64,000 nt of DNA, taken from NCBI RefSeq assembly GCF_035917675.1, contig NZ_CP109104.1, positions 3,410,001 to 3,474,000 on the forward strand, written 5' to 3'. A program made the translations under genes and the position numbers. A model generated the notes under the pieces. It was given only the letters and a program-made list of their open reading frames with translations, ran no database searches and was not told the origin of the DNA. Every line of letters begins with the position of its first letter. Within the stretch, counting starts at the first letter, position 1. Below are positions 1 to 64,000 of the stretch, piece by piece. Source of the stretch: Streptomyces sp. NBC_01775. GTDB lineage: Bacteria > Actinomycetota > Actinomycetes > Streptomycetales > Streptomycetaceae.

Positions 1-391
1 CCTTCAGCAGAATCAGCGGCGCGCTGCCACCGGTCCGCTGGAGCCTGACCTGCACCGTGCCGACATCGCACGCGGACCGCTTCACACCCCCGGCCCCGGC
101 CTCGCTCTTCACGTCCGCGCCCCCGTTGCCCCCCTTGCCCCCGTTGCCGCTCTGCGCACCGCCGCCGCCCGTGGAGCCCGAGCCGGTCGACCCCGAGCCC
201 TTCGCGTCGGAGCCGGTCGAGCCCGAGTCCTTCGCCTGCGAGTCCTTCGACACCGCCGAGGAGGACGAGGAGCCGGCGTCGTCGTCCTTGCCGCCGCCCT
301 CCTGGCAGGCGGTCAGCGAGAACGCGGCGGCGGCAGCGACGGCGAAAAGGCCGGCGGAACGGACGGTACGGCGAATGCGAGCGGTCTTCAT
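1..391 (-). CDS. Secreted lipoprotein, N-terminal part only (possibly DUF4232-like)
   Basis: The gene runs off the left edge of the window, so about 130 residues are seen. It starts at an ATG preceded by GGGGGAC. The protein begins MKTARIRRTV, followed by a hydrophobic stretch and the lipobox LTAC at about residues 26-29. This predicts cleavage by signal peptidase II and lipid anchoring on the outer membrane face. After the lipidated Cys comes a low-complexity linker rich in Gly, Ser, Asp and Lys (about residues 30-100). A folded domain then begins with a Cys followed by alternating hydrophobic residues. That pattern would fit the start of a DUF4232 domain, common in Streptomyces lipoproteins, but too little is present to be sure. 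No function can be assigned. Confidence 0.75.
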   Translation of the reverse strand, partial: MKTARIRRTVRSAGLFAVAAAAAFSLTACQEGGGKDDDAGSSSSSAVSKDSQAKDSGSTGSDAKGSGSTGSGSTGGGGAQSGNGGKGGNGGADVKSEAGAGGVKRSACDVGTVQVRLQRTGGSAPLILLK

Positions 392-970
392 GATGTCCCC
401 CACGGATGTCGAATGCGGCACGGCCGCCCGCTTCCGCGGGGCGCCCCAGCCAGGTTCACTTGTCGGTACATTCACTGTGATGACGACCGGCTGGGGATTG
501 TTCACGGGATTCTGTCCGCACCCTGTAACAGCCCGCCGCGGGGCTCTCCGTTGGTCCAGCCGTGGTGAGGCCTCGCATGCGCAGGCCGAGCGGCGACGAA
601 GCCCCGCAAGTACATGCCGGAACCGGCCGCCGGGCGGGATTCCCTCATCGCGGGGGACGCCCCGGCGCTGCCGTGGTCAAGGTGACGGGTGCCAATACCC
701 CCCGGTGGGAGGCCACACCGACCCTGCTGTCTAGGGTCACCAGCCAGGTGCCCTACCTACCGCTCCCCCGGAGAACCTCCTGATGGCGAGGGGCAAGGGC
801 TTCGCCTCGTCCACCGGAAAGATCACCATCGAGGACTCTCCGACGGCAGCCGGGCCCTGAACCTCCGGGCCGCCCGGTCCCGGTAACGGCCGGCCCATGA
901 CGTCATCCATGGCCTGCCGTCCCGGACACCGCGAAGTTCCGGTCGCGGAAGTCCACAAGGAGTCAGCCTC
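392..970. other. Intergenic region between divergent genes
   Basis: This stretch of 579 bases separates the minus-strand lipoprotein gene from the plus-strand permease gene, so it should hold the promoters of both. I see no RNA gene, clear inverted repeat or convincing sigma-70 hexamer pair. Short reading frames here have no recognisable product. Confidence 0.5.
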
Positions 971-2323
971 ATGTCCGACCTTGAGAACCAGACCGCTGAG
1001 CATGGCTCGCTCAGACGTTCCGTCCGGCTGATCGATGTCGTCATGCTGGGGGCGGGTACCGCGATCGGTGCGTCCGTCTTCACCGTGCTCGGGCCGGCCA
1101 CGAACGCCGGTGGATCGGGAGTCCTCATCGCCACGGTCCTGGCCGCCGTACCGATGGCCGTGTTCGCCATCGTCTACGCGTTCATGTCCTCCACGATGCC
1201 CAGGACCGGAGCCTCGTACGAGTGGCAACACGCCTTCGTGAACCCGTTTTTGGGCTTCGTGGTCGTGTGGCTCCGCATCCTGGGGAGCGGGGCGGTCATG
1301 GTGCTCCTGGTCCGGGTGCTGGTCGAGTACCTGGGCATGGTGTGGCCCGGCTTGCCGGCCGCGCCCATCATGCTCGGCCTGTTCATCGCGGTCTTCGCGC
1401 TGAACTACTTCGGGGTCTCCGTCGCGGCGCGCGCACAGACCCTGCTGATGCTGCTTCTGCTGGCCGCCTTCGCGGTGTTCGTAGGTGCCGGCGCACCGAG
1501 GATCAGCACCGAGACCATCGGACCGGTGTTCCAGGGCTGGGGGCCGATCCTTGCGGCCCTACCGGTCCTCATCAGCTTGTTCCTCGGGATCGAGACCGCG
1601 ACGGAGGTCGGAGAGGAGGTCGAGAACGCGGAACGTAACGTGCCCGTGGGCCTGGTCCTCGCCTTGTCGCTGACCTTGGTCGTCTACCTGTCCATCGTGG
1701 TGACGTCACTGGGCGTCGCCGGGCCGAGGGAACTCGCCGACAGCGACGCGCCGTTGCTGACGGCGGCCGAGCACACCCTGGGCGGGTGGGCGACGCCGCT
1801 CATCGTGAGCGCGGCCGTGCTGGCCATCGTCAAATCGCTCAACGCCTCCTTCCTCGTGTTCACGCGATTCCTGTACGCCATGGGCCGCAACGGCGCCCTT
1901 CCCGGCTTCATGGCACGCGTACATCCCCGCTGGGGGACGCCTCATGTGGCGACCATGGTGGCCTTCGGATTCGCGTCGCTGGGGCTGCTGCTGTCGAAGG
2001 AGATCCTGCCCCTCCTGCTCGCGGTGAACATCCCGGCGATGATGAAGTACTTCGGCACCTGCCTGGCCGGATTCAACGTGGTGCGCTCTCACCCGGATGT
2101 GTACGCACGGGCGAGGCTGCGCTTTCGCAAGGCATGGGTCACCACCGCCGCTGTGGCCGGCATGGTCGCCGCCGTGGTGATCACCGCCCTTGGCTGGGCC
2201 GCGGACTGGCGTCCCTACGCGGTGTGCGCGGCGTGGACAGCCCTCGGATTGGCCTATTGGTGGCTGCGCCGACGACGGTCGACCGATGGGTGGCGTTCTT
2301 CGGTGTCTCTTCCGGCGTCTTGA
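971..2323 (+). CDS. APC superfamily amino acid permease
   Basis: A 450-residue polytopic membrane protein predicted to import amino acids or related compounds by cation-coupled transport. The N-terminal segment, with GAGTAIGASVF at about residues 27-37, matches the unwound helix-1 substrate-binding region of the APC superfamily. About twelve hydrophobic segments follow, and the length is typical of the family. The ATG start has an AAGGAG ribosome binding site about nine bases upstream. The gene stands alone on the plus strand and converges on the FHA gene. The substrate cannot be read from sequence. Confidence 0.88.
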   Translation: MSDLENQTAEHGSLRRSVRLIDVVMLGAGTAIGASVFTVLGPATNAGGSGVLIATVLAAVPMAVFAIVYAFMSSTMPRTGASYEWQHAFVNPFLGFVVVWLRILGSGAVMVLLVRVLVEYLGMVWPGLPAAPIMLGLFIAVFALNYFGVSVAARAQTLLMLLLLAAFAVFVGAGAPRISTETIGPVFQGWGPILAALPVLISLFLGIETATEVGEEVENAERNVPVGLVLALSLTLVVYLSIVVTSLGVAGPRELADSDAPLLTAAEHTLGGWATPLIVSAAVLAIVKSLNASFLVFTRFLYAMGRNGALPGFMARVHPRWGTPHVATMVAFGFASLGLLLSKEILPLLLAVNIPAMMKYFGTCLAGFNVVRSHPDVYARARLRFRKAWVTTAAVAGMVAAVVITALGWAADWRPYAVCAAWTALGLAYWWLRRRRSTDGWRSSVSLPAS

Positions 2324-2363
2324 CGGTGACCCGCTCGACACCCGCGTCGGTCGTTCGAGTTCG

Positions 2364-2384
2364 GCGAGGGGGCAGGGCCCTCGC
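2364..2384. terminator. Hairpin between converging permease and FHA genes
   Basis: A 7-bp stem (GCGAGGG/CCCTCGC) with a 7-base loop in the 84-base gap between two converging stop codons. It could end transcription from either side. There is no T-tract, which is common in Streptomyces. Confidence 0.5.
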
Positions 2385-2407
2385 GGACGGCGCGCACGCA
2401 GTGGCTC

Positions 2408-3238
2408 TCAGCGTTGTCCGCCGCCCTCCAGGCGGGCGAGGTCGGATTTGACGATGGTGGTGGTCACGAGGAGTTCGGTGATCAGGTTGTGGTTGAGCGC
2501 GTTGCCGACGGGCTGGGGGATTTCGTCTTCCATGAGCCCGGGCACCGTGCGGCTGAGCCTTGTCCGTACGCCGGCGACGACACGTGCCGCCCGCTTCCTG
2601 GTCCAGGTCTCCGCCGGGCGCAGCTCCGCCAGTTCGGCCGCGACCTCGGCCCAGGTAAGAGGCTGTGGCAGAGGGTCGTTGCGCAGATAGCGCTGGGCGA
2701 GGCAGATCACGACCAGCTTCTCGGTCGCGGTCAGGTCCCACCCATCGCCGTCGCAGGTGGCGGCCTCGCGCAATCCGTCGCCCCCCGCGCCGGGCGTCGG
2801 CGTGGCGATACGCACCTCCAGCAGGTGCTCCCGTTTCGGGGCGACGATGAACAGCGGGGTGAACCCGGACGAGAGCTCGACCCGGTCACCGCCCAGCACC
2901 AGGCGCGCCCCTGCCCCCGTCCCCGGGAGCCGGATGGGCAGCCGCCCGGTGTTGTTCAGCACCCAACGCGAGTACTCCCGCGTGATGTAGCCGTGCTTGC
3001 GGCTGACATGCGCGTCGTCCGGCGCGACACAGACATGGACTTCGGGCTCATTACGCCCGAACACGAGAGGGAAAGCGGCGTCGGGAGCCATGCTCATACC
3101 GCCGTTGACACCCATGACGAACAGAGTGCCGGGCTGCGTGGACGGAATACCGCGCGACAGGCTCCCGTAATCCTGCGGCAGCAGATTGACCTTGCTCGGT
3201 TTGACCTTGCTCGGTGGCCGCGACGGCGACAGCGTCAT
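2408..3238 (-). CDS. FHA-domain protein with C-terminal helical domain
   Basis: A 276-residue cytoplasmic protein with no signal peptide or membrane helix. Residues about 60-130 form an FHA fold, with FGR, the VSRKHG motif and an N-N pair (VLNNTG), the residues FHA domains use to bind phosphothreonine. Residues about 165-235 form a separate helical domain beginning LTATEKLVVICLAQRYL, a type seen in Streptomyces FHA proteins and possibly winged-helix-like. The ATG follows a GGAGGCGGAG ribosome binding site. The gene is downstream of the giant surface protein and the Ser/Thr kinase on the same strand. This suggests it reads phosphorylation by that kinase, which is inference from context. Confidence 0.82.
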   Translation of the reverse strand: MTLSPSRPPSKVKPSKVNLLPQDYGSLSRGIPSTQPGTLFVMGVNGGMSMAPDAAFPLVFGRNEPEVHVCVAPDDAHVSRKHGYITREYSRWVLNNTGRLPIRLPGTGAGARLVLGGDRVELSSGFTPLFIVAPKREHLLEVRIATPTPGAGGDGLREAATCDGDGWDLTATEKLVVICLAQRYLRNDPLPQPLTWAEVAAELAELRPAETWTRKRAARVVAGVRTRLSRTVPGLMEDEIPQPVGNALNHNLITELLVTTTIVKSDLARLEGGGQR

Positions 3239-3403
3239 CTCTCCGCCTCCTGGTACCAGACGCTCAAGACCACGCTAGCCGTTTCTTCAGATGGACGGGA
3301 ACGCCTTGGACCGGGCCGTCCCGTTCCGCCGTGCGGTCTGTTCCGGCGTGCGGTCCGATTCGGCGTCACGGTGAGGTCGGGTTCCGTGGGGTCGGGCTGC
3401 CCA

Positions 3404-3444
3404 CTGGGGGCATGCCTGCCCCCCTGCGGCAGGCATGCCCCCAG
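3404..3444. terminator. Perfect 15-bp inverted repeat in the FHA/giant-gene gap
   Basis: Arms at 3404-3418 and 3430-3444 are perfectly complementary (15 bp, containing GGGGGCATGCC) around an 11-base loop. It lies 60 bases beyond the giant gene's terminator hairpin and upstream of the FHA gene. It may be a second terminator or a dispersed palindromic element. Confidence 0.6.
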
Positions 3445-3499
3445 CACTTCAGGCTTCCGGACTCATATATCTCGTACATGGGGATGGGGATGGGGATGG

Positions 3500-3533
3500 C
3501 CCGCTGCCGCCCGGAAGGCCGGGCGGCAGCGGG
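3500..3533 (-). terminator. Strong terminator of the giant surface-protein gene
   Basis: A perfect 15-bp stem (arms 3500-3514 and 3519-3533, core CCGCTGCCGCCCGG) with an AAGG loop, seven bases past the stop codon of the minus-strand giant gene. No T-tract follows, but the stem is very stable. It suggests the FHA gene is transcribed mainly from its own promoter. Confidence 0.85.
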
Positions 3534-3539
3534 GTGCGG

Positions 3540-6500
3540 TTACGGCGCGGGCGCTGGTGCGGGCGCGGGCGTGGGTTCCGGAGTGGGTTCCGGAGTGGGT
3601 TCCGGAGTGGGTTCCGGAGTGGGTTCCGGAGTGGGTGCCTCCTCCACTGGCTCCTGTGCGGGTGCCTCCTCCACGGGCTCCGAAGTGGGCTCCGGAGTGG
3701 GTGTCTCGTCCACGGGTTCCGGTGCGGGTGCCTCGTCAGCTGGCTCCGGAGTGGGTTCTGGCGTGGGTTCCTGGTCCACGGGCTCCGGAGTGGGTGCTGG
3801 CGTGGGTTCCTGGTCCACGGGCTCCGAAGTGGGTGCCTCGTCCACTGGTCCCGGAGTGGGTTCCGGCGTGGGTGCCTCCTCCACGGGCTCCGACGCAGGT
3901 GCCTGGTCCACTGGCCCCGGAGTGGGTGCTGGCGTGGGTTCCTGGTCCACCGATGCGGGGGTGGGTTCCGGCGTGGGTGCGGGTACGGGCGCCGGGGCCG
4001 CAGGTTCAGGGGCGGCTTCCGGTGTCGCATTCGGCTCCGCCGGTGCGGGTGCCGGTGCGGGTCCGGGTGCCGGGGCGGGTGCCGGGGCCGGGGCGGGGGC
4101 GGGTGCCGGGGCGGGTGCCGGTGCGGGTCCGGGTGCCGGGGCGGGTGCCGGGGCCGGGGCGGGGGCGGGTGCCGGGGCGGGTGCCGGGGCGGGTGCCGGG
4201 GCGGGTGCCGGGGCGGGTGCCGGGGCGGGTGCCGGGGCGGGTGCCGGGGCCGGCTCACCCGGTAGTGGTGGTGCGCCTGCCGGGTTCCCCTCGGGGGCTG
4301 ATTGTGACGCGCGCTGCTCCGCGAGGACCTGCCCTGTGACGTACCCGGGGTCGGACTGAGTTGCGGCTTGGTTCAGGGCATCCAGTATCTGTTGTCCTGC
4401 TGAAGGCGCCGGTGGTGCGCCCGCCGGGTTCCCCTCGGGGGCTGATTGTGACGCGCGCTGCTCCGCGAGCAGCTGCCCTGTGACGTACCCGGGGTCGGAC
4501 TGAGTTGCGGCTTGGTTCAGGGCATCCAGTATCTGTTGTCCTGCTGAAGGCGCCGGTGGTGCGCCCGCCGGGTTCCCCTCGGGGGCTGATTGTGACGCGC
4601 GCTGCTCCGCGAGGACCTGCCCTGTGGCGTACCCCGGCTCGGCCTGCGCTGCGATGTCGGCCAGCGACTGCACCTGGTCGGGGTGGGTGTTCCCGTACAC
4701 GCCCAGGCCCGTCACGGTACCCGCACCGCGCGCGATCGCCGTGTATTTGCCCCCGACCAGGCCGCCGATACCGGCCCCCATACCGACGTCCGTGGTGAAG
4801 TCGTTCGCCGCCGTTCCGGGTTCACCGAGGTAGGGCGCGGCGCCCTGTGTGCCGGGGGGTTTGGCGACTCCCGCGGAGACTTCGCCGCGCGTGGGCTGGA
4901 ATGCGGGGTTGAGCGGGTCCATCGAGGGGTCCGGCGGGATCCCGCCGTCCATCTGGCGCAGGATTTCCCGCGTCTCGGGGTGCTCACTGGTGTACGCGCT
5001 GGCGTTCCAGAGGCCGCCCAGGACACCGCCCCCCGCCGCTCCCTTGGGACCTCCCGCCGCGAACCCGACACCACTGCCGTGCCACACACCGTCGACGGTG
5101 CGGCCCCCGAAGTCGCCCCAGTCCCAGGCCGGGCCGGGTGCGGGCTCGTTCGCGAGACGGCTGACGATCGGCCCTTCGGGCAGCGGGGTCCCGGCCGGGA
5201 TCGCACCAGCCGCCGGCGGCGCGGCCTCACCGGGCGGGATCTCGGCGGGGGCCGGCTGCTCCGCCTGCTGCTGGGCGGGCGTCTTGATGCCCATCTGCTC
5301 CGCGAGAGCCTCGCCTGTGGCGTACCCCGGCTCGGCCTGCGCTGCGATGTCGGCCAGCGACTGCACCTGGTCGGGGTGGGTGTTCCCGTACACGCCCAGG
5401 CCCGCCACGGTACCCAGCCCGCGCGTGATCGGCTCGTACTTGCCACCGGGCAGGCTGCCGATACCGGCTCCCCGGCCGACGTCCTTGGTGAAGTCGCCTG
5501 CCGCCGTTCCGGGTTCACCGAGGTAGGGCGCGGCGCCCTGTGTGCCGGGGGGTTTGGCGACTCCCGCGGAGACTTCGCCGCGCGTGGGCTGGAATGCCGG
5601 GTTGAGCGGGTCCATCGAGGGGTCCGGCGGGATCCCGCCGTCCATCTGGCGCAGGATTTCCCGCGTCTCGGGGTGCTCACTGGTGTACGCGCTGGCGTTC
5701 CAGAGGCCGCCCAGGACACCGCCCCCCGCCGCTCCCTTGGGACCTCCCGCCGCGAACCCGACACCACTGCCGGCCCCTACACCCTTGACGGTGCGTCCCG
5801 CGAAGTCGCCCCAGTCCCACGCGGGGCCGGGCGCGGGCTCGTTCGCGAGACGGCTGACGATCGGACCTTCGGGCTTGGCCGGCTCCTCGGGGGTGTCCTG
5901 CCCATCGGGCCTGGCGCCGTCCTCGGGTGCCGGCGCGGCGTCCGCAGGAACGTTCGGGCGGAGCACAGGGAACGGGGCCCCGGACTCGGGGAGCGGCGGC
6001 ACGGTCCCCATTCCGCCGTACAGCTGGTCGTACGGCGGCGCACCGGCGTCGCTGTCGGCCAACCTCCCGGAAAGGAAGTCGGACAGGGGCGTACCGGGGG
6101 GCGGTGCGGGCGGTGCCGGAACCGTGCTGGTGGCCGAGCTTCCGGCCTGCGGGGCCGCCGTGGACGGCCCCTGCACCGGCCCCTGCATCGGCCGCTGCAC
6201 CGGTCCCTGCACCTTCGGATCGGGCGTCACCGGCTCGTCCGAGCCGTCTCCGGGGGGCGTGGACGGCGCCTCTCCTGCTGTGGACCGCACCTCTCCACTT
6301 GAGTCCGCGTACGGGAGGGCCGCCGTGGGATGCTCCGCGAGGTCCGGCAGGTCGGCAGTCGGCTCCTCGGAGTCCGAGGAGTCCTCGGAGTCCTCGGAGT
6401 CCTCGGAGTCCTCGTCGGCGTCGTCGTCTTCGGCAGCGGGAGCAGCGGAAGCAGCGGCGTCGTCCGCGTCGGTGGGAGCCGTTGCGGGGATCTCTCCGCG

Positions 6501-8006
6501 CGGGTCGATGTCCGGCCGTTCCGCCCCGGCAAGCTGCCGGGAGTCCGTCGGAGCCGCCGTCGGCAGATCGACGGGCAGGTCCGCCGCGTCGAACGGTACG
6601 GACGACTCCGGATTCCGGTCCTCGGCACCCGGCGCCGTCTCCTCGACGTCCCGGCGAAGGTCCCGGACGTCCGTCCCCTCGGGGGCCTCTTGGCGGTCCT
6701 TCTCCGCGTGGTCCCGCTCGGGAACACCGTGCGTCGGGTCCGCGTCGTTCGCCGACTCGTCCCCCTGCGCCGACTCGGACGCCTGCGCCGACTCGTCCAC
6801 ATGCTGTGGCTGTTCAGCGGCATCCGGCCGTTCGGCGGCCGGGTCGACCGATGGCTCCTCTTCCCCGTCGGTCCTCGCGGATTCCCCGTCGGTCCTCGCG
6901 GAGTCGTGGTCCGGGCGCGGCTCCTGCGCGGCGGCCTTCTCCGTCTGATCGGGGGCCACCTCTGCCCGATCGGAGGCCACCTCTGCTCGATCAGGGGCCG
7001 TCTCCGTCCGGTCGACGGGAGGCTCGGGGGGCGTCTCCGCCCGGTCATCCGCGTCGGGGGCCTGACGCGTCGTGCGCTCCGCCGGAGAGTCCTCGCCGGC
7101 GGCTCCGTCCCTGTCCCCGTCCTCGGCCCAGGCTGGACGATCACTGCCGGAGGTTCCCGGCGCTTGCGGCTGGTGACGCCGGCTCAGCGTCTCCTCGTCC
7201 ACCCCGGAGGCACGCAGGCGCTCTGCGACGCGCTTCCGGACCTCCTGCTCGAACGCGGAACTCCCGGATCGTGAGTGCGTCTGATCCGCGCCCCGCGCCG
7301 ACTCCACCTCGATGTCGTGCTGTTGCTGTTGCTGCTGGTGGGAGTGCTGCTGATGCGTGGTCGCGGCCTGTGCCTGGCCCGGCTGTACGGCCGCCGACAG
7401 CAGCCAGGCGCCGAACCCCAGCGCCCCCGTCAGCACCGCCGTACGAAGCAGCTGCCGGTCCCACAGCGGCTTCGGGTGCCGCTCCGACCGGGGGGACGAG
7501 AACGCCGACCGCGCCGACTTCGACGGCTCACCGCTGTCCTCGGCACCGACCGTGCCCGAGACGACGGCGTCCACCAACTCGCCCACGGTGGCCGCCGGTA
7601 CCTCGTGCACCGCACAGCGGCCCGGGTACGTACGCGCCCCCGTCAGCCCCGGCTGCACCGCCACGTACGCGACCCGCCCGAGACCGGCCAGTTCCTCGGC
7701 GTCGACGATCAGCAGCGCGGCGGCGGACAGCTCCACACCCGTACGCTGCCCGTCCCACCAGGCACGCAGCCGCTGTGCCGCCCCCGGCGCGGCGAACTCG
7801 TCCCCGTACATCGGCGGTACGAGCACCGGCACGCTCCCGCCTGTCCCGGCCAACCGCGACCTCATCGCCACGGTGACGGAGCTGGCCAGTTGAAGGTCCC
7901 TGACCAGCACCAGATACGCACGACCGGCGCTGTCGTCCGGTGAACCGGAACGTGCCTTCGCTTGCGGGGGACAGCCAGGTGGATGCGGGACTTTCCGTAG
8001 ATACAT
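3540..8006 (-). CDS. Giant repeat-rich single-pass membrane/surface protein (1488 aa), unknown function
   Basis: I do not recognise a characterised family. Residues about 28-150 form a compact alpha/beta-looking domain beginning AYLVLVRDLQL. A transmembrane helix lies at about 186-207 (VLTGALGFGAWLLSAA). A Gln/His tract and a long acidic Pro/Ala/Ser/Asp/Glu-rich region follow to about 700. Two near-identical modules of about 187 residues lie at about 712-898 and 943-1129. Each has two glycine-zipper-like stretches (for example GAAGGGVLGG) and the motif HPETREILRQMDGG. Three 48-residue repeats follow, then an Ala-Pro tract and a Pro-Glu-Pro-Thr tail to the end. The ATG has a GAGGAGG ribosome binding site. 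Predicted topology is a cytoplasmic N-terminus with some 1280 residues outside, enough to span the cell wall. No LPXTG motif is visible. Neighbours are a membrane kinase and an FHA protein. Confidence 0.85.
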   Translation of the reverse strand: MYLRKVPHPPGCPPQAKARSGSPDDSAGRAYLVLVRDLQLASSVTVAMRSRLAGTGGSVPVLVPPMYGDEFAAPGAAQRLRAWWDGQRTGVELSAAALLIVDAEELAGLGRVAYVAVQPGLTGARTYPGRCAVHEVPAATVGELVDAVVSGTVGAEDSGEPSKSARSAFSSPRSERHPKPLWDRQLLRTAVLTGALGFGAWLLSAAVQPGQAQAATTHQQHSHQQQQQQHDIEVESARGADQTHSRSGSSAFEQEVRKRVAERLRASGVDEETLSRRHQPQAPGTSGSDRPAWAEDGDRDGAAGEDSPAERTTRQAPDADDRAETPPEPPVDRTETAPDRAEVASDRAEVAPDQTEKAAAQEPRPDHDSARTDGESARTDGEEEPSVDPAAERPDAAEQPQHVDESAQASESAQGDESANDADPTHGVPERDHAEKDRQEAPEGTDVRDLRRDVEETAPGAEDRNPESSVPFDAADLPVDLPTAAPTDSRQLAGAERPDIDPRGEIPATAPTDADDAAASAAPAAEDDDADEDSEDSEDSEDSSDSEEPTADLPDLAEHPTAALPYADSSGEVRSTAGEAPSTPPGDGSDEPVTPDPKVQGPVQRPMQGPVQGPSTAAPQAGSSATSTVPAPPAPPPGTPLSDFLSGRLADSDAGAPPYDQLYGGMGTVPPLPESGAPFPVLRPNVPADAAPAPEDGARPDGQDTPEEPAKPEGPIVSRLANEPAPGPAWDWGDFAGRTVKGVGAGSGVGFAAGGPKGAAGGGVLGGLWNASAYTSEHPETREILRQMDGGIPPDPSMDPLNPAFQPTRGEVSAGVAKPPGTQGAAPYLGEPGTAAGDFTKDVGRGAGIGSLPGGKYEPITRGLGTVAGLGVYGNTHPDQVQSLADIAAQAEPGYATGEALAEQMGIKTPAQQQAEQPAPAEIPPGEAAPPAAGAIPAGTPLPEGPIVSRLANEPAPGPAWDWGDFGGRTVDGVWHGSGVGFAAGGPKGAAGGGVLGGLWNASAYTSEHPETREILRQMDGGIPPDPSMDPLNPAFQPTRGEVSAGVAKPPGTQGAAPYLGEPGTAANDFTTDVGMGAGIGGLVGGKYTAIARGAGTVTGLGVYGNTHPDQVQSLADIAAQAEPGYATGQVLAEQRASQSAPEGNPAGAPPAPSAGQQILDALNQAATQSDPGYVTGQLLAEQRASQSAPEGNPAGAPPAPSAGQQILDALNQAATQSDPGYVTGQVLAEQRASQSAPEGNPAGAPPLPGEPAPAPAPAPAPAPAPAPAPAPAPAPAPAPAPAPAPAPAPAPGPAPAPAPAPAPAPAPAPAPAPGPAPAPAPAEPNATPEAAPEPAAPAPVPAPTPEPTPASVDQEPTPAPTPGPVDQAPASEPVEEAPTPEPTPGPVDEAPTSEPVDQEPTPAPTPEPVDQEPTPEPTPEPADEAPAPEPVDETPTPEPTSEPVEEAPAQEPVEEAPTPEPTPEPTPEPTPEPTPEPTPAPAPAPAP
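3571..3630. repeat. 12-bp tandem repeat, five copies
   Basis: Five consecutive copies of GTGGGTTCCGGA, each encoding four residues of the Pro-Glu-Pro-Thr tail of the giant protein. More degenerate copies continue towards 3990. Frame is preserved, so copy number can vary without breaking the gene. Confidence 0.9.
4070..4250. repeat. GC-rich minisatellite encoding the Ala-Pro tract
   Basis: Tandem copies built on GCGGGTGCCGGG and shorter variants give a pure Ala-Pro repeat in the giant protein, broken by a few Gly residues. This is slippage-prone DNA in which several frames stay open. Confidence 0.88.
4282..4640. repeat. 144-bp direct repeats, two full copies and one partial
   Basis: Units begin at 4282, 4426 and 4570, exactly 144 bases (48 codons) apart, with only a few differences. 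Each encodes a unit containing SAPEGNPAGAPPAPSAGQQ and DALNQAATQSDPGYVTGQ. The very high DNA identity points to recent duplication. Confidence 0.9.
4621..5180. repeat. 560-bp direct repeat, copy 1 of 2 (partner at 5314-5873)
   Basis: This segment is almost identical to 5314-5873, an offset of exactly 693 bases (231 codons). Both encode the glycine-zipper module of the giant surface protein. The near-identity at synonymous positions indicates recent duplication or ongoing gene conversion. Confidence 0.92.
5314..5873. repeat. 560-bp direct repeat, copy 2 of 2 (partner at 4621-5180)
   Basis: This is the N-terminal-proximal copy of the module duplicated at 4621-5180. The few differences cluster in the segment around the second glycine zipper and in the linker leading into the repeat. 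Confidence 0.92.
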
Positions 8007-8325
8007 GCTTGGCGCCTCCTCATGACTGGACGACGCGCGCCGGCCCGTTCACCGCTGGGCACGGCACGACAAGGTCCCGGTCCGGGTCTCTTGGTGCGCG
8101 GTGACGCTAGGGGAGTTCGTCCGGGACCGGTCCCAACCCGTCAGTAACGGACGGTTGGCGGAGCGTGGTTCGCGTAGCGCGGTTCACGGTTCGCGGAGCA
8201 CGGTTCGCGATTCGCGGAGCACGGCGGATTCCGTGTTCGGGTGAGGGGCGTGCGTGCCTGTCTGATGCCCGCGGGCTGCGTGTGTGTTGTGGCTTGGCGC
8301 GCGGTTTCTCGCGCCCCTTTGGGCG
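8007..8325. promoter_or_regulatory. Regulatory region upstream of the giant gene, with palindrome and 21-bp repeats
   Basis: This gap of 319 bases lies between the kinase stop and the giant gene start. It holds a perfect 12-bp palindrome GGGACCGGTCCC at 8123-8134 and, on the minus strand just downstream, a TAGCGT that could be a -10 element. The same TAGCGT sequence occurs upstream of the FHA gene. No good -35 is visible, so the promoter call is tentative. Confidence 0.4.
8169..8224. repeat. 21-bp-period direct repeats, three copies
   Basis: A 14-base core (TTCGCGGAGCACGG; first copy TTCGCGTAGCGCGG) begins at 8169, 8190 and 8211. The period is exactly 21 bases, two turns of DNA helix. The array sits about 160-220 bases upstream of the giant gene start, suggesting a cooperative protein-binding site. 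Confidence 0.7.
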
Positions 8326-9858
8326 CTACGTGCGCCGGTAACTGAAGGTTCGCGTACCTTCCCAGGTTCTCTTCTTGATGCGGTACCTATGCGCCTTTTC
8401 CTCGGCCAGGTGACCGGGGCCAAGATTGATCACGTCGGCGCGGCGCCAGGTGCCGTCGATTTCCTGGTCCACGAAATAGGAGAACTCGTTGAAATCTTTC
8501 GTCGAAGACTCGAACGAGTTCCTGACGGTGAGAACTTTTCCGCCCTTCGTGGACGACCTCGACAGCTCGACGGTCTGATCCACCCAGATGGTGCGGGCGC
8601 CGTCCAAAGGTGCCCACCTTCCGGCCTTCTTGCCGTTCACGGTGACGGACGCGCTCTGCGCGGACACGCTGGAGTCGAGGCGTCGTGTCAGCCGGATGCC
8701 GGTGTTGGCCGGATCGACCGTCACCGTGAACTGGCTCCAGCCGCCGGGGCCGAACGCGCGGCCGTCGTCGGTGACGACGCGTCTGTAGGAGGCCGACGGC
8801 TCGGCGGAGTCCGGGAGGGCGAGGAACATCACCCCGGCCACGACGGCGGCCAGGGTTGTCACGAGCCCGGTGAGCAGGACGCCACGGCGTGCAATCGACG
8901 GGAACTTCCGCTCGGAGGCGGGGTCCACCGTGGCCTGTCCGTGCAGCTGATGGCCGGGTTCTTCGGCTTCCGAGGCCAGCGCGCCCGTGGACTCGGACTC
9001 CCTGGAGCTGATCATGGCCATGACGGCGGGAGGGAGCCAGCCGTCGCTCGGCCAAGGGCCGGCCAGCCGGGCGAGAATCTCGGCGAGAGGGGGCCGGGCG
9101 GCGGGGTCCTTCGCCAGGCAGGCGACGATCAGGTCGCGATGCTCGGGCCCGACAGTGATGTCGCGCAGGTCGGGTGGTTCGCTGGTGATACGACGGAGAA
9201 CGGCGGCGGTTGTCTCGCCCTCGAAAGGACTGCGTCCGGTGGCCGCGAATGCCAGGACCACACCAAGGGCGAACACGTCGCCGGCGGCTGCGGGCCGATG
9301 TCCGTTCACCTGTTCCGGGGACATGTAGGCGTAGGTCCCCAACACGGCGCCGGTCGCGGTCATCTTGCCGGCGTCCTGCGTGCCGGCGATACCGAAGTCG
9401 ATGATTCTCGGGCCGTCGGCGGCCAGGATCACGTTGCCGGGTTTGAGATCCCGGTGCACCAGCCCGCACGCGTGAATGGCGGCCAGCCCCTCCGCGAGCC
9501 CCGCACCCAGAGTCCGAACGGCCTGTGCGCCGAGGGGGCCGTGTTCGGTGACGGCGCCGTGCAGGGAAGGGCCGGGGATATAGGCGGTGGCCATCCACGG
9601 CGGATCGGCGTCGGGATCGGCGTCGATGACCAGTGCGGTATGGAATCCCCCGACCCTGCGGGCGGCCTCGACCTCGCGGGCGAATCGGGCGCGGAATCGC
9701 TCACGCTGCGCGTATTCGTACCGGATCAGCTTCACCGCGACCGGACGTCCTCCGGGGGAACGACCGAAAAACACCTGCCCCATGCCGCCTTCGCCAAGCC
9801 GCCCCACCAGCCGGTACTTGCCGACACACCGCGGGTCGCCGGGCCGCAGAGGATCCAC
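8326..9858 (-). CDS. Membrane Ser/Thr protein kinase (PASTA-less) with extracellular beta-sandwich domain
   Basis: A 510-residue receptor-type kinase. Counting from the GTG at 9858, which follows TGGAGGG, the kinase domain spans about 14-266. It has GEGGMG in the P-loop, Lys43, HRDLKPGN at 135-142, DFG at 154-156 and an APE-equivalent SPEQ. A linker leads to a transmembrane helix at about 326-348, and the last 160 residues lie outside. That outer domain (FTVTVDPANTGIRLTRRLD, then a VNG turn and an aromatic-rich end) resembles the beta-sandwich at the C-terminus of DUF2961/GH172 proteins, so it may sense carbohydrate. An ATG 13 codons upstream is possible but lacks a ribosome binding site. It probably signals to the FHA protein encoded downstream. 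Confidence 0.9.
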   Translation of the reverse strand: MDPLRPGDPRCVGKYRLVGRLGEGGMGQVFFGRSPGGRPVAVKLIRYEYAQRERFRARFAREVEAARRVGGFHTALVIDADPDADPPWMATAYIPGPSLHGAVTEHGPLGAQAVRTLGAGLAEGLAAIHACGLVHRDLKPGNVILAADGPRIIDFGIAGTQDAGKMTATGAVLGTYAYMSPEQVNGHRPAAAGDVFALGVVLAFAATGRSPFEGETTAAVLRRITSEPPDLRDITVGPEHRDLIVACLAKDPAARPPLAEILARLAGPWPSDGWLPPAVMAMISSRESESTGALASEAEEPGHQLHGQATVDPASERKFPSIARRGVLLTGLVTTLAAVVAGVMFLALPDSAEPSASYRRVVTDDGRAFGPGGWSQFTVTVDPANTGIRLTRRLDSSVSAQSASVTVNGKKAGRWAPLDGARTIWVDQTVELSRSSTKGGKVLTVRNSFESSTKDFNEFSYFVDQEIDGTWRRADVINLGPGHLAEEKAHRYRIKKRTWEGTRTFSYRRT

Positions 9859-9954
9859 CCAAGCCCTCCACCGTTCGCTATGAGGGCCCCATACCAATGC
9901 ACCACCAGCCCCTCGGAAAGGCTAGGGCCACGTGCTCACAGGATGACCCAATCG

Positions 9955-9996
9955 TGCACCACCTCCATCGATCCCATGCACCAGCTTCATCGATCC
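9955..9996. repeat. Paired 20-bp direct repeats upstream of the kinase gene
   Basis: Two 20-base repeats, 9955-9974 and 9977-9996, match at 18 positions (TGCACCA....CATCGATCC) with a 22-base period. They lie about 100 bases upstream of the kinase GTG and 32 bases past the dehydratase stop. They are a candidate operator for the kinase promoter. Confidence 0.6.
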
Positions 9997-10027
9997 ATAA
10001 CAAGCTGTGGGGGCGTGGACGGAGGGC

Positions 10028-13000
10028 TCAGTGGGAGGCGTGCGCGGCCCGGTCGAGGAGGCGTCGCCACACCCCGTAGGAGGCCGCCTCCTCGGTGGGA
10101 CGCAGCCCCATGCGGTTGCAGTGCATGTGCAGCAGGGCCAGGACGATGTCGCCACGATCCGCCAGGAGTTCGCCTGTCCGCTCCAGCTCGGTCATCCGGC
10201 GGGTGAGCCGCTCGGCGGCCGGGCGCCACACGGCGGCGGCCTGGTCGAGCAGTTCGCGGGTCGGGCCGTCTTCGGTGCGTGCCGTCCACAGGCTGCGCCC
10301 GGCCGTCCGGTACACGTCGCCACCGGCGTTTCGCGCCGCCGCGAGGCGGGCGAGGGCGTGGCGTGCCTCGGTTTCGGGGATCAGACAGGCGCACAGCCGG
10401 TCGACGGTGAGGGCGACGAACGCGGCACGCTCCTGGTCCGGCTCCAGGCGCACGTCCGGCAGGCCGGTCCCGGAGCCGCGAAGGCGCCGGAGGAGTTGGA
10501 CGACGGCAGTGCTGTCCTGACGGAACCACTCCTCGGCGTCTGCGATCAACTCGGGGCCGCCGTAACGCTCGACCTCGCGCTGATAGCTCACGAAGGTGTG
10601 GTCCGAGATGTGCCCGTCCCGGGCGAGGCCGTAGGCCCAGGCGGTCACCTCGCGCAGGACGTCCGGGCGCGCGGACTCCTCGGGCACGAAGAACCGCACC
10701 CGCAGATGGGGAGCCGGATCGCCGTAGCGTAGGAAGAACGGCGCTGCCACGCCGTACTGTTCGGACAGTCGCTCGGTGAGGCCCGCCAGACCCACCCCCA
10801 GCAGCGCGTCATGGGCGTCGGGCTCGGCGTAGAGCTTCACGGCCAGCCAGTCGCTGCCGACCCGCTTGCCCCTTGCGCCGGGATCCTCGGCGATGGCGCG
10901 GACCGGGCGGGGCTTGATGTGCTGGGCCACTCGGCCCGGGTCCTGGCTGGTGCGTACGAGGGGCACCACGATCTCGGAGGCATACGGCTCACCGGCGGCG
11001 TCCCGCAGGAAGCCCTCGTCGGGTGCGGGCAGCACCTCCTCCAGGACGATCCCCTCCTCCGGAGCCTGTTCCAGGCTGTCGCGCAGCTCGCGCAGGGAAG
11101 GGGCGCTGGTGAGGTCGAGCAGCAGAGTGTTGTCGTTGCTGGCGATGTTGACCAGGCGGGGCACCAGCCACGTCTCGGCCCAGGCGCCGACGGCCTCGGC
11201 GAACGCGGCCAGGCCGTCTCCCTCCCCGTTGCCGTGACTACTGGGGGTTGGCGCGAGCTCGCCCGGTCGCAGCCGCCACCGCGCCCGGCGCAGCACCAGG
11301 TTGCCCCGCTCGACGCGGGGCAGGAACGGCATGCTCCAGCTCAGACCTTCCCAGCTGAACCACGAGACCGTGCTCGAGAGGGCCTGGGAGACCTCCAGCA
11401 GGAACCGGCAAGGGTCCGGAGCACCTGCCCAGTTGAGCATCGTGCGATCGGTGACGTGCAGCCGCCGGCCCAGCGTGCGGCTGCGCAGATAGAGCTTTCC
11501 GTCGGCCACGCCGACGAGGACGTCGTCCAGACGGATCACGTGATCCTCGTCCCGGCCGGGCGTGACGTTGACCGGCAGTTCCCACGTGTGCGCGGTGGGG
11601 CGGATCACGACGTTGATGGACCGGGCTTCCTGGGGGAGGGAGGTCAGCTCGGCGCAGACGGCGTCGCCCTGGCGCCGCTCCTCGGCGGCGGCCAGCTCCC
11701 GCAGCGACGCTTGCGTCTCGTCGTCGAGGAGATCGTGGAATCGGGCGAAGGTCCGGCCGCCCATCACGACCCCGGCGGTGCCGCAGATACCGCGCCATTG
11801 ATCACGGCCGGGGCCGGGTGCCACAAGGGCCAGGTACAGGTCGAGGACGGGCATCGGCGGCCGGTGGTCGTCCTCGGCGGCCGAGACCTCGGCCAGCTCT
11901 TCGAGCAGCCGGTCGTCGAGCTGGACGCTCAGCTCCCGGCGGGCCAGGGCCCCGGTGACCAGCCGGTTCAGCACGGCCTCCCGTGTCGGCCCGTCCGGCC
12001 GGTCCGCCCGGTCCGCGGGCTGCTGGACGACGCCGGGCAGCGGATACGCCTGTCCTGGGGAGAGGTATCTGCGCGGCGGGCCGAGGCCGGTCTCCGGGGT
12101 CAGCGCCTCCAGCAGGGGGATCTCGGAGCGGTGGCCGTACCGTTCGGAGAAGGCGTCGGCGTACTCCTTGAGATGCGGCGGGTAGCGGTCTTCCGCGCCC
12201 ACGCGCATGAACACGCGGGCGGCCTCTTCGGCCAGGTCGGCCACGGGCCGGGGAAGGACCAGAGGCGCGTCGAGGTCCAGCGCCGAGTCGATCTGGAGGG
12301 TCGGGCCCGAGTGACCGCCGATGGCATCGGGCATCGGCGCGCTCACCGTCTTGAGCAGTTCCGATATCGGGACCTCACCCTGGTTGAACGCGCTGATCGC
12401 GGCCTCCACACCGTCGATGGCGCGCGCGACGGCGGGGTCGGTGACGGGCGGCAGCATCGAGCCCAGCAGTGAGTTGTCCCGGTCCGTCCGGCCGGTCGGC
12501 GGGACGAGCAGCCGGGGGCGCTCGGCGGTGATGAGGATGTCGCTGTCGAAGAGGCCGTCGAGCAGGGCCGCGATCCGCTCGGCACCGGCCTTCGGATAGG
12601 CCTCGGTGAGCAGAGCGGTGAGGTCGCCGAGCGTCGTCGGCGTACGGGTGTGGTCGAGCACGGACCGTATCGGCGCGGTGAGCCGTACGCTGACGGAGCG
12701 TCGGCCCTTGGGCTGTACGGTCCGCCCGCCGTCGTCATGCGCGCCGTGGTGAGCGGCCTCGGCCCTGTCGCGCAGCCCGTAGCCTTCGGCGGTGGACAGC
12801 CACACCCGGCCGCGGGCCACGTGGAGCAGGTCGTTGCGCCGCACTCTCAGGTCGTGGGGGCGCTCCGCGCCGAAGGCGAGCCGCTTCACCAGGTGCATGA
12901 CCCACCCGGAGTCCGCGCGTGCGCGGGCCGTTCCGATGGCGGCCGGGCCGAGCCGGGTGCGCTGCTCCTCGCCGAAGGTGCCGGTGGTCACGCCCGCGAA

Positions 13001-13339
13001 GAGGCCGAACGGCGTCGAGCGGAAGCTCATCCGGTTCAGGTAGCGGCTGAGGCCGCGGACGGCCTTCCGCCGGCTCTTGCCGGTGAGGCCGTCGAACCGC
13101 TCAACGGCGTCCGCCAGATGAGGCGAGGCGGCCCGCACCGCGTCCGGCACGCCCGGGGTCCACCACAGCTTGAGGAGCTGATCCGCGTATTCGTCCTGCC
13201 AGGCGTCCGTGCGCACGGCGTCGCCGTCCGCCACGGGCAGCGACCTGAGCAGTTCGAGCATCGGGCGTGCGGGCAGGGCCGGCGCCCTGAGCATGAAGAA
13301 CCCGCAGGCCCGGTAGGTGTCGGCGGTCTCTTCGCTCAT
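10028..13339 (-). CDS. lanB: Full-length class I lanthipeptide dehydratase (LanB)
   Basis: A 1103-residue enzyme that dehydrates Ser and Thr in the precursor using glutamyl-tRNA. The N-terminal glutamylation domain spans roughly residues 10-750 and carries the conserved MSFRSTPFGLFAGVTTG stretch near residue 100. The C-terminal SpaB-type elimination domain, about residues 830-1103, starts DWLAVKLY and ends with the family's HMHCNRMG motif. Both halves are in one chain, as in NisB, unlike split thiopeptide dehydratases. The start ATG overlaps the cyclase stop (ATGA), so the two are translationally coupled. Longer upstream reading lies inside the cyclase gene and is not used. The substrate is presumably the precursor at 14908-15060. 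Confidence 0.94.
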   Translation of the reverse strand: MSEETADTYRACGFFMLRAPALPARPMLELLRSLPVADGDAVRTDAWQDEYADQLLKLWWTPGVPDAVRAASPHLADAVERFDGLTGKSRRKAVRGLSRYLNRMSFRSTPFGLFAGVTTGTFGEEQRTRLGPAAIGTARARADSGWVMHLVKRLAFGAERPHDLRVRRNDLLHVARGRVWLSTAEGYGLRDRAEAAHHGAHDDGGRTVQPKGRRSVSVRLTAPIRSVLDHTRTPTTLGDLTALLTEAYPKAGAERIAALLDGLFDSDILITAERPRLLVPPTGRTDRDNSLLGSMLPPVTDPAVARAIDGVEAAISAFNQGEVPISELLKTVSAPMPDAIGGHSGPTLQIDSALDLDAPLVLPRPVADLAEEAARVFMRVGAEDRYPPHLKEYADAFSERYGHRSEIPLLEALTPETGLGPPRRYLSPGQAYPLPGVVQQPADRADRPDGPTREAVLNRLVTGALARRELSVQLDDRLLEELAEVSAAEDDHRPPMPVLDLYLALVAPGPGRDQWRGICGTAGVVMGGRTFARFHDLLDDETQASLRELAAAEERRQGDAVCAELTSLPQEARSINVVIRPTAHTWELPVNVTPGRDEDHVIRLDDVLVGVADGKLYLRSRTLGRRLHVTDRTMLNWAGAPDPCRFLLEVSQALSSTVSWFSWEGLSWSMPFLPRVERGNLVLRRARWRLRPGELAPTPSSHGNGEGDGLAAFAEAVGAWAETWLVPRLVNIASNDNTLLLDLTSAPSLRELRDSLEQAPEEGIVLEEVLPAPDEGFLRDAAGEPYASEIVVPLVRTSQDPGRVAQHIKPRPVRAIAEDPGARGKRVGSDWLAVKLYAEPDAHDALLGVGLAGLTERLSEQYGVAAPFFLRYGDPAPHLRVRFFVPEESARPDVLREVTAWAYGLARDGHISDHTFVSYQREVERYGGPELIADAEEWFRQDSTAVVQLLRRLRGSGTGLPDVRLEPDQERAAFVALTVDRLCACLIPETEARHALARLAAARNAGGDVYRTAGRSLWTARTEDGPTRELLDQAAAVWRPAAERLTRRMTELERTGELLADRGDIVLALLHMHCNRMGLRPTEEAASYGVWRRLLDRAAHASH

Positions 13340-14757
13340 GTCTCCCCCATGCCCCGGTCCGGTCTCGTCCCCGCCTCGGTCCCGCCCGGTTCGTGCCCGC
13401 GCGGGAGCCTGGGAGTCAGGAACAGCAGCTCGTCCCACTCGGCCGCCGCGTCGGACACGGCGCCGAGGAGGGCGAGCAGGACTCCGGCCGCACCGTTCAA
13501 CAGGCCGGGGTTGTGCTCCTGCCCTCCCCACGGGTCGTAGTCAGGGAAGAGGTAGGGGTGGTCCGGGTCCGCGTACGAGCACAGCTGCGACAGGAACTCG
13601 TCGTGCATGCGCCACAGGTCCGGCACGCCCGTCTGTGCGGCGGCGCGGCCGTAGACGGTCAGCAGCCCGGCCAGCCCGTGGCACAGCGTGGGTGAGTTGA
13701 TGCGCTGATGCTCGGCAGGGGTGCGTTCGACGCCGAGGAGCGTGGCCACCGCGAGGTCGGTCGGCTCCGGGTCGCCGCAGGCCGCCGAGGCCGGCAGCAG
13801 GGACGCGGCGACACCGGGCGCGCCATAGCACCACGCGCTCCTGGCCGGTACCTGCGGAGAATCGGTGTCGGGGCGCCCGGAGTCCGGGTGGGGCAGCAGA
13901 AGGTTGGCCCACGCCGGATAGTCGAGGCCGTCGATACGCAGCGCTCCGAGTGTCTGGGCAAGGTCACGGATTCCCTGCCGTACCCGGTGTGGCCGTGCGT
14001 CCACGCGCACGAGGCCGGCCGCGTGGGCGGTGTCGGGGCGGCAGAGGGCCGCGAGAATGCCCGCAGGGCCGTGGGCGAACCCCAGGTTGTACACGCCGTC
14101 GGGAAAGTTCTTCACGTATCCCGGAAGGGGCGTCGGCTGTCCGTCGGGGCCCGGAATGCTGGGGAAATGGGAGGGCGCGCAGAACCACCTGAGCTTGCCG
14201 CCGTCATCCTGGGTCAGATCCACCAGGTAGTCGACAAGGCGGCCCGTGGCCTCTCTGGCCGCGTCCGTCGCGCGCCCGCCGAGGACATCCGCTGCTTTGA
14301 GGAGCGCGGCGAGCCAGCCTGCCGCGCCCGCGATGACGTCGTAATCGTGAGAGGCGACGCTTCCCGCGGCGGTGTGGAGCGTGATCGCCAGCGTCTGCCG
14401 GGCGAGCCGGTCGGTCATCGTGGCGAGCGTCGGGAGGTAGCGCGGCTCCAGACGGGCGTACTCGGTCACCGCCCAGACGACACCCGCGGTGCCGAGGTAC
14501 AGACCGGGTGCGTTCAAGGGCGCGGCGGCACTCGCCTCGGCGGTGCGCCGCAGCTGGAGCTGACCCGCTTTGAAGTAGCGGTCGTCGTCGAAGACTTCGG
14601 CGGCATACCGGAGGGCGAGCGCGACGCCGGGGGCACCGTCGGCGAGATCCGCCTTCACTGCGGCGTCGCCGGCCGATTCCATGAGCCGGTCAGCCACCTC
14701 GCGAGCCAGCCGCAGAACCTCGTCGTCGGTCACTTTCCCCGCGGAACGAGACTCCAT
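13336..14757 (-). CDS. lanC: Lanthipeptide cyclase (LanC)
   Basis: A 473-residue zinc enzyme that adds Cys thiols to dehydrated residues to make lanthionine rings. The LanC signatures are present: the GFAHGPAG helix region, WCYG with the first zinc Cys, and CHG supplying the second Cys and the His. The chosen ATG gives MESRSAGKV; the frame stays open 30 codons upstream, but that extension lacks family features. The gene lies 150 bases downstream of the precursor gene and overlaps the dehydratase gene by four bases. Its C-terminal tail of about 25 charged residues after the last helix is not conserved in the family. Confidence 0.94.
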   Translation of the reverse strand: MESRSAGKVTDDEVLRLAREVADRLMESAGDAAVKADLADGAPGVALALRYAAEVFDDDRYFKAGQLQLRRTAEASAAAPLNAPGLYLGTAGVVWAVTEYARLEPRYLPTLATMTDRLARQTLAITLHTAAGSVASHDYDVIAGAAGWLAALLKAADVLGGRATDAAREATGRLVDYLVDLTQDDGGKLRWFCAPSHFPSIPGPDGQPTPLPGYVKNFPDGVYNLGFAHGPAGILAALCRPDTAHAAGLVRVDARPHRVRQGIRDLAQTLGALRIDGLDYPAWANLLLPHPDSGRPDTDSPQVPARSAWCYGAPGVAASLLPASAACGDPEPTDLAVATLLGVERTPAEHQRINSPTLCHGLAGLLTVYGRAAAQTGVPDLWRMHDEFLSQLCSYADPDHPYLFPDYDPWGGQEHNPGLLNGAAGVLLALLGAVSDAAAEWDELLFLTPRLPRGHEPGGTEAGTRPDRGMGET

Positions 14758-14883
14758 AGCTCCGCCGTTCCCTCTCTCAGCCTTTTCAGCAAATCTCGGC
14801 CTTCCCAGCAAACGACCATACGGAGGGCTCTGGGATCCCCTGTACACGGACCGCGGGGCCCTCCGCGTGGCTCGCGATGGGTG

Positions 14884-14906
14884 TGCGTCACATCAGATGT
14901 GGCGTG
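14884..14906 (-). terminator. Possible attenuator hairpin after the precursor gene
   Basis: Just past the precursor stop is a small stem built on CACAT/ATGTG, extended with one mismatch. Many lan operons have a weak terminator here so that the precursor is transcribed in excess over the enzymes. The stem is short, so this is tentative. Confidence 0.3.
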
Positions 14907-14907
14907 G

Positions 14908-15060
14908 TCAGCAGCACCCGCTGAGCGTGTCCGTGCAGAGTGACGTGCGCGACGTCGCGCACCCGCCGTTATCCGTGGCAGCGGCGGAACTGGTGGAAAC
15001 CGCCGCGTGACCAACACGCAGGTCGAGGGAGAATTCGTCTTCCAGCAGGTCTTCGCTCAT
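14908..15060 (-). CDS. lanA: Class I lanthipeptide precursor, FxLD family (50 aa)
   Basis: A 50-residue precursor in the gap between exporter and cyclase genes, with a strong GGAGGGAAC ribosome binding site. The leader begins MSEDLLEDEFSLDLRV. The FSLD box at residues 10-13 matches both the F-N-L-D recognition box of class I leaders and the FxLD(V)RV signature of the actinobacterial FxLD family. The C-terminal part is rich in Ser and Thr and has four Cys at 34, 42, 49 and 50, the last two adjacent at the C-terminus. A Gly-Gly at 32-33 precedes the first Cys, but FxLD leaders are not known to me to be cut there. Up to four (methyl)lanthionine rings are possible. The mature start is unknown. 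Confidence 0.93.
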   Translation of the reverse strand: MSEDLLEDEFSLDLRVGHAAVSTSSAAATDNGGCATSRTSLCTDTLSGCC

Positions 15061-15143
15061 TTTGTTCCCTCCGATAAGGGGCCCGTACGGGAATCTCTGG
15101 GAAATCGGCGTTTGTGAATACCGGATTTCCCGGAGCCTCATGG

Positions 15144-15173
15144 AACGTAGCCGAGCGCCACGAGCAGCGTCAA
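15144..15173 (-). promoter_or_regulatory. Sigma-70-like promoter for the precursor gene
   Basis: On the minus strand TTGACG (15168-15173) is followed after 18 bases by TACGTT (15144-15149), a good vegetative promoter. It would give a leader of about 80 bases before the precursor ATG and lets the precursor be transcribed independently of the exporter. Confidence 0.7.
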
Positions 15174-15299
15174 CACATCTGCCGCATCGGCCACTTGGGC
15201 AACTGAGGCGGCAGGGAAACCGCCCTGGCGCGTATCGGGATTGTCCGGCGCAAGAATGCTCGGTGTACCGAAGTGCAGGTGAACAGGGGCGAGTTGGTA

Positions 15300-17375
15300 C
15301 TAATGCTGAGCAGCGGCCCCGTCGCGGGGCGCGGGGATTTTCGCCGCCGGGGACGAGGCGAGCCCGTACTGCGCGGCCTGCGCGTCGAACATGCCCCGGT
15401 ACAGCCCGCCGCCCCGGCCCATGAGCTGCTCGTGGGTGCCGTGTTCGGCGATGTGCCCGCGATCCAGGACGTAGATGTGATCGGCGGAGGCGGTCGCGGC
15501 GAGCCGGTGGGTGACCAGCACCACCGCGACGCCGCTGTCGGCCAGGGTCCGCAGCCGGTCGAACGCCTCGATCTCGGCGTGCGGATCGAGCGCCGAGGTC
15601 GGCTCGTCGACCAGGAGGAACGGCGCGCCGCGATAGAGGCTGCGCGCCGTGCCCAGCTTCTGCCACTGTCCGCCCGAGAGCTGGACGCCGCGTTCGTACC
15701 CTTTGAAGACCATGGAGTCCCAGCCGTGCGGCAGGCCCTCGATCAGTTCGTCCACGTCGGCGGCGCGCGCCGCCTCCTTGACGTGGGCCATGTCCCGGGG
15801 ACGGTCCCCGGCGCCGATGGCGATGTTGGCGGCAGCCGTCATCTGCCAGTTCGGGAAGTCCTGCGTCAGCATCCCGACGGACCGGAAGATGTCGGCGCGG
15901 GCGGCCTCGCGCACCTCCACCCGTTCCCCGTCAGGCCCCGGACCCACCCACCACACGTCACCGCTGCCGGGCAGCAGCAGCCCGCCCAGGATCTTGGCCA
16001 GCGTGGACTTGCCGGAGCCGTTGGCGCCGACGAGCGCGGTCACCTCGCCCCGCCGTACGGACACGTCCACGCGGTGCAGCGCGGGCACCGTGGCGCCGGG
16101 GTAGGAGAAGGAGACATCCCGTACCTGGATCTCCCGTACCGGCGAGGGCAGCCGCTTGCCGGTCTGCGGGATGGCGTGCCGGGCCGCCAGCTTGGTGGCC
16201 TCCTCGGTGTCGCCGAGCCGGAGCATCTCCTCGTACATACGGTTGACCTGCTGCACCAGCGAGGTGAGCCGCCCGGTCGAGGTGCGAATGGCGACCACCG
16301 CGGTGCCGCCCACCGCCATCGGCAGGCCACCGCTGGTCAGCAGCCACCACAGCACCCCGTAACAGCCCAGGGACGCCAGACCGGAGAACGCGCCGGCAAC
16401 CAGGTCGGTCCGAGCCTGGGCCCGAGCCAGGCGGCGCTGCTCGGTCTCCATCAGCCCGGACATCTCCTCGTACCCGCGCAGCAGCAGCGAGCCCGCCGAA
16501 TGCGCCCGGATCTCCCCCGCGGCGTGCGGCAGCGTCAGGTACTGGAGCAGCGTGGCGACGGCCCGGCGGTGATCCACCCAGTGCCGTCGTGAGACGTACT
16601 CCCGGCGCGCCGAACGCACCGCTCCCCAGCCCTTGGGCAGCGCGATGGCCAGCAGCATCGGCAGCAGGGCCCAGTGCAGCGAGGCCAGCACGACGGCCGC
16701 GGCCACCATGCTGATCACGACGTTGGCGACCCCTACGGACAGGCCGAGCATGCGCCGTGCCGAGTCGGTGCCGAACTTTCCTGCCTCCAGGTGACGTTGG
16801 ACGTCCGGTCGCTCGGTCGCTGCGACTTCCACCTGAGTGATCGCCCGGTAGTAGCGGGTGGAGACGACTCGCTCGACCTGGGGCTCCAGCCGCCCGGACA
16901 TCGCCGTCGACCAGGCGGCCAGCAGCGCCGTGCCCACCGAGACGAGGGCCAGCAACGCGAGGGCCGGAAGCGAGTGCTGAAGCTTGTCGCCGGTCGGCCC
17001 GTTCGCGAACAGACTGCTGAGCACACCGTTGACAGCCACGAGCCCGAACGCGGCGGTCAAGCCCTGGCCGGTCTGCGCCACCACCACACCGGCCAACGCG
17101 CGCGGGTCGGAGCTCCAGCCGGCCCGCAGGACCACGCCCATCATGCGCGGCAGCGCGGCGGCCATGTGTACGAAGCGCAGGCGCGCCACCGCGCCCTCGT
17201 GCTCGACGAACGCGTCGTCCCAGCGCAGGCGCCCTCCGAACAGCTCTCGTTCCGCTGCCGAGACTCCGTCCGCAGCCGTGGGCCCCGAGCCCTCGCGCGG
17301 CTGCCCTTCCCGGCTCGGCTCGTCGATCGGGGCGGGGGCCGGCCCGGGACCACCCGCGCCGGCAGCCCGCCTCAT
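15300..17375 (-). CDS. lanT: ABC transporter, fused permease-ATPase (lanthipeptide exporter)
   Basis: A 691-residue half-transporter with an N-terminal membrane domain of about six helices (residues 75-390) and a C-terminal ATPase. The ATPase has Walker A GANGSGKST, the signature LSGGQ, Walker B FLLVDEP and a switch His in VTHR. There is no N-terminal C39 peptidase domain, so it should export the modified peptide without cutting the leader. The ATG follows AGGAGG. It is the first gene of the lanthipeptide cluster, 239 bases upstream of the precursor. Self-immunity by export is possible, since no LanFEG or LanI gene is visible. Confidence 0.9.
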   Translation of the reverse strand: MRRAAGAGGPGPAPAPIDEPSREGQPREGSGPTAADGVSAAERELFGGRLRWDDAFVEHEGAVARLRFVHMAAALPRMMGVVLRAGWSSDPRALAGVVVAQTGQGLTAAFGLVAVNGVLSSLFANGPTGDKLQHSLPALALLALVSVGTALLAAWSTAMSGRLEPQVERVVSTRYYRAITQVEVAATERPDVQRHLEAGKFGTDSARRMLGLSVGVANVVISMVAAAVVLASLHWALLPMLLAIALPKGWGAVRSARREYVSRRHWVDHRRAVATLLQYLTLPHAAGEIRAHSAGSLLLRGYEEMSGLMETEQRRLARAQARTDLVAGAFSGLASLGCYGVLWWLLTSGGLPMAVGGTAVVAIRTSTGRLTSLVQQVNRMYEEMLRLGDTEEATKLAARHAIPQTGKRLPSPVREIQVRDVSFSYPGATVPALHRVDVSVRRGEVTALVGANGSGKSTLAKILGGLLLPGSGDVWWVGPGPDGERVEVREAARADIFRSVGMLTQDFPNWQMTAAANIAIGAGDRPRDMAHVKEAARAADVDELIEGLPHGWDSMVFKGYERGVQLSGGQWQKLGTARSLYRGAPFLLVDEPTSALDPHAEIEAFDRLRTLADSGVAVVLVTHRLAATASADHIYVLDRGHIAEHGTHEQLMGRGGGLYRGMFDAQAAQYGLASSPAAKIPAPRDGAAAQH

Positions 17376-18087
17376 ATCGGCCTCCTGGACTCCTGGTGTG
17401 CCGCGCGACGTGCGGCGGTGTCCACCCGGAGTCGTTCACGTACGGCAAGACCGGTCGCGGGGGCGCGACTTGGGGTCACAGGACCTCCAGTTCGGGCGCG
17501 TCAGGGCATCGACGCCGGGATGTCGTGGGCGAAGCGGACTGCGGCTACGGGCACTTGAAGCACCGGGCCCCAGCCCACACTTCGGCCCGTGTCAGAACCC
17601 ATAGGCTTCGGAAGGTGCGAAGGTGCCCGAACGCCGCGGGGCCTCCCGGGCGGGGATCACCGTACTCACGCACCCGGAACAATTCGGAGCCGGGGGCTGC
17701 CAGTTCGACCGTACCCGCGGCACGGAACTCGACGTGCCGACGTGCCGACGTACCCGAGGCGCTCGGGGCTCAGGCCTGCTTCGCCCTCCATCGCAAGCGG
17801 GCCGGTCAGCCCCGCGCCCCCGAGCATGCCGCTGCCGGCCGCGGTGGAATCGTTCGACCTCGCCGTTGGCCTGCGGGTGGTAGGGCTGGACTCGCTTGTG
17901 GACGAGGCCGGCCGCGGCCGGAGTCCGGGTGAAGAGCTTGGCCGTGCAGCAGGAGCCGTTGTCGGTTTCCTGGTGGACGTGCACCGCCTCGATCCCCTGA
18001 CTGACCACCAGGTCGAGTCGGCGCAAATCCAGCGACCGGAAACCCCAACCTGCACCAAAGCATGTAAAAGAGCCTCTGCTCGAAATC
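17376..18087. other. Gene-poor junction between accessory cluster and core genes
   Basis: This 712-base stretch holds the transposase remnant and otherwise only short, unconserved reading frames. A minor 8-base tandem repeat (GACGTGCC-like, three copies) lies near 17731-17754. No tRNA, attachment site or integrase is seen. Confidence 0.6.
17800..18050 (-). pseudogene. Decayed IS481-type transposase fragment
   Basis: In one minus-strand frame (about 18026-17840) the reading HQETDNGSC, then HKRVQPYHPQANGEVERFHR, matches the second half of an IS481/IS3-type DDE integrase core, with the D of TDNG and the E of GEVERF as catalytic residues. Related sequence continues in a different frame, and the first catalytic Asp and the helix-turn-helix region are missing. 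No terminal repeats are visible. It marks a past insertion at the border between the lanthipeptide cluster and the core genes. Confidence 0.75.
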
Positions 18088-19176
<1,089 letters not shown>

Positions 19177-19275
19177 GTTGCGACTACTTCCCGTTGCCCC
19201 TGGCGGGGTCTTCCGTAGAGGGGTGGAGCGGACAGGCTCCCCAGTCTACGGGCGCTCCCCGTCCCCCTTTCCGGG

Positions 19276-19411
19276 CCTCGTGCCGGGCCCCCGTCCGGCC
19301 TCATGCCGGGCCCCCGCCAGGCCTCATGCCAGGCCCCCGCTGGCCTCGAACCTGACCCCCGTCCGGCCTCATACCTGGCCCCCGCCTGCCTCGTCCGTGC
19401 TCCATCCGGCC
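19276..19411. repeat. Degenerate 22-23-bp tandem repeat, six copies
   Basis: Copies starting CCTC at 19276, 19299, 19322, 19344, 19367 and 19389 follow the pattern CCTCATGCCGGGCCCCCG with drift. The array lies in the divergent gap between ychF and the DUF6542 gene, which has no other gene. It resembles in period, not sequence, the array at 21324-21482. Confidence 0.75.
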
Positions 19412-19509
19412 CCCTCCGGACCCCCAGGACCACCGGCGACGTCACGGCGTTGGCGGATATCGCGTGTCCATGACGCCTGGTGGGCGGACACACCCCCTAC
19501 CGTGGCCAG

Positions 19510-20190
19510 GTGGAGCAACACAGCGCGCGCACGACCCAGCAGGACCCGCACGGCGACGGCACCCGGGACGCCCCGGCCCGGCGCGGCTCGCGGCTGCCGC
19601 ACCCGGCGCCCCCCGCACACGAACGCGAGCCCCAACGCGAGGGGTACGAAGTCGGGCGACAGGCCGTCGCCACGTACGGCGCCCGACGCGACTCCACGTC
19701 CCGGGCCGCTGACGAGCGCGCCCCTTCGCGCGGTTCCTCGCGCGCCTCCGGGCGCCCGTCCGCCGAGTCGGGAGCCCGGCCCGCGCCCCGGCTGACGGGC
19801 CTGGGCACCGGGGTGTTCGCCGGGCTGCTGATGATGCTGTTCGGCTGGCTGGAGGGCGCGCTGTTCGACGGGGCGCCCGCCTTCTACGGGGTCCTCTTCG
19901 TACTGGTCTGCGCCGTGGCGGCGCTGTGGGTGAGGCCCGCCGAGCTGTACGCGGCGCCGGTCATCGCCCCGCTCGCGTACACCGTGGGCCAGTTCTTCGC
20001 CGGTGGCTCCGGCGAAGGGCTGACGGGAGTGCTCCAGAACGTCTTCACCAGCCTCGCGCTGCACGCGGCCTGGCTCTACGCGGGGACGCTCACCGCCGCG
20101 CTGATCGTGCTCGTGCGAAAGGCGGTGCTGGCCGTCCGGCAACGGCGGCAGCGGCGCGAGGCCGTCCAGCAGCGCCCCGAGGGGCGTTAG
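19510..20190 (+). CDS. DUF6542 family membrane protein
   Basis: A protein of about 226 residues. The first 100 are disordered and rich in Arg, Gly, Ser and Pro. The remainder has four hydrophobic helices beginning LTGLGTGVFAGLLMMLFGWL, the typical DUF6542 layout. A basic C-terminus (RQRRQRREAVQQ) follows. Function is unknown. Its position between ychF and ispH is conserved in actinobacteria. GTG at 19510 is chosen because it gives a start close to the family's; GTG at 19480 in the same frame is also possible, and neither has a strong ribosome binding site. Confidence 0.85.
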   Translation: MEQHSARTTQQDPHGDGTRDAPARRGSRLPHPAPPAHEREPQREGYEVGRQAVATYGARRDSTSRAADERAPSRGSSRASGRPSAESGARPAPRLTGLGTGVFAGLLMMLFGWLEGALFDGAPAFYGVLFVLVCAVAALWVRPAELYAAPVIAPLAYTVGQFFAGGSGEGLTGVLQNVFTSLALHAAWLYAGTLTAALIVLVRKAVLAVRQRRQRREAVQQRPEGR

Positions 20191-20245
20191 CGCCCTCAAT
20201 CAGGGGCGTCGGCCGGGTCCCCCGTCCGCCGCCCCGGGCCCCACG

Positions 20246-20274
20246 CCCCGGGCCCCACCAAGGGAGGCCCGGGG
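20246..20274. terminator. Bidirectional terminator between DUF6542 and ispH
   Basis: A 9-bp stem (CCCCGGGCC/GGCCCGGGG) around an 11-base loop lies in the 97-base gap between converging stops. A second CCCCGGGCC just upstream gives an alternative left arm. Confidence 0.7.
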
Positions 20275-20287
20275 GGAGGCGTACGGG

Positions 20288-21277
20288 TCAGGCTCCGGCA
20301 GCCGCGCCCTTGCCCGCCGCCTCGGCGCGCAGGTCGCGGCGCAGCTCCTTGGGGAGCGAGAACTGCATGTGCTCGTCCACCGGCTTGACGATCTCCACGT
20401 CCTCCCAGCCGCGCTGCGCGAGCCACTCCAGGACGCCGTCGACCAGCACCTCGGGCACCGACGCGCCGGAGGAGAGACCGACGGTCTCCACGCCCTCCAG
20501 CCACGCCTCCTCGATCTCGTCGGCGCTGTCCACCAGGTGGCCGTCCTTGGCGCCGTGGGTGAGCGCGGTCTCGACCAGGCGGACGGAGTTGGAGGAGTTC
20601 TTGGAGCCGACGACGAGCACCAGGTCGGCGCCGGCCGCGACCTGCTTGATCGCGGTCTGACGGTTCTGTGTGGCGTAGCAGATGTCGTCGCTGGGGGGCG
20701 AGAGGAGGTTCGGGTAGCGGCCCTGGAGCGCGTCGACCGTCTCCATCGTCTCGTCCACCGACAAGGTGGTCTGGGAGAGCCACACGACCTTCTCGGGGTC
20801 GCGGACCTCGACGTTCGCCACGTCCTCGGGGCCGTCGACCAGGGTGATGTGCTCGGGGGCCTCGCCGCTGGTGCCGATGACCTCCTCGTGCCCCTCGTGG
20901 CCGATCAGGAGGATGTCGTAGTCCTCCTTGGCGTAGCGCACGGCCTCCTTGTGGACCTTGGTGACCAGGGGGCAGGTGGCGTCGATGGTGGCGAGCTTGC
21001 CGCGCTCGGCCTCCTCGTGGACGGCGGGCGCGACCCCGTGCGCGGAGAAGATGACGATCTCGCCCTCGGGGACCTCCTCCGTCTCCTCGACGAAGACCGC
21101 GCCCTTCTTCTCCAGGGTCCTGACGACGTACTTGTTGTGAACGATCTCGTGGCGGACGTAGATCGGAGCGCCGTATTGCTCCAGCGCCTTCTCGACAGCG
21201 ATCACGGCTCGGTCCACGCCGGCGCAATAGCCGCGCGGGGCGGCGAGGAGGACACGGCGGGCGGGCGTTCCAGTCAT
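20288..21277 (-). CDS. ispH: 4-hydroxy-3-methylbut-2-enyl diphosphate reductase (IspH/LytB)
   Basis: A 329-residue iron-sulfur enzyme catalysing the last step of the MEP isoprenoid pathway, HMBPP to IPP and DMAPP. The three cluster-binding cysteines are in [15 protein letters not shown] and ICYATQNRQ. The substrate-binding SSNS-type motif is present as NSSNS. The ATG at 21277 (MTGTPARR) has a GGAG three bases upstream; the upstream open frame only reads through the 23-bp tandem repeats and is not coding. A Z-prenyltransferase that uses the products is encoded at 57.6-58.3 kb. Confidence 0.97.
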
Positions 21278-21323
21278 GGCTCCATCGTAAGGGCGTGGCG
21301 TACGGAGCCGGTCGCGCCGGGCA

Positions 21324-21482
21324 GCCACGGCGATCGGTGCGGTACGCCACAGCGGTCGGTGCGGCACGCCACGGCGGTCGGTGCCGGGCAGCCACGGCGG
21401 TCGGTGCCGGGCAGCCACGGCGGTCGGTGCCGGGCAGCCACGGCGGTCGGTGCCGGGCAGCCACGGCGGCGCCGGGGGTCCA
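21324..21482. repeat. 22-23-bp tandem repeat, about seven copies
   Basis: Units starting GCCACGG-like at 21324, 21346, 21368, 21391, 21414, 21437 and 21460 follow GCCACGGCGGTCGGTGCCGG. The last four are identical. The array fills the divergent gap between ispH and an APC permease. Because the period is not a multiple of three it is unlikely to be coding, although frames stay open through it. Confidence 0.9.
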
Positions 21483-21516
21483 CGGTCCGGGTCGTCTTTT
21501 GGGGCAAGCTGGCCCC

Positions 21517-22929
21517 ATGCCTGGAGCCCGCTCGCGCACAGCCTCGATCCTCGGTGCCGGCACGGGCGGAGGTCTGAGGCGGAGCCTCACCCTCCGTGAC
21601 CTGATCGTCTACGGGCTGCTGTTCATCGCGCCCATGGCTCCCGTGGGTATCTACGGCGCGCTGGACGCCCGCAGCCGCGGCGTGGTGCCGCTGGTGTACG
21701 TGGTCGCGACGCTGGCCATGTCCTTCACGGCCTACTCGTACGCCCGGATGATCCACACCGTGCCGCAGGCCGGCTCCGTCTACGCCTACGCGCGTGCCGG
21801 GCTCGGGCACGGCGCCGGTTTCGTGGCGGGGTGGATGATGATGCTCGACTACCTGCTCATCCCGGCCGTGGCCTACCTCTTCTCCGGCATCGCCATGGCG
21901 CAGCTCGTGCCCGAGGTGGACCAGTGGATCTGGACGGCCATCGCGGTGGTGGTCACGACGGCGCTCAACCTCTCGGGGGTGCGCCGGGCGGCGCTGGTGG
22001 GGTTCCTGGTGCTGGCGATGGAGATCGTCGTACTGCTGGTGTTCGTCGCGGCGGCGCTGGTGGTGCTGGCGCAGGACGGGCCCGAGCGCGGCTGGCTCTC
22101 GCCGCTGACGGGCGATCAGAGCTTCTCGCTGACGGCGCTGCTGAGCGCGGTCTCGGTCGCCGTCCTCTCGTTCCTGGGCTTCGACGCCATCGCCAACTTC
22201 AGCGAGGAGGCGCTCGGCGGCAAGGAGGGCGCTCCCTCGATGGTGGCGCGGGCCCTGGTGTGGTGCCTGATCGCGACGGGCGTCCTCTTCGTCGTCCAGA
22301 CGTATCTGGCGGCGCTGCTCTCGGACGAGTCCTCGCGCCATCTCGCCGACGATCCGGCGGCGCAGGGCGCCGCCTTCTACACGGCGGTCGAATCGGCGGT
22401 CGGCGGCTGGCTGAAGACGACCGTCGCGGTCAGCAAGGCCATCGGTGCCGCCTTCGCGGCGCTCGCCGGTCAGGCGGCGGCCTCCCGGCTGCTGTTCGCG
22501 ATGGCCAGGGACGGGCGGCTGCCGCGCGTCCTGGGCGTGGTGAGCCCGCGTACCGGGGTGCCGTGGCGGGCGCTGCTGCTGAGCGCGGTGCTGACGATGG
22601 GCGCCGCGGTGTGGGCGGCGCGCGCGGCCGAGGGGCTGGACCGGCTGGTGTCGATCGTCGACATCGGCGCGCTGTTCGCCTTCGGGATGCTGCACCTGTC
22701 GGTGATGGGCTACTACGGGCTGCGCAGGGGCGCGCCGGAGCACCGGATGAGTGTGCTGCGGGACTGGGTGGTGCCCCTCGTGGGGCTCGCGATCATCGTC
22801 GCGGTGATCGTCACGGCCAACCGCGAGGCGCACTGGGTCGGCCTGGTCTGGCTGGCGCTCGCCCTGCTCGCGCTGCTGGTGCTGCGACGGCGGGACGCCG
22901 TGGCGGACGGCCGGGGCCCGGACCACTGA
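21517..22929 (+). CDS. APC superfamily amino acid permease
   Basis: A 470-residue polytopic protein with about twelve helices. The first helix ([19 protein letters not shown]) and the region around [14 protein letters not shown] are typical of the amino acid-polyamine-organocation family. The ATG at 21517 removes a repeat-encoded extension. Its end, with CCCGGACCACTGACGG, is repeated about 30 bases downstream, a small duplication of the stop region. Substrate unknown; it is unlike the permease at 971-2323 apart from the superfamily fold. Confidence 0.9.
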
Positions 22930-23058
22930 CGGGCCGCGGACAGCCGGGACCCGGACCACTGACGGCCAGGACCCACAGCGGTGACAGGCCGCGGGCCGGG
23001 ACGAGCCGCGGGGCCGGGACGGCCCCGGGCTGTCGGTGGCAGGGCCTAGCCTTCTCGT

Positions 23059-24273
23059 ATGGCTCTCACCACGTCCGCCGAGGCTCCGATCCCCGTCAGC
23101 GAGGTGTCCCGGATGATCCGGGGCTGGATCGACCGGCTCGGCGCCGTGTGGGTGGAGGGCCAGATCATCCAGCTCTCCCCCAGACCTGGCGCCGGGATGG
23201 TCTTCCTGACGCTGCGCGACCCCTCCCGCGAGGTCTCGCTGAGCGTCACCTGCTTCCGGCAGGTGTACGAGCAGGTCAAGGACGTCATCAGCGAGGGCAC
23301 GCGCGTGGTCGTGCACGCGAAGCCGGAGTGGTACGAGAAGACGGGCCGGCTCTCGCTGCGCGCCGCCGAGATCCGCCCGGTGGGGGTGGGCGAGCTGCTG
23401 GCCCGTCTGGAGCGGCTGCGCAAGGCGCTGGCGGCCGAGGGGCTGTTCGCCGCCGAGCGCAAGAAGCGGCTGCCGTTCCTGCCGCGCCGCATAGGGCTGA
23501 TCACGGGCCGCGCCTCGGACGCGGAGCGGGATGTGCTGCACACCGCGCGGGAGCGCTGGCCCGCCGTCCGCTTCGAGGTGCGCAACACCGCCGTGCAGGG
23601 GGCGTACGCGGTCTCGCAGGTCATCGAGGCGCTCCAGGAGCTGGACGCGCGCGACGACGTGGACGTGATCATCGTGACGCGCGGCGGCGGCGGGATGGAG
23701 GACCTGCTGCCGTTCTCGGACGAGCGCCTGGTGCGGGCCGTCGCCGCGGCGCGCACGCCCGTGGTCTCCGCGATCGGGCACGAGGCGGACGCGCCGCTGC
23801 TGGACCTGGTCGCCGACGTGCGCTCGCGCACCCCCACGCACGCCGCGAAGGACACGGTGCCGGACGTGGGCGAGGAGCACGAGCGCGTGCGCGGGCTGCG
23901 CGAGCGCGCCTGGCGGGTGATCAAAGGCAGGCTGGATCGCGAGGAGCGGGGCCTGGCGGACGTGATGAGCAGACCGGCGATGGCCGACCCGTACGCCATG
24001 GTGGAGGACCGCGCGGAGAACGTCTCCGCGCTGCTCGACCGCTCCCGCCGGGTGCTGGACCACCGGCTGGCGCGGGCCGAGGACGCGCTGGCGCACACCC
24101 ACGCGCGGGTCGTCGCGCTGTCTCCGGCCGCGACGCTCCAGCGGGGCTACGCCGTTCTCCAGCGCGAGGACGGCCACGTCGTCAGGGACGCCGAGGGGGT
24201 CGCCGAGGGCGACAAACTGCGGGCGCGGGTGGCCGAGGGAGAGTTCGGCGTCACTGTCACACCGCGCGCATAG
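23059..24273 (+). CDS. xseA: Exodeoxyribonuclease VII large subunit
   Basis: A 404-residue subunit of ExoVII, which degrades single-stranded DNA. An N-terminal OB-fold (about residues 10-110, with VWVEGQI and VFLTLRD) is followed by the catalytic domain. That domain has the conserved [26 protein letters not shown] and SAIGHEAD motifs, then a long coiled coil and a C-terminal beta hairpin. Length is standard. The small subunit gene begins nine bases after the stop, so they form an operon. Confidence 0.97.
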
Positions 24274-24282
24274 GCTGGTCGC

Positions 24283-24585
24283 ATGACGACGGAAACGGAA
24301 GGCCGGGCGGCAGCGGACTCCCCCTCGGCGGCTGCCGCCGAGCGGGACGCGCTCAGCTATGAGCAGGCGCGGGCCGAGCTGGTCGAGGTCGTGCAGCGCC
24401 TGGAGTCGGGCGGCTCCACGCTGGAGGAGTCGCTGGAGCTGTGGGAGCGCGGCGAGGAGCTGGCCGGCATCTGCCGCGAATGGCTGGAGGGGGCGCGGGC
24501 CCGCCTGGACGCGGTGCTGGAGGAGGAAGCGGAAGAGGACGAGGGCGAGGACGACGAGGCGCCGGGGGCGGACGGACCCGTCTGA
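24283..24585 (+). CDS. xseB: Exodeoxyribonuclease VII small subunit
   Basis: A 100-residue protein. Residues about 23-75 form the family's two-helix unit ([20 protein letters not shown], then [14 protein letters not shown]). The C-terminal 20 residues are highly acidic. It binds the coiled coil of XseA. Translation is probably coupled to xseA, given the nine-base gap. Confidence 0.95.
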
Positions 24586-24636
24586 CGAAGCCGGCCAGGG
24601 GACGGCGAGCCCGGACGCTCACGCCGCCCTCGCGCC

Positions 24637-24668
24637 GCCGGGCAGCCGGGCAGCCGGGCAGCCGGGCA
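24637..24668. repeat. 8-bp tandem repeat, four copies
   Basis: Four exact copies of GCCGGGCA lie between xseB and the nitroreductase gene. This is a short slippage-prone tract in non-coding DNA. Confidence 0.9.
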
Positions 24669-24703
24669 GCCGCAAGTGGGACGTAGGCCACTGACCGATC
24701 TGA

Positions 24704-24735
24704 TTCAACGTTGAACAAGTGCTCCGTACACTTGT
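24704..24735. promoter_or_regulatory. Candidate operator: palindrome plus inverted repeat
   Basis: A perfect palindrome TTCAACGTTGAA (24704-24715) abuts an inverted repeat ACAAGTG-N7-CACTTGT (24715-24735). Both lie 45-75 bases upstream of the nitroreductase start, in AT-richer DNA than the surroundings. The arrangement suggests a MarR- or TetR-type repressor site, but no adjacent regulator gene is present. Confidence 0.6.
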
Positions 24736-24778
24736 CTGTGCACCCCGATCGTCGTCAGAAAAGGCAAGGCACCGCTCT

Positions 24779-25372
24779 ATGACACTCGTCCTCGACCCCG
24801 CAGCCCAGGATCTCCTCTTCCGTGAGGCCCACACGGCCAAAACGTTCACCGAAGAGCCGGTCACCGAGGAGCAGGTCCAGGCGATCTACGATCTCGTGAA
24901 GTACGGCCCCACGGCCTTCAACCAGTCGCCGCTGCGCGTCACGCTGCTGCGCACCGCCGAGGGCCGGGAGCGGCTGCTCGCGCACATGGCCGAGGGCAAC
25001 CGCCCCAAGACCAGCGCGGCCCCGCTCACCGCCGTCCTCTCCTACGACCTGGACTTCCACGAGCGGCTGCCCGAGCTGTTCCCCCACGCCCCGCACATCA
25101 AGGACGCCTTCTTCTCCGAGGAGCCCGTCCGCGAATCGGCGGCCAGCTTCAACGCCGCGCTCCAGGCCGGCTACTTCCTCCTCGGCGTGCGCGCCGCCGG
25201 CCTGGCCGCCGGGCCGATGACCGGCTTCGACCCCGGGGGCCTCGACAAGGAGTTCTTCGGCGACGGACGCCAGCGCGCGCTGATGGTCGTCAACATCGGC
25301 AAGCCGGGTCCCGACGCCTTCTCGCCGCGCTCGCCGCGCCTGGCCTACGACGACGTGGTCACCGTCCTTTGA
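24779..25372 (+). CDS. Nitroreductase-family protein, RutE-like malonic semialdehyde reductase
   Basis: A 197-residue FMN-dependent oxidoreductase. The N-terminal region with KYGPTAFNQSPLR and the C-terminal GFDPGGLDKEFF match the RutE/HadB-like subgroup of nitroreductases, annotated as malonic semialdehyde reductase. No other rut genes are nearby, so the physiological substrate is uncertain. The ATG gives MTLVLDP; an upstream in-frame start runs into the operator-like palindromes and is not favoured. Two hairpins follow the stop. Confidence 0.88.
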   Translation: MTLVLDPAAQDLLFREAHTAKTFTEEPVTEEQVQAIYDLVKYGPTAFNQSPLRVTLLRTAEGRERLLAHMAEGNRPKTSAAPLTAVLSYDLDFHERLPELFPHAPHIKDAFFSEEPVRESAASFNAALQAGYFLLGVRAAGLAAGPMTGFDPGGLDKEFFGDGRQRALMVVNIGKPGPDAFSPRSPRLAYDDVVTVL

Positions 25373-25391
25373 CGGTCGCACCCCGACGCCC

Positions 25392-25416
25392 CTCCCGGAG
25401 CCGACGGCTCCGGGAG
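25392..25416 (+). terminator. Terminator 1 after the nitroreductase gene
   Basis: A perfect 11-bp stem CTCCCGGAGCC/GGCTCCGGGAG with a GAC loop, 19 bases past the stop. Confidence 0.8.
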
Positions 25417-25423
25417 CAGACCG

Positions 25424-25455
25424 CCCCCCGCGCGAATCCCCCCTCGCGCGGGGGG
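25424..25455 (+). terminator. Terminator 2 after the nitroreductase gene
   Basis: A perfect 12-bp stem CCCCCCGCGCGA/TCGCGCGGGGGG with an 8-base loop, followed by CTTCCCCTTTT, the closest thing to a classical T-tract in this window. It may also serve the converging DUF4245 gene. Confidence 0.88.
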
Positions 25456-25538
25456 CTTCCCCTTTTGCGGCCCTTTTCAGGTCTTTTCCGGCGATCCGGC
25501 GATCGGCTTCCAGCGATCCGGCGATCGGCGCCCGGAGG

Positions 25539-26159
25539 CTATCCGGCGTCCGGAGAGGCGCTGGGGCTGGGGCGCGAACTCGGGCCGGCGCCGGGGGCGG
25601 TGCTGCTGCCGGTCTTCTCGCTCTTGGCCTGGAGCGCACCGGCGAGTTCGCCGAGCTGCTTGAAGGTCGCGGTCCCGGTGACCACGGTGACCGACTTGCC
25701 GTCGGCGGCGTTCCGTACGAGGGCGTCGTACTTCTCGCCCTGGTACCGCGTCCACTTCTCGCCGTCCACGCGCTGCGTCTTCGCGGTCTTCTCCGCGCCC
25801 TGGGTGACGTCCCTGATGAACCTCTCGGGGCGGCGCTGGTCGCTCTGCTCGACGGCGGCGTACTCGTCGTCCGGCGTCACGAAGCCCAGGTGCCAGGCGG
25901 CGCCCTTGGTGCCGTCGGCGGTGTAGCGGACGGAAGTCGCGCGCCAGTTCTCGGACAGCCCCTCGGGTGCGGCCACCGGATACGGCGCCGCGCGCCGTGC
26001 CGAGCTCAGCTCCATCCCGTAGCTCACGGGCTTGACCGGGTCCTGCTTGTCGTCGTGCGGAACGAACAGGTAGATCACGTACGCGGCGAGGAGGATCACC
26101 GCCAGCGAGATCACCATGTCGCGCACGGCCTGCGCGCCGCGCTTCTTGTCTGCTGCCAC
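25539..26159 (-). CDS. DUF4245 membrane-anchored protein
   Basis: A 206-residue protein with an N-terminal membrane anchor at about 14-33 (VISLAVILLAAYVIYLFV) and an extracytoplasmic DUF4245 domain to about 185, ending in a Pro/Ser tail. Starts at GTG. The family is unknown in function, but its divergent placement beside glpX is conserved across actinobacteria, including the M. tuberculosis Rv1099c-Rv1100 pair as I recall. Confidence 0.88.
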   Translation of the reverse strand: MAADKKRGAQAVRDMVISLAVILLAAYVIYLFVPHDDKQDPVKPVSYGMELSSARRAAPYPVAAPEGLSENWRATSVRYTADGTKGAAWHLGFVTPDDEYAAVEQSDQRRPERFIRDVTQGAEKTAKTQRVDGEKWTRYQGEKYDALVRNAADGKSVTVVTGTATFKQLGELAGALQAKSEKTGSSTAPGAGPSSRPSPSASPDAG

Positions 26160-26357
26160 GCCCCCATCGTCCCTTATGCCGGTCGGCGCCCCGCGCGAGG
26201 GGCCACCTCCGGGGCGGGCGGCGATCCGGCTCGCGCGGGGACGGCATTCTGCTCATACGTGGGCACCCCTGCTCACTCTGCCCCCGCCCGGTAGAGTCAA
26301 AGGCACCCTCAGCTGCCCCGCACGGCCGCCAGTCGCCGTACAGAAAGGTGTGTTCCG

Positions 26358-27392
26358 ATGACCGAACACCACCATCTTCCGTCTCCGCTCGAAGTCAGCC
26401 CGGAGGCACCCGACCGCAACCTCGCGCTGGAGCTCGTCCGGGTCACCGAGGCCGGGGCCATGGCGTCGGGCCGCTGGGTGGGGAAGGGCGACAAGAACGG
26501 CGCGGACGGTGCCGCGGTCCGGGCCATGCGCACGCTGGTCTCGACCGTGTCCATGAACGGTGTCGTGGTGATCGGCGAGGGCGAGAAGGACGAGGCCCCG
26601 ATGCTCTTCAACGGAGAGCGGGTCGGGGACGGGACGGGGGCCGAGTGCGATGTCGCCGTCGACCCGGTGGACGGCACCACCCTCACCGCCAAGGGCATGG
26701 GCAACGCCGTCTCCGTGCTGGCGGTCGCCGAGCGGGGCACGATGTTCGACCCGAGCGCCGTCTTCTACATGGACAAGCTCGTGACCGGCCCGGAGGCGGC
26801 GGAGTTCGTGGACATCACGGCACCGCCGGGTGTCAACATCCGCCGGATCGCCAAGGCCAAGGGCTGCGGCGTCGAGGACGTCACGGTCGTCGTGCTCGAC
26901 CGGCCGCGCCACGAGGGGCTGGTGAAGGAGGTCCGGGAGGCGGGCGCGCGGATCAAGTTCATCGCGGACGGCGATGTCGCGGGCGCCGTGATGACGGTCC
27001 GCGAGGAGACCGGCGTCGACCTGCTGCTGGGCGTCGGCGGTACCCCGGAGGGCATCATCGCGGCCTGCGCGATCAAGTGCCTCGGCGGGACCATACAGGG
27101 CAAGCTGTGGCCCAAGGACGAGGCCGAGCGGCAGCGGGCGCTGGACGCGGGCCACGACCTGGACCGGGTGCTCCAGACCGAGGACCTGGTCAGCGGCGAG
27201 AACGTCTTCTTCGTCGCCACCGGCATCACGGACGGCGACCTGCTGCGGGGCGTGCACTACCGCGGCGAGCGCGCCTACACCCAGTCGCTGGTGATGCGGT
27301 CCAGGTCGGGGACGATCCGCCAGATCGAGTCCGTCCACCGGCTCTCGAAGCTGCGCGCCTACAGCGCCGTCGACTTCGACCGCGCGCGCTGA
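26358..27392 (+). CDS. glpX: Class II fructose-1,6-bisphosphatase
   Basis: A 344-residue gluconeogenic enzyme converting fructose 1,6-bisphosphate to fructose 6-phosphate. Signature residues are seen in [11 protein letters not shown], the metal-binding DPVDGTT, and the C-terminal phosphate-binding region ([15 protein letters not shown]). Length is normal. The ATG lies 12 bases past an AGAAAGGTGTG ribosome binding region. Usually the only FBPase of streptomycetes. A hairpin follows. Confidence 0.96.
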
Positions 27393-27405
27393 TTCCCTGA
27401 CATCC

Positions 27406-27438
27406 CCGGACGGGCTCATCCCGATCGGGCCCGTCCGG
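27406..27438 (+). terminator. Terminator after glpX
   Basis: A 10-bp stem CCGGACGGGC/GCCCGTCCGG with a 13-base loop, 14 bases past the stop. A third copy of the right arm, CCCGTCCGG, follows and could form alternatives. Confidence 0.7.
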
Positions 27439-27500
27439 TCCCGGTCGAGCCCGTCCGGCGTTCGAGCGCCGGCCGCCTCGCCACTGGAACCGGCGGGCGC

Positions 27501-27775
27501 CGGGGCCGGCGGTTCCGCGGACGGGGTGCCGCCGTGCGCCTGCCGCCAGGTCACCAGGGCGAGGGCCGGCGTGCCGAGCTGAGCGGTGGCGTCGACGGCG
27601 AACTGGATCACCTCGAAGACGCCGCCCATCTCCTCGTCACCCGGTGGCGGCGCCGGCGCGAGCGCGATCCCCGAGCGCCGCAGCGCGCCCTCCCGGCGCA
27701 GCAGCCAGCGGTGCAGGGACCGCCCGTCTCCGGGCCGCTCACCGCTCCGCGAACCGAGAGTTGGACGTCCGTCAC
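27501..27775 (-). pseudogene. Frameshifted EACC1-type gene remnant
   Basis: From a GTG at 27775 one frame reads VTDVQLSVRGAVSG, the usual N-terminal strand of effector-associated constant component 1 (EACC1). The match then switches by a single-base shift to RSLHRWLLRREGALRRSG, then MGGVFEVIQFAVD and LALVTWRQAHGG, the body of the domain. The C-terminal strand and stop expected for the family are lacking, and the second frame simply runs on through antisense glpX. No caspase or other effector gene is adjacent. The intact relative is at 48987-49454, with matching SLHRWLL, MGG and TWR motifs. Confidence 0.68.
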
Positions 27776-27894
27776 ACACCCCGTAAAACGACGGAGGGAA
27801 CTTCCGGCACCTCTCCAACTCACCACGAGGCGCCGGGAGTGCCGCCTCCCGCCGTACGGTATGCGGCGCGGGTGGTCTCAGGAAGACAGAGGCT

Positions 27895-27946
27895 GGGGGT
27901 GTCGTTTGGATCACCCCGGGTCCGGGGTGATCCAAACGGCACCCCC
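27895..27946 (-). terminator. 25-bp terminator hairpin at the end of the WhiB-like gene
   Basis: Arms 27895-27919 and 27922-27946 pair over 25 bp with a single mismatch or wobble, making this the longest stem in the window. It starts inside the stop codon of the minus-strand WhiB-like gene and contains TTTGGATCACCCCGG. Confidence 0.92.
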
Positions 27947-28308
27947 TAGGCGATGCGGGGGACCTCCGCGGGCGCCGGGGGCCCGGTGGGCCGGCGGCGG
28001 CGGGAGAGGACGACGCGGCGCTCGGCGGCGGTGAGGCCGCCCCAGACGCCGTACGGCTCGGGCATCAGCAGCGCGTGTTCACGGCACTCGACGAGCACGG
28101 GACAGCGTGCGCAGACCCGCTTGGCCGCCTGCTCCCGGGAAAGCCGCGCGGCCGTGGGCTCCTTGGAGGGGGCGAAGAAGAGGCCGGCCTCGTCGCGGCG
28201 GCAGACAGCGTCCGCATGCCAGGGCCCCGCGTCATCATCACGCTCGGGTGTTCGCTGTGCGGGGATGGTGGCGGCTGCCTGCAGGGACTGATGCGGCGGT
28301 TGCAGCAC
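27946..28308 (-). CDS. wblI: WhiB-like Fe-S transcription factor
   Basis: A 120-residue protein with the WhiB fold: four cysteines in AVC, RVCARC and VEC, which ligate a [4Fe-4S] cluster, followed by the G-V/I-W-G-G turn (YGVWGGL) and a basic C-terminal tail (SRRRR). Such proteins sense redox or nitric oxide and act with the primary sigma factor. The segment DEAGLFFAPSKEPTAAR is characteristic of the copy encoded beside glpX and the fumarases in streptomycetes, which I recall as WblI. The symbol is from synteny. GTG start with an AGGAG ribosome binding site; a very strong terminator closes the gene. Confidence 0.9.
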   Translation of the reverse strand: MLQPPHQSLQAAATIPAQRTPERDDDAGPWHADAVCRRDEAGLFFAPSKEPTAARLSREQAAKRVCARCPVLVECREHALLMPEPYGVWGGLTAAERRVVLSRRRRPTGPPAPAEVPRIA

Positions 28309-28499
28309 GGTCTGCTCCTGACGAGACGACGAGGATTCCCCTTCATCCGTCTAGCTGCGCACGGCAGTTCGCGAGGCAGCCGTACGAGAGACGATGCCCG
28401 AGCCCTACCCGCTGTACGCGCCGGTATGCATTGCGTGGCGCCCCTCGCGCGCCGCTGCCGCGCTCCCGCACGCCGTTGCCCCGCGCCCGGCGCCCCCGC

Positions 28500-29273
28500 T
28501 CACAACTGCTTACGGAAGCGCTCCCGCAGGTTCTCGATGACCTTGCCGCGCTTGGGCTTGGCGTCCACACCGCCGAAGACCGCCGCGCCCTCCACCAGCA
28601 CGACGGGGGCGTCCGGATCCGGGGAGTCGGTGACCTGGACGTCGAAGCCGCCGAAGATCCCGGCGCCCTTCTGCTGGAGCGTCACGTTCTCCGGCACCCG
28701 GATCTCGATTCCTCCGAAGATCGCCGTGGCGTTGATCTGCACGTGCTGGTGCTCGAACAGCGCCTCGGTCAGGTCGATCACGATGCCGCCGAAACAGGCG
28801 AACGCGTTGATCTTGCGCGGCACCCGCCAGCGGCCCTTGCGCTCGGTGCCGCTGAAGATCGCGACCAGGTTCTCCTTGGGGCCGTAGCCGGGCACCGGCG
28901 GGCCCGAGGTGTGCGCCGCCGAGAAGGTGGCGAACCCCGAGGAGTAGGAGCCCGAAGCCACGCCGCGCTCACGCGCGCCGTATCCGTATTCGCCGGACGC
29001 CTCCCGGCGGCCCGCCGGGAGGTCGCGGACGATCGGCTCCAGCTCGCCCACGGTCTTGGCCGCGTAGACGGCCTCGACCCGCTCGCTGTGCTCCTCCGCG
29101 TCCAGCCTGCCCTCGGCGAGGGCCTCGCGCAGGATGTCGGCCACCCGGTCGCGGTCGGCGTCCGAGGCGCGGACCTCGGCCTCGGCCACGGGGGCCGGGG
29201 CGGGGGCAGGGGCTGGGGACCGCTCGGCGGTGGGCTGCTTTTCGAGCGAGGTGCGCGGAGAGTCTTCAGTCAC
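28500..29273 (-). CDS. DUF1707 protein with LiaF-like C-terminal domain
   Basis: A 257-residue protein. Residues about 36-88 are a DUF1707 domain (RASDADRDRVADILREAL, then GRLDAEEHSERV), a short helical module common in actinobacteria. The C-terminal 120 residues (FSGTERKGRWRVP, three FGG turns) match the beta-helical LiaF/cell-wall-active antibiotic response domain. No membrane segment is seen. GTG start. It is divergent from the class I fumarase gene and may share a control region with it. The likely role is cell-envelope stress; unproven. Confidence 0.9.
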   Translation of the reverse strand: MTEDSPRTSLEKQPTAERSPAPAPAPAPVAEAEVRASDADRDRVADILREALAEGRLDAEEHSERVEAVYAAKTVGELEPIVRDLPAGRREASGEYGYGARERGVASGSYSSGFATFSAAHTSGPPVPGYGPKENLVAIFSGTERKGRWRVPRKINAFACFGGIVIDLTEALFEHQHVQINATAIFGGIEIRVPENVTLQQKGAGIFGGFDVQVTDSPDPDAPVVLVEGAAVFGGVDAKPKRGKVIENLRERFRKQL

Positions 29274-29401
29274 GGGGGCAGCGTACCCAAACGCGATAGA
29301 TCGCGACTACCCCCACAACGTCGCCTTGCCGGGGCGCTCTACCCTGTGAGACGCGCGCTCCCATCGCCGAGGGCCGTAAGTGTGAGAGGAAGAGTCCCCG
29401 T

Positions 29402-31102
<1,701 letters not shown>

Positions 31103-31151
31103 CCGCCTGAACGCCCCCGGAGAGGCCCTCGGCCTCGCTCGTGCATGCATG

Positions 31152-31179
31152 AGGGCCCGTCAGCTTGCTGACGGGCCCT
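31152..31179 (+). terminator. Terminator after the class I fumarase gene
   Basis: A perfect 13-bp stem AGGGCCCGTCAGC/GCTGACGGGCCCT with a two-base nominal loop, 50 bases past the stop, followed by a T/C-rich run. The duplicated CTGTTCGTCGAG just after it has no obvious role. Confidence 0.88.
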
Positions 31180-31243
31180 GCCTGTTCCTGTTCGTCGAGA
31201 GCGGAGCCTGTTCGTCGAGGACGGAGTTCTCCGCGAGATCGTG

Positions 31244-31912
31244 TTACGCGCTCTTATGGGCCTTGTAGAAGCGGCCCACCGGCGGAAGCCAGACCATGAC
31301 GAGCGCGGCGATGCCGAATATGACGGCCCCGAAGCTGGTCAGGAACAGGCTGTTCGGAGGCTCGTCGCCCATGATCAACGTGTGCGGCAGGATGAACTGG
31401 ATCGCCGCCACGATGGTGATCAGCACCCGCGCCCAGCGCGCGCCCTTCCGCAGGACGAAGATGGCGAACAGCAGCAGACACAGCCCCATGAAGACGGCCA
31501 TGCCCGCCCGGATCTCCAGCGTCCCCTGGAAATCGCTCACCGCCTCGGTCCACAGGGACCCGGACATGTCCTTGATGTCCGAGGCGCTCATCCCGGAAGG
31601 CAGCCCGACGGCTTCGGGGTTGTTTTCCATGGCCTGACGCAAATAATCGTCAGTGAATTCCTTGCCGCCCGCGTAGACAATGAATGCCCCGATGAGCGAG
31701 AAAACGGCCGACAGTGCGGTGATGACCGTCACCACGACCACGAAGGCCGGACGTCTCGGCGGGGCGGACCGCGCGCGCCGCGAGTGAGGGGGCGCCTGTG
31801 GCCCGCCCTGCGGATGGGGGTAAGCCTGCGGTCCGCCCTGCTGGTCGGGGTACATCTGCGGCCCGCCCTGCGGGTTGGGATACGCCTGCGGCCCGGATTG
31901 CGGGTAGCTCAC
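31244..31912 (-). CDS. Four-helix membrane protein with Pro/Gln/Gly-rich N-terminus
   Basis: A 222-residue protein. Residues 1-45 are a cytoplasmic tail of PQGGPQ-Y-P repeats. Four hydrophobic helices follow at about 55-80, 132-150, 160-178 and 188-207, with an extracytoplasmic loop between the first two. The general design is widespread in Streptomyces, but I cannot assign a function. GTG start with GGAGCAAC upstream. It converges with the fumarase gene. Confidence 0.8.
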   Translation of the reverse strand: MSYPQSGPQAYPNPQGGPQMYPDQQGGPQAYPHPQGGPQAPPHSRRARSAPPRRPAFVVVVTVITALSAVFSLIGAFIVYAGGKEFTDDYLRQAMENNPEAVGLPSGMSASDIKDMSGSLWTEAVSDFQGTLEIRAGMAVFMGLCLLLFAIFVLRKGARWARVLITIVAAIQFILPHTLIMGDEPPNSLFLTSFGAVIFGIAALVMVWLPPVGRFYKAHKSA

Positions 31913-32200
31913 GTGGGGTTGCTCCTTGGAGCCTGAAAAGACTCGGTCGACTCAATATCGTCGCGATCTTTCCATCAGCACCAGGGTGGCGGCCAGCCTT
32001 TCGGTGAATAAATCTCCAGAATATTTCCGGTGTTCTGCCGGACAGTTCTGCCCCCGCTACGCATTCGCCGAACCGAAAGAAGAAGTCGCCGTCGCATCCC
32101 CTCAAAACCTCCGGCCGGGCCCCGCACGCCAGGGTCACCGGCGGGGTTCCGGGGCTAGGATCCTGCCTCTGACGGGTCGTGGGACGCGTGGGGGTGACCG
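31913..32200. other. Intergenic region before the NACHT gene
   Basis: This 288-base divergent gap is somewhat AT-richer than its surroundings. It should hold promoters for the membrane-protein gene and the NACHT gene. I see no clear hexamers or inverted repeats. Confidence 0.4.
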
Positions 32201-34009
32201 GTGGACGGGGGCGGGACGCGTGGCTCTCCCCGTTGGGAGAACCGGATCACCGGAGGCACGTTCGGCACCGTCGTACAGGCGGAACGCGTCGACGCCGTCC
32301 ACATCCACGTGCACGAGGAAGCGGCCGAGCTTCCCCAGCCGGCCTCCCGTCTCTTCGCGCTCGCGGGGCTGTTGGCCTGCTTCGGCGCCGTGCTGTGGGC
32401 CGTCCCGCCCGCGCCGTTGGGCGGAGCTGCCCTCGGCGAGCGGCTGCCGGGGCTGGCCGTGCTGGGGGCGGCGGTGCTGGCGGGCTCGGCCGGCGTGGGC
32501 CGCGTGCTGGAGCGGCGGCGCGGCGCCCGCCCTCGCGCGCCACTGCCCGCGCACCGCCTCGACCGGGCGGCCGAGGGGCTGGCCGCGGCGCTGGCCCGGC
32601 AGTACGGCAAGGAGGACCAGCTCGCCCTCTCGCCGGTGAGCACCCCCACCCCCATCCCCGTACGCTGGCAGGCCGCCGACCCGCTGGTCGCGGACCACGA
32701 GCCGAACGTGCTCGGCCACCCGGCGGGGGGTCACCCGGCGGGCGGCAGCCACCCGGCCGTTGACGGCCACCCCGCTGACGGCGGCCACCCGCCCGACGGC
32801 AGACACCCGGCGAACAGCGGTGATTCGTCCGGATCGCTGGACGCGGAGGGCGAGTTCGCCGGGACCGCCGCGTTCTTCGCCTCGCTTCCCCGGCAGCGGC
32901 TGGTCCTCCTGGGCGCGCCCGGCGCGGGGAAGACCGTCCTCGCCTACCGGCTGGCGCGCACCCTCCTGGAGGCGCGCGGCCCCGCCTCCGCCGCGCCCGT
33001 TCCCGTCGTACTGCCGCTGGCCTCGTGGAATCCGGGCGGGGACCAGGGGCTGTGGCAGTGGGCGGCCGAGCGGCTGTGCGCCGAGCACCCCGTGCCGCTG
33101 CCCACGCCCAAGGCCGCGCTCGACCTGATCGAGTCCGGCCGGGTGCTGCCCGTGCTCGACGGCTTCGACGAGCTCCCCCACTCCGCGCAGGCGGGCGCGC
33201 TCCGGCAGTTGCGCGCGAGCCTCGCCGAGCACGCGCGCTGCGTCCTCACCAGCCGTTCCGCCGAGTACACCCAGGCCGTGGACGGCGCCACGCTCCCGCT
33301 GCCCGGTGCCGTGGCCATCGAGCTGTGCCCGCTGACCACGGACGACCTGTGGCGCTATCTGCCCCGTACCAGCCGTCGCACCAGCCGCAGCGACCCCACA
33401 CACACCAAGTGGTCCCCGGTGCTGGAGCGGCTGGCCGACCCCGATGACACGGCACGTGAGACACGGGTGCTGCGCCGGGTGCTCAGCACCCCGCTGATGG
33501 TCGCGCTCGCCCGCGTCGCCTACAGCGAGACGGACGCCGACCCCGCCGAACTGTTCGGCGCCGGGCGCTTCACCACCCGGCAGGCCATCGAATGCGACAT
33601 GGGACTGGAGGAACCCGACACCGTGATCGCCTACGAGTGCGAGAACGTGACCGGCGGGGACCTCACCAGGCTCCGGCAGAGCGACCCCACCCTCGCGGCG
33701 GGCCCCCGGCTGCGCCTGCACGCCGCCCAGTTGGACTGTGGGCGCACGTGCTCCCCGGGAGAGACCCGCGCCTTCCTGGAGAGCCGCCCCGGCCCTTCCC
33801 GCCTGCCGTGGCGCGAGGACGACGGCGACGAGGCGTTCTACGCGGTGCGGCGCACGGGCGGGACGTACGAGCTGTCCCTGTGGGGCCGGTTCCGCACCGT
33901 CTCCGGAGGGACCAGCCAGCTGTGGGTGAGCGCACGCGTGGCCCCCCGGAACGCCGCGCTTGCCCAGAAGATCGTCAACAGCGCGTACACGCAGATCGGC
34001 GGCGAGTGA
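32201..34009 (+). CDS. NACHT-type NTPase, truncated and fused to an unrelated tail
   Basis: A 602-residue protein. The start (GGTFGTVVQAERVDAVHIH) resembles the N-terminal motif of actinobacterial conflict-system NTPases. Two membrane helices lie at about 50-70 and 80-100. His-Pro-Ala/Asp-Gly repeats fill about 170-205. The NACHT domain has Walker A GAPGAGKT (238-245), Walker B VLPVLDGFDELP (315-326) and a sensor-like LTSRSAEY. The homology stops at about residue 463 (FTTRQAIE), where relatives continue into helical and repeat regions. Residues 464-602 are a Cys-containing domain (YECENV, DCGRTC, then alternating beta-like strands) that I do not recognise. GTG start preceded by GGGGGTGACC. 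It is inserted among core TCA-cycle genes. NACHT proteins of this kind act in phage defence and programmed cell death; here activity is uncertain. Confidence 0.78.
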   Translation: MDGGGTRGSPRWENRITGGTFGTVVQAERVDAVHIHVHEEAAELPQPASRLFALAGLLACFGAVLWAVPPAPLGGAALGERLPGLAVLGAAVLAGSAGVGRVLERRRGARPRAPLPAHRLDRAAEGLAAALARQYGKEDQLALSPVSTPTPIPVRWQAADPLVADHEPNVLGHPAGGHPAGGSHPAVDGHPADGGHPPDGRHPANSGDSSGSLDAEGEFAGTAAFFASLPRQRLVLLGAPGAGKTVLAYRLARTLLEARGPASAAPVPVVLPLASWNPGGDQGLWQWAAERLCAEHPVPLPTPKAALDLIESGRVLPVLDGFDELPHSAQAGALRQLRASLAEHARCVLTSRSAEYTQAVDGATLPLPGAVAIELCPLTTDDLWRYLPRTSRRTSRSDPTHTKWSPVLERLADPDDTARETRVLRRVLSTPLMVALARVAYSETDADPAELFGAGRFTTRQAIECDMGLEEPDTVIAYECENVTGGDLTRLRQSDPTLAAGPRLRLHAAQLDCGRTCSPGETRAFLESRPGPSRLPWREDDGDEAFYAVRRTGGTYELSLWGRFRTVSGGTSQLWVSARVAPRNAALAQKIVNSAYTQIGGE

Positions 34010-34081
34010 CCCGGCGCACCACGGCCCTGCCGGGAATGCGGTGCCGGGTGCGGGACGCTGGTGGCCTAGGAGGTGCACCCC

Positions 34082-35485
34082 ATGAACGACAGCACTGAGT
34101 ACAGGACCGAGCACGACTCGATGGGCGAGGTACGGGTGCCCGCGCACGCCAAGTGGCGGGCGCAGACCCAGCGTGCCGTGGAGAACTTCCCCATCAGCGG
34201 CCAGCGTCTGGAGCGCGCGCACATCGAGGCGCTGGCCCGTATCAAGGCGGCGGCGGCCGTGGTCAACGGGCGCCTGGGGGTGCTCGACGGACCGCGCGCC
34301 GAGGCCGTGCGCGAGGCGGCCGAGGAGGTCGCGCGCGGGGACTGGGACGAGCACTTCCCCGTCGACGTCTTCCAGACCGGCTCGGGCACCTCCTCGAACA
34401 TGAACATGAACGAGGTCGTGGCGACGCTGGCGAGCGAACGTCTGGGCGCGGACGGCCCCGATGTGCACCCCAACGACCACGTCAACGCCAGCCAGTCCTC
34501 CAACGACGTCTTCCCCTCCTCCATCCACATCGCCGCGACGGCCGCCGTCACCGCCGATCTGATCCCGGCACTCCAGCGGCTGGCCGGGTCGCTGGAGGCC
34601 AAGGCGGAGGAGTTCGCCGAGGTGGTCAAGTCGGGGCGCACCCACCTGATGGACGCGACGCCGGTCACGCTCGGCCAGGAGTTCGGCGGCTACGCGGCAC
34701 AGGTCCGGCACGGCGTGGAGCGGCTGCGCGCCTCGCTGCCCCGGCTGGCCGAACTCCCGCTGGGCGGCACGGCCGTAGGCACCGGAATCAACACCCCGCC
34801 CGGATTCTCGGCCGACGTCATCGCGGAGGTGGCCCGCGCCACCGGGCTGCCGCTGACCGAGGCGCGCGACCACTTCGAGGCGCAGGGCGCCCGCGACGGC
34901 CTGGTGGAGACCTCGGGCCAGCTCAGGACCATCGGGGTGAGCCTCACCAAGATCTCCAACGACCTGCGCTGGATGGCCTCCGGGCCGCGCACGGGGCTGG
35001 CCGAGATCGCCCTGCCCGACCTCCAGCCGGGCTCCTCGATCATGCCGGGGAAGGTCAACCCCGTGATCCCGGAGGCCGTCTTGATGGTGGCGGCCCAGGT
35101 CACGGGCAACGACGCGACGGTGGCCGCGGCCGGCGCCGCGGGCAACTTCGAGCTGAACGTGATGCTTCCGGTGATCGCCAAGAATGTGCTGGAGTCGGTG
35201 CGGCTGCTGGCCAACGCCTCCCGCCTGCTGGCCGAGCGCACCGTGGACGGGATCACCGCGAACGCGGAGCGCGCCCGGGAGTTCGCCGAGTCCTCCCCCT
35301 CCGTCGTCACTCCGCTCAACAAGTACATCGGCTACGAGAACGCGGCGGCCGTCGTCAAGAAGGCCATCGCCGAACGCCTCACCATCCGGGAGGCCGTGCT
35401 GGGAAGCGGCTACGTCGAGCGGGGCGAGCTGACGCTCCAGCAGTTGGACGAGGCCCTGGACGTCCTGCGGATGACGCACCCCTGA
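34082..35485 (+). CDS. fumC: Class II fumarate hydratase
   Basis: A 467-residue cofactor-free fumarase. It has [10 protein letters not shown] near the active site, the [13 protein letters not shown] region, [12 protein letters not shown] with the catalytic His, and the superfamily signature [12 protein letters not shown]. The ATG at 34082 is chosen because AGGAGG ends eight bases upstream; a GTG three codons earlier overlaps that site. It is the oxygen-stable counterpart of the class I enzyme at 29402-31102. Confidence 0.96.
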
Positions 35486-35555
35486 TGAGGGCTCCTTCGG
35501 GGGACTGCGGGCCGGCTCACGGCGGAGGGACGGGGTGGGCGCCTAAGATCCGCTC

Positions 35556-36248
35556 ATGACAGCGGAACCCACCGCGCCCCCGGCGCACTGGCCCACGGGA
35601 GCCCACATCCTGTGGCGCTACCGCGCCAACGGCGCCGCCCATCCCCATATCTGCCGTCCCGTCACCGTCGTGTGCGACACCCCGGAGCTGCTGGCGGTCT
35701 GGATGGCACCGGGCACGGTCTGCGTCAGACCGGAGCTGGCCGACGGCACGCCCGTCCACAGCGAGCCGCTCGCCACCCGCTACACCAAGCCGCGCAGGCA
35801 CGCGCTCGGCCGGTGGACCGGCATGGGCGTGCTCAAGCTGGCACAGCCCGCGGAGCCCTGGTCGGTGTGGCTGTTCTGGGACCGGGGCTGGCGGTTCAAG
35901 AACTTCTACGTGAATCTGGAGGAACCCCGCCTGCGCTGGCCGGGCGGGGTGGACTCGGAGGACCACTTCCTCGACATCGAGGTGTATCCGGACAGGCGCT
36001 GGGCATGGCGGGACGAGGACGAGTTCGCCGAGGCCCAGCGCGTGGGCCTGATGGACGCCGCGCAGGCCGAACGGGTCCGCGAGGCCGGCGGGCGCGCCGT
36101 GGCGGCGATCCGTTCGTGGGGGCCGCCGTTCGCGGACGGCTGGGAGCGCTGGCGCCCCGACCCGGCGTGGCCGGTGCCCGAACTGCCGGACGACTGGGAC
36201 AGGCCACCGTTCAACACGTGCCTGCACCGGCCTCCCGGTGCCCCTTGA
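35556..36248 (+). CDS. DUF402 family protein
   Basis: A 230-residue cytoplasmic protein with a beta-barrel-like DUF402 core (about residues 15-165), including LFWDRGWRFKNFYVNLEEP and the acidic DSEDHFLDIEVYPD. In related proteins such as FomD these acidic residues bind metal for nucleotide-phosphate hydrolysis. A helical tail rich in Arg, Asp and Glu follows. It sits directly downstream of fumC, an arrangement kept in other streptomycetes. Substrate unknown. Confidence 0.88.
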   Translation: MTAEPTAPPAHWPTGAHILWRYRANGAAHPHICRPVTVVCDTPELLAVWMAPGTVCVRPELADGTPVHSEPLATRYTKPRRHALGRWTGMGVLKLAQPAEPWSVWLFWDRGWRFKNFYVNLEEPRLRWPGGVDSEDHFLDIEVYPDRRWAWRDEDEFAEAQRVGLMDAAQAERVREAGGRAVAAIRSWGPPFADGWERWRPDPAWPVPELPDDWDRPPFNTCLHRPPGAP

Positions 36249-36352
36249 TACGCCCCCATACTGCAAACGTAGGATCAACGTCCGTAAACATACTGCTGCA
36301 CAACTCCCCTCACCCCCCGGGGATTTGCCCGGCAGCCAGGAAGGAGCCAGCC

Positions 36353-37075
36353 GTGAGCAGCTCTGCCGGATACGGGGAGGGCGGGACATCCGGGGCATGC
36401 GGGGCCTACGCGGGTTTCGACCGCTCGACGATCGACAGGTCCGGTCAGTCCGAAGCGTTCGACGCCATCGGGGACCGCTACGACGAGGCGTTTCCGCACA
36501 AGGAGGGCCAGGTCGCGGCTGCCGCCTGGCTCGGCGGCCAACTGTCCGCCGGATCCCGGGTGCTCGACGTAGGCTGCGGTACGGGGCTGCCGACCGCGCG
36601 CCAGCTGACGGATGACGGGCACCGGGTCGTCGGCATCGACCTGTCCCCCGCCATGCTGAAACTGTGCCGCGACAACGTCCCGGAGGGCGAGTGCCACCGG
36701 CTGGACCTGGCCGACCTCGAATCGGCCGGACTGGGCCCGTTCGACGGCGCCGTGGCCTTCTTCTCGCTGCTGATGCTGCCGCGCACGGAGATCCCCTGCG
36801 CACTCAAGATGCTGCACGGACAGATCCGGGGGGAGGGCCCTTTGGTCCTGGGGATGGTGGAAGCGGACGTGAACGATTTCTCCATTCCGTTCTTGGGCAA
36901 CACGATCCGGGTATCCGGCTATCTGCGGGACGATTTGCGACGCGTGGTCCAGGACGCGGGATTCGAGGTCGTCGGAGAGGACGCGTACGCGTACGCTCCT
37001 GCCAGCACGGACGTACCCCCCGAGATCCAGCTCTTCCTACAGTGCCGACGACGCCCCTCGACCACGAGCACCTAG
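36353..37075 (+). CDS. SAM-dependent methyltransferase (class I fold)
   Basis: A 240-residue protein. The SAM-binding motif I is VLDVGCGTG at about residue 66, motif II is VVGIDLSPAML, and the post-I acidic residue is in place. The substrate is unknown. The start is a GTG with AAGGAG upstream (MSSSAGYG as translated). It is followed 34 bases later by the phosphatase gene, so the two may be cotranscribed. The DUF402 gene ends 104 bases upstream. Confidence 0.88.
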   Translation: MSSSAGYGEGGTSGACGAYAGFDRSTIDRSGQSEAFDAIGDRYDEAFPHKEGQVAAAAWLGGQLSAGSRVLDVGCGTGLPTARQLTDDGHRVVGIDLSPAMLKLCRDNVPEGECHRLDLADLESAGLGPFDGAVAFFSLLMLPRTEIPCALKMLHGQIRGEGPLVLGMVEADVNDFSIPFLGNTIRVSGYLRDDLRRVVQDAGFEVVGEDAYAYAPASTDVPPEIQLFLQCRRRPSTTST

Positions 37076-37109
37076 CGCAGGGCGCGCGCCTACGCGCAGC
37101 CCCGGATGG

Positions 37110-39554
37110 ATGGAAACCGAACGCGTGACGGAGCACGAAAAAACTGCGGCGAGCAGCACCACCGAGCCGACGCAGTCCGCATCCGCGGGGAACGCCCGCG
37201 GCGGCCCCGAGGACGGCATGCCGTCCTCCCGGGGCCGCGACGCGATCCCCGCCCCCCGTCCACCGCGACCCGCGGCCGAGGCGGCGGCCCGGCGCAGGCC
37301 GGCGCCCGGAGCGTCGGGGGCCGTTGATACCCCGGACACGTCCGGCGCGAGCGGCCCCGGCGGGCCACGCGCGGCGGGCCGGCGGGCCGCGGCCGGCGGA
37401 TCCGGCGGTCCGGCGGGGGCGAGCGGTAGGAGTGGTGCAAGCGGTGCTTCAGGGGCGGCGGATACCGAGGCCCCCGGGACAGGCGGTGTCGGCGGAGTGA
37501 ACAGCACGGACGAAACAGGACCGGAACGCGCCCACCCGGGCGAAGGCGAGCGGGGGCGCCACCCCGACGGCTCCCCGGCCCCGGCCGGGCAGAACGCCGT
37601 GCCGGAGAGCGAGCCGGCCGGCGGGCACCCGCACGAGGAACCCCACGTCGAACCGGCCCCCGGCTCTTCGCCGGTGGCCTCAACCCCCGTGTCCGTTCCC
37701 GCACCGGCGGCGCCCCCCGGCAGCAGCGAGCGCTCCGAACGGGAGCGCAGGGGCGGCGACCGGCTGCGCTTCGTGGGCGCGGCAACGCGCCGCGTGGCAC
37801 GCGGTGTCGACCTGGACGAGACGGTGCTCGGGCTGTGCCGCGCCAGCGTGCCCGCCTACTCGGACGCCATCCTCGTCTATCTGCGCGACCCGCTGCCGGT
37901 CGGCGACGAGCGGCCCACCGGGCCCATGGTCCTCCGGCTGCGGCGCAGTGACCGTATTCCCGACGACCCGCTGGCCGCACAGGCGTTGCAAGCCGCCCAG
38001 AACGCACAGCACCCCAGCCTGTCCGACGCGGGTGTCCCGCTCGGCACCGTGCCCGCGCTGCCGCTGGTCGGGCGGCCGGGGCCGACGGACGCTCCCGGCA
38101 CCGGTGACCCGGCCACGGCGGGCCCGGGTGCGGGCACCACCGCCGCTGAGCTGGCCGAGGTGCGCCCCGGCGGCCCGCTCGCCGAAGTACTGCGCGGCGT
38201 ACGCCCGGTGTTCACCGACTCCCCGTCGGCCAGCGCCGCGCTGCCCGAACTCCTCGGCCCCGGCCGGGATGTGCCGCCCGGTCACCGGGCCATCCTCGCG
38301 CCGCTGCGCGGGCGCCGCCGGGTGATCGGCGCCGCCGTCTTCCTGCGCCGTCCCGACCGTCCGGCCTTCGAGCCCGACGACCTGCTCATCGCGGCGCAGC
38401 TGGCCACCCACACCGCGCTCGGCGTCGACAAGGCGGTGCTCTACGGGCGCGAGGCGTACATCGCCGACGAGTTGCAGCGCACGATGCTCCCCGACGAGCT
38501 GCCGCAGCCCACCGGGGTCCAGCTCGCCAGCCGCTATCTGCCGGCCGCCGAGACCGCGCGCGTGGGCGGCGACTGGTACGACGCGATCCCGCTGCCCGGC
38601 AGCCGGGTCGCGCTGGTCGTCGGCGATGTGATGGGCCACTCCATGACCTCCGCCGCGATCATGGGACAGCTCCGCACGACGGCCCAGACGCTGGCCGGGC
38701 TCGACCTGCCGCCCCAAGAGGTGCTGCACCATCTGGACGAGCAGGCCCAGCGGCTCGGCAGCGACCGCATGGCCACCTGCCTCTACGCCGTCTACGACCC
38801 GGTGGCGCACCGCATCGTCGTCGCCAACGCGGGCCATCCGCCGCCCGTCATGCTCCACCGCAGCGGGCGCGCCGAGGTGCTGCGGATACCGGCAGGCGCC
38901 CCGATCGGCGTCGGCGGCGTCGACTTCGAGGCCGTCGAGCTGGACGCGCCGGCCGGTGCGACGCTGCTCCTCTACACCGACGGCCTGGTGGAGTCCCGCC
39001 AGCGCGACGTGTGGACCGGCATCGAGCACCTGCGCGAGAAGCTGGCGGCGACAGCGCGGCTCACCCGCCCCGGCGCGGCGGCACCGCTGGAGCCGCTGTG
39101 CGACGAGGTCCTGGACATCCTGGGCCCCGGCGACCGGGACGACGACATCGCGCTGCTGGCGGCGCGGTTCGACGGGATCGCGCCGAGCGATGTGGCGTAC
39201 TGGTTCCTGGATCCGCGCGCGCAGACCGCCGGGCAGGCCCGTCGGCTGGCGCGGCGCGCCCTGGCCCGCTGGGGCCTGGAGGAGCTGACCGAGCCGGTCG
39301 AGCTGCTGGTCAGCGAGGTCGTCACCAACGCCGTGCGGTACGCGGAACGCCCCATCACGCTGCGGCTGTTGCGGACCGACACGCTGCGGTGCGAGGTCGG
39401 CGACGATGTGCCGCAGCTGCCGCGGCTGCGGCAGGCGCGGGCGACGGACGAGGGCGGGCGCGGCCTCTACCTCGTCAACCGCCTCGCCCGCCGCTGGGGC
39501 GCGACCCGTCTGTCGACGGGCAAGGTGGTGTGGTTCGAGCTCGCCCTTCCGTAG
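37110..39554 (+). CDS. GAF-SpoIIE phosphatase-HATPase regulator of an anti-sigma pathway
   Basis: An 814-residue multidomain regulator. Residues 1-210 are disordered and rich in Gly, Pro, Ala and Ser. A GAF-like sensor follows (about 215-440). A PP2C-type SpoIIE phosphatase spans about 460-690 with VGGDWYDAIPL and the metal-binding GDVMGH. A histidine-kinase-like ATPase closes the protein (about 700-812), with the N-box SEVVTNAVRYAE and the EGGRGLYL G-box, like RsbW/SpoIIAB anti-sigma kinases. Phosphatase and kinase in one chain suggest it sets the phosphorylation state of an anti-anti-sigma factor. None is encoded nearby. The ATG at 37110 is used; a GTG five codons later is possible. Confidence 0.92.
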   Translation: METERVTEHEKTAASSTTEPTQSASAGNARGGPEDGMPSSRGRDAIPAPRPPRPAAEAAARRRPAPGASGAVDTPDTSGASGPGGPRAAGRRAAAGGSGGPAGASGRSGASGASGAADTEAPGTGGVGGVNSTDETGPERAHPGEGERGRHPDGSPAPAGQNAVPESEPAGGHPHEEPHVEPAPGSSPVASTPVSVPAPAAPPGSSERSERERRGGDRLRFVGAATRRVARGVDLDETVLGLCRASVPAYSDAILVYLRDPLPVGDERPTGPMVLRLRRSDRIPDDPLAAQALQAAQNAQHPSLSDAGVPLGTVPALPLVGRPGPTDAPGTGDPATAGPGAGTTAAELAEVRPGGPLAEVLRGVRPVFTDSPSASAALPELLGPGRDVPPGHRAILAPLRGRRRVIGAAVFLRRPDRPAFEPDDLLIAAQLATHTALGVDKAVLYGREAYIADELQRTMLPDELPQPTGVQLASRYLPAAETARVGGDWYDAIPLPGSRVALVVGDVMGHSMTSAAIMGQLRTTAQTLAGLDLPPQEVLHHLDEQAQRLGSDRMATCLYAVYDPVAHRIVVANAGHPPPVMLHRSGRAEVLRIPAGAPIGVGGVDFEAVELDAPAGATLLLYTDGLVESRQRDVWTGIEHLREKLAATARLTRPGAAAPLEPLCDEVLDILGPGDRDDDIALLAARFDGIAPSDVAYWFLDPRAQTAGQARRLARRALARWGLEELTEPVELLVSEVVTNAVRYAERPITLRLLRTDTLRCEVGDDVPQLPRLRQARATDEGGRGLYLVNRLARRWGATRLSTGKVVWFELALP

Positions 39555-39558
39555 CGAA

Positions 39559-39599
39559 GCTTGGGCAGTCCGCGCCCTGGGGGAGCAGACTGCCCAAGC
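39559..39599. terminator. Bidirectional terminator between phosphatase gene and ahpD
   Basis: A perfect 12-bp stem GCTTGGGCAGTC/GACTGCCCAAGC with a 17-base loop, five bases past the phosphatase stop and 24 bases from the ahpD stop. Confidence 0.85.
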
Positions 39600-39623
39600 G
39601 AAGCGCAAGCGGCAAGCGCGCTG

Positions 39624-40154
39624 CTACGCGAGCTGCGCCTCCGCGTCGAGAGTGACGCCGACCGCCTGGACGACGGAGGCGATCTTGATCGCCTCCTGAA
39701 TCGTCTCGCGGTCGACACCGGCCTTGCGCAGCACCTGCTCGTGCGAGTCGAGGCACTGCCCGCAGCCGTTGATCGCGGAGACGGCGAGCGACCACAGCTC
39801 GAAGTCGGTCTTCTCGACACCGGGGTTGCCGATGACGTTCATCCGCAGCCCCGCACGGAGCGTGCCGTACTCGGGGTCCGACAGCAGGTGCCGGGTGCGG
39901 TAGAAGACGTTGTTCATCGCCATGACGGCGGCAGCCGACTTCGCGGCGGTGTACGCCTCCTCGCTCAGGTTCTCCTTGGCCTCCGGCTCCAGCGCGCGCA
40001 GCGCGATGCCGGAGCGGGACGCGATGGCGCAGGCCAGCACGGTGCCCCACAGCTGCTGCTTGGGCAGCTCGGAGTTTCCTATGACGGAGCCGAGGTTGAG
40101 CTTGAGGTCCTTCGCGTAGTCCGGAAGGGCCTGCTTCAGGTCATCGAGAGCCAT
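39624..40154 (-). CDS. ahpD: Alkylhydroperoxidase AhpD
   Basis: A 176-residue all-helical protein. The redox-active pair and its partner His are in [11 protein letters not shown] at about residues 127-137, the AhpD-fold signature. In actinobacteria it reduces AhpC. It starts six bases after the ahpC stop, so they form an operon, controlled from the ahpC/oxyR divergent region. Confidence 0.96.
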
Positions 40155-40160
40155 GGTTGA

Positions 40161-40715
40161 TCACTCACCGGCCAGCAGCGCGACCGGGTCGAGGGTGTCC
40201 TCGCCCTGGGTCCAGTTGCAGGGGCACAGCTCGTCGGTCTGGAGCGCGTCGAGGACCCGGAGGACCTCCTTGGGGTTCCGGCCGACGGAGCCGGCGGTCA
40301 CCATGGTGAACTGGATCTCGTTGTTCTGGTCCACGATGAAGACGGCGCGCTGCGCGAAGCCGTCCTCGCCCTCGATGCCCAGCTCGCGCATCAGCTCGTG
40401 CTTGGAGTCGGCCATCATCGGGAAGGGCAGGCCGGTCAGGTCCGGGTGGTCCTTGCGCCAGGCGTGGTGCACGAACTCGGAGTCGCCGGAGAAGCCGAGG
40501 ATCTGCGTGTCACGGTCGGCGAACTCCTCGTTCAGCTTGCCGAAGGCCGCGATCTCGGTCGGGCAGACGAACGTGAAGTCCTTGGGCCAAGCGAAGACGA
40601 CCTTCCACTTGCCCTCGTAGGTCTTGTGGTTGATCTGCTCGAACTCGCTGCCCTTCTCCAGGGAGACGCAGGCGGTCAGATCGAACTCGGGGAACTTGTC
40701 ACCGACGGTGAGCAC
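40161..40715 (-). CDS. ahpC: Alkyl hydroperoxide reductase AhpC (2-Cys peroxiredoxin)
   Basis: A 184-residue peroxiredoxin. The peroxidatic Cys is in FVCPTE at about residue 50. Cysteines near the C-terminus (ELCPCNW) supply the resolving thiol. It reduces organic peroxides and hydrogen peroxide. The GTG at 40715 (VLTVGDKFPEF) has AAGGAG eight bases upstream; the longer open frame reads into the oxyR promoter. Divergent from oxyR and cotranscribed with ahpD. Confidence 0.97.
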   Translation of the reverse strand: MLTVGDKFPEFDLTACVSLEKGSEFEQINHKTYEGKWKVVFAWPKDFTFVCPTEIAAFGKLNEEFADRDTQILGFSGDSEFVHHAWRKDHPDLTGLPFPMMADSKHELMRELGIEGEDGFAQRAVFIVDQNNEIQFTMVTAGSVGRNPKEVLRVLDALQTDELCPCNWTQGEDTLDPVALLAGE

Positions 40716-40769
40716 GTACACACTCCTTGCACTTGCGGCCAGGATGCCCGGATTGCGCGCATTCCTGGA

Positions 40770-40784
40770 GGTTGGTCGGCAACC
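40770..40784. promoter_or_regulatory. Inverted repeat in the ahpC-oxyR divergent region
   Basis: GGTTG-N5-CAACC lies midway in the 138-base region between the ahpC and oxyR starts, where OxyR is expected to bind both promoters. The half-sites are short, so this is a candidate only. Confidence 0.45.
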
Positions 40785-40853
40785 ACCTAACCACATGCCG
40801 CATTGATCACGGAAATAGCTAAGGTTGGTGCCGTTGATTGGAGTGACTTATCA

Positions 40854-41828
40854 GTGCCGGTACCCGTCCAGGCCGTTCAGGCCCCCCTCGCCCCCCGCGT
40901 CCGTCAGCCCAGCCTTTCCCAGCTCCGCGCCTTCGCCGCCGTCGCCGAGCATCTGCACTTCCGGGAGGCGGCCGGTTCCATAGGCATGAGCCAGCCCGCC
41001 CTCTCGGGCGCGGTGGCCGCACTGGAGGAGACTCTGGGGGTGCAGCTGCTGGAGCGGACCACGCGGAAGGTGCTGCTCTCGCCCGCCGGGGAGCGCATGG
41101 CCATACGGGCGCGCGCCGTGCTGCGCGCGGTCGGTGAGCTGCTGGAGGAGGCGGAGGCGGCACAGGCACCCTTCACGGGCGTACTGCGGCTGGGAGTGAT
41201 CCCCACGGTCGCGCCCTACCTGCTGCCGACCGTGCTCGGCCTCGTCCACGAGCGCTACCCCGACCTGGATCTCCAGGTACACGAGGAGCAGACGTCCTCG
41301 CTGCTGGAGGGGCTGGGACAGGGCCGGCTGGACCTGCTGCTGTGCGCCGTACCCCTGGGGGCGCCCTGGGTGAGCGAGGTGCCGCTCTTCGACGAGGACT
41401 TCATGCTGGTCACGCCGCGTGACCACCCCTGCGCCGGGCGCCGGGACCTGCCGCGCTCCTCGCTGCGCGAGCTGGATCTGCTGCTGCTGGACGAGGGCCA
41501 CTGTCTGCGCGACCAGGCGCTCGACATCTGCCGGGAGGCCGGTCGCACGGAGGGCGCCACCGTGACGACGAGCGCGGCGGGGCTCTCGACGCTGGTGCAG
41601 CTCGTGGCCGGGGGCATGGGCGTGACGCTGCTGCCGCGCACCGCCGTACGCGTGGAGGCCGGGCACAACGAGGCCCTGCGCACGGCGGACTTCGCCGCTC
41701 CGGCCCCCTCGCGGCGGATCGCGCTGGCGATGCGCGAGGGCGCGGCGCGCGAGGAGGAGTTCCGCGCCTTCGGGGACGCGCTGCGGGCCGCGATGCGGAC
41801 CCTGCCGGTGCGGCCCGCACTCCCCTGA
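40854..41828 (+). CDS. oxyR: LysR-family peroxide regulator OxyR
   Basis: A 324-residue regulator. The N-terminal winged helix-turn-helix contains [15 protein letters not shown] and [14 protein letters not shown]. The effector domain carries two cysteines nine residues apart in [12 protein letters not shown], matching OxyR's redox switch, where peroxide forms a disulfide and activates transcription. Divergent placement from ahpC supports the assignment. GTG at 40854 is chosen because family members start about ten residues before [10 protein letters not shown]; a TTG at 40803 in frame would add an unlikely 17 residues. The stop codon lies inside an 18-bp tandem repeat. Confidence 0.93.
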
Positions 41829-41895
41829 CACCCGGGGCCGCCCTGACACCCGGGGCCGCCCTGACACCCGGGGCTCCCCTGACACCCGGGGCCAC
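41824..41895. repeat. 18-bp tandem repeat, four copies, overlapping the oxyR stop
   Basis: Units CCTGACACCCGGGGCCGC-like start at 41824, 41842, 41860 and 41878. The first contains the oxyR TGA. Each unit has the self-complementary CCCGGGG core, so the array could fold as a multi-stem terminator between oxyR and the converging small gene. Confidence 0.88.
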
Positions 41896-41922
41896 CTCGA
41901 CGCCCCGGCGCCCAGCCGCGGG

Positions 41923-42198
41923 TCACTCCTCGCGCGGCGGGCGGCCTCTGCGGGGATGGGGGCGGGTCTCCCCGGGGAGGCGTCCGGCGGCCTTGAGGGC
42001 CTGGCGCAGGACGTAGTCGATCTGCGCGTTGGTGGAACGCAGTTCGTCGGCGGCCCAGCGCGCGAGCGCGTCGTGCATCGCGGGGTCGAGCCGCAACAGC
42101 ACCTGCTTGCGCTGCCGCCGCTTCGCTCCGGGCGCCTGACCGGCCTCGTCCTCCCCGGGCGCGGCTCCGGCGCCCTGCCCCTCACCCTCGTCGGTCAC
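41923..42198 (-). CDS. Small ribbon-helix-helix-like protein
   Basis: A 91-residue protein. The N-terminal 28 residues are acidic and Gly-rich. Residues about 30-72 (KQVLLRLDPAMHDALARWA, then STNAQIDYVLRQAL) fit an Arc/MetJ-type ribbon-helix-helix: one beta strand and two helices with the basic strand that reads DNA. A basic tail follows. It begins 43 bases downstream of the SPFH gene on the same strand, so they are probably one operon and it may autoregulate it. No toxin gene is adjacent, so antitoxin status is unsupported. Confidence 0.78.
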   Translation of the reverse strand: MTDEGEGQGAGAAPGEDEAGQAPGAKRRQRKQVLLRLDPAMHDALARWAADELRSTNAQIDYVLRQALKAAGRLPGETRPHPRRGRPPREE

Positions 42199-42241
42199 TG
42201 CTCTCCGTCACCGTTCTCCGTCACCGGATGCCTGTCACCGC

Positions 42242-43216
42242 TCACTGGTAGAGCGAGCCCGTGTTCATCACGGGCTGCGGCGAGCGGTCGCCGCACAGCA
42301 CGACGAGCAGGTTGCTCACCATGCTGGCCTTGCGCTCCTCGTCCAGCTCCACGAAGTGCTGCGCGGTGATCCGGGCGAGCGCGTCCTCGACCATGCCGCA
42401 CGCGCCCTCCACGATCAGCTTGCGCGCCGCGACCACGGCGCCCGCCTGCTGTCGCTGGAGCATCGCGGAGGCGATCTCGGGCGCGTACGCGAGGTGCGTG
42501 AAGCGGGACTCGACGATGGTGACGCCCGCCGCCCGGACGCGCGCGGTCAGTTCGGCGGCCAGCTTCTCGGTGATCTCCTCGGCGTTGCCGCGCAGCGAGA
42601 GGCCCGTCTCCTCGTGGGCGTCGTAGGGGTACTCGATCGCGATGTGGCGGACCGCGGCCTCGGTCTGGGTGGAGACGAACTCGATGTAGTCGTCCACCGA
42701 GAAGGTGGCCTGCGCGGTGTCCTCGACCTGCCAGACGATGACCGCCGCCAGCTCGATGGGGTTGCCGTACGCGTCGTTGACCTTGAGAACGGCGGTCTCG
42801 TGGTTGCGCACCCGGGTGGAGATCTTGGTACGGCTGGTGAGCGGGTTGACCCAGCGCAGACCGTCGGCGCGGATCGTGCCCGTGTAGCGGCCGAAGAGCT
42901 GGACGACTCGGGCCTCCCCCGGGGCGACCATGTTGAGCCCCGCCATGCCGAAGACCGAGCCGATCAGCAGGATGACACCCAGGACGATCAGCACGGCGCC
43001 GCCCGCCGCACTGCCGCCGGAGGCGAGCGAACCGCCCCCGACGACGGCGCCGACACCGAGCAGGAAGCCGATCAGGCCCAGCAGCAGCGCGAGGCCGCCG
43101 GGGATGCTCTGCGCGGCGGCCTCCCGCACTTCGGGTGCGGGCAGCCGAGGCGCGTCGGCCCGGCCGGTGACCCCCGGGACCTGTGTGTGCGACGAGCCGG
43201 AGTCGTTGAGGCTCAT
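42242..43216 (-). CDS. SPFH/Band 7 membrane-scaffold protein
   Basis: A 324-residue protein. Two N-terminal hydrophobic segments (about residues 40-95: [20 protein letters not shown] and [20 protein letters not shown]) anchor it, followed by the SPFH core (residues about 100-290) with [15 protein letters not shown] at its start and [13 protein letters not shown] later. Such proteins oligomerise on membranes and organise microdomains or regulate proteases. The ATG at 43216 (MSLNDSG) follows GGGGGAAG. An imperfect palindrome lies 60-75 bases upstream. Cotranscribed with the ribbon-helix-helix gene. Confidence 0.9.
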
Positions 43217-43274
43217 GATCACTTCCCCCGTTTCTCTGCGCGTTCTGGCGCGGTCGTCCGTCATTCGTCCCTAT

Positions 43275-43290
43275 CAATGTGCTATCACTT
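43275..43290. promoter_or_regulatory. Imperfect palindrome upstream of the SPFH gene
   Basis: AATGTGCTATCACTTT has half-sites GTG-N4-CAC with matching A/T flanks, in an AT-rich pocket 59 bases before the SPFH start. It may be the operator of the ribbon-helix-helix protein encoded in the same operon; inference only. Confidence 0.35.
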
Positions 43291-43340
43291 TAACGAGAAA
43301 GCGCGGCTCTGGCCAGCTCGGGGCCGGCCGGAGCCGCGAG

Positions 43341-43378
43341 CGGGCCGGCTCCCGCCGTGGGAAACGGGAGCCGGCCCG
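43341..43378 (-). terminator. Terminator of the PadR-ABC-FtsX operon
   Basis: A perfect 14-bp stem CGGGCCGGCTCCCG/CGGGAGCCGGCCCG with a 10-base loop, about 115 bases past the FtsX-type gene stop. Confidence 0.85.
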
Positions 43379-43460
43379 GGTCTCGCTCCGCGGCGTACGG
43401 GGGCTCGGTCAAGGCGCCCCGTACGGATCGCGTAACGCGCTTCACGTGCGCCGCACGCCA

Positions 43461-43498
43461 TACGGATCACGTCGTACGGATCACGTCGTACGGGTCAC
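43461..43498. repeat. 14-bp tandem repeat at the end of the permease gene
   Basis: TACGGATCACGTCG occurs twice in tandem, then TACGGGTCAC; the last copy overlaps the stop codon of the FtsX-type gene. Confidence 0.8.
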
Positions 43499-45864
43499 TC
43501 CGTACGCAGGTTTTCCACCCTCATCAGCCGCCACAGCACCGGCATGCTCAGCAGCGTCACCAGGACGATGAGCGCGCCGCCGACCCCGGCCATCTGCCAG
43601 AAGATCAGCCAGTCCGAGACCGGCCTGTCGATCACCTTGAGCAGCGCCCAGCCCAGGCCCAGCCCGCTGACCGAGGCCAGCGCGAGCCCCAGCACCACCG
43701 GCACCGCCGACTGCCACAGCACCGAGGCGCTCAGCGTGCTGCGACGGGTCCCGAAGGCCACCAGCACCGCCAACTGCCGCCGGCGCTCCCGCAACTGCTC
43801 CAGCTGGGAGATGACCATGCTGGCCGCGATGAGGAGCAGCACCCCCGTGGCAGCGGCGAAGATCCCCTTGCTGAGCTGCACGAACCCCGCGGAGGTCTCC
43901 TTCTCCAGCAACGGCTGCGCGCTGGCCGACGGATTCTGGTGGAAGACCGTGGTGCGGATGTTGTCCAGCGCTTCCGAGTCGCCCTTCTTCGTGTTGGCCC
44001 AGGCGTTGTACGAGGCATCCAGCCGGTCGGGGGACAGTGCCGACGGGGTCACCAGGATCCCCGCGACGGGCATCCCCCAGCCCTTGAGCTTGCCCTTGAC
44101 GGTGGGTGTCCCCGAAGGGATGCGCCAGGTGTCCTCGCCCTTGCCGCCGGGCCCGTGCACGTTCAGCGCGGTTCCGGCGCGCGGCGGGGGCGGCACCGAC
44201 TCGTCGCCCTTGCTGGGCTTGCCGGGCTCCGCGCGGAAGGCCTGGCCCTCGCGGCAGGAGCTGATGTGGGCGATGTCGCGCAGCGTGGCGCAGTCGCCGA
44301 CCATCACCTCGGCGTATTCGTCCCCCCCTTTCCCCTTGATCACCTGGGAAGCCGTCAGGGAGCCGGTCGCCGAGGTGACGCCCTCGGTGTTCTTGAGCAC
44401 CCGCGTCATGCGCTTCGCCTCGGCGAGGGTCGCGTCGCTGTCGGAGACGTTCACCTGCTGCATGCTGGAGCGCTCCTGCTTCGTCCGGTGCGTGGACTCC
44501 GCCTCGACGCCCGCGAACAGGAGCTGGAGCGCGATCGCACCGGCCACCGCGATGGTGATCCCGCTGACGGCGCGGGTCGCCGTACCGGTGCTGAGCTGGA
44601 GCCGACGGGTCGCCAGCTGCCAGGAGACCGGGCCCCCGCGCATCCGGCCCACCAGCCGCTCCACCATCCAGGGCAGCAGCAGCGAGACCCCGCTCAGCAG
44701 CAGCACCACGCCGGCCGAGACCTGGTACTCGTTCACCGAGCCACCGCCCCCGGACAGCGTCCCGGCCAGCGGCAGCAGCAGCGCCAGCCCGAGGAGGGGG
44801 ACGACCAGCCGCCACCACAGCCGGCGCGGCCGGGTCGCGGCATCCCGCATCACACCGAGCGGCTCGATCGTGACGCCGCGGAGCGCGAACACCGAGACCG
44901 CCACCGCGACGACGGGCACCCCGATCACGACCAGCGCGCCCAGCAGCAAGCCCGGCTGCACATCGGTGGGGAAGACACTGAGGTCGAACAGGGTCAGATT
45001 CCCGATCAGTTGGCGGCTGAGCGCGAAGAGCGTGCCGCCCAGCACCAGCCCGACCAGGGCCCCGGCCAGCGACTCGCCCGCGGCGATCCGGCGCGTCATC
45101 GCGGCATCGGCGCCGACGAGCCGCAGCGCGGCCAGCCGCCGGTCCCGCCGCTCGCCGCCGAAGCGCGCCGCCGTGCCGATGAAGACGGCGACCGGCATCA
45201 GCAGTACCGAGCAGGCCACAGCGGCGAGCAGGATCAGCACCGGCTCCACGGAGTCATCGCTCTGGGCCCCGCCGAAGTGCTCCACCCGCTCGACGCCGTC
45301 GCCGGGCTTCAGCTTGTCCGCGCCCGCGTAGAAGGTCATGTCGCTGGGACCGAGCAGGCCGTCTTCCCCGATGACGCCGACGGTGCGGAAGTCGAGCCGC
45401 TCGCGCAGCCCGGCGCCCTCGTCGGAGGCCAGCAGCTTCTTCAGCGCCGGGGAGACCACCATCTCGCCCGGCTTGGGGATCTCGCCGACACCCGGCGGGG
45501 TCACAGGGTGTTCGCCGTCGGCCTGAAGCGTCCTCCCGTAAAGCTCCTTGCCGTGGTACGTCGTGCTGGCGTTCTCCGACAGCAGGGTCTCGTCGGTGGG
45601 CTTGGCGTTCCGGGTGGAGCTGACGTTCCCGAGCGAGGATCCGGCGGTCCCGTTGATCTGACGGGCGTCGTTACGGGCCGTCTGCGCGCTCATCATCTGC
45701 GGCACCGAGGCCGCCAGCAGCAGCATCGCCACCCCGAGAGCGACCCCTACGGCGGTCAGTACCGTACGGATCCAGCCCTGGGGCCCGGTGAACGCGAACC
45801 TGGCGCCCATGCCCAGGTCGCGGGCCCAAATACGGCTCCTCCGCGCGTCGGCCCCTGCCGTCAT
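43495..45864 (-). CDS. FtsX-like ABC transporter permease
   Basis: A 789-residue permease with two FtsX-type membrane units. One helix lies near the N-terminus (about 38-58), with a large extracellular domain after it. Groups of helices lie at about 240-420, with a second extracellular domain between about 450 and 640. Three C-terminal helices follow (about 660-770, including GLGWALLKVIDRPV). This is the MacB/LolC-like mechanotransduction layout used by antimicrobial-peptide and lipoprotein pumps. It overlaps the ATPase gene by four bases (ATGA). The substrate is unknown; a detoxification role is inferred from the PadR partner. Confidence 0.9.
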   Translation of the reverse strand: MTAGADARRSRIWARDLGMGARFAFTGPQGWIRTVLTAVGVALGVAMLLLAASVPQMMSAQTARNDARQINGTAGSSLGNVSSTRNAKPTDETLLSENASTTYHGKELYGRTLQADGEHPVTPPGVGEIPKPGEMVVSPALKKLLASDEGAGLRERLDFRTVGVIGEDGLLGPSDMTFYAGADKLKPGDGVERVEHFGGAQSDDSVEPVLILLAAVACSVLLMPVAVFIGTAARFGGERRDRRLAALRLVGADAAMTRRIAAGESLAGALVGLVLGGTLFALSRQLIGNLTLFDLSVFPTDVQPGLLLGALVVIGVPVVAVAVSVFALRGVTIEPLGVMRDAATRPRRLWWRLVVPLLGLALLLPLAGTLSGGGGSVNEYQVSAGVVLLLSGVSLLLPWMVERLVGRMRGGPVSWQLATRRLQLSTGTATRAVSGITIAVAGAIALQLLFAGVEAESTHRTKQERSSMQQVNVSDSDATLAEAKRMTRVLKNTEGVTSATGSLTASQVIKGKGGDEYAEVMVGDCATLRDIAHISSCREGQAFRAEPGKPSKGDESVPPPPRAGTALNVHGPGGKGEDTWRIPSGTPTVKGKLKGWGMPVAGILVTPSALSPDRLDASYNAWANTKKGDSEALDNIRTTVFHQNPSASAQPLLEKETSAGFVQLSKGIFAAATGVLLLIAASMVISQLEQLRERRRQLAVLVAFGTRRSTLSASVLWQSAVPVVLGLALASVSGLGLGWALLKVIDRPVSDWLIFWQMAGVGGALIVLVTLLSMPVLWRLMRVENLRTE

Positions 45865-46592
45865 ACGGCGCCCGCCATGGCGCTCATGTCGCGGGCGACG
45901 CCGTCGCGGACGATGACCTCGCGGTCGGAGTAGGCCGCCACCCGCGACTCATGGGTCACCAGCACCACCGCCGCGCCCGTCTCACGCGCCGCCTGCGTCA
46001 GCAACTCCATGACCCGCTCGCCGTTCAACGAGTCCAGCGCACCGGTCGGTTCGTCCGCGAACACCACCCGGGGCGAAGCGGCCAGCGCACGCGCCACCGC
46101 CACCCGCTGCCCCTGACCGCCCGAGACCTGGCCCGGCCGGTGGTGACGCACCTCGTCCACCTCCAGGCGCGCCAGCCACTCCCGCGCCCGCGCCTCCGCC
46201 TCCTTCCGCGAAGCTCCCGCCAGCCGCAGCGGCAGCGCCGCGTTCTCCACACACGACAGCTCCGGCACCAGCTGTCCGAACTGGAAGACGAACCCGAAGT
46301 CGCCCCGGCGCAGCGCACTGCGCTGCGCGTCCGACATCGCCGAAACCTCCTGCCCCTGATACATCACCCGCCCCTCATCCGGCGGCACGATCCCCGCCAG
46401 GCAGTGCAGCAACGTCGACTTGCCCGACCCCGAGGGGCCCATCACCGCGACCACCTCACCCGCGGCGATCGCGAAATCCGCACCGTCCAGCGCGGACGTC
46501 GACCCATATGTCTTCCGCAGCCCGTGCGCCGACAACAGCGCACTCCGGCCCTTGTGTCCCGCCTGCGCGGGAGCAGTGTGTGTGGCCGTCAT
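45861..46592 (-). CDS. ABC transporter ATP-binding protein (MacB/LolD type)
   Basis: A 243-residue ATPase: Walker A GPSGSGKST, a Q-loop in FVFQFGQL, signature VSGGQGQRV, Walker B VVFADEPTGALD and the switch His in VTHE. The insertion of few residues and the FADEPTGALD form place it in the LolD/MacB subgroup that works with FtsX-type permeases. ATG at 46592 overlaps the padR stop; an upstream 93-codon extension is antisense-like and excluded. Middle gene of a three-gene operon. Confidence 0.94.
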   Translation of the reverse strand: MTATHTAPAQAGHKGRSALLSAHGLRKTYGSTSALDGADFAIAAGEVVAVMGPSGSGKSTLLHCLAGIVPPDEGRVMYQGQEVSAMSDAQRSALRRGDFGFVFQFGQLVPELSCVENAALPLRLAGASRKEAEARAREWLARLEVDEVRHHRPGQVSGGQGQRVAVARALAASPRVVFADEPTGALDSLNGERVMELLTQAARETGAAVVLVTHESRVAAYSDREVIVRDGVARDMSAMAGAV

Positions 46593-47113
46593 GAGCGCAC
46601 CTCCAGTGCGAGCTTCTCCATACGCGCGGCAGCCGTCTCCAGCCACCGCAAATCGGCTTCCAGATGAAACAGGGCGTGATCGCAGATCAGCTGATCCGCC
46701 AGGTCGCCACCTGTCTTGCGGCGGGTCAGTTCGCGCATCAGGCGCAGATGCTCCGAGCGCTGCGTGTCCAGCAGCGCGGCGCCGTCCCGGTCCGTCAGCA
46801 GGGCCAGCACGAGCTTGGTGTAGAGCGTGCTTTGCAGATACGGCTCGGGCTTCTCCGGCGTGGCCAGCCACTGGGCCACATCCGTGATCCCCGCGTCCGT
46901 GATCGCGTACCGCTTGCGCTCCGGCCCGCCCCCGGCCTCGACCCCGTCCACTTCTACGAGCCCGTGCTTCAGCAGCCGGGACATCGTGGAATACACCTGC
47001 CCGTAGTGCAGCGGCCGGTCCTGACCGAACCTCTCGTCAAACGTCCGTTTGAGGTCGTACCCGTGACGCGGCCCGGTCTCCAGAAGACCCAGCAACGTAT
47101 GACTGATTGACAT
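46589..47113 (-). CDS. PadR-family transcriptional regulator
   Basis: A 174-residue repressor. The N-terminal winged helix contains SISHTLLGLLETGPRHGYDL and the wing (ERKRYAITDAG). The C-terminal half is the helical dimerisation domain of the Vir-type group. It is the first gene of the operon with the ABC transporter and very likely represses it, releasing on binding a transporter substrate. A perfect inverted repeat (47133-47155) lies 20 bases upstream of the start. ATG at 47113 gives the family-typical MSISHT start. Confidence 0.92.
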   Translation of the reverse strand: MSISHTLLGLLETGPRHGYDLKRTFDERFGQDRPLHYGQVYSTMSRLLKHGLVEVDGVEAGGGPERKRYAITDAGITDVAQWLATPEKPEPYLQSTLYTKLVLALLTDRDGAALLDTQRSEHLRLMRELTRRKTGGDLADQLICDHALFHLEADLRWLETAAARMEKLALEVRS

Positions 47114-47132
47114 GCTCCGCACTCTACATCAT

Positions 47133-47155
47133 GGGTATACACCCCGCGTATACCC
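47133..47155. promoter_or_regulatory. Operator of the padR-ABC operon
   Basis: A perfect inverted repeat GGGTATAC-N7-GTATACCC directly upstream of padR. The ATAC half-sites resemble known PadR sites (ATGT-ACAT-type, AT-rich core), and the position fits autorepression. Confidence 0.78.
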
Positions 47156-47309
47156 GGGGTGCAGAGAGCCCCGCAGGGGCGCGAGGCTCTGACATGTGCG
47201 GCTCCGCCGCGTGCGCGCGACCAGCCAAAACGCACGGCGCAGCCTGCAAAGCACGAACAGGGGCAGCCCCCACCCAGCACCAGGAAAGAGGGCAACAGAA
47301 AGCGCGCCC

Positions 47310-48755
47310 TCAGCCTCCGTTGACGTTCGCGGCGATCCGGTCGCCCAGCGCCTTGTCGACGTTGCGCCAGTACTGCACCGCGCGCTCCAGCACCGGCTTG
47401 CTCACACCGTCCAGCAGATGGCCCGAGATGTTGCCGACCAGCCGGTCGCGCGCCGCGTCGTCCAGCACCTGCCGCACCATCGTGCCGGGCTGGCTCCAGT
47501 CGTCGTCGTCCCGGCGCAGGGTGTAGGCGTGGCGCACCATCTCGCTGTCCTCCACCGTCCAGCCGGTGACCGGCGCGCGGGTGGGGTCGGCGGCGGGGCC
47601 GCCGTAGGAGTTGGGCGCGTACGGGCGGGCCACGTTCGGCGACACGTAGCGCATCGGGCCGTCCTTGGCGTACGAGTGCACCGGCGCCTGCGGCCTGTTG
47701 GGCGGCAGCTGCGCGTAGTTGGGCCCGATGCGGTAGCGGTGCGTGTCCGGATACGAGAAGAGCCGGCCCAGCAGCATCTTGTCCGGCGAGGGCGCGACGC
47801 CGGGCACCAGGTTGGAGGGCTCGAAGGCCGCCTGCTCGATGTGGACGAAGAAATCATCCGGGTTCTTGTTGAGCGTCATCCGGCCGACCTCGATCTCGGG
47901 GTAGTCGCCGTGCGGCCACACCTTGGTCAGGTCGAAGGGGTTGAAGCGGTAGTCCGGGGCGTCGTCGAACGGCATGACCTGCACCTTCAGCGTCCAGCTC
48001 GGGTGCTCGCCGCGCTCGATGGCCTGCCACAGGTCGCGGCGGTGGCAGTCCGCGTCCGCACCGGCCAGGCGGTCGGCGTCCTCCTGGGTGAGGAAGTCGA
48101 TGCCCTGGTCGGTGTGGAAGTGGTACTTGATCCAGAACTTCTCGCCGGCCGCGTTGACCCACATGTAGGTGTGCGAGCCGTAGCCGTTCATGTGACGGTA
48201 GGAGCGGGGGATGCCGCGGTCGCCCATCAGCCAGGTGACCTGGTGGGCGGACTCGGGCGAGAGCGTCCAGAAGTCCCACTGCATGTCGTGGTCGCGCAGC
48301 CCGCTGCCGATCTGCCGCTTCTGGCTGCGGATGAAGTCCTGGAACTTGATGGTGTCGCGGACGAAGAAGACCGGGGTGTTGTTGCCGACCAGGTCGTAGT
48401 TGCCGTGCTGGGTGTAGAACTTCAGCGCGAATCCGCGCGGGTCACGCCAGGTGTCGGGGCTGCCCTGCTCACCGGCGACGGTGGAGAAGCGGGCCAGCAT
48501 CTCCGTGCGCTTCCCCGGCTGGAAGAGGTCGGCGTGGGTGAACTGGCTGACGTCGTTGGTGACCTCGAAGACGCCGTAGGCACCGCTGCCCTTGGCGTGG
48601 ACGACACGCTCCGGGACCCGCTCGCGGTTGAACTGCGCCATCTTCTCGATGACGTAGTGATCCTGAAGGAGGATCGGACCATCGGCTCCTACGGTGAGCG
48701 AGTGCTCGTCGCTCTCGACCGGGATGCCGACGTTGTTGGTGGTGTAGTCGGACAT
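47310..48755 (-). CDS. katA: Monofunctional haem catalase, small-subunit clade
   Basis: A 481-residue catalase decomposing hydrogen peroxide. The distal His is in [12 protein letters not shown] at about residue 51-62, the distal Asn in NNTPVFF-type context, and the proximal haem Tyr in [12 protein letters not shown] at about residue 335-346. Length fits clade 3 enzymes without the flavodoxin-like extension. No catR/furA gene is adjacent, unlike several streptomycete catalase loci. An inverted repeat lies about 65-75 bases upstream. Confidence 0.97.
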
Positions 48756-48817
48756 GGAGCGTCCTCCCGTGAACGAGGGTGGTACGGGATCCGGATTCGC
48801 CTACCCAGCAAAACTCT

Positions 48818-48832
48818 CCGACACCGTGTCGG
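48818..48832. promoter_or_regulatory. 7-1-7 inverted repeat upstream of the catalase gene
   Basis: CCGACAC-C-GTGTCGG lies 63-77 bases before the catalase ATG, where a repressor or activator of the peroxide response could act. The identity of the regulator is unknown. Confidence 0.5.
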
Positions 48833-48986
48833 CAACCCTTGGACCGAGTACCGGCCCTGAACCACGTACAGGATTCCGCCCTTGTTTCACCCTCCCGGGT
48901 GACGCACACCCCGGACCGAGGACGATGTCCGCACGCCCCCGCTAGGACTACGGTGAACAGCCGTGCGCGACAGGGGAGGACGGCGT

Positions 48987-49454
48987 ATGGAGATCGGTAT
49001 CCGCACCGGCGGCGCACCGGACGGAGGCGACGGCCCACCCGGCGCGGCCGGCCCGGACGCCCCCTGCGGCCGGGCCCGTCCAGCCGACCCGTACAGCCCG
49101 GCCGGCACGTCCGGCCCGTACAGCCCGGCCGACGACGCCGACCGGCTCGCCTCGCTCCACCGGTGGCTGCTGGAGGACGACGGACTGCCGCGCGGCACCT
49201 CCGTCACCCTGCGCCCCGCCCACAGCCCCGGGGCCATGGGCGGCGCGTGGGAGGCGGTGAACATCGTCCTCACCCACGCGACGGCCCTGGCCAACCTCGC
49301 CCTCGCCGTCGCCACCTGGCGCCGCACCCACGCCGAGCCCCCGGCCGTGCGGATCGAGTCCAGGGGCGTCACCGTCTCCCTCGACGCGGGCCAGGACCAC
49401 GACGCGGAGACCGTACGGCGACTTCTCGGCGCGCTCGCACCGCCACAGGAGTGA
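48987..49454 (+). CDS. EACC1-type effector-associated protein
   Basis: A 155-residue protein. After a strand (MEIGIRTGG) and a Pro/Gly-rich insertion with a duplicated PYSPA, the EACC1 core follows: LASLHRWLLEDDGLPRG, then GAMGGAWEAVNIVLTHA, a hydrophobic helix, VATWRRT and a C-terminal strand (VRIESRGVTVSLDAG). The family was defined by genomic analysis as a constant component coupled to variable effectors in bacterial conflict systems. ATG at 48987 follows GGGGAGGA. The caspase gene begins four bases after the stop, so they are cotranscribed. Confidence 0.85.
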   Translation: MEIGIRTGGAPDGGDGPPGAAGPDAPCGRARPADPYSPAGTSGPYSPADDADRLASLHRWLLEDDGLPRGTSVTLRPAHSPGAMGGAWEAVNIVLTHATALANLALAVATWRRTHAEPPAVRIESRGVTVSLDAGQDHDAETVRRLLGALAPPQE

Positions 49455-49458
49455 CGCG

Positions 49459-51135
49459 GTGCTGCTGGCCGACCCCGGAGCCTCGCGTGCCGTCCTGATC
49501 GGCACCCACACCTTCACGGACCTCGATCCGCTGCCCGCCGTCTCCAACAATCTGCTCCGGCTGCGCGAGACGCTGACCGACCCCGTCCTGTGGGGGCTCC
49601 CCGCCGAGCACTGCACCGTGATCGAACAGCCCGGCCATCCGGGCGAGGTCCTGGACGCCGTGCGTACAGCGGCCGAAGCGGCACACGACACGCTGCTGGT
49701 CTACTACGCGGGCCACGGCCTGATCGACCACCGCGCCTCCGACCGCGCCGACAAACTGTGCCTCTCGCTGCCGGACTCCCACCCCTCCCAGTTGTACCGC
49801 TCCGTCCGCTACCGCGACCTGCGCGGCCTCCTGCTGGACGCCCGCCGGGCGCTGCGCAAGGTCGTCGTGCTGGACTGCTGCTTCAGCGGCCAGGCGGCGA
49901 TGACCATGGGTCCGGGCGACCTGGCTGACGAGGCGGGCATCCACGGCGTCTACGTGCTGACCTCCGCCGGGGCCAACGCGGAGTCCCTGGCGTTCGCGGG
50001 GGCCCGCTACACGGCCTTCACCGGAGAGTTCCTCGCCCTGATCGAAGAGGGCCTCCCGGACGGGCCCGAGCTGCTGACCCTGGATACGCTCTACGACCGC
50101 GTCCGCCGCGCCGCCCACCACAAGGGGCTGCCCGAGCCCCGCCGTTCGGCCACGGACACCTCGCACAACCTCGCGCTCGTCCGCAACCGCGCGTACACGG
50201 CGCTGCCGCCCGAGGTCGTGCACGAGCGCGAGATCGCCCGGCTGTGGGAGGAGTTGCGGCGGCACTACGACGAGCTGGGGGCCGGCGCGCACCGCGTCGG
50301 CGGTGCGAACCTGTCCGGGCCCCGCCTTCCGCTGCCGTCCGCTGCGTGGATCTGGGCCCAGGCGGAACGGCACGCGACCTACGCCCGCACGGCCCGCGCC
50401 CTGGAAGCACTGCGCCACCGCCGCGCCGAGGAGCGCCGCCGGACCGAGGAGGAGCGCCGCCGGACCGAGGAAGAGCGCCGCCGGGCCCAGGAGGAGCGCG
50501 ACCGGGCCGAGGAGGAGCCCTGCCCCGCAGCGGACCAGGTCCGCCGTACCCGCGCGGAACGGACCGAGCCGCAGCAGGAGTTCGCCGATGTGCTGCGGGC
50601 CGCGTGGCGGAGCGGCGGCGCGCTGCCCGTGCCCGAGCTGGCACGCCGAATGGGCTGCACCCAGGCCATCGCCGACGACCTCCTGACAGGGCGCAGGTTC
50701 CCCACCTGGCATCAGGTGTCCGCCTTCGCCACCGCCTGCGGGGTGGCCCCCAGCAGCTTCGACGGCGCCTGGTCGCAGACCAAGCTGCGGGTCAGGGAGC
50801 GGCGCCGCCCCCAGCGCCCCAAGGCTCCCGTCCGGCCGCCGAGCCTGAGCCCGGCGGCCGGGCTGCTCGGTGACGCGCTGCGCAGCGCCTTCCGGCGGCT
50901 GGAGCTGACGCCCCTGCGCTTCGCGGAAGAGCGGAATCTGGACCCGGACACGGTCGCGCGGTACGCCGCGGGTGCCGAGCTGCCGCCGTGGCAGTTCGTC
51001 CACGACCTCAACGCCGAGGTGCGGGGGCGCAGCCGCTACGGGTTCGACTTCCAGGGGCACACCCTCCCCGAGCTGTACCGCGCCGCCGAGAAGGCTCCCC
51101 GCCGCCCGGCGGGACCCGGCGGGCAACCCCGCTGA
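49459..51135 (+). CDS. Caspase-family protease, EACC1-associated
   Basis: A 558-residue protein. Residues 1-240 are a C14 caspase domain beginning ASRAVLIGTHTFTDL, with the catalytic His in YYAGHG and the catalytic Cys in VLDCCFSG. A charged coiled coil rich in Glu and Arg (about 318-365) includes tandem RRTEEE-type repeats. Two C-terminal segments (about 375-440 and 470-515, the latter LRFAEERNLDPDTVARYAAG) look like helix-turn-helix modules. Starts at GTG. With EACC1 it forms a predicted NTP-independent cell-suicide or defence pair; the trigger is unknown. Confidence 0.87.
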   Translation: MLLADPGASRAVLIGTHTFTDLDPLPAVSNNLLRLRETLTDPVLWGLPAEHCTVIEQPGHPGEVLDAVRTAAEAAHDTLLVYYAGHGLIDHRASDRADKLCLSLPDSHPSQLYRSVRYRDLRGLLLDARRALRKVVVLDCCFSGQAAMTMGPGDLADEAGIHGVYVLTSAGANAESLAFAGARYTAFTGEFLALIEEGLPDGPELLTLDTLYDRVRRAAHHKGLPEPRRSATDTSHNLALVRNRAYTALPPEVVHEREIARLWEELRRHYDELGAGAHRVGGANLSGPRLPLPSAAWIWAQAERHATYARTARALEALRHRRAEERRRTEEERRRTEEERRRAQEERDRAEEEPCPAADQVRRTRAERTEPQQEFADVLRAAWRSGGALPVPELARRMGCTQAIADDLLTGRRFPTWHQVSAFATACGVAPSSFDGAWSQTKLRVRERRRPQRPKAPVRPPSLSPAAGLLGDALRSAFRRLELTPLRFAEERNLDPDTVARYAAGAELPPWQFVHDLNAEVRGRSRYGFDFQGHTLPELYRAAEKAPRRPAGPGGQPR

Positions 51136-51210
51136 CCCCGCCTGCGTCAGCACCCCCGGAAGACCGGTACCGGCCGGCGATTCTCGGGCGAGTGTGCGGG
51201 AAAGGGAGCG

Positions 51211-52986
51211 ATGGGGCAGGCAGCGGACGACCGGCTCGCACTGCTCCGCAGCACCGGGCGCCGGGCCCGCGCCCTGGCCCGGCGCCCGTACTGGGATCCG
51301 CCCGACTCCTCCTGGGTCGTGCGCCGCTGGCCCGGACTGACGGCGATGTGCTGCGCGACGCTGTTCTTCTGGCTGTCGCTGACCCCCTCGCTGGTGCCGA
51401 GGCCATGGCTCCTCCAGGGGGTGATCGGGGGGATCACCGCGGCGCTGGGCTATGCCATAGGGGCCCTGCTGGAGTGGCTGGCGCGGCTCGCGCTCGGGCC
51501 GCTGTGCCGCCGGTACGTGCCCTGGCGCCCCGGCCCACGCTGGCGGGCCCGCGCCTGGCTGGCCTACTACGTGCTCAGCACCGGGCTCACCATCGCCGCG
51601 CTGTCGTGGAGCGCGGACGCCCAGCGCGTGCTGCGCGGGCTCCAGGAGCTGCCGGAGACCCTGACGTGGCACTCGATGATGATCACGCTGCTGGCCCTCG
51701 CGCTCTGCGGCCTGCTGCTGGCCCTCGCGCGGGCGATACGGCTGGCCACCCGCAAGCTCATCCGGCTGCTGGGCCGCTTCGTGCCGCGTCCGCCGGCCAT
51801 CGCCATGGGGGTGCTGGTCAGCGCGACGGTCGTGGTCTTCGGCACGCGGGACGTCGTCTTCGACCGGGGGATCATCGACGTCGCGGCGCGCATCGCGGAG
51901 AACACCGACAAGGGCACCAAGGACGGCATCATCCAGTCCGGCTCCCGCTATGTCTCCGGCAGCCCCCACTCGCTCGTCGCCTGGGACGATCTGGGCTACG
52001 AGGGCCGCAACTTCACCGGCTCCTCGCTCTCCGCGCGCCGGATATCCCAGGTCACCGGCAAGCGCGCGATCCAGCCCGTCCGGGCCTATGTGGGCCAGGA
52101 GTCGGCCCCCGACTTCGCCTCGCGCGCCCGCCTGGCGGTGCGCGAGCTGGAGCGCACCGGCGCCTTCGACCGCGAGGTGCTGGCCATCGCGGGCACCACG
52201 GGGCGCGGCTGGGTCAACTCCACGGACGCCGAGCCGCTGGAGTACATGTACGGCGGCGACACGGCGATCGTCGCGGTGCAGTATTCGTACCTGCCCAGCT
52301 GGGTCTCCTTCCTCGTCGACAAGGAGCAGGCGGGCCGCGCCAACCGCGCGCTGGTCAAGGCGGTGCGCGCCCGCTGGCTGGAGCAGCGTCCCGACAAGCG
52401 GCCCGAGCTGGTCGTCTTCGGCGAGAGCCTGGGCGCCTACGGGATCGAGGCCGCGTTCGACGGCCCGGACGATCTGCTGGCGAAGGTGGACGGCGCGCTG
52501 CTGGCGGGCCCGCCGAACTTCTCACCCGTGCGCCGGGAGCTGACCCGGCACCGCGATCCCGGCAGCCCGGTGTGGCGCCCGGTCTACAAGGAGGGGCGCA
52601 ACTTCCGCTTCGCTCAGTGGCCGGGGAAGGACCTGCGCCGGCCCGGCCCGCTCGCCGGCTGGAAGAGACCCCGCGCGGTCTATCTGCAAAACGCCTCGGA
52701 CGCGATCGTGTGGTGGTCGCCGGACCTGGCGTTCAACCCGCCCCGCTGGCTGCGCGAGCCGCTGGGCCCCGACATCACGGACGAGGTCAACTGGTTCCCG
52801 CTGGTGACCTTCTGGCAGACCACCGTCGACATGGCGGTCTCCTACGCGGTGGGCGCGCCGCACGGGCACCGCTACGGCAACGGCTCGGTCGAGGGCTGGG
52901 CCGCGGTGGCACCGCCGGACGGCTGGACGAAGGCGGACACGGCCCGCCTCCAGCGCTTCATGGACAAGCGCGAGGCCCCGTACTGA
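51211..52986 (+). CDS. Membrane-anchored alpha/beta-hydrolase family protein (PF10081-like)
   Basis: A 591-residue protein with five to six N-terminal helices (to about residue 225), then an extracytoplasmic alpha/beta hydrolase domain with the nucleophile elbow GESLGAYG at about residue 405 and a catalytic Asp/His environment nearby. The whole layout matches a family annotated as alpha/beta-hydrolase membrane proteins in actinobacteria. Its natural substrate is not established; an envelope lipid is an obvious guess. ATG start, 75 bases after the caspase gene. Confidence 0.88.
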   Translation: MGQAADDRLALLRSTGRRARALARRPYWDPPDSSWVVRRWPGLTAMCCATLFFWLSLTPSLVPRPWLLQGVIGGITAALGYAIGALLEWLARLALGPLCRRYVPWRPGPRWRARAWLAYYVLSTGLTIAALSWSADAQRVLRGLQELPETLTWHSMMITLLALALCGLLLALARAIRLATRKLIRLLGRFVPRPPAIAMGVLVSATVVVFGTRDVVFDRGIIDVAARIAENTDKGTKDGIIQSGSRYVSGSPHSLVAWDDLGYEGRNFTGSSLSARRISQVTGKRAIQPVRAYVGQESAPDFASRARLAVRELERTGAFDREVLAIAGTTGRGWVNSTDAEPLEYMYGGDTAIVAVQYSYLPSWVSFLVDKEQAGRANRALVKAVRARWLEQRPDKRPELVVFGESLGAYGIEAAFDGPDDLLAKVDGALLAGPPNFSPVRRELTRHRDPGSPVWRPVYKEGRNFRFAQWPGKDLRRPGPLAGWKRPRAVYLQNASDAIVWWSPDLAFNPPRWLREPLGPDITDEVNWFPLVTFWQTTVDMAVSYAVGAPHGHRYGNGSVEGWAAVAPPDGWTKADTARLQRFMDKREAPY

Positions 52987-53019
52987 CGTCGGCCCGGGAA
53001 GGCCGGGAGTGACGTCCTT

Positions 53020-53053
53020 GCCGCGGGCGCCGGTGACTCCCGGCGCCCGCGGC
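53020..53053. terminator. Bidirectional terminator between hydrolase and AI-2E genes
   Basis: A perfect 14-bp stem GCCGCGGGCGCCGG/CCGGCGCCCGCGGC with a 6-base loop between converging stop codons. Confidence 0.9.
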
Positions 53054-53060
53054 GTCCGGA

Positions 53061-54443
53061 TCAGCGCGCGGGCTCGGGCCCGGTGCCCGTATCCGCGACC
53101 GCGTCCGGCGGCGCCGTCTCGCGTACCTGGCGGATGGCCTGCTCCTGCGCGTACGCCTTCAGATAGACGACGACGGTGTTGGTCACGGCGACCAGCGGCA
53201 CCGACACCACCGCGCCCGGGATGCCCGCGATCAGGCTGCCGCCGGTCACGCCCAGCACCACGGCCAGGGGATGCACCCGCACCAGCCGCCCCAGGATGAA
53301 CGGCTGGAGGATGTGGCTCTCGATCTGCTGGACGGCCAACACGACCGCCAGCGCCAGCAGCGCGGTGACCACGCCGTCGGTGACGAGCGCGACCACCACG
53401 GCCAGCGCTCCGGAGATCACCGCACCCACGATCGGGATGAAGGCGAACAGGAAGATGAAGACGGCCAGCGGCACGGCCATCGGAACCTTGAGGAAATAGA
53501 GCCCGACGCCGATGAAGACCGCGTCGATCAGCGCCACTATCACCGTGCCGCGCACATACCCGGTGAGCGTGGCCCAGGCCCGCGGGCCCGCGCCGGCGAC
53601 GCCCTCCCGGGCCGCTGCGGGCACGAACTTCAGCGCCCAGTTCCAGATCTGCTTGCCGTCGTAGAGCAGGAAGAGCGTCACGAACATCGTCAGCAGCGCC
53701 CCGGAGAGGAACTCCACGACGACGGTGACGCCTTCGATACCGGCGGAGGTCAGCTCCTTGCTGTTGTCCCCGATCCAGTCGCTGAGGTTCTTGGCGATGC
53801 CGTTGATCTGCTCCTCGGAGACATGGAACGGGCCGTTCAGCGCCCAGCTCTTCAGCTCCTGGATACCGTCCTGCACCTTGGCGGTGAGGGTGTCGAGATT
53901 CTCCATGATCTGCCACACCACGAACCAGCCGACCAGGCCCATGACCACGAAGCCGCCGATGAAGGTGATGGCGGTGGCGAGCCCCCTGCCCAGCCCTATG
54001 CGCCGCAGCCGTGCGACGGTCGGCTGGAGGAGCGCGGTGATCAGCAGTCCGGCGGAGAACGCGATGATCAGCAGGCTGATGGTGCTGACGACCTTCATCA
54101 GTACCCAGATGACCCCCGCGAGCACGAGCAGCCGCCAGCCGGCCTCGGCGGCGACGCGCATGCCCCACGGCACGGCGACGGCCGGTTCCGGTTTCGCCGA
54201 TATGGCGGGGGCGTACTTGGGTGGCGGCGGGACGTACTCCCGCTCGCGCCGGCCCTGCTCGGCCGCGTCCGCTTCCGCGTCGGCATGCGCGCGGCCCGCC
54301 TCGGCCGAAGAGAGGCGGCGGTCGACGGAGCCGGCCTCCCCGGGCGCTGTGCCCCCCTCTTCTTCCGTTCCGGCACGTCGCTCGGCGGCCTTCGCGGCCC
54401 AGCGGCCGACAGCCGACCTGAGCCTGTCCATTCTGCTCGTCAT
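53061..54443 (-). CDS. AI-2E family transporter
   Basis: A 460-residue membrane protein. The first 100 residues are a hydrophilic tail rich in Ala, Glu and Arg. About eight helices follow, with the conserved region IAFSAGLLITALLQPTV and, late in the chain, SHILQPFILGRLVRVHPL and GAVVSVPLVAVTNTV. The family includes the E. coli TqsA autoinducer-2 exporter and several Na+/H+ antiporters, so the substrate is uncertain. ATG at 54443 is preceded by GGAGGAAG. Confidence 0.9.
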   Translation of the reverse strand: MTSRMDRLRSAVGRWAAKAAERRAGTEEEGGTAPGEAGSVDRRLSSAEAGRAHADAEADAAEQGRREREYVPPPPKYAPAISAKPEPAVAVPWGMRVAAEAGWRLLVLAGVIWVLMKVVSTISLLIIAFSAGLLITALLQPTVARLRRIGLGRGLATAITFIGGFVVMGLVGWFVVWQIMENLDTLTAKVQDGIQELKSWALNGPFHVSEEQINGIAKNLSDWIGDNSKELTSAGIEGVTVVVEFLSGALLTMFVTLFLLYDGKQIWNWALKFVPAAAREGVAGAGPRAWATLTGYVRGTVIVALIDAVFIGVGLYFLKVPMAVPLAVFIFLFAFIPIVGAVISGALAVVVALVTDGVVTALLALAVVLAVQQIESHILQPFILGRLVRVHPLAVVLGVTGGSLIAGIPGAVVSVPLVAVTNTVVVYLKAYAQEQAIRQVRETAPPDAVADTGTGPEPAR

Positions 54444-54624
54444 TCCGCTTCCTCCGCCCCCCTTGGCCATGGGCTTCGCCGTGTGTGGGACGACGTTACC
54501 CGCGCCCATGGTTGCTTCCCGACCGGACGCGTCGGCGGGCGGCCCCCTCCAAGGCGCCTTCACGCTCCCGGCACCCGCACGCTCCAGACGCCTGATGCTT
54601 CACGTTCCAGGCGCCGTCATGCGC

Positions 54625-54668
54625 GATGCCCCCCGCGGTGACCCTCTCGGGCCGCCACGGGGGGCATC
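54625..54668 (-). terminator. Terminator of the transglycosylase gene
   Basis: An 11-bp stem GATGCCCCCCG/CGGGGGGCATC with a 22-base, partly paired loop, 27 bases past the stop of the minus-strand gene. Confidence 0.75.
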
Positions 54669-54695
54669 GGAAAAGCTGTACAGAACCGAACCGGC

Positions 54696-55421
54696 TCAGT
54701 ACCAGTGGTTGGCCTGCCAGAAGTCCCAGGCACCGCAGGGGCTGCCGTACCGGTCGTTCATGTAGTTCTGGCCCCACTTGATCTGAGTGGCCGGGTTGGT
54801 CCTCCAGTCGGCACCGGCCGAGGACATCTTGGAGCCGGGAAGCGCCTGGACGAGACCGTAGGCACCCGAAGAAGCGTTGGTGGCCTTGTAGTTCCAGCCG
54901 GACTCGCGCTTCACGATCTCCGAGAAGCACTGGTACTGGTCGCCACCGACGATCTGCTTGGCCATCGACTGGACTTCGGCCGTGGAGTAGGAGCCCTTCT
55001 GCGCGAAGTCACCGGCTCCGGCGCGCGAGTCCGAACGGCTGGAAGCCGACTGGACCTTCTCGCGTGCCTTGGCCTTCTTCGCCGCCTTCTCGGCAGCGGC
55101 CTCCCTCTCGGCCTTCGCCTTCTTGGCCGCCGCGTCCTTGGCGGCCTTCTTGCGAGCGGATTCCGCTGCGGACTTCTTGGCCTCCGCGTCCGCGGCGGAC
55201 GACGCGGCGTCCGCCTGCTGGTTGAGGGAGGCGGTCTGTACCTGGGCCTGGGAGCCCGCGGGTATGTCCTCGAGGAGCGTCGCCTCAGCGGCGGTGGCCT
55301 CGACGTCGTTGGACGCCTGGCCCTGTTCGCTGCCCGCAGCAACACCGACGACAGCGCCGACGGTGGTGACCGCGGTGGCGGACGCCACGGCGAATCCCCG
55401 GACCGAAATCCGAGCAGTCAC
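54696..55421 (-). CDS. Secreted transglycosylase-like protein (SLT/lysozyme fold)
   Basis: A 241-residue secreted protein. The N-terminus has a signal peptide (ISVRGFAVASATAVTTVG). Residues about 70-130 are an Ala/Lys/Glu-rich coiled coil. The C-terminal 80 residues form a compact muralytic domain with Glu in FSEIVKRESGWNY as catalytic acid, then SGAYGLVQALPGSKM and NDRYGSPCGAWDFW. Related Streptomyces proteins cleave peptidoglycan during germination and growth. GTG at 55421 is chosen since GGAAGGAAA precedes it; an ATG six codons upstream is weaker. No c-di-AMP riboswitch core is recognisable upstream. Confidence 0.88.
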   Translation of the reverse strand: MTARISVRGFAVASATAVTTVGAVVGVAAGSEQGQASNDVEATAAEATLLEDIPAGSQAQVQTASLNQQADAASSAADAEAKKSAAESARKKAAKDAAAKKAKAEREAAAEKAAKKAKAREKVQSASSRSDSRAGAGDFAQKGSYSTAEVQSMAKQIVGGDQYQCFSEIVKRESGWNYKATNASSGAYGLVQALPGSKMSSAGADWRTNPATQIKWGQNYMNDRYGSPCGAWDFWQANHWY

Positions 55422-55753
55422 ACGGTTTCCTTCCAACATGCCCGCTGGGGTGACCGCGCGGGCGGCAATCGTGCCCCTGACACTGACCTCCCTCGTGCAT
55501 GGCCACGGGAGGCGCTGGCCCGGTGGGTTCCCCTTCCGGGGAGCCCGCGTGGTACTTCGGGCGGCATACGGCTACTGCTGTTCAGTTCTGTACTGCTGTG
55601 CGGTGTCGCACCGTTGCTGGTGCGGGTGTGCCGTATGCGGGGCCTGACAGGAACCACACCCTGCCGGACGCGGACGCACGGAGGCAATTCCACGTTGAGT
55701 GGGAAAGCTCACAGGGCGTTTGGGGCTGGGGATTCGAGGAAACAGACGCGCGG
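55422..55753. other. Intergenic region upstream of the transglycosylase gene
   Basis: About 330 bases between the transglycosylase gene and the phoH terminator. It contains a duplicated TACTGCTGT (about 55573 and 55590) and several short GC-rich stems, but no recognised RNA family. Confidence 0.45.
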
Positions 55754-55801
55754 CCGGGCCCCGTGCGGCTAGAGTGCTGCGCCCTCCCGCACGGGGCCCG
55801 G
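55754..55801 (-). terminator. Terminator of the PhoH gene
   Basis: A perfect 15-bp stem (arms 55754-55768 and 55787-55801, core CGGGCCCCGTGCGG) with an 18-base loop, 12 bases past the PhoH stop. Confidence 0.9.
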
Positions 55802-55812
55802 TGGAGATTCCC

Positions 55813-57153
55813 CTATACGCGACCCTCTTCGAGCATTTCGGTCACCAGCGCGGCGATCGGAGAGCGCTCGGAGCGGGTCAGTGTGATGTGGGAGAAGAGC
55901 GGATGGCCCTTCAGCCGCTCGACGACGGCGGCGACTCCGTCGTAGCGCCCCACGCGCAGATTGTCGCGCTGGGCCACGTCGTGGGTGAGCACCACCCGCG
56001 AGTCGGTGCCGATCCGCGAGAGCACGGTCAGCAGCACGTTGCGCTCCAGCGACTGCGCCTCGTCCACGATGACGAACGCGTCGTGCAGCGAGCGGCCCCT
56101 GATGTGGGTGAGCGGCAGGACCTCCAGCATGCCGCGGCCCACGATCTCGTCGATGACCTCGCGGCTGGTGACGGCCGACAGGGTGTCGAAGACCGCCTGC
56201 CCCCACGGGCCCATCTTCTCGGCCTCGGTGCCCGGCAGATAGCCCAGATCCTGCCCGCCGACCGCGTACAGCGGCCGGAAGACCATCACCTTGCTGTGCT
56301 GCCTGCGCTCCAGCACCGACTCCAGGCCCGCGCACAGCGCCAGCGCGCTCTTGCCGGTGCCCGCGCGGCCTCCCATGGACACGATGCCGATCTCGGGGTC
56401 GAGCAGCAGATCCAGCGCGATGCGCTGCTCGGCGCTGCGCCCCTTGATGCCGAACGCCTCGCGATCGCCCCGCACCAGCTTGATCCGGCCGTCGGCCGTG
56501 ACCCTGCCGAGGGCCTTGCCCTTCTCCGACTGGAGCACCATGCCCGTGTGCACGGGCAGTTCTGGCGCGTCGTGGGGGACGGCCACGCTCTCGGCGGCGA
56601 ACAGCTCGTCGATGTCCTCGCCGGGCAGGGTGAGTTCGGCCATGCCGGTCCAGCCCGAGTCGGTGACCGCCATCTCCGCGCGGTACTCCTCGGCCAGCAG
56701 ACCGACGGAGGACGCCTTGATGCGCAGCGGCAGGTCCTTGGAGACGACGGTGACGTCGAAGCCCTCGGCCTGGAGATTTCTGGCGACGGCGAGGATGCGC
56801 GAGTCGTTGTCCCCCAGTCTGCCGTGCGGGTTCAAGAAGGCCGCCGGCAAGACTGCCGGGTCGGAGTGGTTCAGTTCGACCCGGAGCGTGCCACCCACCT
56901 CGCTGAGGGGAATGGGCGCGTCGAGCCTGCCATACCTGATGCGGTATTCGTCGAGGCGACGGAGGGCCTGCCGGGCGAAATAGCCCAGCTCAGGATGGTT
57001 GCGTTTGGCCTCCAGCTCGGTGACGACGACCACGGGGAGCACAACTTCGTGTTCCTCGAACCTGTCCATGGCCGCCGGGTCTGCCAACAGCACGCTGGTG
57101 TCGATGACATACGTGCGCCGGTCGGACTCGCTGCGCTTCTTGCTGTTCACCAC
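55813..57153 (-). CDS. PIN-PhoH protein (PhoH2-type RNase/ATPase)
   Basis: A 446-residue fusion. Residues about 10-145 are a PIN ribonuclease domain ([13 protein letters not shown] at the start; further acids in VTELEAK and DNDSRIL). Residues about 230-440 are the PhoH P-loop ATPase with Walker A GRAGTGKS and Walker [10 protein letters not shown]. In mycobacteria the same fusion, PhoH2, is an ATP-dependent RNA unwinding and cleaving enzyme. Start at GTG 57153 (a second GTG follows directly), after GAGGGGG. The upstream open frame of 81 codons is Pro/Arg/Gly-rich and considered non-coding. Confidence 0.93.
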
Positions 57154-57561
57154 GGTTGGACGTACCCCCTCGGAAGAGGTCGGGGAGCGACGGCGTCGCG
57201 GGGGAAGAGACCGGATCTGGCCCGCACCACGCGGGCCGGACTCCGGCCCTCCGCGTCCAGCGCCCGTGCCGTGCGGACCAGGTGCTCCGCGCGGCCCGGG
57301 CGGGCGTCCGTGGTGTGCAAACGGGCCTCCCGGGGACCGCCACCCGTCGAAGGGGCGCGGTCTTGAGGGGATATTCCCCCGGGAGTGGTGATGCATGCAA
57401 TGACCTCGGAGGTCCGCACTATCCGGTGATACCGCCGCAAATCGCCACCGAATGGCCCAGCGATTCCACAGCCGGCCCCGAGCCCGGCCCGGGAGGCCGT
57501 GCGCCGCCGGCGGCGCACAAATTTTCGAGAACGGGGGTTCGGCCCAGGCGGTCAGGGAGTA
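57154..57561. other. Intergenic region between phoH and Z-prenyltransferase genes
   Basis: This 408-base stretch contains a GACCTC-N-GAGGTC inverted repeat at 57402-57414 and a perfect 20-bp palindrome at 57499-57518. No gene is supported in it. It must hold the phoH promoter. Confidence 0.5.
57499..57518 (-). terminator. Perfect 20-bp palindrome after the Z-prenyltransferase gene
   Basis: GTGCGCCGCC/GGCGGCGCAC, 43 bases past the stop of the minus-strand gene; on the plus strand it is followed by AAATTTT. Likely terminator with a minimal loop. Confidence 0.65.
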
Positions 57562-58323
<762 letters not shown>

Positions 58324-58429
58324 GGGAATGGCCAGCCCCTCCGTGCCGAGTCGGGATCCCAGCACTTTACTGCCGCTCGCCCTTACGTACGAACCGAGCC
58401 GGTCACGGGCTGGTGATATGAAATGGCAC

Positions 58430-59515
<1,086 letters not shown>

Positions 59516-59568
59516 CCCGGCGCCCACTCCCGGGGGCTCCTCCCGGCTGACGGCCGGGGAAGAGAAAA

Positions 59569-59602
59569 CGGGCCGGTCCGTGGGGGGATACGGACCGGCC
59601 CG
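59569..59602. terminator. Terminator after the aldo/keto reductase gene
   Basis: A perfect 13-bp stem CGGGCCGGTCCGT/ACGGACCGGCCCG with an 8-base loop, 53 bases past the stop. It can also serve the converging peptidase gene. Confidence 0.9.
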
Positions 59603-59683
59603 AGGGGGGGTTTCCACCTTAGCCCCTCGGGCACTTCCCTCCACGCATCAACGGCCGTGTCGCACAAGCCGATCCGGGCCGGT

Positions 59684-60439
59684 TCAGGCCGCCGTCGCGC
59701 CCAGAACGACCCCGCCCAGGGCTCCGAGCACCATGAATGGCCCGAAGGCCATAGCCGTGCCGCGGACGGCGTGCCTGGTCAGCATCAGCGTGATGCCATA
59801 CAGGGCCGCCAGTACGAAGCCGAGGAAGGCCCCGGCGAAAAGTACCCCCCAGCCGTACCACCCAAGGGCTACCCCGACCGAGAGCGCCAGCTTGACGTCC
59901 CCGAAGGCGACGGCTCTCGGGCTGATCAGGAACAGCACGAAGAAGACCCCCGCCAGCGCCCCGCCGCCCGCCAGTGCCCCCGCCCAGCTGCCGCCCGAGC
60001 CGGGCAGCAGCGCGGCGACCCCGAGCAGCGCCGCGCTGCCCGCGGCCAGCGGCAGGGTGAGCAGGTCCGGCAGCCGCATCACCTTCAGGTCGACGGTGGC
60101 CAGCAGCAGCGTGACGGGGACGAGCAGCAGCCACACCGCCAGCTCGGGGCGCGCCCCCACGGCCGCCGTCAGCCCGGCGCTCACGAGCGCCCCAGCCGCG
60201 CCGAGCACGCCGCCCCCGCTTCCGTACGCCCCCTGATGGCCCTCGCGGGCGCACCGCGTACACCGCGCGGGCCCGAGCAGCCCGCGCACTCCGGCACCCA
60301 TCGGATGGCCCCGGGGGCACGCGTCACGCCAGGGCTCCTCCGGGGGGACGGAGAGCCGGTGGACGGCGCGCGGCAGCAGCGAACCGGCCACGGCGCCGTA
60401 CGCGGCGGCGGCCACGATTCCTATCCACGGCAGCGGCAC
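59684..60439 (-). CDS. A24-family prepilin-type peptidase
   Basis: A 251-residue polytopic membrane aspartic protease. One catalytic Asp is in TVDLKVMRLPD (about residue 120) and the other in FGDVKL (about residue 180), the GxGD-type pair. There is a Cys-x2-Cys region (about residues 58-63) but no N-terminal methyltransferase domain of normal size. It may process pilin-like or Flp pseudopilin substrates; none are encoded in this window. It begins nine bases after the GlxA-type gene, so the two are cotranscribed. Confidence 0.85.
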   Translation of the reverse strand: MPLPWIGIVAAAAYGAVAGSLLPRAVHRLSVPPEEPWRDACPRGHPMGAGVRGLLGPARCTRCAREGHQGAYGSGGGVLGAAGALVSAGLTAAVGARPELAVWLLLVPVTLLLATVDLKVMRLPDLLTLPLAAGSAALLGVAALLPGSGGSWAGALAGGGALAGVFFVLFLISPRAVAFGDVKLALSVGVALGWYGWGVLFAGAFLGFVLAALYGITLMLTRHAVRGTAMAFGPFMVLGALGGVVLGATAA

Positions 60440-60448
60440 ACCGCGAGC

Positions 60449-61450
60449 TTACGCGGCACCACCGCCGAGGCGCGTGCCCGATCCCGTGCCCACGCCGACA
60501 CCCCGGAACGTGCGGCGGAAGGCGTTCGGGGTGGTGCCGAACCGCCGCAGGAAGTGGTGGCGCAGCGCAGCCGAGGTGCCGAACCCCGCCCGGACGGCGA
60601 GCGCGTCGACCGTCAGGTCGGTGTCCTCCAGCAGGTGCTGGGCGAACAGCAGCCGCTGGCCGAGCAGCCACTGGTAGGGGGTGGTACCCGTCTGGCGCTG
60701 GAAGCGGCGGGCGAAGGTGCGGGGCGCCATGTGCACCTGTTCCGCGAGCTGTTCGACGGTCAGCTCCTCGCCCAGGTGGCGCTGGATCCAGGTGAGCGCG
60801 GCGCCGATGGCGTCGTCGTCCCGGCAGTCGGGCAGCGGGTGTTCGATGTACTGCGCCTGCCCGCCGTCGCGGTGCGGCGGAACGACCATCCGGCGCGCGA
60901 TGGTGTTGGCGACCCGGCTGCCCTGTTCCTCGCGCACGAGGTGGAGACAGGCGTCGATCCCGGCGGCCGTGCCCGCCGAGGTGATCACCGGGCCCGCGTC
61001 GACGTACAGCACTCCCGGCTCGTTCAGCGCGGCGGGGAACCGTGCGGCCAGCGCGTCGGCGCTCCGCCAGTGCGTGGTGCAGCGGCGGCCGTCCAGGAGC
61101 CCGGCGGCGCCGATCACGTAGGCGCCGGTGCAGACGCTGAGCACCCGCGCGCCCCGCTCGACGGCCGCCCTGAGCGCTTCGAGGAGTGGTTCGGGGAACG
61201 TCCGCGTCTCGTAGCCCTCGCCGGCGGGCACGGCGATCAGGTCGGCCTCGGCGAGCCGGTCGAGGCCGTGCTCCGTCGTCATGGTGAAGGCGGGATCGGC
61301 GCGGATGGGCGGCGGTTCGGCGGCAACGAGCGCGAAGTCGTAGACCGGTAGGCCCTGGTCGCTGCGGTCGGTGCCGAACACCTCGCAGACGACGCCCATT
61401 TCGAACGCCTTCACTCCGTGGAGCAGCACGGTGGCCACGTTCTTCAGCAT
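60449..61450 (-). CDS. GlxA-family regulator (DJ-1/PfpI plus AraC helix-turn-helix)
   Basis: A 333-residue regulator. Residues about 3-170 are a class I glutamine-amidotransferase/DJ-1 fold with Cys at the elbow (SVCTGAYVIGAAG). Residues about 215-310 are a double AraC helix-turn-helix (EELTVEQLAEQVHMAPRTF, then GFGTSAALRHHFLRRFGTTP). Such proteins regulate carbon, nitrogen or arginine metabolism; targets here are unknown. ATG at 61450. Divergent from a small membrane protein, upstream of an A24 peptidase. Confidence 0.93.
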   Translation of the reverse strand: MLKNVATVLLHGVKAFEMGVVCEVFGTDRSDQGLPVYDFALVAAEPPPIRADPAFTMTTEHGLDRLAEADLIAVPAGEGYETRTFPEPLLEALRAAVERGARVLSVCTGAYVIGAAGLLDGRRCTTHWRSADALAARFPAALNEPGVLYVDAGPVITSAGTAAGIDACLHLVREEQGSRVANTIARRMVVPPHRDGGQAQYIEHPLPDCRDDDAIGAALTWIQRHLGEELTVEQLAEQVHMAPRTFARRFQRQTGTTPYQWLLGQRLLFAQHLLEDTDLTVDALAVRAGFGTSAALRHHFLRRFGTTPNAFRRTFRGVGVGTGSGTRLGGGAA

Positions 61451-61543
61451 GCGGTCAGTGTGGCAGGAATGTGGCAGTAATTCGACGGTGGGAGACAGTC
61501 CTGCCACTGCCGTCGGCGGCAGCGCGGCGGCAGCCTGGAAGAC

Positions 61544-61885
61544 ATGGAGAACATCACGGACACCCTGGTGACAGCCCTCGTCCTGGCCGTCGTAACGGCG
61601 GCCCTGCTGCTGCCTCCGCTGCTCGGACAGCGGCGGGAGTGGCGCGTCGACCGCGAGCTGAGGGCGGCGGAACGGGGCGCCCGGCTGCCCCCTCCTCCCC
61701 GTGCGGGGACCCGGCTGCCGGCTGCCCGCGAGGCCCGTAGGCCGTGGATCCGCCGGGGGCGCTACGCCGATGCGTCGGGTGGGGGCTCCGGCGTCCGCCG
61801 TACGGGGGCTCTCGCCGCGATTCATCTCACACCCGCTGCGTGCGCCCCGGAGCGCGACAGCGCCGGCACCTGCGGCGCAGCGTGA
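61544..61885 (+). CDS. Small single-pass membrane protein, hypothetical
   Basis: A predicted 113-residue protein. Residues about 6-28 form a hydrophobic helix (LVTALVLAVVTAALLLPPLL), followed by a charged segment to about residue 50 and then low-complexity Arg/Pro/Gly sequence. The first half has the third-position GC bias of real Streptomyces genes; the second half is weaker. Start ATG follows GGAAGAC. Unknown function; moderate certainty that it is a gene. Confidence 0.5.
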   Translation: MENITDTLVTALVLAVVTAALLLPPLLGQRREWRVDRELRAAERGARLPPPPRAGTRLPAAREARRPWIRRGRYADASGGGSGVRRTGALAAIHLTPAACAPERDSAGTCGAA

Positions 61886-61951
61886 ACCGGGCGTCACAGA
61901 GGCCCCGTTAACCAACTGCCGTTGTCAGTGGGGGGCCGTACTGTAGGTGCT

Positions 61952-62170
61952 ATGACAACGACCTCCACCGGGCCCGGAGAGCCCGGCCGTTTCGGAGAGT
62001 CCGGCCACGGTGCCGGGCTCACCGCTCTCTCGTCCTCCGCGGCGAACGAAGCGATCAGACGGTTCGTCGCGGGCCGTATTCTTTGGTCGAAGGAAGAGCT
62101 CGCGGAGCTGGACCGCTTGCGCGGACAGTGGCAGCGGGCCGTTCGAGCCGAGATGGTCAAGGCGGCGTGA
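61952..62170 (+). CDS. Small hypothetical protein
   Basis: A 72-residue soluble protein. A Gly/Thr/Ser-rich start is followed by a helical region (AANEAIRRFVAGRILWSKEE and LDRLRGQWQRAVR). The ATG at 61952 (MTTTSTGPGE) is used; a GTG ten codons upstream is in frame. Similar short proteins are common in Streptomyces with no assigned role. Confidence 0.6.
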   Translation: MTTTSTGPGEPGRFGESGHGAGLTALSSSAANEAIRRFVAGRILWSKEELAELDRLRGQWQRAVRAEMVKAA

Positions 62171-62350
62171 GGGCCGCCGTCTTGACCCTCTCCTCTTCCC
62201 CTCTCCTCTCTCCCGCCCAAGACCCTTTGTCCTGAACGGGGTCTCGCCACCCGCTCCTTGATCCGCAAGCATGTAGCCCGACGCGGGGCCCGCAGGCCCA
62301 CAGGGGCGGCGGTGCATGGGGAGACGGGGCATGGGGAGACGGGTGCCGGC

Positions 62351-63337
62351 ATGAAAAAGCTGAGCCTATGGCGACAGCACGTATCCGCACGCCTTCGGGG
62401 GCTCCCCCCGCTCCCCCCGGATTCGGACCGCGCTTCGGACCCCGCCCCGCCCTCCGAGAGCGGGAGCCCTTCCGGGGCGGAGCCGGCGCCGGCTTCCGAC
62501 GGGGACATCGAGCAGGAGCGGGAGCTGGCGCAGGAGAGGGCCGCTGAGGCGGCCAGGCGGGGGCGGTGGCGGCTCGCTGCCGCAGGGGCCCTGTTCGCGA
62601 CGCTGGTGCTCCCGCGAGTGACCGACGTCCCTGGATACTCTGACGGCGCCGCGGCCCAGCCCACCCCCAGCAGCAGTGCCAGCAGCGTCCCGGCCTACCC
62701 GTCGGCGGGGACGGGCGGCACCCCCTCCCCCACGGCCTCACCCTCCCTCCCGGGCCCGGCCGCGAGCAGGCCGCTGCCGAGTCCGCCCGGCGAGCCCCCC
62801 TCGCCCGGTGCCACCGGGCCCGCGGCCGGCGCCGAATCCCTCACGGGCGCGTTCCGTTCCGTCGAGGCGGGCCAGTGCCTGACCATCCACAGCAACGGCA
62901 CCGGCTGGAGCCGCCCGGCGCCGACCCCCGCCACCCGCGTCGGGTGCGGCGACGAGAGGGCCTATGTGCGCGTGACGGCCGTACGCGACGACGAGGGCGG
63001 CACCTGTCCGGCCGGGAACGGCCGAGCGGCCTGGACGCACGGTGGGACCTCGCTGTGCCTCACCCGGCAATTCCGCGTCGACCAGTGCCTGCTCGCCGAG
63101 TCCGACGGCGGCCAACTGCGGGCCGCCCTCATGTCGGCGCCCGCGTGCTCGACCCAGCGGCCCTCGGGCAAGTACGACCGTCTGCTCACCATCACCGCCG
63201 TCCACGACGCCGGCTCCTCCGCGTCCGCCCCCTGCCGCGACGACGACCGGAGCAGGGACGGGGAGCACGCCCGCTACTGGACGTGGAAGGTGGACGGCGG
63301 CAGCCGCACCCTGTGTGCGGCGGACGCCACGGAGTGA
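62351..63337 (+). CDS. Membrane-anchored protein with Cys-rich extracytoplasmic domain
   Basis: A 328-residue protein. A cytoplasmic Pro/Ser/Glu-rich tail with a short coiled coil (about residues 50-68) is followed by one membrane helix (about 73-89). Outside, a Pro/Ser linker leads to a domain with at least seven Cys (GQCLTI, VGCGDERAYVRV, LCLTR, DQCLLAE, PACS, PCRDD, LCAADA), which suggests disulfides. The first part resembles the LppU-type extracytoplasmic domain. Function unknown. An in-frame start 31 codons upstream is possible. Confidence 0.75.
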   Translation: MKKLSLWRQHVSARLRGLPPLPPDSDRASDPAPPSESGSPSGAEPAPASDGDIEQERELAQERAAEAARRGRWRLAAAGALFATLVLPRVTDVPGYSDGAAAQPTPSSSASSVPAYPSAGTGGTPSPTASPSLPGPAASRPLPSPPGEPPSPGATGPAAGAESLTGAFRSVEAGQCLTIHSNGTGWSRPAPTPATRVGCGDERAYVRVTAVRDDEGGTCPAGNGRAAWTHGGTSLCLTRQFRVDQCLLAESDGGQLRAALMSAPACSTQRPSGKYDRLLTITAVHDAGSSASAPCRDDDRSRDGEHARYWTWKVDGGSRTLCAADATE

Positions 63338-63447
63338 GGCCGGGACGGGGCCGGATTCCCGGGGCTGGACGAGGACGAGGACCGGGAACCGGGGTGAGTC
63401 GGAGGCGCCGGGATCAGCCGGGAGAGTCCGGCGGGCTACGGCCTGTC

Positions 63448-64000
63448 CTACAGCTGCGGGTAGTCGGTGTAGCCGTGGTGGTCGCCGCCGTAGAAGGTGG
63501 AGGGGTCGGGTGTGTTGTAGGGGCCCTGGGCGGCCAGGCGGGCGGGGAGGTCCGGGTTGGCGAGGAACAGCGCGCCGAAGGCGATCATGTCCGTGGTGCC
63601 GTCCTGTATGAGGCTGAGGGTGTCCGGGCCGGTGGGCTCGGGGTGGGTGAACGGGTTGAGGATGAACGAGGCGGGCCAGGTCTTGCGCAGGCGCGTGGTC
63701 AGTGTTCGGTCGGCGCCTTCGAGCATGTGCAGATAGGCGAGGTTCAGATCGCCGAGCTGGCTGACCAGGGTGGTGTAGGTGTTCTCCACATCTGCCGCAT
63801 CCGTCTCGGCAATGTCGTTGTAGGGGTTGCCGGGGGAGATGCGGAAGCCGGTGCGGTGGCTGCCGATCGCTTCTGCGACGGCGGCGGCCACTTCCAGGCC
63901 GAAGCGGACCCGGCCGGTGACGTCGCCGCCCCAGTCGTCGGTGCGCCGGTTGGTGTTGGGTGCGAGAAACTGGTGGATCAGGTAGCCGTTGGCACCGTGG
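63448..64000 (-). CDS. Old Yellow Enzyme-family NADH:flavin oxidoreductase, C-terminal part
   Basis: The gene continues beyond the right edge; about 183 C-terminal residues are present. Its in-window start reads HGANGYLIHQFL and NRRTDDWGGD, the OYE barrel's FMN- and substrate-binding region. The end has FGALFLANPDLPARL and STFYGGDHHGYTDYP, both typical of the bacterial alkene-reductase/xenobiotic reductase group. It probably reduces activated alkenes or nitro-esters. No partner gene is in view. Confidence 0.93.
   Translation of the reverse strand, partial: HGANGYLIHQFLAPNTNRRTDDWGGDVTGRVRFGLEVAAAVAEAIGSHRTGFRISPGNPYNDIAETDAADVENTYTTLVSQLGDLNLAYLHMLEGADRTLTTRLRKTWPASFILNPFTHPEPTGPDTLSLIQDGTTDMIAFGALFLANPDLPARLAAQGPYNTPDPSTFYGGDHHGYTDYPQL

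Follow-up and report, generated by a model that had tools for sequence, protein, structure and literature searches.

A small orphan family of giant, putatively exported Streptomyces proteins with concertedly evolving modules and kinase and FHA-like neighbors

AfsK-type Ser/Thr kinases work with FHA partners, and the repeat-rich surface proteins of Gram-positive bacteria combine a signal, variable repeats, and a proline-rich rod. Glycine zippers, for their part, feature in CdzC and CdzD of Caulobacter, contact-dependent bacteriocins described as type I-exported proteins of 84 to 86 residues with an extended zipper of almost entirely hydrophobic residues, a toxin size of about 5 to 10 kDa, and dedicated secretion genes close by (PMC5380434).

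The locus analyzed here resembles each of these systems in part. It lies within a 64,000-nucleotide stretch (the window; 71.5% GC) of the 9.34-Mb, two-contig genome of Streptomyces sp. NBC_01775 and comprises a gene for a 1,488-residue protein, hereafter the giant protein, whose direct neighbors encode a Ser/Thr kinase and an FHA-like protein. Like AfsK-type enzymes, this kinase has an AfsK-matching kinase domain and an FHA-like reader nearby, but it scores far below the AfsK cut-off, carries another outer domain, and has a giant, putatively exported protein added. With the Gram-positive proline-rod proteins the giant protein shares a signal-like segment, variable repeats that are alike within the gene, and the rod itself; it differs in that its signal-like segment comes after about 180 residues that include a folded domain and in that no LPxTG motif was found in it or in the database sequences P0001 to P0006, for which reason a sortase-anchored wall protein was rejected. 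Its glycine-zipper stretches, predicted to be exported and surface associated, recall the Cdz proteins, which are the nearest described extracellular use of such zippers (PMC5380434). However, neither size nor zipper conservation fits: the giant protein has an inner domain and a signal-peptide-like segment, its zipper is not conserved in its family, and its length (880 and 849 residues in relatives L009 and L066) led us to reject a Cdz-like small toxin.

The giant gene and its family

The gene and its parts are as follows, with the basis of each assignment.

8004-8049, minus strand: conserved leader with ribosome-binding site; AGGAGGCGCC and ACGGG lie ahead of the start codon in all six genomic copies
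3540-8006, minus strand: giant protein gene, open reading frame with ATG start; same build in L003, L009, and L066
7542-7925, minus strand: N-terminal orphan alpha/beta domain (N-domain), residues 28-155; AlphaFold2
7365-7457, minus strand: signal-peptide-like segment, residues 184-214, ending in QAQA-A; hydropathy and alignment, cleavage putative
5871-7364, minus strand: acidic low-complexity linker, residues 215-712; composition and alignment
5295-5870, minus strand: module 1, residues 713-904; repeat comparison
4602-5177, minus strand: module 2, residues 944-1135; repeat comparison
4263-4601, minus strand: 48-residue repeats, residues 1136-1248; repeat comparison
3543-4262, minus strand: Ala-Pro and Pro-Glu-Pro-Thr rod, residues 1249-1488; composition
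3500-3533, minus strand: GC-rich hairpin just past the stop codon, stem GCTGCCGCC...GGCGGCAGC, in 5 of 6 copies and absent in L004

Much of this layout, from the N-domain through a single hydrophobic segment, linker, modules, and repeats to the rod, had been proposed in the first-pass annotation and was confirmed. Relatives also have the N-domain, the signal or membrane segment, the module, and the proline-rich rod, and recurrence of this build in other Streptomyces genomes indicates that the gene is real. The linker is acidic as claimed (114 Asp and Glu versus 39 Lys and Arg over residues 216 to 712) and holds a conserved short basic helix-like stretch at about residues 250 to 275. The rod, 40% Pro and 24% Ala in the window, is also present in L003, L004, L009, and L066, and the 48-residue unit corresponds to a 144-nucleotide array of 2.7 copies, the first pair being identical at 142 of 144 nucleotides and the second at 78 of 144.

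The hairpin would be terminator-like, although the window copy lacks a clear T tract. A leader and a hairpin belonging to the giant gene itself suggest that it is transcribed separately, which counts against one operon with the kinase and FHA genes. The spacers hold two further structures, i.e., between the giant and FHA genes, an inverted repeat with two perfectly matching arms of 17 bases (3404-3444), not seen in the L003 spacer, and, between the kinase and giant genes, short tandem repeats with units of 21 and 35 bases (8151-8224).

The N-domain is conserved across ten sequences, and the first 215 residues can be aligned throughout the family. AlphaFold2 gave a pLDDT of about 70 to 85 for residues 31 to 100, so that the alpha/beta fold originally suggested is now predicted at moderate confidence; the domain is presumed to be cytoplasmic. 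Receiver- and flavodoxin-like domains (e.g., 2b4a) show no sequence match to it, and many unrelated alpha/beta folds score equally. A CpaE/Ssd-type receiver-like domain was rejected at hhalign probabilities of 0.2 and 0.1% against Ssd N-domains, which is weak evidence as the profiles are shallow (Neff about 1.5 to 2.4). Hydrophobicity peaks in one segment, residues 189 to 207, with a Kyte-Doolittle (KD) score of 1.64 (1.34 for the corresponding segment of L009), directly followed in nine of the ten sequences, L004 being the exception, by [AV]-Q-A, which resembles a signal-peptidase site. The single membrane helix first annotated hence stands as a hydrophobic segment, but one that ends in AxA and is possibly a signal peptide that is cleaved off.

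As first reported, the protein fits no described family: Pfam, NCBIfam, and PADLOC models gave no match, and PHROGs a single weak one (E 0.0096). Sequence searches recovered nine other proteins with the N-domain, namely, L003 (S. camponoticapitis, genome G783) and L004 (S. diacarni), which were 2 of 81 pattern-bearing stretches in genome contigs; L009 (genome G298), L065 (G489), and L066 (G420); and P0001, P0004, P0005, and P0006 from the protein database. The source record of P0004 names Streptomyces smyrnaeus; this sequence is incomplete, shares 96% identity with L009 across 74% of the query, and may come from a close strain. All named records with the giant gene are Streptomyces, and the other genomes carrying it also belong to the window's genus. 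The N-domain was matched in 2 of 295 genus genomes by single-sequence search (the window's own and one judged chance), in 2 of 392 by alignment-based search (own and G298), in 3 of 245 genomes from 8 genera at order level (own, G420, and G489, all of the window's genus), and in 1 of 246 from 103 genera at class level (own only); as these samples overlap and few candidates were scored per genome, the rarity is clear and the frequencies approximate. Judged by sequence, this is a small new orphan family, rare but of a familiar kind.

What follows the signal-like segment varies. The window protein, L003, L004, L009, and P0004 have detectable modules, as, more weakly, does L066, while L065 has a module-like but more diverged stretch recognized by eye only. 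P0001, P0005, and P0006 gave no BLAST match to the module and contain 5.6, 8.6, and 7.1% histidine, respectively, versus 1.3% in the window protein. The putatively exported part would thus consist either of glycine-rich modules plus a proline-rich rod or of His-richer tails without modules.

Concerted evolution of the modules

The two near-identical modules had been put at about 187 residues and regarded as either young or kept alike by gene conversion. Their duplication is borne out: the copies lie 231 residues (693 nucleotides) apart and are identical at 535 of 573 nucleotides at that offset, far beyond chance, the longest stretch without a mismatch being 174 nucleotides. The homologous unit is better described as about 190 residues inside a 231-residue period. 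An assembly artifact, which the first-pass annotation had left open, is contradicted by L003, an independent genome that likewise carries a pair of modules, whose DNA is about 75% alike.

A six-row tree built from the module cores grouped the window pair (100/99) and, likewise, the L003 pair (100/100). Consistent with this, dS was 0.11 (window) and 0.35 (L003) within genomes versus about 0.71 to 0.77 between them. In all module comparisons, dN was lower than dS. Unlike the cores, the 32 residues that follow each of them match by position: between the window and L003, like positions scored 75 and 75 and crossed positions 46 and 46, with nothing as extreme in 2,000 shuffles. Tails matching by position and cores clustering within species imply that the two modules predate the lineage split and that the cores were homogenized later. 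Gene conversion, favored here between the two original options, would be the simplest cause, and repeated replacement by unequal exchange a possible alternative route; the pair itself is older than the split and hence not young.

The glycine zippers, initially read as suggesting membrane insertion or oligomerization, fare less well as the key to the protein. In equivalent module segments, the window protein has 9 and 8 (overlapping) GxxxG motifs, L003 has 5 and 4, L009 has 7, and L004 has 3, but longer matching segments in G489 (70 residues) and G420 (73 residues) have just 4 and 2, and three family members lack a detectable module. The best 19-residue hydropathy in the modules (0.69 and 1.04 in the window, 0.72 in L009, 0.78 and 1.21 in L003) is below that of the signal-like segment, so that membrane insertion is not indicated, the margin being modest for L003 module 2. 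Being weak in G489 and G420 and not very hydrophobic, the zipper is not the family's defining feature. Structure prediction on one module reached a pLDDT of only 40.

Kinase, FHA-like protein, and other neighbors

The two flanking genes, left unused in the first-pass annotation, are the best lead to function.

8326-9858, minus strand: AfsK-like membrane Ser/Thr kinase with predicted extracytoplasmic C-terminal domain (Pkinase E 1.9e-37)
2408-3238, minus strand: FHA-like protein (FHA 15.1 bits, below the Pfam cut-off of 20.7)

The membrane segment of the kinase has a KD score of 2.28; its best-matching NCBIfam model is AfsK, at 292 bits against a cut-off of 1,300 and over the kinase domain only. 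Among the six giant-bearing genomes searched, an orthologue with the outer domain was present in four (G000, G783, G420, and G489), and the outer domain was not found in G298 or G782. The FHA orthologue was likewise found in G000 (100%) and in G783, G420, and G489 (86 to 87%), whereas G298 had no match and G782 a single weak one of 32%. The order kinase-giant-FHA is seen in the window, L003, and G489; because an opposite-strand open reading frame lies between the kinase and giant genes in G489, and because G420, with its kinase gene adjacent, has the FHA gene on a different contig, adjacency in these two genomes is unproven.

Between the window and L003, identity is 77% for the kinase and 84% for the FHA-like protein versus 61% for the giant N-domain and 55% for the modules, suggesting that the giant protein changes fast relative to the pair. 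Of 246 genomes of the genus, 45 contain FHA relatives, and among 16 FHA neighborhoods fetched, 12 had a kinase match within 5 kb and none the giant N-domain. With neighborhoods mostly including a kinase and never the giant N-domain, kinase plus FHA is the older and more common combination, to which the giant gene was added in one branch. The partners are not obligatory, as L004 and L009 have the giant gene without either.

The outer domain of the kinase (8329-8787, minus strand) shares 54% identity with the outer, C-terminal portion of a Nonomuraea gerenzanensis protein of 434 residues with a single membrane segment, and may be a mobile sensor domain. Next to the kinase/giant region lies a class I lanthipeptide-type cluster (10028-17375, minus strand), to which the nearby ABC transporter belongs.

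15300-17375, minus strand: ABC transporter
14908-15060, minus strand: 50-residue precursor with FSLD leader and Cys/Ser/Thr-rich core
13336-14757, minus strand: LanC
10028-13339, minus strand: LanB with C-terminal domain

The precursor, which we take to be of the FxLD kind, matched no NCBIfam or Pfam model. Such genes were not seen beside the giant gene in L065 or L066. A remnant-like stretch at 17592-18026 (minus strand) weakly matches an integrase core (rve_3, E 0.0077, below cut-off), which suggests old mobile DNA beside the cluster.

Possible roles of the giant protein

Our preferred reading, to which we give a probability of roughly 0.4, is that the giant protein is a Sec-exported surface protein tied to, and controlled or read by, the kinase/FHA pair. 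Export is read from sequence motifs, the partnership from co-occurrence, and the surface role from composition. Conservation of the N-domain and signal-like segment while the outer parts differ favors this reading; the giant gene's occurrence without either partner, the FHA-kinase neighborhoods that lack it, the frame breaks noted below, and the moderate confidence of the N-domain model weigh against it. The N-domain would stay in the cytoplasm, either left behind or anchoring the protein, and the signal-peptide-like segment would cross the membrane, where cleavage at the conserved AxA may release the outer part. Outside, a flexible, acidic spacer would lead to one or two glycine-rich modules and the 48-residue repeats, followed by a stiff proline-rich rod long enough to span the cell wall. 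The membrane kinase would sense outside conditions and phosphorylate threonine on the FHA-like protein or the N-domain, thereby adjusting synthesis or export of the giant protein. An extended form, possible if rather doubtful, sees the orphan domain and signal-like segment as a fixed inner unit carrying swapped exported tails, with output set by the kinase/FHA pair and the modules gene-converted as in antigen- or self-recognition proteins.

The same co-occurrence, together with a membrane-spanning topology and a conserved inner domain under variable outer parts, would also suit a sensor-scaffold, in which the outer rod feels the wall and the N-domain signals to the kinase and FHA-like protein, making the giant protein input instead of output. 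We consider this unlikely, since the conserved AxA suggests a cleavage that would uncouple inside from outside, and two genomes have the giant gene without the pair. Those stand-alone copies (L004 and L009) and the gene's own leader and hairpin fit a structural or adhesive wall protein that has no functional tie to the pair and neighbors it through shared history, an account we also consider unlikely; that kinase and FHA orthologues are present or absent jointly in 6 of the 6 genomes compared counts against it.

An improbable reading is surface-bound antagonism, with the glycine-rich modules inserting into or aggregating on the membranes of neighboring cells, as proposed for Cdz bacteriocins. 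The dense GxxxG motifs of the window segments, the rapid divergence with module homogenization, and the adjoining lanthipeptide-type cluster are consistent with it, but module hydropathy in the window is at most 0.69 to 1.04 (though 1.21 in L003 module 2), the zipper is weak in two genomes, no immunity gene was identified, and the giant protein is >10 times longer than CdzC and CdzD (PMC5380434). That the gene is a decaying selfish or low-value element kept by chance seems very improbable. Few genomes carry it, and frame breaks affect 3 of 6 genomic copies (in the linker of L003, the N-domain of L004, and the rod of L065), possibly through sequencing error, decay, or phase switching. However, the frame is intact in the window, L009, and L066, dN is below dS throughout the modules, and the leader and hairpin are conserved; in G489, the genome of L065, the FHA gene is also frame-broken, which makes sequencing error plausible there.

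If the pairing of the giant protein with the kinase and FHA-like protein is functional, it would link a bacterial Ser/Thr kinase and an FHA-type reader to one particular exported surface protein that evolves fast, and a Streptomyces kinase would gain a substrate or output that can be tested. The family also represents a natural example, on a small scale, of tandem modules evolving in concert within a putative surface protein, and provides a new orphan N-domain for structural work.
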